Of a stretch of DNA of 25,360 nt, positions 1 to 25,360 are shown piece after piece. The stretch's first letter is position 1; each line of letters starts with the position of its first letter. Both the position numbers and the translations under genes were made by a program. This stretch comes from a virus. The notes below the pieces were generated by a model. That model ran no database searches. It was not told the origin of the DNA and saw only the letters and a program-made list of their open reading frames with translations. The DNA is taken from positions 1 to 25,360 of IMG/VR virus record IMGVR_UViG_3300010300_006196; one strand, written 5' to 3'.

Positions 1-391
1 TTATAATTCTTGGTTGTCTTGGTCTTGGTCTTGGTCTAGGTTTCGGTTTAACTTTCGGTCTAACATATGACCTAGGAATATTGTTATAATAACGATACCT
101 CCTATCATAGTTGTTCCAATATCCAAATTGGTTCCAATAGTAGTATGAATTCCAGAAGTAAGGATCGTTGTATCTCCAGTTGTTCCAGTACCAGCTATTA
201 TTATGCTGGTATCTAACAAATTGGGTATCTCTATATTTGACAAACTGTCTATAGGGAACAGCGATTGTATCTCCGACTTCTGTAACTGCAAGAATGCTTT
301 TAACTTCATAACCTTTATTTGTTGAGAGTGTATATGTACCACAACTAAATAAAGATAATAAAAAAATTGCATACTTCAAACTTTTTATCAT
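1..391 (-). CDS. Putative phage-encoded lipoprotein, 3' end outside the window
   Basis: The reading frame that starts with ATG at 391 stays open to the window edge (130 codons). It begins with a short lipoprotein signal: Lys at residues 3 and 6, a hydrophobic stretch at 8-15, and LFSC with the lipid-accepting Cys at 17. The mature part has a region rich in Trp, Tyr and Asn (about residues 68-105), then a Lys/Arg-Pro tail from (RP)n repeats. This composition resembles small envelope lipoproteins of Bacteroidota; that is recall, not a search result. An overlapping frame (1-372) is also open but gives a featureless Thr/Ile/Gly-rich product, so I reject it. The start lies 12 bases after the nuclease stop, behind an A/T-only leader. 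Function is unknown; surface modification or superinfection exclusion are guesses. Confidence 0.68.
   Translation of the reverse strand, partial: MIKSLKYAIFLLSLFSCGTYTLSTNKGYEVKSILAVTEVGDTIAVPYRQFVKYRDTQFVRYQHNNSWYWNNWRYNDPYFWNSYYYWNQFGYWNNYDRRYRYYNNIPRSYVRPKVKPKPRPRPRPRQPRII
18..41. repeat. Hexanucleotide tandem repeat coding for Arg-Pro
   Basis: Three perfect copies and one imperfect copy of CTTGGT on the plus strand. In the lipoprotein frame on the minus strand they encode alternating Arg and Pro near the visible C-terminal part. Such a repeat can change copy number by slippage in steps of two residues without breaking the frame. Confidence 0.75.
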
Positions 392-403
392 AATAATAAA
401 TAG

Positions 404-1186
404 TTATAACTTTAATGTAGTTGGATAAGAATTGTAGATTGGTTCAGTATTAGGATTTTCTAACTCATATAGACGGTATATAAGTTTAAACAATTCAAAG
501 TTCTTATCTATTTCGTCTATCTGTAGAAGTTTCCATCCTTTACCTTGAATAACTTTTTTCTGTTTAGATGGTCCTCTTGATTGAGCTTTCAACCACAGTA
601 TAGCTGTTCTATCAATTTTTATACCTCTACTCTCTTCTAATCCTTTAGCATAAGAAGCTAACTGAAGGTCATAAGATTTATGTATACTATTTGAAGTCTT
701 GATATCGATTAACCATACCTCTCCATTCATCTTACATACAATATCTGCAGTACCAGCAAACTTATGTTCGTCTGACCATACAAATTGTTCTGATGATATA
801 AGTTCTGGTTTATATGTCTTCCAAAAGTCACCAAACTTGAGTATCATTTCCCAAACTATCTGAGAGTATTTAGCTCTACCGTAGTCATCCATCCAAGTTA
901 CTTCTTCTCCTTCAACTAACTTTTCAGCTGCTTCATGTACTTGAGTACCTTCTTTACCTGCTCTACGCATAATAAGATCAGCGTTATGCCCAACATCCTT
1001 CATCCATGATTCGAAGAACTTATTCTTGGGCATATATTGGAGTATGGTTGTTACGGACGGGTAATATACTCCTTCGCCTCTCTTATAGACTCGACGGTCT
1101 AAAAAATTAATCTGCTTTAACTCAGGGTTAAAGTCTAATCGTTTTTTCTCGTTTTGTTCGAGAATATTCATACCTTGTTTTATCAT
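404..1186 (-). CDS. PD-(D/E)XK superfamily nuclease (RecB/Cas4-like exonuclease)
   Basis: A 260-residue protein with the ordered motifs of the RecB-like PD-(D/E)XK fold: GTxxH at 80-84, a Glu at 133, the motif-II Asp at 148 within AGTADIV, the D-I-K motif at 161-163 and the downstream Gln in QLASYA (175-180). In this family the Asp, Asp/Glu and Lys bind metal and cleave DNA, so all catalytic positions are present. It has no helicase domain and has the length of a stand-alone phage exonuclease used in recombination, DNA degradation or end processing. Its ATG overlaps the primase stop as ATGA, so the two are probably translated together and act on phage DNA during replication. The precise substrate polarity cannot be read from sequence. 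Confidence 0.82.
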   Translation of the reverse strand: MIKQGMNILEQNEKKRLDFNPELKQINFLDRRVYKRGEGVYYPSVTTILQYMPKNKFFESWMKDVGHNADLIMRRAGKEGTQVHEAAEKLVEGEEVTWMDDYGRAKYSQIVWEMILKFGDFWKTYKPELISSEQFVWSDEHKFAGTADIVCKMNGEVWLIDIKTSNSIHKSYDLQLASYAKGLEESRGIKIDRTAILWLKAQSRGPSKQKKVIQGKGWKLLQIDEIDKNFELFKLIYRLYELENPNTEPIYNSYPTTLKL

Positions 1187-2106
1187 AGGTTTAGTTTGTG
1201 CAGCATTAAACTTGATAGATTAAGTTCTTCTGCAGATTGAATTAATTCGGTAAAAGCTTTGAAGCCCATATCAGATGGATCTTTATCAGGTAGGTTAACG
1301 ATAAAAACTCTTTTACCTTGGTTTAAGAATTGCTCTCCTATTTCGACTGCTCTATCTTTTGCATCATCATCTAATGCGATATAAATGTCTTTTACAGAGC
1401 TTGTAATAATTTTTTTGTATAGTGATGTAGAAACACTTTTACCTAAGATTGGTATAGCATTTCTCCTTATAGCTATTGCATCAAATACACCTTCACATAA
1501 GATAATAGGTGTGTTCCAATTAATTAAATTTTCAAAAAATATTATGTCTTTGGAAGCTTCTGGATTTTTGTATTTAAAATAGTTTCCATCATAAGTTCGT
1601 GCAACAAAAAAGTTGAGTTGATTGGATTCAGAATAACTTGGGATAATGACTCTTCCTCCATAGTCTCCAGTGTTTGTGTACCCAATGCTATATTTAATAA
1701 AATCATTATCGGTAAGTCCTCGTTCATATAGATATTTTTTTACCATATTAGCAATAACAGACTTATCTGATGCTTTATACAGTGGTTGGTACTCTTTAGG
1801 TAACTCTACTATAGATAGTTGTTGATACTGTGCTTGTGCTCCTTTTGGAAGGTATTTTAATACGTTTTGTGCTTCTTCTTTAGGAGTTTTGAGTTGGTAG
1901 AGTAAAGATCGTATAGTTTGACCTCTTGTTTGACATACCCAACATTCCCAAAAGTTTTTACCCTCTTCGTTGGTATGCATATTTATCTCCAACTTAGGTT
2001 TACGATGATTACAAAAAGGGCAATTGAAAGCATAATTCTCTCTAGCTCTTTTGTGACTCTTACCTAAAATGTTTTCGATGGATGCTAATAAAAAAGTATA
2101 GTCCAT
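1183..2106 (-). CDS. DnaG-type DNA primase
   Basis: A 307-residue protein with an N-terminal zinc-binding site (C29-x2-C32 and C55-x2-C58, with CPFC and CWVC) followed by a primase core and a TOPRIM domain. TOPRIM landmarks are the Glu-Gly pair at 205-206 in LCEGVFDA, an Asp triplet at 246-248 and DPSD at 276-279. These are the metal-binding residues of DnaG-like primases, which make RNA primers on single-stranded template. It is shorter than bacterial DnaG and lacks a helicase-binding C-terminal domain, so it is comparable in role to T4 gp61 and should work with a replicative helicase outside the window. The start is preceded by 52 non-coding bases without a Shine-Dalgarno match. Confidence 0.87.
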   Translation of the reverse strand: MDYTFLLASIENILGKSHKRARENYAFNCPFCNHRKPKLEINMHTNEEGKNFWECWVCQTRGQTIRSLLYQLKTPKEEAQNVLKYLPKGAQAQYQQLSIVELPKEYQPLYKASDKSVIANMVKKYLYERGLTDNDFIKYSIGYTNTGDYGGRVIIPSYSESNQLNFFVARTYDGNYFKYKNPEASKDIIFFENLINWNTPIILCEGVFDAIAIRRNAIPILGKSVSTSLYKKIITSSVKDIYIALDDDAKDRAVEIGEQFLNQGKRVFIVNLPDKDPSDMGFKAFTELIQSAEELNLSSLMLHKLNL

Positions 2107-2158
2107 AACCAGTCCGTATCTACTTATAAGATAAGAACTTTATTTCAAACTACAAACC

Positions 2159-2350
2159 CTATTGTACTACTATTTCTTTAATAGCTGCTTTAATAGAAGA
2201 TTCAAGTAAATCTCTATTACCAATGTCAATAAAGTCCTCTAATTTTTGAGCAATAAGTGTAGTAAGTTTAGAAACGTCTTCGGTGGTAAGAACTAACTCC
2301 TTACTTTCGATAACTTTCTTATTTTCTAAAATAACTTTCGATAGTTTCAT
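2159..2350 (-). CDS. Small helical phage protein, unknown function
   Basis: A 63-residue acidic/basic mixed protein starting MKLSKVILENKK. It looks mainly helical, with Leu/Ile at regular spacing (residues 17-60), and has no Cys, membrane segment or catalytic motif. Its ATG overlaps the stop of the preceding gene by four bases (ATGA), supporting expression in the same message. The first residues resemble those of its upstream neighbour (MKLSNILLKEK), which suggests a shared N-terminal leader or an old duplication. I do not recognise the family. Confidence 0.6.
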   Translation of the reverse strand: MKLSKVILENKKVIESKELVLTTEDVSKLTTLIAQKLEDFIDIGNRDLLESSIKAAIKEIVVQ

Positions 2351-2661
2351 ATGTCAAACTCAAATTTAATGTCCGGGTAAAAATATCTGTCTCCATCATC
2401 GTCTGCAAAATTAGCACCTCCAGTTACTTCAAAACCTTTAGCCTGAAGTATGTTCTTCATATTGGCATATTCTGCTGGTGGTAGTTCTTCTTTTACCCTA
2501 ATGGTAACCTTACCATACCCTCTGTCTCTTTCATGATATTGACCCATTGATACATCTATATCATCTCTGTTAAAAGAATCTCTAAGAGTTGATTCTAACT
2601 CAGAAGCTTTATCATTAAATTTGATAAACTTCTCTTTTAGTAAAATATTACTTAGTTTCAT
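2347..2661 (-). CDS. Conserved small phage protein, unknown function
   Basis: A 104-residue protein with an N-terminal helix (MKLSNILLKEK) followed by an alternating strand/helix region containing YGKVTIRVKEELPP and an acidic loop with DDDGDRYFYPD near residues 87-97. No membrane segment and no recognisable catalytic site. It is translationally coupled on both sides: its ATG overlaps the stop of the 45-residue basic protein and its stop overlaps the next ATG, both as ATGA. The MKLS-type N-terminus recurs here and, as MKLDQLRKVI, in the virion protein at 16774-17220. Function is not inferred. Confidence 0.65.
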   Translation of the reverse strand: MKLSNILLKEKFIKFNDKASELESTLRDSFNRDDIDVSMGQYHERDRGYGKVTIRVKEELPPAEYANMKNILQAKGFEVTGGANFADDDGDRYFYPDIKFEFDI

Positions 2662-2795
2662 CTTCCTTGTCCTTTATATTTTTTTCTATAGTTCTTAGAG
2701 GTCTTGAGTTTTGAAGATTTAGATTTAGCATGAATGCCTGGTCTTTTCTTTTTCGACTCGCCCTTATAGTTAACTAAATTTAAGCTTTTTGCCAT
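2658..2795 (-). CDS. 45-residue highly basic protein
   Basis: A short gene of 46 codons including the stop. The protein begins MAKSLNLVNYKGESKKKRPG, continues with HAKSKSSKLKTSKNY and ends KYKGQGR; about a third of the residues are Lys or Arg. The pattern KKRPG-HAKxKSSKLK is one I recall from tiny proteins of marine and Bacteroidota phages. It overlaps the 3' end of the preceding gene by 16 bases and the next ATG by four (ATGA), so it fills what would otherwise be an unexplained gap. The charge suggests nucleic-acid binding, but that is inference. Confidence 0.75.
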   Translation of the reverse strand: MAKSLNLVNYKGESKKKRPGIHAKSKSSKLKTSKNYRKKYKGQGR

Positions 2796-3070
2796 ATCTT
2801 TACAACTAAATCACCAGTTCCTTTTATTAAACGGTGATAGGTGTCTTTGGGTATAAATAGTTTATTATTTGATAATACTTGTGGAATTTGATTATCTAAT
2901 TGGAACTGCCAGTCATTGTCGTGAGTAGCTTGTACTACACGGTCTTCTCTGTCTCTATGCCATACAAATTCAAATGAAGGAGTATCTTGAGAGAACTCTC
3001 TTATTATATAACCGTCTTCCTGAGATTCGGAATAAGGTCTACCAGTAACCTGAGAAGTTTGATGATCCAC
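2780..3070 (-). CDS. Cupin-like conserved phage protein
   Basis: A 96-residue protein with VWHRDRED at residues 36-43, a central DWQFQLDN (53-60) and IPKDTYHR at 73-80, followed by a short strand. The order of strands and the two His-containing segments resembles a single-domain cupin beta-barrel, and I recall similar proteins in T4-like marine phages; neither was tested by search. The reaction is unknown. Its start lies 32 bases inside the 3' end of the preceding gene, in another frame, which is typical of the dense packing here. An alternative is a small structural adaptor without enzymatic activity. Confidence 0.6.
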   Translation of the reverse strand: MDHQTSQVTGRPYSESQEDGYIIREFSQDTPSFEFVWHRDREDRVVQATHDNDWQFQLDNQIPQVLSNNKLFIPKDTYHRLIKGTGDLVVKIWQKA

Positions 3071-3824
3071 CTAATGATTTCCAGTAACGTCCGATATTGC
3101 AAGACCAGTAGCCTGCTTTTGTTTTATCTTTCTTTTGAGCACATTTATGACGTGCTGCAAATGAAGCTCTTGCTCCTTTTTGCTTAAACTTAACAGAAAG
3201 GCCAGTATCACCAAATGATACTTTTTTTACATTTCCTTTTTTTGACTTAACATAGACGTAGAATTTTTTACTCCCACCTCTTTTAGGTTTGTTAAGAGCA
3301 ACCTTTTTACCTTTGTATTCAGCTTCAGGAATATAATCCACTGATGCTTTTAACATATCAAAGCCTGAGTAGTCAAAAGTTTCATTATGAATCTCAACTG
3401 CTTTTCTAAAGTTTTCCATATTAATAGTACCGCCGATTGATTCGACAAGCTCTTTGATGAGATCGTAATCGATCATTTCATCTATACTCATAGCTTCATC
3501 AATCGTATCCTCGTTTTCAATCATTTCATCAATCATGCAGCCTATTTCAAAAAGAGCATTATGGCTTGGGGAAACCATTGGTAAGTCTAAAGGAACTTTA
3601 ATTCCATTGTAATCTCCATACTCTCCTATGTCAGTTGTCTCTAAGAGTTCTTCATCCTGTTCGTTTAACGTAATATAACCGTCTCTCCAAGCGTCTCTTG
3701 CTTCTTTAAATAGATTTATAAACTCACCGCTAGAATAACGGTAGACGTTTTCTGACAACGTGAGATCATTATCTATATGATATTGTAATGAAGGTAAGCC
3801 GATTAGTTGTTTTATTTTGATCAT
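3039..3824 (-). CDS. Phage protein with a conserved Cys/Trp-rich C-terminal domain
   Basis: A 261-residue protein in two parts. The N-terminal two thirds is acidic and helical, with repeated I-D-E-M segments around residues 95-118. The C-terminal part starts near residue 185 with KKFYVYVKSKKG, then FGDTGLSVK, then FAARHKC and GYWSCNIGRYW. The FGD...ARHxC...YWSC order matches a domain I recall from many T4-like marine phage proteins of unknown function; the two Cys and the His could hold a metal ion. The role, structural or DNA-associated, is not settled. It sits between the GIY-YIG-like gene (7-base gap) and the cupin-like gene (32-base overlap). Confidence 0.65.
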   Translation of the reverse strand: MIKIKQLIGLPSLQYHIDNDLTLSENVYRYSSGEFINLFKEARDAWRDGYITLNEQDEELLETTDIGEYGDYNGIKVPLDLPMVSPSHNALFEIGCMIDEMIENEDTIDEAMSIDEMIDYDLIKELVESIGGTINMENFRKAVEIHNETFDYSGFDMLKASVDYIPEAEYKGKKVALNKPKRGGSKKFYVYVKSKKGNVKKVSFGDTGLSVKFKQKGARASFAARHKCAQKKDKTKAGYWSCNIGRYWKSLGGSSNFSGYW

Positions 3825-3831
3825 AATTACT

Positions 3832-4326
3832 TTATTTATTAAAATCTTTCCTATAGAATTTTCCTAGGATGTTGTCATTAATATGAGCACTATAAGAATC
3901 CTCTAATACGTTATTAATAAATAGGTGTTTAGTTTCATAATAGGTTAACAGCTTTTTATTAGGGACAAATTCAAGTATTTTCTTTTCCCAATTTTCACCT
4001 GCTTGATCTTTTTTAGCAAGTGCAACTATCTCTTTTTGAGAACCAAAATAATCTTTCCAGTCTGATTCTGTTATTACTTTTTGCTTCAAAGGGGTTCTAC
4101 CGCCTATTCCTTTTGCCTTTCTTTCTAATCTTAACTCTTCCAATGCTCTTTTTCCTAAACGTTTATTGCGTTCAAAAAATAAAACTTTTTTACCTATGTA
4201 GCGAGTATCTGTAGGTTTATATCTAACCTCATAAATAAAGCCATAGGTACCTTTTGGCATATCTGAAATATCAGTGATTAACCTCCCTTGGTAATTCCAA
4301 GAAGGTTTTGTTGGCATGTTTGTCAT
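3832..4326 (-). CDS. GIY-YIG-like endonuclease family protein
   Basis: A 164-residue protein. Residues 28-46 read YGFIYEVR...RYIGKK, matching the two strands of a GIY-YIG core (G29-F-I-Y32 and Y43-I-G45). ESDWKDYFGS follows at 87-96 and YYETKH at 129-134; E131 is the likely metal-binding Glu. The ESDWKDYxGS plus YxEAK-type pattern is one I recall in stand-alone phage nucleases related to homing endonucleases. There is no obvious DNA-binding module after the core, so it may act on phage or host DNA generally instead of homing. It sits between the fibre genes and the small accessory genes, a common place for such insertions. A second in-frame Met at residue 4 is a possible start. Confidence 0.65.
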   Translation of the reverse strand: MTNMPTKPSWNYQGRLITDISDMPKGTYGFIYEVRYKPTDTRYIGKKVLFFERNKRLGKRALEELRLERKAKGIGGRTPLKQKVITESDWKDYFGSQKEIVALAKKDQAGENWEKKILEFVPNKKLLTYYETKHLFINNVLEDSYSAHINDNILGKFYRKDFNK

Positions 4327-4339
4327 ATTTTGTTAGTCG

Positions 4340-5872
4340 CTAGATCTTGCTTTTAAGCTCATCTATTTGTAACTGTTGCTCTTTAATAGCTTCAATTAAT
4401 AACGCGACAATTTTTTCATAACGTACGGCTTTGTATCCGTTGTCTCTTGTAACTACTAATTCTGGTAAAATGTATTCTATTTCTTGTGCTATCACACCTA
4501 TGTCGTGTCCAGTGTGTTCTGATTGGTTGTTCCAATCAAATTCATATCCACCTATAGATTTCAACTTACCTAATGACCCCTTTATTGGGGTAATATTATC
4601 TTTTAATCTTGCATCAGAAGAATGAAATGCTGTTACATCTCCAGTAGCTTTAATTGTACCTTCTATAAGTAGGCTACTACCTGAAATAGCATTTGCTGAT
4701 TTAATTATTGATCCTGATATCAGACCTGTAGTATTAAGTGTTGCTCCAGTAATGCCACTAGTTGCAGCTAAAGTTGTTGAAGTAACACCGGTAGCATTTA
4801 CATTAGTAAACAATACATTACTACCTGTTATTTCTTGTCCAGAGATATTTCCAACCATTGAGATTGTACCTGACCCTGATATTGTTTTAGTATTGAGGTC
4901 TAAATTACCTCCTAGTTGTGGTGTCGTATCACTTACTACACTAGTGGTGTTTGCATCCGATCCAGTGTTAATAGTGACTGCAAAGGTAGCTCCTCCTCCT
5001 TTGGTAAACGTAATTACATTGTTTGTTGCTGAAGCTGTAGTTAATAGACTAGCTGTTGCTGCATTTACTGACCCTGAAATGTCTGACCCTAATTGTATGG
5101 ATGAAGACACTAGTGTTGGTCTACCTGTCAACCCACTAAATGGTGCTATGTCTGCATTTACTGCATGAGAAGCAGAAGTGGATGTGTTAGAATAAGAGGC
5201 TGTTACTGAGTAAGAGGATGAAATAATTCCTGTTACACCGCTTCCTTCTCCTTCGAATGATCCTGAAAATGATCCTGAGGCTATAGTGTCGGTACTTCTT
5301 ACATTACCTTGATATGATCCTGAAAATGAACCACTAAGACTGTTTACACTACCTGAACCGTCTAAGTTAAATGCACCTAAAATATTTAGACTACCTGTTC
5401 TTTCATGTACGTCATTTGAACTGTCTCCAAATATTGTTGAACCTGAATTGTATATTTGTATTGTTGTGTTACGTTCTGTAACAAATTCTTCTGCTGTTAA
5501 GGTACCACCAACTGTTAAGTTACCTGAAAATTTACCACTACCTGTTACTTCAAATATACCTACTTCATTTTGAGTATCTAATAAAATCGATCCAGTAACT
5601 TTGAGATTGTTTTCAACAAAAGTTAAATTTTGACTCCCTGTAAATTGAGCATTAGCTCCTGATACGGCACTTCCTAATTTAAATTGTATAGCTCCATTTC
5701 TACCTACTGGGTTACTAAGAGGAACACTTACTGAACTACTTACAGATGTAAACTTATGTAGTTCTAAATTAGATCCTTCAACAGATGCAGAATAGAAATA
5801 CTCTCTAAAATTCTGATCAAGTTCATCATGTGTTAACGAAGACCCTTTTGTTCCTCTAAACTGAATTGCCAT
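4340..5872 (-). CDS. Long tail-fibre-like protein with S74 intramolecular chaperone
   Basis: A 510-residue protein. Residues 1-21 (MAIQFRGTKGSS, then LTHDELDQN) are shared with the next gene upstream and probably form the attachment domain. Residues about 40-415 are Gly/Ser/Thr-rich with many GSG, SGSF and ITGS units, as in trimeric beta-structured fibres. Residues 417-510 form a Peptidase_S74 (endosialidase-type) chaperone: SSDARLKDNI at 418-427, GVIAQEIEYILPE, then a terminal coiled coil. In this family the domain trimerises the fibre and cleaves itself at the Ser of the S-D-x-R motif, here S418 or S419. Expected role: host-surface binding at the virion periphery. Confidence 0.88.
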   Translation of the reverse strand: MAIQFRGTKGSSLTHDELDQNFREYFYSASVEGSNLELHKFTSVSSSVSVPLSNPVGRNGAIQFKLGSAVSGANAQFTGSQNLTFVENNLKVTGSILLDTQNEVGIFEVTGSGKFSGNLTVGGTLTAEEFVTERNTTIQIYNSGSTIFGDSSNDVHERTGSLNILGAFNLDGSGSVNSLSGSFSGSYQGNVRSTDTIASGSFSGSFEGEGSGVTGIISSSYSVTASYSNTSTSASHAVNADIAPFSGLTGRPTLVSSSIQLGSDISGSVNAATASLLTTASATNNVITFTKGGGATFAVTINTGSDANTTSVVSDTTPQLGGNLDLNTKTISGSGTISMVGNISGQEITGSNVLFTNVNATGVTSTTLAATSGITGATLNTTGLISGSIIKSANAISGSSLLIEGTIKATGDVTAFHSSDARLKDNITPIKGSLGKLKSIGGYEFDWNNQSEHTGHDIGVIAQEIEYILPELVVTRDNGYKAVRYEKIVALLIEAIKEQQLQIDELKSKI

Positions 5873-5873
5873 A

Positions 5874-6539
5874 TTAGTCTGTGTTAGGTGGTGAAGTTTT
5901 TGTTTTCAGTTCTTCTACCTCTATTTTTAATTCTTTTATAGCTTCAATTAAGTATCCAATTATACCACTATAATTAACACTAAGATAGCCATTTTTATCT
6001 TCAGAAACAACTTCTGGAATGGTTTTCTGTATTTCTTGTGCAATAACACCAACACTTTTTGATCCATCTTTATCGAAAGTAACACCTCTAGATGACACTA
6101 TTGTCGATAGTCCATCAACTACGGTTTGTATATTGTCTTTTAATCTTTCGTCTGAAGATTGAAACACAGATGCTGAAGTTCTTATACTACCAGATACTTC
6201 TAACGCATTGGTTAAAGGAAAATCAGTTGACTCATTTACGTTTATACCCACGCTAACAGACCCTCCTGATTGACTTACAATTAATCCATTTGCTGTGGTT
6301 AATGAAGCACTACCAGAATAAAATGCAAAACGACCACTAACACCTGGTTGAACACCTGATACTAATGATACTTCATGGGCTGTTTGATTGATTGGTACGT
6401 TACCACTACCTGTGTAATGTAGTACTAAGTTTCTTCCACCATTTGCTACTGAGCTAGAATAAAAAAACGAACCCATGTTTTGGTCCATCTCATCATATGT
6501 CAGAGGTTGTGATTTATTTGCTCTAAATGTTACAGCCAT
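5874..6539 (-). CDS. Short tail-fibre-like protein with S74 intramolecular chaperone
   Basis: A 221-residue paralog of the 510-residue protein that follows it. It keeps the same N-terminus (MAVTFRANKSQP, LTYDEMDQN) and the same C-terminal S74 chaperone: SSDERLKDNI at 128-137, SVGVIAQEIQKTIPE, then a helical coil with KELKIEVEELK. The stem between them is only about 85 residues, against roughly 375 in the longer copy. The Ser and Asp of the self-cleavage motif are intact. Its ATG shares one base with the stop of the preceding virion gene (TAATG), so it is probably translated by reinitiation. It is likely a short fibre or a cap at the baseplate. Confidence 0.85.
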   Translation of the reverse strand: MAVTFRANKSQPLTYDEMDQNMGSFFYSSSVANGGRNLVLHYTGSGNVPINQTAHEVSLVSGVQPGVSGRFAFYSGSASLTTANGLIVSQSGGSVSVGINVNESTDFPLTNALEVSGSIRTSASVFQSSDERLKDNIQTVVDGLSTIVSSRGVTFDKDGSKSVGVIAQEIQKTIPEVVSEDKNGYLSVNYSGIIGYLIEAIKELKIEVEELKTKTSPPNTD

Positions 6540-7552
6540 TATATATCTATTTTTATTTCAAATGTCATATCACTATTTTGACTCTTTGGTATTGGTTTAC
6601 CTAATTTTGCTAGTGCTATTAATTCACTTGCATCATTATATAATCCAACTGTTGTAATATAAGGAGTAAATTCACTACCAGTGATATTACTTGCCAAAAC
6701 ACCGTCTGAACCGCTTACTGCTGTTCTGTTGTAAGTAAAGTTCATTTCAGAATCTTTTACCTTACAGTGTACATTATATGTATAAATAGGTTGATTTGCT
6801 TTCCATTCAACAACAGGTTTCAAATATGTTGAATAGTAATTAGCAATATCTCTATCTGTTATTATTACTTGACCGTGAGTATATATTACATCACCTACAA
6901 CTCTCTCTGGTTTGGTGTAATATTCTGCAGAACCAGAAAGAACTAAATTTCCTTCTCCGTCATCTCTCAATTCTACTCTTTGTTGATTTTTTGGTATTTC
7001 TAAATATTGAGCTACAGATTCATCTACATAGTCACTTTCATTTTGTACATAATCTGTAATAGTTATATCTGTACTTCCGTATAAAGTTAGAAAGTTATCA
7101 ACAAATTCATTCTCTCCTGTTGCAGCATCAACTACATAATCATTTACAATATAGTTGTTACCGGCATTTTGTACAGGCTTTATTACTACTGATTCTTTTT
7201 CTAAGTGGGTGCCGAAAAGGTTTCTTGGGATTGAAACTACAGTAACTTCTCTACCAATATTTCTTGAACCGGGTTTTGTTACTGTTGATTGTGCAAAGTG
7301 ATCAAATGAACCCGTGTATGTATTATCCCCTATACTGCCTTGGTAGTACAATTGATTTACACTTCTCCATACCAATTCAGATGAGTATCCGTTATAGTAG
7401 TCGTTTGGGTAAAAAGATAGTGAACTTGAAATTCCACGGAAGAAGTCGACATCGTACTCTGCTAATAGGCTACCGCTTGCTTTCCAGCTTTTGTTAGCTA
7501 CATAATCAGAGACAAATACATCTTGCCTGTTTAGTCTTTTGTAAGCGCTCAT
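6539..7552 (-). CDS. Virion structural protein, paralog A
   Basis: A 337-residue protein starting MSAYKRLNRQDVFVSDY and ending with ITTVGLYNDASELIALAKLG and a short strand. The same start and end signatures occur in the preceding gene (7556-8578), so the two are tandem paralogs with conserved ends and diverged middles. The internal part is Gly/Ser/Tyr-rich and mainly beta, without catalytic motifs. MNFTYNRT near residue 270 matches EFNYSTNP in the paralog. I recall proteins with such ends in T4-like marine phages as virion components downstream of gp6. Location in the baseplate periphery is inferred from gene order. Confidence 0.7.
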   Translation of the reverse strand: MSAYKRLNRQDVFVSDYVANKSWKASGSLLAEYDVDFFRGISSSLSFYPNDYYNGYSSELVWRSVNQLYYQGSIGDNTYTGSFDHFAQSTVTKPGSRNIGREVTVVSIPRNLFGTHLEKESVVIKPVQNAGNNYIVNDYVVDAATGENEFVDNFLTLYGSTDITITDYVQNESDYVDESVAQYLEIPKNQQRVELRDDGEGNLVLSGSAEYYTKPERVVGDVIYTHGQVIITDRDIANYYSTYLKPVVEWKANQPIYTYNVHCKVKDSEMNFTYNRTAVSGSDGVLASNITGSEFTPYITTVGLYNDASELIALAKLGKPIPKSQNSDMTFEIKIDI

Positions 7553-7555
7553 TCA

Positions 7556-8578
7556 TTAATAATCAAGCTTTACTCTAATCAAAGTTTCTTTTGTGAAATC
7601 TTTAAGTAAAGGTCTAGATAGTTTAGCTACTGCTAGCAAATCGTTGTTGTCATTATACAATCCAATTGTAGTAATAAACGATTGAGGAGTGTCAATCATT
7701 ACGTTGTGACGTATTTCTCCTGAACCAGTTATTAAAGAAGGATTTGTTGAGTAATTAAATTCACTATTTCTAGCTCTTACGAATACGAAATTAGATGATA
7801 TTGTTTCTTCAGATTGAAGTCTAAAGTTACCACCTTCTTTAATTGCATTATATAGTTTTCTTGGGTTGAGATTTGCACCGTCTGTTCTTCCTGTGCCTAG
7901 TCCAATACCTCCTGCTGATCCTGTTTGAATATCTAATGCTGCTCCATTCAGAAGTATTACTCCTACATCTGGTAAAAACTTACCATAAGATCCTGAAGCG
8001 TTAGTATATCCATTTTGATTTACTGCATCATATACATTACCTGCTGATCCAGATACTAATTCATATACTCTACCAGCATCATTAAACCTAATTGTATCGT
8101 TGGCTTGACTATCATCAGTTAGTCTTAATCTAGCGCCACTACCAGATATACCTAATACCAGGTCTAATGTTCCTGGCAAAAGTTTTTCTTTATATTGAGC
8201 TCTATCAACTGACAATGCATAAAAGTATTCTGAGGTCTTATTTCCAAATGTAAAATCAGAATCTTCGTCTCCTAAGACTAGGTTTCTGTATTGACCGTAA
8301 ATTGTTGATGATGGTGAATAACCAGGTACGTTGTTGTTAAATGCTAACGAACCGCTTCCTTTTTTATCACCATATGCTACTGCAAACTGTACTCTTGATC
8401 CAGCTATACCAGACCCAGTGTTGTAAATATTGTAGTAATAATCTCCAGTTGTTCCTCCAGTCTGTGTAGATGAAGTAAAAAAAGTATTCAAAGTTGTTTT
8501 ATCACCTGTCCATACAGGAGAGGTTATTGACTCAGCACTTACAACTACATCCTCTTGATCAAATCTTTTATATGACAT
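7556..8578 (-). CDS. Virion structural protein, paralog B
   Basis: A 340-residue protein starting MSYKRFDQEDVVVSAESI, with FVRARNSEFNYSTNP near residue 265-280 and ending ITTIGLYNDNNDLLAVAKLS plus a terminal strand. The shared ends with 6539-7552 identify a tandem duplication. The middle is different, with Gly-rich loops (GSAGGIGLGTGR near residue 220) that could be exposed. No enzyme motif is visible. It precedes its paralog by three bases. Probably part of the outer baseplate or a fibre attachment unit; this rests on position and composition only. Confidence 0.7.
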   Translation of the reverse strand: MSYKRFDQEDVVVSAESITSPVWTGDKTTLNTFFTSSTQTGGTTGDYYYNIYNTGSGIAGSRVQFAVAYGDKKGSGSLAFNNNVPGYSPSSTIYGQYRNLVLGDEDSDFTFGNKTSEYFYALSVDRAQYKEKLLPGTLDLVLGISGSGARLRLTDDSQANDTIRFNDAGRVYELVSGSAGNVYDAVNQNGYTNASGSYGKFLPDVGVILLNGAALDIQTGSAGGIGLGTGRTDGANLNPRKLYNAIKEGGNFRLQSEETISSNFVFVRARNSEFNYSTNPSLITGSGEIRHNVMIDTPQSFITTIGLYNDNNDLLAVAKLSRPLLKDFTKETLIRVKLDY

Positions 8579-8580
8579 AA

Positions 8581-9237
8581 TTAGTTAGTTTTTGTAATTG
8601 TTACCGGTATTGTAATCCTAGCACCAGATCCTCTACCTATTACAGTAAGAGTGGTGTTAAGTTGCGTTCTACTACCAAATAACGTATTAACAGATGTTGC
8701 AGTTAAGTTAATAGAAGTACCTATTACCGTTTTAGAAACATTTGTTCCAATCGTTGTAGATGTATTTAATTTTTCAGCTTCATCTGTGGTAACTCCTACA
8801 CCTGTAAATGTGTTTAGCACTCTGATATCAGCAATTGTTGCTGTATATCCTTCAGTCTCAAAAATTGAAGTTGATCCTAAGTAGTTAAGTGTTTGAGGGG
8901 TAACTGCTACAGAAGCTCCTTGTTTAAGACTAATAGAACTAAACCCAATATCTAGTACTGGTAGTTTAGAAGTACCTCTCGGTAATGTAGTCAATTTATA
9001 CTTCATGATTTGTGTTTCGTCAGGAAATGCTTCTAAAAGAGGCATATTCTCAATTGCTTCACCATAAAGAGCAGAACCAGAGGGATGTGTTGGATTGTAA
9101 AGAGTGTAGTCAATTTCATCATCTCCTAATGCAAATTGCGTAATCTTAAAAGAACCGTCCCCTCTAGCTAACAGCTCTCTTCCTTTTTTAGTTAGGATCG
9201 CATCTACCGTTACGACCGAATTATCTAAATATCCCAT
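8581..9237 (-). CDS. Virion structural protein with conserved N-terminal domain
   Basis: A 218-residue protein. The N-terminal half (GYLDNSVVTVDAILTKKGRE, then FKITQFALGDDEIDYTLYNP) is a pattern I recall from conserved structural proteins of T4-like marine phages. The C-terminal half is Thr/Val-rich and looks like an immunoglobulin-like or beta-sandwich domain (from about residue 105). No catalytic residues stand out. It lies between the 313-residue structural gene (41-base gap) and paralog B (2-base gap). Function beyond virion assembly is not inferred. Confidence 0.65.
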   Translation of the reverse strand: MGYLDNSVVTVDAILTKKGRELLARGDGSFKITQFALGDDEIDYTLYNPTHPSGSALYGEAIENMPLLEAFPDETQIMKYKLTTLPRGTSKLPVLDIGFSSISLKQGASVAVTPQTLNYLGSTSIFETEGYTATIADIRVLNTFTGVGVTTDEAEKLNTSTTIGTNVSKTVIGTSINLTATSVNTLFGSRTQLNTTLTVIGRGSGARITIPVTITKTN

Positions 9238-9278
9238 TTTGTTATTTGTGTTTTATATAAATATCGTTATTAATTGTT

Positions 9279-10220
9279 TTATTCAACAAGTGTTACTTTA
9301 CCTACCTCACTCATTGTAAGTATTGTACCAGTTTCAACTATAAACACCTTTCTGTTAGATATTCTTACAAATCTTTTATCTTGTTCTTCATAAAGTATAC
9401 TTGCAAGTTCAGGAAAGTTTTGTTCGTGTTTGTTCGGGTGTGAGCCAGTTAATATAGGGTTAAAGTATATAGTTGATGTTTCTCTTTTGTTATCGTCTAT
9501 TGCGGTTATAGTGGTGTTGTCTGAATCCAGTAAGTGTAACGAACCTTCGAATTCTTTAAAACTCAATGCTGGATCATTACCAGGGTTACTTCCACTTGTT
9601 AGTTTGGTACCTTCATACCTTGCATGTACTATACCTGCTTTTGTATATGAACAGTTTTGTAGTTGAGCCGGTTGTGCTGTACCTGCTAGTATAGCAGTAA
9701 GGTTGGTTGGGTTTGCAGCATCAGATGTTCTGTCAACTACTTGCCTTACAGCATTAACTTTATTAGCATTAGAAGTGTTCATCAAAGGATTATAATCGTC
9801 ATTTTGAAAGGATATTTCAAAGAACGGTTTAAATATAAACTCTGAATCGTCGTATCTAAATATGTCTTGTTCTGCAGGTGTACCTACTGCTAATGTATCA
9901 ATTACTGGTGGTAATGAGTCAAATACGATTGGCTCTAATCTTAAATAAAAATATTGGTCTCGTCTAGTTCTATTAATTATTTTAGTGGTAATTACTCCTT
10001 CAGTAAATTGAAATCTTAATTCATCTATTTCTTTCAAAGCAGAAGTCAAGCTTGTTCCATCGTCATCTTGAAACGGTATAGTCATACCTACAACGGTAAG
10101 AGAACCGGTTGGAGTATTATCTACTCCAGGGTTAACAACACTACTACTAACTAGTAGGTTGACATTAACATTGCCTCCATAATCAAGAGGACTTGTTGAT
10201 ATAAAATCTAATTCCGTCAT
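9279..10220 (-). CDS. Putative virion structural protein
   Basis: A 313-residue protein of mixed beta content, starting MTELDFISTSPLDYGGNVNV. It has a single Cys and no membrane or catalytic motif. It contains YFYLRLEPIVFDSLPP near residues 90-106 and ends in a predicted strand-rich segment (RKVFIVETGTILTMSEVGKV). It starts one base after the stop of the 978-residue structural gene and is followed by a 41-base spacer, so it belongs to the same transcription unit. I do not recognise a named family; the virion role comes from its position between baseplate genes and fibre-like genes. Confidence 0.6.
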   Translation of the reverse strand: MTELDFISTSPLDYGGNVNVNLLVSSSVVNPGVDNTPTGSLTVVGMTIPFQDDDGTSLTSALKEIDELRFQFTEGVITTKIINRTRRDQYFYLRLEPIVFDSLPPVIDTLAVGTPAEQDIFRYDDSEFIFKPFFEISFQNDDYNPLMNTSNANKVNAVRQVVDRTSDAANPTNLTAILAGTAQPAQLQNCSYTKAGIVHARYEGTKLTSGSNPGNDPALSFKEFEGSLHLLDSDNTTITAIDDNKRETSTIYFNPILTGSHPNKHEQNFPELASILYEEQDKRFVRISNRKVFIVETGTILTMSEVGKVTLVE

Positions 10221-10221
10221 A

Positions 10222-13158
10222 TTATGGGTCTATAAAGTTTGCATAGTATTCACTTCCTGATATTACTTGTAAGTCGTAGGTTACTGATAAAGTACTTCCT
10301 GTACTAACTAAAGAACCACTTCCTTGTGCTTCAGTATACCAGCCTTCAAAAATACCTGCATACGAACCTCCTCCGTATGTTACTCCTTCTGCTACTACTG
10401 TAACAAATTCAAATTGAGTAAAGTCATTTACTACGGTTAAACTTCCTGAAACTGAATCTGTTGTGTCTGGGTATATTTGTCTTACCCTTCCGGTATTGTC
10501 TGCTCCTGTTCCTTCTCCGTAGAAATTAAGTATATCACCAACATACGTTGCAGTCATAAATAGATCACAAGAAGGTGGTATTGCTAATGATAGGTTAAAT
10601 ACAGTAATGTTGAAATCAATTATAGGTTGAACAGATTTCTTAAAAGGGTTATCACTATTTAAGTCTCGGTCTGCAGCTATAACTAAACTCCCAGAAAACT
10701 CTCCAGTATATTTAGGTGTTTGTCCTGTTACTGGTCTTTCAATTCTACCTAAATTTGTTACAATACTTTGACTGTAGTTTGTATTGTACCCATCTTTATA
10801 TCCAAATGAGTTACCGTGACTACCAGTAATTGTATTTGTTTGAATGCTACCGGTATATATTTTATTTTCAAAACTAACTTGAACTTGTTTAGCTTTGCTT
10901 CTTTGGAGGATATCTGGTTTTACTATTACTCCGGTACTTATAGTACTTCGTGCAGGTACTAGATCTTTTATTGCTCTAAATACACTGTTATCGAAAAACT
11001 TGACCAATCTTATAAATGCTCCAGGAGTACGTTGAACTAAATCAGCATTCCAAAAATCTTGATACTGGTCCCAAGTTTCAGTTATAGTGTTCCATACTGC
11101 AGCACCGCTCTCATTCCTGCCGAGCAACGTTTCTCTCAACTTCAAAAGCTCACCGTAACTACTATTACCATCGTCTCTTGGATCACCTATGTAATCGTCT
11201 ATATTAAAGTCTGAGGGTAGTTGATCTTTTAAGTAGCTGTTAAGAGGTTGATTGACGTCAAACCCTACTTCCAGTAGGTGTAAATCATCTGTATATTTGG
11301 AATCTCTTCTTAATGTAGATGAGTATCTCGATAAAGTACTACCTGTAATGTAGCTACCGGTGTTCTCTAATCTTATTTTTGATAGTGATGAGGTAACGTA
11401 ATTTTCACCTGTAAATTTTGCTGAGTTTCTATCTTCACCACCGTATATCTTTATTGGTAGTATATCACTAGGTATACCAAATGAATTGATAAGAGCTCTT
11501 AACCCTCTTTCAGTTCCTTTACCTTTTAATATTACAGGTAAGTTATGATATATTCTTTTGTATACTTCTTTTAAGTAGTTATCTTTTGGTACAGGTTGTA
11601 AGTGTTCGTTTTGACTTCCTGATACTGCAGTTACAAGTTCTGTTAATACTTCACTACCACTGTTATACGACTCTCCAGTAAAGAGAGAAAATAAATTATC
11701 TAACGTTTGGTTAGAATCGTATAGTTTAAGTCCTAATGATTCTATAGAACTTTTTACTAAATCTTTACTTACACCAAAATTTAACCTATTGTCTGCATCA
11801 AACTTATCAGACGTTGCTTTAAAATATATCCAAAGATTGTCAAAATGATGTGCAATCATATTCACAAATAACAAATAAGCTGAGTTATTTGCATCTTCTC
11901 GAATAAAGGTAGGTACTGTGTTAGTAAGTATGTCTACGTTTGTGTTATCGTAGTTAGAAGCACTTAATAGTTGATTGCTAAAAAATGTAGTTGCTTCAGT
12001 AGTTGAACTTGCTTGATTTACATAAGGTCGTTTTGCAGTACTCTTAGGCCATGCACTACTACCACTTTCATAAAAAAGGTGTCTGTCGTAATGATCAAAA
12101 TTATTTACTATACCGTTAATTAGGTTTTCATAGTAGTCAACACTACCTGTGATACCCATTTTGGTGTACCCTGTTGTCTTGATGGTACTAATACTAGACT
12201 CATAACTTTTAACAAGATCTAACTTATACTTAAAGTTTCTTAATCTTTCCTCAGCAGAAGAAAAATGAATGAAAGAACTATAGTCTGTATGATCAATAGC
12301 AATCTGAGCACTATTTTCATTAAACAGTGACCTTAGTTCAAAGTAAGAATTAGTTACTGGATAGCTTAAAAGTTCATTGTACGAAAGAAACTCTGTAGGG
12401 TTATTACTTTCGTCACTAACTTCTAAATTAAAGTTGGGGCCTCTAAGTTTAGTTAGTGAAATAGTATCTGGAGTATATTCAGATGTTACTTCATAAAACA
12501 CACTGTCACTTACTGTACGTACTATGTTAAAGACCTCTTTAGTAGATACGTTTATATCTAAAGCTTGGTATAGTTTTATTAGTACTGCTGTACCTTTACT
12601 TGTTTCTTCAGTATCAACATTTATACCTATTACGGTGTTTAAAGAGTTGAAATTAAGATTAAATTCACTAAAGAATGAACCTTCATCTAGTTGCTTCTTT
12701 AAAGCACTAACGTAGTTTTTTATTTCATCGTTAGTAAGTTGATTAGAAAGTACGCGTAATTCTGTTCTATCTGGAGAAATACTCTCTATAAAGAACTGTT
12801 TTTGATTTTTGTTTTCTGAAAATAAGTCATCAGTAAACTTGTACAAAATTCTTATATCACCATTTTCAAACCCTGCTTTTTTAGCATCTGAAATAGGATC
12901 TAGAGTTAAAGCTTCTGAACCATTCTTTCCTGCCCCTGAAGACCCTAATAGTAAAGAGTATTCTAAATAGTTAGGTTCAGAGGATATGAGTTGGTTGTCT
13001 GGAGTGTATATATAAAGACCAAAGTTGTGTTTAGTAGAGTCAAACTTTTCATTAACAGAAAATGACTCTATCAACTTTGTATCACTATCGTCAAACTTAG
13101 AATTGAAACTAAGTTTCTCTAACTCAAGCTCGGTAACTTTATATTTGATTATACTCAT
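10222..13158 (-). CDS. Large baseplate/tail structural protein
   Basis: At 978 residues this is the longest gene in the window. The N-terminal half is helical and charged. Around residues 540-560, LKGKGTERGLRALINSFGIP resembles the KGT...G segment of phage tail proteins of the P2 gpI type. Around 720-750 comes a conserved FDNSVFRAIKDLVPARSTIS segment, and the last 230 residues are Ser/Gly/Thr-rich and beta, ending GSEYYANFIDP. Length and position (after gp25 and gp6) are those of T4 gp7 (a baseplate wedge protein), but I see no sequence evidence for gp7 homology. It may join the wedge to fibre proteins. Its start shares one base with the preceding stop (TAATG). Confidence 0.65.
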   Translation of the reverse strand: MSIIKYKVTELELEKLSFNSKFDDSDTKLIESFSVNEKFDSTKHNFGLYIYTPDNQLISSEPNYLEYSLLLGSSGAGKNGSEALTLDPISDAKKAGFENGDIRILYKFTDDLFSENKNQKQFFIESISPDRTELRVLSNQLTNDEIKNYVSALKKQLDEGSFFSEFNLNFNSLNTVIGINVDTEETSKGTAVLIKLYQALDINVSTKEVFNIVRTVSDSVFYEVTSEYTPDTISLTKLRGPNFNLEVSDESNNPTEFLSYNELLSYPVTNSYFELRSLFNENSAQIAIDHTDYSSFIHFSSAEERLRNFKYKLDLVKSYESSISTIKTTGYTKMGITGSVDYYENLINGIVNNFDHYDRHLFYESGSSAWPKSTAKRPYVNQASSTTEATTFFSNQLLSASNYDNTNVDILTNTVPTFIREDANNSAYLLFVNMIAHHFDNLWIYFKATSDKFDADNRLNFGVSKDLVKSSIESLGLKLYDSNQTLDNLFSLFTGESYNSGSEVLTELVTAVSGSQNEHLQPVPKDNYLKEVYKRIYHNLPVILKGKGTERGLRALINSFGIPSDILPIKIYGGEDRNSAKFTGENYVTSSLSKIRLENTGSYITGSTLSRYSSTLRRDSKYTDDLHLLEVGFDVNQPLNSYLKDQLPSDFNIDDYIGDPRDDGNSSYGELLKLRETLLGRNESGAAVWNTITETWDQYQDFWNADLVQRTPGAFIRLVKFFDNSVFRAIKDLVPARSTISTGVIVKPDILQRSKAKQVQVSFENKIYTGSIQTNTITGSHGNSFGYKDGYNTNYSQSIVTNLGRIERPVTGQTPKYTGEFSGSLVIAADRDLNSDNPFKKSVQPIIDFNITVFNLSLAIPPSCDLFMTATYVGDILNFYGEGTGADNTGRVRQIYPDTTDSVSGSLTVVNDFTQFEFVTVVAEGVTYGGGSYAGIFEGWYTEAQGSGSLVSTGSTLSVTYDLQVISGSEYYANFIDP

Positions 13159-13505
13159 TATGGATTTTCTGCAGCATTTATTCTTTCATCTAACAGTTGT
13201 TGATTTAACTGCAAGTTTTGTTCTCTTAATATTGAAATTTCATCAAGTAAAGGTTGAATTTCTTCACTGTCTTTCTCAAAATTTACAATTTCCGAACTTT
13301 TTTCTACTAGGTACCTATGGGAATTTACTTCACCTTCAATTGGTATTTCATAAAATAACTCTTCATATAGTATGAAAAAATCTTCAACTGTTGGCTCTAG
13401 CACCGGATCTGGTTGTTGAGCAAACGTTTTGAAGTTACGGTCTATTACTTTGTTAAAAGTTTTAGGATCGTATACTTTTTTCTGTATTTTTATTTCATTA
13501 GCCAT
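13158..13505 (-). CDS. Small coiled-coil protein in the baseplate operon
   Basis: A 115-residue acidic protein starting MANEIKIQKKVYDPKTFNKV. The last 40 residues (LLDEISILREQNLQLNQQLL) have heptad-like Leu/Ile spacing, as in a coiled coil, and could mediate oligomerisation. No membrane or catalytic signature. It overlaps the frameshifted extension of the preceding gene by eight bases and joins the 978-residue gene through TAATG, so it is translated as part of the baseplate set. Perhaps an assembly or linker protein; the family is not recognised. Confidence 0.62.
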   Translation of the reverse strand: MANEIKIQKKVYDPKTFNKVIDRNFKTFAQQPDPVLEPTVEDFFILYEELFYEIPIEGEVNSHRYLVEKSSEIVNFEKDSEEIQPLLDEISILREQNLQLNQQLLDERINAAENP

Positions 13506-13590
13506 GCTTAGTTACTTTGAAGATATTTTTATTATCAATTACTATAGTACTATCGTTGACTGTTGTCTTAACTAATAATCTGTAATGTCT
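13498..13590 (-). other. Out-of-frame C-terminal extension of the 13568-14548 gene
   Basis: From 13590 the +1 frame encodes RHYRLLVKTTVNDST, IVIDNKN and IFKVTKHG before TAA at 13498-13500. Removing one A from the run at 13590-13592 would give Glu-Pro-Arg-His-Tyr-Arg and join the two frames. The tail has the alternating hydrophobic pattern of a terminal beta hairpin, and I recall similar endings (a basic aromatic segment, then VKTT, then FKV near the C-terminus) in related phage virion proteins. It fills the otherwise empty 62 bases before the next gene. Confidence 0.7.
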
Positions 13591-14548
13591 TTGGTTCTAA
13601 TGAATTCATATAAAAGTCAAAATAGTTACTAGTATTATCTGCACTAACCTTAGTAAATGAAGTATCAAAGTCAACTATCATTTCTCCTGTTGTTTCATCT
13701 TGAATACCGTAATAAGAACTAGAAGGTAGTCTGTATTCGGTGAGGTAAATAGAACTAGTTACAAATGCTCTAGTTGGGTATTTCGGTCTAGCAGATATTC
13801 TAAATCTTACTTTATCTGAGTCATTATATTTTTCTTTAGCATTTTTAATTCCAACAGTTGCTATATCTGTGTCAAGTTCTGATAAGCTGCTGCTATAGTT
13901 AGAATCATCCCATTTAAACTGTAGGTATGGTTTGTATACTGTGTTTGTATCTTTACTAAAGTACTTAAGTAGTATAGAAGACGTTGTGTTAAACTCAACA
14001 GATGAATCAGCTTTTACTAAAATACCGTAGTTGTTTAATGAAGAAGAATAGTGTTGAGATACTATTCCTGTAACGTCTATCTCTGCATCATGGTCATCGT
14101 ATATACCTTTAGTTATACTTCCTGACTGACCTGTAGTTATGAAATCTCCTCCTAAAGATACCCATTCGGTAGAACCAGCATCTGTATACTTCCATGAACA
14201 ACCAGAAGTGTTTTTAGGTTCATCGTCTCCTTTTCCTAATCCATTCTCCCATGAAGAAGAAATAGGATAAGCAGTTAGGGTATAAGATTTAGGTAATTCT
14301 GTAGCGTTTGCTAACTTAAGGTTTAAACTAGCAGATATTGGCCCAGATACTTCTGTATTAACAATACTCTGTATTTTGGTTGTTTCGAATTGGATCAAAG
14401 CTCTTTTAGCTCTGCCTGTAATATTTACGTCAAAGTAACCTCCCACTTCTATTATTTCATCTCTTCCGGCATTGCCGTAAGTTCCTCCTATAGAGGGTTC
14501 ACTTGAGATGTAAGTGTCTTTTTCTGGAAATAGTCTATATAATGCCAT
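13568..14548 (-). CDS. Virion protein with DNRLRE-like N-terminal domain; apparent 3' frameshift
   Basis: The uninterrupted frame gives 326 residues. The start (MALYRLFPEKDTYISSEPS, then YGNAGRDEIIEVGG) and the following RALIQFETTKI resemble DNRLRE-type carbohydrate-binding or fibre beta-sandwich modules (P...D.YI.S......YG....I.VG......ALI.F). The end in this frame (EPKTLQIIS) looks wrong: the +1 frame continues from residue 319 with a well-formed 30-residue tail to 13498. Read through, the product would be about 349 residues. It starts two bases after the gp6 stop. Cause of the frameshift (real mutation, sequence error or recoding) is open. Likely a baseplate periphery protein. Confidence 0.68.
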   Translation of the reverse strand: MALYRLFPEKDTYISSEPSIGGTYGNAGRDEIIEVGGYFDVNITGRAKRALIQFETTKIQSIVNTEVSGPISASLNLKLANATELPKSYTLTAYPISSSWENGLGKGDDEPKNTSGCSWKYTDAGSTEWVSLGGDFITTGQSGSITKGIYDDHDAEIDVTGIVSQHYSSSLNNYGILVKADSSVEFNTTSSILLKYFSKDTNTVYKPYLQFKWDDSNYSSSLSELDTDIATVGIKNAKEKYNDSDKVRFRISARPKYPTRAFVTSSIYLTEYRLPSSSYYGIQDETTGEMIVDFDTSFTKVSADNTSNYFDFYMNSLEPKTLQIIS

Positions 14549-14549
14549 C

Positions 14550-16364
14550 TTACAATGTTGTTACTCGTCCTTCAATATCGTCATTAGGGTACTTAACTTC
14601 AAATATACTTGGATCATATGAAGGGTACACTATATTTTCTTTGGTTGCTCCTTGAACATCATATTCGTTCAAAGAATATTTACCTCCTGCTTTATTAAAT
14701 ACTGTAATATTCTTTACAGTTTGTACACCTTTTACTCTATCTAAAAGAGTATACAGTTTTGATAAATTTATAGGTTGGTTAATACTCCAATTGTCAATAT
14801 TAAAATAATTAATTAATAAGTTATTACAATTTAAAATAACATCTCTTGCTGCTGAATTAGATATTGTAACTATCTCGTACTTAACACCAATGTTAATAAC
14901 AAAAGCATCTTTTATATCTACTCCGTCTGTTAATGGTATAAATTGAGATAAATAAGTTTTTAAATTTTCTTTTAGAGTTCTACTTGCAGTAATTACATGT
15001 TTTTCATTATCATATGCAAGTACGTATAATCCAACTGCTAAAGGATTGTTACCTAACACACCTGAATTGTTACCTGTAGAAGAATCTTGAGTTGCATATA
15101 CTTTAGCAATACTACCATAAGTAGCAGGTAGTGATAAAGCTCTAACTGCATAATCTTGTAACGTTACTGTACGTTGCTGTTCTGCAAATGCTCTTAATGA
15201 ATTTTGTCTTAACTCTTCTGTCGAATCACCATCTTTACCTCCTGCTGCAGGTTGCTCATTATTAAATGTTAATGTGCCTGCAAAAGTATCGTCTGTTGCT
15301 GAAGTTACTACGGTGTCTATTGAGTTTATCGTATTAGCAGGTACGTTTGCACCTACTCCTCCTCCAGTTAAGTACCTTACCGTTAATGTGGTATTAGAAG
15401 GAGCTAATCCATATGTTTGTGTAAACAAAAAGTTAGATGGATCATATGCCTTAAAATATTCATTAGTATTATTAAAGGTAGAGGTATTTTGTATGTTAGT
15501 CGGGTTTGGTACTATGGTAGCGTCATCTTGACCTGTAATACCAGAACCAAACTGTACTTGAAGATTACCGTTAGATAAAAATCTTGTTACAAATCTTCTA
15601 GGTACTTTTTTAAGTTTGAGATTGTTTGGTACTAAACTACTGTCTGTATTTGAATTGTTTTCCGTTTCAAAAACAGTATCTTGACCTAAATAAGGAACTT
15701 CAGTCCAAATCTTTCCATCACTATCTGTAACATCTAATATACCTATTATATTACTGTCCTGTATTTCAAAAGTAGCAAATTGTTCTGCAGTAGTGTATGT
15801 CTGTGTAGTAGTTTCTATATTACCTGAAAATGCTTTTACTTTTTTAGTAAGTAAATATTCAGCAGGATTACCACTATCTAAAGAAAATATTCTTATATCG
15901 GTTGGATCATATGAACTACTGTAATTAAAGTCAACAGATGTGCGAGTGATAAAAGTTGGGTTATCACCTATATTAGCCTTTAGGGTACTGTTTTCTCTTA
16001 CACTAAGTGCTTGATCGAAATCAGGTTTATAAGATACACCGGTAGCTTGTACTCTTTGAGTTACTGTTAACTCAACTTCAGAAACAGATGTTACTCTAGG
16101 TCTATATCCCATCATATATGCTAATGAGTATAAGTTACCTGGGTTCTTAGCATGCTGTAAAAACGTCTCTTGTATTTGACTATCTTGGTAGAAAGAAAGA
16201 ATATCTCCTACATAGGCAGCCATTTCAATAAACATCATACCAGGAGATGTAGGACTAAAGTCGTTATAAGAATCAGGAAAGTAGTTTTTTGAAAACTCTA
16301 CCAACTGTTCTTTCAAGTCGCCGAAATCTCTGTTAATGTATTTTATATCTCTCTCTTCAGCCAT
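14550..16364 (-). CDS. gp6: Baseplate wedge protein, T4 gp6 / Mu gp47 (baseplate J) family
   Basis: A 604-residue protein of the length usual for gp6. Residues 38-60 (PTSPGMMFIEMAAYVGDILS) carry the SPGM...YVGDILSFY signature of gp6-like wedge proteins, followed by the segment where residues linking to neighbouring wedges sit (NLYSLAYMMGYRP at about 75-87). A later segment (LRAFAEQQRTVTLQDYAVRA) matches the baseplate J core. In T4, gp6 dimers form the continuous ring of the baseplate and change shape on infection. It shares one base with the gp25 stop (TAATG), keeping the 25-6 order of T4-like phages. Confidence 0.87.
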   Translation of the reverse strand: MAEERDIKYINRDFGDLKEQLVEFSKNYFPDSYNDFSPTSPGMMFIEMAAYVGDILSFYQDSQIQETFLQHAKNPGNLYSLAYMMGYRPRVTSVSEVELTVTQRVQATGVSYKPDFDQALSVRENSTLKANIGDNPTFITRTSVDFNYSSSYDPTDIRIFSLDSGNPAEYLLTKKVKAFSGNIETTTQTYTTAEQFATFEIQDSNIIGILDVTDSDGKIWTEVPYLGQDTVFETENNSNTDSSLVPNNLKLKKVPRRFVTRFLSNGNLQVQFGSGITGQDDATIVPNPTNIQNTSTFNNTNEYFKAYDPSNFLFTQTYGLAPSNTTLTVRYLTGGGVGANVPANTINSIDTVVTSATDDTFAGTLTFNNEQPAAGGKDGDSTEELRQNSLRAFAEQQRTVTLQDYAVRALSLPATYGSIAKVYATQDSSTGNNSGVLGNNPLAVGLYVLAYDNEKHVITASRTLKENLKTYLSQFIPLTDGVDIKDAFVINIGVKYEIVTISNSAARDVILNCNNLLINYFNIDNWSINQPINLSKLYTLLDRVKGVQTVKNITVFNKAGGKYSLNEYDVQGATKENIVYPSYDPSIFEVKYPNDDIEGRVTTL

Positions 16365-16774
16365 TACTGTTCAAAGTTAATTAAAAGTTCGTCTTCTATA
16401 TCAGTTTCTCTAAGTCTATAGCTCAAGCTAAATGATACGGTGTTTGTTTCTGAGTTACCTATTGTAGATATCTCGATTGGTTCTACTCTAGGAAAATATG
16501 TAGTTAAGTCATTTCTGACTTGTTCGTCTATTTGATTGACTTTAGTTTGAGTTAATTGCTCAAAAAGTAAGTTCTGAAGTAAATTACCAAATGTAGGGTT
16601 AAGGTATCTTTCCCCTCTACTGGTTAAAAAGAAGTTTATTAAGTTTGTCTTAATTGCTTCTTTAGTTTCAAAAGTTTGGTTGAAAACAGCTTTACCTGAA
16701 AAAGGTAGTTTTACACCTACTGCTTTTCTTGGCTGTAGATCAATTGGTGCTATTTTCTTTACTTCAAATGCCAT
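16364..16774 (-). CDS. gp25: Baseplate wedge protein, T4 gp25 family
   Basis: A 136-residue protein with the family pattern: FNQTFETKEAIKTNLINFFL (31-50), TSRGER (51-56) and LNPTFGNLLQ (58-67). Despite its old name (gp25-like lysozyme), this domain is structural: it connects the wedge to the central hub and helps trigger sheath contraction. Length matches T4 gp25 (about 130). It is joined to both neighbours by TAATG junctions, so it is likely made in fixed ratio with them. Confidence 0.9.
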   Translation of the reverse strand: MAFEVKKIAPIDLQPRKAVGVKLPFSGKAVFNQTFETKEAIKTNLINFFLTSRGERYLNPTFGNLLQNLLFEQLTQTKVNQIDEQVRNDLTTYFPRVEPIEISTIGNSETNTVSFSLSYRLRETDIEDELLINFEQ

Positions 16775-17220
16775 TATATAGCTTTGTTTTTATCCTTTGC
16801 ATATGCTGCTTCTAAAATATCTTTAGCTTTATTCAATCCAGGTATTTGAGAAAGATCTACTCCAACTGTTGGTTGGTTAGTTGTTTCTCTTACCATTTGA
16901 TTTGACATCATTGATGCAAAGTTAGGTTTAGATACCCCGCCGCCGCCGGATATATTTCTTATATCTTCTCCGGTCATTGATGCTCTTGTGTCATTGAGCA
17001 TTTCTTCCAAAGGTACAGTTCCTTGATTAATTTTACCCGTTGACCAGCTTCTTGAAAGATCTTTTTGTTTCACCGGGGTATATTCTGCAGATGTCTGCAA
17101 TTGCTGTGTGGTAGGAGTAGAAGCATACTTGACTGCTTCGTTCATTACTTCTTGTAACTCCTCCTTAACAGCTGCTCTTACTTCTTCACGTATTACTTTA
17201 CGTAGTTGATCCAGTTTCAT
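16774..17220 (-). CDS. Small virion/assembly protein with N-terminal amphipathic helix
   Basis: A 148-residue protein. Residues 1-32 (MKLDQLRKVIREEVRAAVKE and on) form a charged amphipathic helix; the middle is polar, Gln/Thr/Ser-rich with a GGGG run near residue 92, suggesting flexibility; the end is helical again. The MKLDQLRKVIREEVR start is one I recall from small proteins in T4-like marine phage baseplate clusters. No catalytic motif. It sits between the helical hub-like protein (17-base gap) and gp25 (one-base overlap). The ATG has CTATTTATA three bases before it and no Shine-Dalgarno. Role unknown, possibly hub or wedge assembly. Confidence 0.62.
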   Translation of the reverse strand: MKLDQLRKVIREEVRAAVKEELQEVMNEAVKYASTPTTQQLQTSAEYTPVKQKDLSRSWSTGKINQGTVPLEEMLNDTRASMTGEDIRNISGGGGVSKPNFASMMSNQMVRETTNQPTVGVDLSQIPGLNKAKDILEAAYAKDKNKAI

Positions 17221-17237
17221 ATCTATAAATAGTTTGG

Positions 17238-18317
17238 TTAAGAAAGTTGATTATCAATTCTAAATTTTATCTCGTCTAAAAGAATATTTGTATCTGAAGC
17301 GAAAGATTTTGGACCTTCTAAAACCACAACCTCTTCTTCATCTAATGCAACTGCAAATCTCTTTGCAGCAACTTTTGGTGACTTTTCATCTTTTCTTATT
17401 TCTAGTCTGTATAGTAATCCGTTAGGACCTCTATGAAAAAATCTTCCATCACCAAGAGTATCGACAGGTATTGTTGATAAACCGTCTAACTCTTTTCTTA
17501 TATCAGCAATAACTTCTAAACCTAAACCATCTAACTTGTTAAGTAAGTTGTCTAAGTCTTGTTCTACGTTATTGTTGTCTAAATCAGATACTTGATTAAC
17601 GTTTTCTGATTTTAATCTGTTTACTACCTCTTCGTTACTTATATTTAATTCTAGTGATAGGTCTGATATTGATCTACCTTCTCTACCTCCTAATAACTGT
17701 CTTCCTAGGTCCGATGTAACGAACCCTCCTTCATCATTTATTAACCCTCTTTGTACAAGTTCCTCAAAAGAAATTTCTCCTTCTTCTAATTTTCTTTCTA
17801 AAGATGCTTGTACTCTGCAAATACCGGTTAAAGAATTTACCCTTCTCAACTGATTGGAAATAAACTCTAACCTTATTGATGGTCCGTCTACTATAGCTAC
17901 TATTGCTTCAGCATCTTCTTTTTTCTGAGCAATAAATTCATATGTTACAATAATTAAATCAGTTAACTTATTTGTAACGGATATAGGTAGTCCGGGTATA
18001 GGTGAAGGTGATTGAGGTACTGGTAGTGATAATATTACTTTAGCAATTTTTTCCAATATCTTTATTGGTATAAGTATGATTTCAGGCATCTTTTTAAATT
18101 GCTGAAGCCTCTTATTTAATTTATTCACACCGTTAGACAAGCCTTGTACCTTTTGTACAGTTCTAGCTAAATCAGCAGGGCATCCCTCACTTCTTATTTT
18201 ATCTACAATTTTTCCAGCTTCTGCTTGTACCCTTGTATTAAGTTCAATTTCTAGTTTAGAAACTGCTTTAGCAATTGCATTAGGTAGAAAGCTGGGTGGT
18301 ATTCTTAAGTATGCCAT
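17238..18317 (-). CDS. Helical baseplate-hub-associated protein
   Basis: A 359-residue protein. The N-terminal 180 residues are helical, with a hydrophobic segment at about 78-100 (MPEIILIPIKILEKIAKVIL) that could be membrane-active or buried in an oligomer. It is followed by a Pro-rich turn (PVPQSPSPIPGLPIS) and a second hydrophobic helix around 117-130. The C-terminal third contains GRFFHRGPNGLLYRLEIRKD and looks like a small beta domain. It follows the gp5-like spike gene by a TAATG junction, where marine T4-like phages keep a hub or tape-end structural gene. That placement is the main basis for the call. Confidence 0.6.
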   Translation of the reverse strand: MAYLRIPPSFLPNAIAKAVSKLEIELNTRVQAEAGKIVDKIRSEGCPADLARTVQKVQGLSNGVNKLNKRLQQFKKMPEIILIPIKILEKIAKVILSLPVPQSPSPIPGLPISVTNKLTDLIIVTYEFIAQKKEDAEAIVAIVDGPSIRLEFISNQLRRVNSLTGICRVQASLERKLEEGEISFEELVQRGLINDEGGFVTSDLGRQLLGGREGRSISDLSLELNISNEEVVNRLKSENVNQVSDLDNNNVEQDLDNLLNKLDGLGLEVIADIRKELDGLSTIPVDTLGDGRFFHRGPNGLLYRLEIRKDEKSPKVAAKRFAVALDEEEVVVLEGPKSFASDTNILLDEIKFRIDNQLS

Positions 18318-19444
18318 TATATTTTATCTAAATATACTTTTCTTGATTCAATAGTGCTTAATAAAGCTGCATGGGCTTTTAAACTACCCACTAAAACGTT
18401 AAACGTACCAACTGCGACTGCTGCATAGGGTGTACCTGCAGGTGGAGCTTTACCTAAAGCTTTAGCTGTGGTTTCTAATATTTTTACTAAATCAGATAAC
18501 CATTGCTTGGTTGTAGCACCTTTAAGTACAGGTTCATCCTCATCAAAGGAGTTAGTACCTAAAAAGATTCTTTTAGCATCCATACCAACGTATTCTGTAC
18601 CGTTGAGAGTAATTTTATCTGAAGCAAGTCCTATTGTCTGCTTAGCTGAAATAAATACTGATTCTTCTCTAGCATTAAAAAACAATCTATCAGAGTTTAT
18701 AACGATTTGTGATCCTTTATAAGCATCTGCTAATTCTGGTTCGTCTCCTTCTTTGTACCCTAGTATGTTTGTGTTAGCTTCAATCAAACCAAGTTGGTGG
18801 TCAGACATCATGTAAATTGAGCTTTTGTCTCTATTAATGTCTTCTACCGTTGGATCAAAATGAGGTTCAAGTGGTTCTTGACCTGCTTTAATAATGTTAT
18901 AAGCTTTACCGTTATTATCTTCGTCACTGAAAATATTACTATCAAAGTTAGTACCTCCCAACCTTATAGAGTTGCCGTGTCTACCTTGAATAAGTACATC
19001 TCCTGGAAATGCTTGTAAAGGATTAACATCAGTTCCTTCCTCAAAATAATCTCCAAAATTGTTTTCTTCAACTTGAGGTAATGGACTAGCACTATGATGT
19101 GGATGGTTCCACATATTTACTACTCTTGTCCAATATGATTTAGAGCTTTTTTCACTTATGTCTCTATCGTCATCAGGTTGTGATTCAATTGCTACTATTT
19201 CTCCTAATACAGGTATCCTGGTAGTATGATCAAATTGACAGTAAGCAAAGTCATCAAACTCATCTCTATTTTCATTATAGGGTCTATTTAGCTCTCTATA
19301 ATAAACACCATAAAGTGCAGAACTAGCACCTCTTTCGTTGTACTGGTAATGATTGGCATCCATTATGATATCAATCACTCTTCCGTAAACGGTAGATGAT
19401 CCTTGAAGTACTCCAGATATTTCTATTCCACTACTCCTGTTCAT
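18317..19444 (-). CDS. gp5: Baseplate central spike, gp5-like, without lysozyme domain
   Basis: A 375-residue protein. Residues about 18-115 have the order of a phage spike OB-fold: YGRVIDIIM, then IPVLGEIVAIESQ, then YWTRVVNMWNHPHH. VLIQGRHGNSIRLGG (150-164) follows, then short alternating strands (IVINSDRLFFNAREESVFIS and LASDKITLNG) as in a gp5 or gpV beta-helix. T4 gp5 has a lysozyme between these parts; here that segment has no lysozyme motif. It should form the trimeric needle at the baseplate centre. The last 60 residues are Ala-rich and helical. It overlaps the preceding small gene by 14 bases. Confidence 0.75.
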   Translation of the reverse strand: MNRSSGIEISGVLQGSSTVYGRVIDIIMDANHYQYNERGASSALYGVYYRELNRPYNENRDEFDDFAYCQFDHTTRIPVLGEIVAIESQPDDDRDISEKSSKSYWTRVVNMWNHPHHSASPLPQVEENNFGDYFEEGTDVNPLQAFPGDVLIQGRHGNSIRLGGTNFDSNIFSDEDNNGKAYNIIKAGQEPLEPHFDPTVEDINRDKSSIYMMSDHQLGLIEANTNILGYKEGDEPELADAYKGSQIVINSDRLFFNAREESVFISAKQTIGLASDKITLNGTEYVGMDAKRIFLGTNSFDEDEPVLKGATTKQWLSDLVKILETTAKALGKAPPAGTPYAAVAVGTFNVLVGSLKAHAALLSTIESRKVYLDKI

Positions 19445-19799
19445 CCTCTTCTGGTGAGATATTATCTACTTGCTCTTCTATCTCTTTAGATTCTTCTAAT
19501 AGGTCTTGAAGACCATCGAAATCGAACATGTCACTTGTTTCCCCTTTAGCTGCTGCACTTTCTATCCTCTGTATGATAGTAGCTAATTTGATCAACTGTT
19601 CATCGTTCTTAACGCCTATCTCCATGTATTCCTTTATCATAGGAACTATAAGAGTTGCATCGCCGACGTTCTCTACTAGTGGTTTAAGTTCACCAATCAA
19701 GGCTTTTACTTGTACTCTAGTGTTGGTTGAGTTGTCATGAATCTCACTAAAGAGGTCAGATAAAGTTTTTCCGCTAAATATTTCTTTGTCTAAACTCAT
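19431..19799 (-). CDS. Small acidic helical protein preceding the spike gene
   Basis: A 122-residue protein starting MSLDKEIFSGKTLSDLFSEI, all helical, with a very acidic C-terminus (many Glu/Asp after residue 95). The pattern FSGKTLSDLFSEI...GDATLIVPMIKEYMEIGVKND is one I recall from conserved T4-like marine phage proteins next to gp5 and gp55 genes. No enzymatic site. A chaperone or assembly factor for the spike would suit its charge and position, but that is inference. The leader contains CTATTTATA at 19813-19821, 13 bases before the ATG. Confidence 0.65.
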   Translation of the reverse strand: MSLDKEIFSGKTLSDLFSEIHDNSTNTRVQVKALIGELKPLVENVGDATLIVPMIKEYMEIGVKNDEQLIKLATIIQRIESAAAKGETSDMFDFDGLQDLLEESKEIEEQVDNISPEEDEQE

Positions 19800-19823
19800 A
19801 ATATAGGTTTATTATAAATAGAG

Positions 19824-20528
19824 TTACAAAGGTTTATTCGTAATAAGACCTTGCTCGTGTAGAACCATGTACTTAGACTTGAAGTCTTCTTTAAGTACTG
19901 ATATCACCTTTGTTAAAGAAGGAGTTTCACAATCAGTCATTTCTCTTATGTAGATATAAAGAGCTTTCTTTTTGAATATTTCTAAATCGTGTCTTGTTTT
20001 GAAAAGTGTGAGAACAGCATCTGCTATTTCTTTTTCTGATTGTTTGATAAACATTTCATCTAAACAGTCATACGTTGCAGCTACCCAGCCGTCGATAAAT
20101 TTAGATAATGTTATTCTTTCATCATCTAGGTAAGTTTGTGTGCCGTCGTAAGATTCTTCCATTTCTGAGAAGGATCCTACCTGCTTTAACCTCTTATAGT
20201 TCTTGTTGTTATAGTTAATCAACCATCTTTTAACAATGGTACCGAAGTATGAATATGCTTTTGCTCCATTATCAGGATCAAACTTCATAATCTTTTCTTC
20301 TAGTAAAACAGAAACGATCTCATGTTTGAGATCCTCTATTTGTTCTACATCTGTGTAATAGAACTTAAAAGTATGTATGATATTTTCTGCTAACTTGTAA
20401 AAAGGTAGGTATATGTGGTCTGTAAATATTTTAGCCCTGTATACTGTGTCAGTAGATACGTTATATTTTTTTATGTACTCTTCCGTTTCTTTGGTAAAGT
20501 AATTAGCTTTACTCTTTGCTCTTGCCAT
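19824..20528 (-). CDS. gp55: Late-transcription sigma factor, T4 gp55-like
   Basis: A 234-residue protein. Residues about 60-112 match sigma region 2: DVEQIEDLKHEIVSVLLEEK, FDPDNGAKAYSYFGTIVKRW and LINYNNKNYKR. The FDP..GAKAYSYF...V..WLIN order is the core-binding and -10-recognition helix pattern of T4 gp55. There is no clear region 4, as in gp55, which recognises only a -10-like element and depends on a sliding clamp. It should recruit host RNA polymerase to late promoters of the virion genes. It overlaps the preceding membrane-protein gene by 20 bases. Confidence 0.78.
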   Translation of the reverse strand: MARAKSKANYFTKETEEYIKKYNVSTDTVYRAKIFTDHIYLPFYKLAENIIHTFKFYYTDVEQIEDLKHEIVSVLLEEKIMKFDPDNGAKAYSYFGTIVKRWLINYNNKNYKRLKQVGSFSEMEESYDGTQTYLDDERITLSKFIDGWVAATYDCLDEMFIKQSEKEIADAVLTLFKTRHDLEIFKKKALYIYIREMTDCETPSLTKVISVLKEDFKSKYMVLHEQGLITNKPL

Positions 20529-20823
20529 ATTGTTGGGGTACCCGAAACTCGTTTAAAACATCTTGAATACCTTTTAAGGTTTCAAAAAATACTCCAGTTT
20601 CATCATCTGCTGCAAAAACTCCTTTGGAGTCTAGACTTTCGATATGGGTCTGTGATTTGTTAATAATATCCGATACATTTTGTATATATTGGACTTGTTT
20701 TTCAACTTCATCTTCATATTTTTCTACTTTTAATAGTAGGTTTCTTAAAATATAGATGAAAATTAGTATTATACCAACTAAACCACCAAAAATTATGTAA
20801 AAAAGTGTAGGATTAATGCTCAT
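20509..20823 (-). CDS. One-pass membrane protein with coiled coil
   Basis: A 104-residue protein. Residues 6-30 (TLFYIIFGGLVGIILIFIYI and following) form one transmembrane helix. A coiled coil follows (residues about 32-62), then the segment SLDSKGVFAADDETGVFFET and IQDVLNEF. I recall the ADDE.G.FF..LK.IQ..LN pattern from conserved proteins of T4-like marine phages close to gp55. No signal cleavage site. It is tied to the HD gene by TAATG and overlaps the sigma gene by 20 bases. Possible roles are membrane tethering or lysis timing; there is no direct evidence. Confidence 0.68.
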   Translation of the reverse strand: MSINPTLFYIIFGGLVGIILIFIYILRNLLLKVEKYEDEVEKQVQYIQNVSDIINKSQTHIESLDSKGVFAADDETGVFFETLKGIQDVLNEFRVPQQYGKSKE

Positions 20824-21557
20824 TATAGGTTTTTTAACATATTAGATAATCCTTCCGACGATTTTACCGACTTTCCTGTAGAACTTTGTGACTTTACGAC
20901 TTTTGGTTTAGAGGAACCTCCATTACCCTTCCAAATATCATATTCTACCTTGGATGCCAAGAAGTCTGCAGTGTGAAGTACTGAAACTATAGACGTTTTC
21001 TGTCTTGAAGACTCTTGGTAACTAAAGAAATAAGCTTTATTAGCCTCATCAAACACTCCATCGTGTAATCTGATGCCTAAAAACTCTCTTTGACTAACTT
21101 TTATACCATACTTTTGTAAAATATACAAAGAACGGTCTGGGATAAGCATGAAGTCAAGTTCTGAGTTGTTAGTATACATTTCTGACAACTTATCCTGACG
21201 CCATTTATCGGTCTGAGGTATATAGTTAGGTTTATCTCCATCTCCTAACTTACCTAAATCATGAAATAATGCGGCAAAGACAAGTTCTTCTGTGGTGTAA
21301 TCAATCATTCCACCCATCTCCTCGTATAACCTAGACTGCTTCACCGCATATTCCACAACTCTGTTGACATGATCAACATAACCTCCTGCAAAAGCATTAT
21401 GATACCATGACTTCCCACTAGCAGGAGCCATAACATACGTATCTTCCATAGATGTAACCATAGCTTTTACACTATCTTTACGATCTATTATGTAAGTATC
21501 TATAATTTTAAGATGCTTTTCGTAATTTTTTTGTATCTGCTCTGCCGATAATGCCAT
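20823..21557 (-). CDS. HD-domain phosphohydrolase
   Basis: A 244-residue protein with the HD-superfamily metal site in order: H63 in GGYVDHVNRV, H99-D100 in ALFHDLGK, H165-D166 in IRLHDG, and D198 in LHTADFLASK. All ligands are present, so it is probably active on a phosphate ester. HD enzymes cleave nucleotides, cyclic nucleotides or nucleic-acid ends; the substrate is not readable here. The extra His residues (165, 195) would allow a two-metal site. The C-terminal 35 residues are Ser/Lys-rich and flexible. It is the first gene after the AT-rich spacer and joins the membrane-protein gene by TAATG. Confidence 0.85.
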   Translation of the reverse strand: MALSAEQIQKNYEKHLKIIDTYIIDRKDSVKAMVTSMEDTYVMAPASGKSWYHNAFAGGYVDHVNRVVEYAVKQSRLYEEMGGMIDYTTEELVFAALFHDLGKLGDGDKPNYIPQTDKWRQDKLSEMYTNNSELDFMLIPDRSLYILQKYGIKVSQREFLGIRLHDGVFDEANKAYFFSYQESSRQKTSIVSVLHTADFLASKVEYDIWKGNGGSSKPKVVKSQSSTGKSVKSSEGLSNMLKNL

Positions 21558-21686
21558 ATTAGATTTAATTATTATTTATTAATATTATTATTATTCTTTA
21601 TATATCTATATATTATTAATCTTTATATATTTTTATATCATTTATATAATATAATTTAAGATAATAATAATTTATTTAAGAATCAA
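21558..21686. promoter_or_regulatory. 129-base AT-rich spacer, likely promoter region
   Basis: The only non-coding stretch above 100 bases. It is almost entirely A+T. It holds two copies of TCTTTATATAT (plus strand 21595-21605 and 21620-21630), which read ATATATAAAGA on the transcribed strand, 25 bases apart. It lies upstream of the HD, membrane, sigma and baseplate genes, so it is the natural site for a promoter of that unit. No GC-rich hairpin is visible, so I do not call a terminator. Confidence 0.5.
21639..21646 (-). promoter_or_regulatory. Candidate late-promoter element TATAAATG
   Basis: Reads TATAAATG on the minus strand, seven of eight positions of the T4 late-promoter consensus TATAAATA, 81 bases before the HD-gene ATG. 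In so AT-rich a spacer such a match is expected by chance fairly often. The presence of a gp55-like sigma factor makes it worth naming. Confidence 0.28.
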
Positions 21687-22244
21687 CTATTTTATGATAA
21701 ATTTTAAAATATTTTTTCTTACCTCCCAAGAAGCATTACCTTCCCAATAGGTTTCAACGTTTACCGTAAGGGTATCTCCTATATATTTTCTTAATACTGG
21801 ACCTATTATACGTTTAGTATAACCTTTATCATCGTGGTTAAGTCTAGATTCTTGAACCATATCTAATTTCATTGATTCATCGATAGTAATATCTCCTTTG
21901 AATATAGAGTAAGTATAAGAATCTTCTGATGCAGTAGCATAAGTATCTACACTAAACCTACCTATTCCACTACTATTGTAGCTAAGTTTAGCATGATAGT
22001 AACCCATAGCATCTTTTTCAAAAGGTACTTCGAAGTTTACTAAACAATCACCGCATACATCCTCAAAAACTTCTTCTTTACTGCAACTAGCAAAAAGAAC
22101 TAAAAGAGAAATGAGAATTGAAATACCAAACCAAGAATCTTTACCGTTTACTTGAATGTAGTTTATTACTTTTTTGAAAAGAAAAACTGAAATAAGTAAG
22201 ATAATTCCTGTAAGGAACCCATTTAAAAACATTTGTAATAACAT
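21687..22244 (-). CDS. Membrane-anchored protein or lipoprotein with internal lipobox
   Basis: A 185-residue protein with two hydrophobic segments: residues 5-24 and 40-53. The second ends in FASC with Cys54 followed by SKEE, a Bacteroidota-type lipoprotein start. A normal signal would begin about 20 residues before Cys54, but there is no ATG, GTG or TTG between the first segment and it, so the only start gives an unusually long N-terminus. The mature part has CGDC (64-67), a beta-rich domain (LVNFEVPFEKD, YHAKLSYN) and no catalytic motif. It may be a two-pass protein or a lipoprotein with an extended leader. Function unknown; an envelope role is inferred. Confidence 0.65.
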   Translation of the reverse strand: MLLQMFLNGFLTGIILLISVFLFKKVINYIQVNGKDSWFGISILISLLVLFASCSKEEVFEDVCGDCLVNFEVPFEKDAMGYYHAKLSYNSSGIGRFSVDTYATASEDSYTYSIFKGDITIDESMKLDMVQESRLNHDDKGYTKRIIGPVLRKYIGDTLTVNVETYWEGNASWEVRKNILKFIIK

Positions 22245-22271
22245 AACCTTTTTTTTATCTATTAATATACT

Positions 22272-22302
22272 TAAATATAGGTATAATAATTCAGAGTACC
22301 AA
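22272..22302 (-). promoter_or_regulatory. Candidate Bacteroidota-type promoter
   Basis: On the minus strand TTG (22300-22302) is followed after 20 bases by TATATTTA (22272-22279), seven of eight positions of the Bacteroidota -7 element TAnnTTTG, with a spacing close to that expected from the -33 TTG. It ends 27 bases before the ATG of the lipoprotein-like gene. The AT content makes chance matches likely. Confidence 0.3.
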
Positions 22303-22311
22303 CTTTTTTTA

Positions 22312-23055
22312 TTACTTTTTCAGTGATGGTTGGATGTATTCTGGTCCTTTTTCTAGTATATATTTGAGATCTATATAGTTAAGATTGTTTTGTATAGCAT
22401 AATCCAGTATTACGAAGTTGTATTTATGTCCTTCTCTGGAGAAATGCTTACAATCACATGAATACCTCTCATCTAAAGTCATCCAATCTTCATAATGTAT
22501 ATCACCACTTAGTGCTCCAAAGCCTGAAGCTATACTTTGTACACCTATATTGTTAAAATGATTAACAAATGATTGCCAGTAATCCATAGTCCAGTGTAAC
22601 CAAGCACCACTTACCTTACTTGATGTATTATATTTATCCATTCTCAATATCCTACATGCTTTAGCTTCTTCATCAACATTGTGATTACCTAAATGACTAG
22701 TAATTATAGGGTGTCCTTCTGGTGGGTCATCATTATACAGTATAGAAGTATATTCTCGCTTTAATCCACTGAAAGTATATTTTTCTTCTGTTACTTCTAA
22801 CTGCCTGTTAGGTGAGGTAAGAATAGTTATCACTATATCTCCTGGTACAATCTGATGTAAATATTTTGTTATTACTTTAAATGTATCTTGATTACAAGCA
22901 CCACCTAATCCTTTTAACTTAAAATCATGTTTGTATTTTTCAGCTAAAAGATACTGCCAAGTGTATTCCAGATATGGAAACTCTTTTTCCTGTCTAGATT
23001 GATCTTCTAAAAGACAGTAGTTACCTGCAAAACTATCTCCAAATATCCACAACAT
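22312..23055 (-). CDS. SGNH/GDSL hydrolase-like protein, copy 1 (canonical GDS)
   Basis: A 247-residue protein. Block I is FGDSFAGN with Ser8 as nucleophile; block II/III is GGACNQDT (51-58) with Asn55 for the oxyanion hole; GDIVITILTSPNR (72-84) is a segment shared with its two relatives; block V is DCKH, Asp201 and His204 in the usual DxxH spacing. All four SGNH residues are therefore present. The family contains esterases and acetyl-esterases acting on lipids or glycans. There is no signal peptide, so it acts in the cytoplasm, in the virion or after lysis. It starts one base after the stop of copy 2. Confidence 0.72.
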   Translation of the reverse strand: MLWIFGDSFAGNYCLLEDQSRQEKEFPYLEYTWQYLLAEKYKHDFKLKGLGGACNQDTFKVITKYLHQIVPGDIVITILTSPNRQLEVTEEKYTFSGLKREYTSILYNDDPPEGHPIITSHLGNHNVDEEAKACRILRMDKYNTSSKVSGAWLHWTMDYWQSFVNHFNNIGVQSIASGFGALSGDIHYEDWMTLDERYSCDCKHFSREGHKYNFVILDYAIQNNLNYIDLKYILEKGPEYIQPSLKK

Positions 23056-23056
23056 A

Positions 23057-23749
23057 CTAAATAAACTCTTTTAACACATCGTTAAATATATTCTTATGAC
23101 CATTAGGAGAAGGATGTGCATCTTCTATACCCGGCTTCCAATGTTTTATACCTTCATAGTGATGAGCTCTTTCAGTTGCATCCCATAAGAAAGATTTTAT
23201 ACCGATATTATTTAAATGTAGAGTAATATCATACAGTGCTGTCTTATACACTCTTAATAAAGGTTGTGAGTTAGCTCCAATAACTGATTGTATATATAAC
23301 TTTATAACTTCATTTCTATCTTCACCCCATATGGATGGGATTAGTTCATCTTGAAAATCTAAAGACCCGTCATCATTCATCCACATAGGTACCATAGTCT
23401 CAACTAATAAATCTGCTTCAGGATGTGGAATTGGGAAACGCATGGGCCATGTTGAATTGACCCATACTTTATCTCCCTCTTTCATTAAGTGTAAGCAGTT
23501 TGATAACTGTACTAAAATGGTTTGGTTACTTTGTCCTGATACAGCATAGTTTTTATACTGCATACCAAAGTGTTGTGATAGTAATTTAGGAAAAATAGTA
23601 TCTTCATACCCATCACCAACCTTTTTCCATAACTCATTATTCTTTTTTCTTTCTTGGTAGTTATCACCCATCCACTCCCAATTAAGGCCGTGACCTGAAG
23701 TCATACTACATCCAAAGAACCAAAACGTATTATCCTCTACCTTGGACAT
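23057..23749 (-). CDS. SGNH/GDSL hydrolase-like protein, copy 2 (GCS variant)
   Basis: Starting at MSKVEDNTFW it has 230 residues. Block I is FGCSMTSGHG: Ser15 is kept but the usual Asp is Cys14. SGQSNQTI (71-78) gives block II/III with Asn75; GDKVWVNSTWPMR (92-104) matches its relatives; block V is EDAHPSPNGH with Asp210 and His212, one residue closer than the normal DxxH. I chose the start at 23749 because it places block I near residue 13, as in the relatives, and limits overlap with the preceding gene to 20 bases; an in-frame ATG at 23794 would add 15 residues. Activity is plausible but the Asp-His spacing is unusual. Confidence 0.68.
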   Translation of the reverse strand: MSKVEDNTFWFFGCSMTSGHGLNWEWMGDNYQERKKNNELWKKVGDGYEDTIFPKLLSQHFGMQYKNYAVSGQSNQTILVQLSNCLHLMKEGDKVWVNSTWPMRFPIPHPEADLLVETMVPMWMNDDGSLDFQDELIPSIWGEDRNEVIKLYIQSVIGANSQPLLRVYKTALYDITLHLNNIGIKSFLWDATERAHHYEGIKHWKPGIEDAHPSPNGHKNIFNDVLKEFI

Positions 23750-23978
23750 AGTAAAAGTGAGCCTGTCTAGCTTTGAAATCTGGACCTGTTTCATTATCCA
23801 TCTTTACAGGCTGACCAGTTGAATCATAACCAGGTTTGGTACTCACCACTTTTGTAACCGTCCTAGGTTTTGTAGAAAGTCTAGATGCTATCTCACTAGC
23901 TTTTGCAGCATCCTTTTTCTTTTTTACGATATAAATCACAACTCCTGCTGCTACTATACCGATAATTACTAAAATCAT
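23730..23978 (-). CDS. Small membrane protein
   Basis: An 82-residue protein with an N-terminal transmembrane helix (MILVIIGIVAAGVVIYIV, residues 1-18) followed by KKKK, so the C-terminus is probably cytoplasmic. The rest is polar and basic, with a short helix (AAKASEIASRL) and no known motif. Its 3' end overlaps the start of SGNH-like copy 2 by 20 bases. It has the size and topology of holin-like or spanin-like proteins, but no lysis enzyme is visible next to it, so I do not assign that role. Confidence 0.65.
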   Translation of the reverse strand: MILVIIGIVAAGVVIYIVKKKKDAAKASEIASRLSTKPRTVTKVVSTKPGYDSTGQPVKMDNETGPDFKARQAHFYYVQGRG

Positions 23979-23994
23979 AATTGATTGTTTTAAA

Positions 23995-24420
23995 TTAGTT
24001 TTCTATTTTTACTGTCGTACAAGCGTCTATGTAAGTTTTTAATACAGCACATTTTTCATAATGCTCCATCTTTTCAAAAAACTCTCTTAAGAAATCTAAT
24101 GCTACAACTATTTGAGTTAAATCAAAACCATTTTCCATCTCCTCAATAACACTTATAGGGTGGTCTTTTACTCGATTAAGATAACTAAACAGTTTAGAAA
24201 AGTATTTTATAGCAATGTTCTTTCTATTACGTTTATATTCTTTTGGGTACTGTCTTGAATACATAACGTCCATTAAGTGGAAGTTCTCAACTCCACGAAC
24301 AACCATTCCCATAAGTACATAGTCACTATCTAAAGCTTCTTTGACGCCGTGCTCTTTGTAGATAGCTTCATCACCTTTATGGAAAATATCAAATAATTTA
24401 TTTGGGTCTACTGGTTGCAT
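23995..24420 (-). CDS. Uncharacterised helical protein
   Basis: A 141-residue protein, predicted all-helical, starting MQPVDPNKLFDIFHKGDEAI. It includes RKNIAIKYFSKLFSYLNRVK near residues 66-85, a second amphipathic helix (FLREFFEKMEHYEKC) and two Cys near the end. No membrane segment and no catalytic motif. It lies between SGNH-like copy 3 (one-base gap) and the small membrane protein (16-base gap). ATATTTATT sits three bases before its ATG in place of a Shine-Dalgarno. I do not recognise the family. Confidence 0.65.
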   Translation of the reverse strand: MQPVDPNKLFDIFHKGDEAIYKEHGVKEALDSDYVLMGMVVRGVENFHLMDVMYSRQYPKEYKRNRKNIAIKYFSKLFSYLNRVKDHPISVIEEMENGFDLTQIVVALDFLREFFEKMEHYEKCAVLKTYIDACTTVKIEN

Positions 24421-24421
24421 A

Positions 24422-25360
24422 TTAATAAATATCCTGTCTATTTTTTAACCATGGATACTTTTTTTCATCATGCCATGAAGTGTCGATCTCAAAATTTGAA
24501 TCAACAAACTGTTTAAGGTTACTTATGATGTTGTGGTTAAATAATTTTTTATACCTTGTAACTGTATCTTTATTCCAATAACTGACATCTTGTTGTATTT
24601 GTTCAATTACAAAAGCAGCAAAAGAAGTGTTACCATTAGGAGACCAATGAGAGTCTTTTACTCTTTGTTTGAGATTAAGTCTTGGCCTTAACCAATCTGT
24701 GATAGGTTGAAATTCTCCCCATAGACTATCCTCCCAAACATAGACATCAACACCTATCCTATAAAGAAGACTCTGTAACTGCTGAAACTTTTCTTTATGA
24801 TGTACTTCATACACCTTATCTAAGTTACCTCTCCATGCTCTAAACCAGTGCATCAATAGGGTTATATCATCATCAGTAAAATTGTTCTCTTCTAATGTAC
24901 CAGATAGTAGATATGTGGTTAAAAACTCTTTTTCCCCTTCTTTTATTTCACCTGCATCTTCTTGTCTGAAATATTCATGCATAAATCCAAGATTAATATC
25001 AGAATATGTATCAGTTACTGTTATAGATTTAAGAACTGAGTCTTGTTTTAGGTCTAATCTAAAGTCATTCCTACGTATTGGTTCAAGAGAATAACGATTC
25101 CCTCTTGTGATACCTATAATAACCTTATCTCCTTCACTGTATAAACTACTATCTTGTAGTATTCTCGATATAGTTGTGTCATTTGCACCACCTCCTATGG
25201 ATCTCTCATGTAAATCCAACTGTAAGTAGTTGGCTACTTGTGCACCCCAATAGTGTTCCTTAAATTGATGTTGGTAGAACGGCTGGTAATACTCTGGTTT
25301 CTTAATATTCACCAAAGTACCTGCTGAAAAACTACAACCATATACATATAACTTCGCCAT
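24422..25360 (-). CDS. SGNH/GDSL hydrolase-like protein, copy 3 (GCS variant)
   Basis: A 312-residue protein whose ATG is the last three bases of the window. Block I is YGCSFSAG with Ser10 kept and Cys9 in place of Asp; block II/III is GGGANDTTI (56-64) with Asn60; GDKVIIGITRGNR (77-89) aligns with the other two copies; block V is KDSHWSPNGN, Asp236 and His238. It has an insertion of about 80 acidic residues before the YRIGVDVYVWE segment and a C-terminal extension of about 60 residues not seen in copies 1 and 2. Role as for the other copies: a likely esterase of unknown target, or a catalytically altered relative. Confidence 0.68.
   Translation of the reverse strand: MAKLYVYGCSFSAGTLVNIKKPEYYQPFYQHQFKEHYWGAQVANYLQLDLHERSIGGGANDTTISRILQDSSLYSEGDKVIIGITRGNRYSLEPIRRNDFRLDLKQDSVLKSITVTDTYSDINLGFMHEYFRQEDAGEIKEGEKEFLTTYLLSGTLEENNFTDDDITLLMHWFRAWRGNLDKVYEVHHKEKFQQLQSLLYRIGVDVYVWEDSLWGEFQPITDWLRPRLNLKQRVKDSHWSPNGNTSFAAFVIEQIQQDVSYWNKDTVTRYKKLFNHNIISNLKQFVDSNFEIDTSWHDEKKYPWLKNRQDIY

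Follow-up and report, generated by a model that had tools for sequence, protein, structure and literature searches.

The 326-aa protein encoded at 13568-14548 in the virus record IMGVR_UViG_3300010300_006196 is, with a probability of about 0.95, the product of a gene broken by a two-base loss that is private to this record. The loss, which is either an isolated mutation or an error in the sequence, has shifted the reading frame and removed a conserved end of 30 residues. We propose that a tail/baseplate-region gene lost two adjacent bases where it encodes the conserved Pro-Glu-Arg; the resulting frame shift would have deprived the protein of its last 30 residues, which end it in every relative, and no translational recoding mechanism would be needed. 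For annotation, this means that the 326-aa protein in this record is a broken copy of a conserved phage protein of 349-378 aa, and that it does not qualify as a candidate for recoding.

The gene block and the frame break

The window, which is the whole 25,360-base virus record, comes from an uncultured virus related to the Immutovirus member Flavobacterium phage immuto. Its minus strand carries a tail/baseplate block consisting of a gp25-like gene, a gp6-like gene, the 13568-14548 gene, a gene for a 115-aa protein and a gene for a 978-aa protein (Table 1). The 0-frame of the 13568-14548 gene closes with EPKTLQIIS, read from a stretch ending NSLEPKTLQIIS-TAA, and its stop codon TAA occupies positions 13570-13568. 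One base on, another frame is open from 13596 to 13501. This frame is bounded upstream by a TAG at 13599-13597, is closed by a TAA at 13500-13498, encodes HYRLLVKTTVNDSTIVIDNKNIFKVTKHG and overlaps the next gene, which starts at 13505, by 8 bases. A run of A lies at 13592-13590. All coordinates that the original prediction had given for the frame break proved correct when the sequence was rechecked. In blastx, the displaced tail matches relatives at 48-97% identity and stays in residue register with the part read in the 0-frame; judged from these alignments, the displaced frame is more than a chance opening.

Table 1. Features of the tail/baseplate block around the frame break in the window
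Feature	Position	Strand	Remarks
gp25-like baseplate wedge gene	16364..16774	-	upstream of the 13568-14548 gene, intact
gp6-like baseplate wedge (Baseplate_J) gene	14550..16364	-	upstream of the 13568-14548 gene, intact
Truncated 326-aa frame, DNRLRE-like tail/baseplate-region protein	13568..14548	-	residues 1-320 homologous to relatives
Last 6 residues of the 326-aa frame (TLQIIS)			out-of-frame read-on
Two-base loss site relative to all homologues	13592..13593	-	CCAGAAAGAC in the nearest relative, CCAAAGAC in the window
Displaced coding sequence, conserved C-terminal tail (ending RHYRLLVKTTVNDSTIVIDNKNIFKVTKHG, then stop)	13498..13593	-	read in the frame that follows the deletion
Stop/start overlap ATGGCTAA(TG) with the 115-aa gene	13498..13505	-	conserved
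115-aa gene after the 13568-14548 gene	13158..13505	-	conserved, intact

Comparison with relatives

The nearest relative of the window, the IMG/VR contig IMGVR_UViG_3300007539_001641 (L001/L022), is 99.76% identical to it; their 8042-bp alignment contains 17 substitutions and one gap. This sole gap is the absence of two bases from the window between 13592 and 13593, a placement that is ambiguous by one base. On the coding strand, L022 reads CCAGAAAGACAT and the window reads CCAAAGACAT, and the loss takes out part of the conserved Pro-Glu-Arg. The relative shows the same gene order as the window, has the two bases and encodes an unbroken protein of 350 aa. The break had originally been attributed to one surplus A in the run at 13590-13592. 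This candidate was rejected in favour of a two-base loss, because the window is two bases short against every relative. A loss of two bases shifts the frame in the same way as a gain of one (+1 modulo 3), which explains why an extra A had been suspected.

A scan of IMG/VR with the 326-aa product revealed relatives at 20 loci. At the loci reaching the gene end, the tblastn match ends at residue 320 (319 in L011), which is exactly at the break. The site is covered by 17 of the 20 loci, and the frame continues directly into the tail in all 17. One further contig (L023), found by pattern, brings the number of IMG/VR contigs covering the site to 18, several of which are near-duplicates of one another; the unbroken protein measures 349-378 aa in these contigs. 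With immuto and Microcystis phage Mel-JY01 added, the unbroken protein, 349-386 aa long, is present in twenty sequences. It ends in P(E/G)R(H/Y/F)YR(L/I)...FKV, and its stop codon overlaps the start of the following gene; the overlap ATGGCTAATG is kept in most of the twenty. Termination at 13568 would uncouple this overlap with the 115-aa gene in the window record. The relatives thus bear out the claim that the frame break cuts off a conserved C-terminus. Tail-less homologues terminating at the 0-frame stop would have spoken against this claim; every homologue covering the region has the tail. In the four closest relatives beyond L022 (L002, L003, L005 and L006, each compared with L001), the tail is under purifying selection, with pN of 0.03-0.05 against pS of 0.5-0.7.

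The orthologue, by position and by sequence, in Flavobacterium phage vB_FspM_immuto, which is grown in the laboratory on Flavobacterium sp. LMO8, is QQO92077.1 (immuto35A_159). It follows the gp25-like and gp6-like genes and precedes a gene for a protein of about 113-115 aa. It shares 48% identity with the window protein over residues 1-320, the C-terminal sequence PERYYRILVKT..FKVVRNG and the same stop/start overlap. It differs in being encoded by a single unbroken frame of 369 aa, and is annotated as a hypothetical protein.

No other IMG/VR contig carries an exact match to the mutated 21-mer, and the intact 23-mer is present in two IMG/VR contigs. The lesion is found in one record and is absent from near-identical as well as more distant relatives. 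This shows that it is derived and confined to this record. A second lesion of this type was not detected in the window.

Sequence quality of the record

The blastx comparison of the window with the long open reading frames of thirteen related loci did not bring up a second gene with a relative split between two frames; this covers the genes that have a relative in the thirteen-locus set, which a few genes near the window ends do not. The remaining multi-frame matches come from paralogous tail-fibre genes with an S74 chaperone domain. Two adjacent paralogues on the minus strand, a long one at 4340-5872 and a short one at 5874-6539, form a tandem tail-fibre pair; Pfam gives a Peptidase_S74 endosialidase-chaperone domain in both, with E 1e-15 and 2e-11. 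Among 172 gene matches in the relatives (150 kb, a redundant set), none is split. Wherever the polarity of a nonsynonymous difference from L022 is evident, the window has kept the ancestral base and amino acid. The frame lesion is therefore isolated, and the view that the contig is generally error-prone was rejected, since no other gene is split. L022 itself has four derived nonsynonymous changes (at window positions 13716, 14603, 14689 and 14740) within about 1 kb at the junction of gp6 and the next gene, where the window residues are ancestral.

Origin of the lesion

Two origins of the deletion are compatible with its restriction to one record, and they correspond to two of the causes listed in the original prediction, sequencing error and real mutation. 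We regard an error in the consensus, or a lesion affecting one template molecule or a few in the sample, as jointly the most likely, with somewhat better than even chances. One indel in 25 kb falls within the range reported in a published viral-assembly benchmark (PMC6487183), so that an error is a sufficient explanation. The other origin is a real frameshift mutation established in the viral population, in which case the 326-aa protein would remain functional despite its altered end, or would not be needed. This is a possible but clearly less probable account. It draws on the character of the lesion, since the common sequencing errors less typically take the form of a two-base deletion outside a homopolymer, and on the state of the contig, which is otherwise of good quality, carries no error load in the rest of the window and keeps the ancestral amino acids relative to L022. 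Against it stands the tail, which none of the 20 other sequences extending this far lacks; because purifying selection acts on the tail in the relatives, a fixed deletion in the viral population is less likely. The failure to find the variant 21-mer anywhere else in IMG/VR also argues against such a mutation. It is doubtful that a natural viral population, whose tail might then be altered, is viable with a C-terminally truncated form of this baseplate-region protein, which is otherwise universally conserved.

The third cause on the original list, programmed recoding, did not stand. Programmed +1 (or -2) ribosomal frameshifting would yield a short and a long protein, and it could account for a displaced frame that is open and coding and for a 0-frame stop that comes soon after the shift point. 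Programmed frameshift sites are conserved features shared by the relatives that use them, as in tail assembly chaperones. In every relative covering the site, the 99.76% identical one included, a single stop-free frame encodes the long protein. As no relative has a frame break to recode, programmed frameshifting was rejected and is effectively excluded. Still less probable, and refuted by the homologues, is a gene that truly ends at the 0-frame stop, with the tail as unrelated downstream sequence. The open reading frame list, taken alone, would most simply be read in this way, and no support for it was found; the homologues all run through the site into the same tail and the same conserved stop/start overlap.

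The gene product and other proteins of the window

The product of the 13568-14548 gene is probably an undescribed DNRLRE-like structural protein. Its residues 10-210 match positions 1-162 of 164 of the NCBIfam DNRLRE domain NF033679 (E about 5e-8 to 6e-8) at 32.9-33.2 bits, just below the curated cut-off of 34, and the C-terminal 140 residues fall outside this domain. No significant family was found for the gene in PHROGs or Pfam, a sequence profile search of the PDB with the gene product gave no match, and a scan of genome contigs with the intact homologue revealed no relatives. The place of the gene directly after gp25 and gp6 suggests that it encodes a component of the baseplate or of the tail-fibre attachment. 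The intact DNRLRE-like family adjoining gp6 is conserved in Immutovirus-like phages. The structure predicted for the intact homologue from 11 sequences is too uncertain to use (mean pLDDT 47.7). The tail had been described as a beta hairpin; the prediction agrees in giving two strands (322-331 and 334-345), but at a pLDDT of about 32-42, which is too low to rely on.

Elsewhere in the window, three neighbouring minus-strand genes (22312-23055, 23057-23794 and 24422-25360) encode proteins with the similar N-termini LWIFGDSFAG, FWFFGCSMTSG and LYVYGCSFSAG, which resemble those of GDSL/SGNH hydrolases. Only the product of 23057-23794 has a Pfam match, and a weak one (Lipase_GDSL, E 0.003). The three proteins possibly form a paralogous family of phage SGNH-like enzymes.
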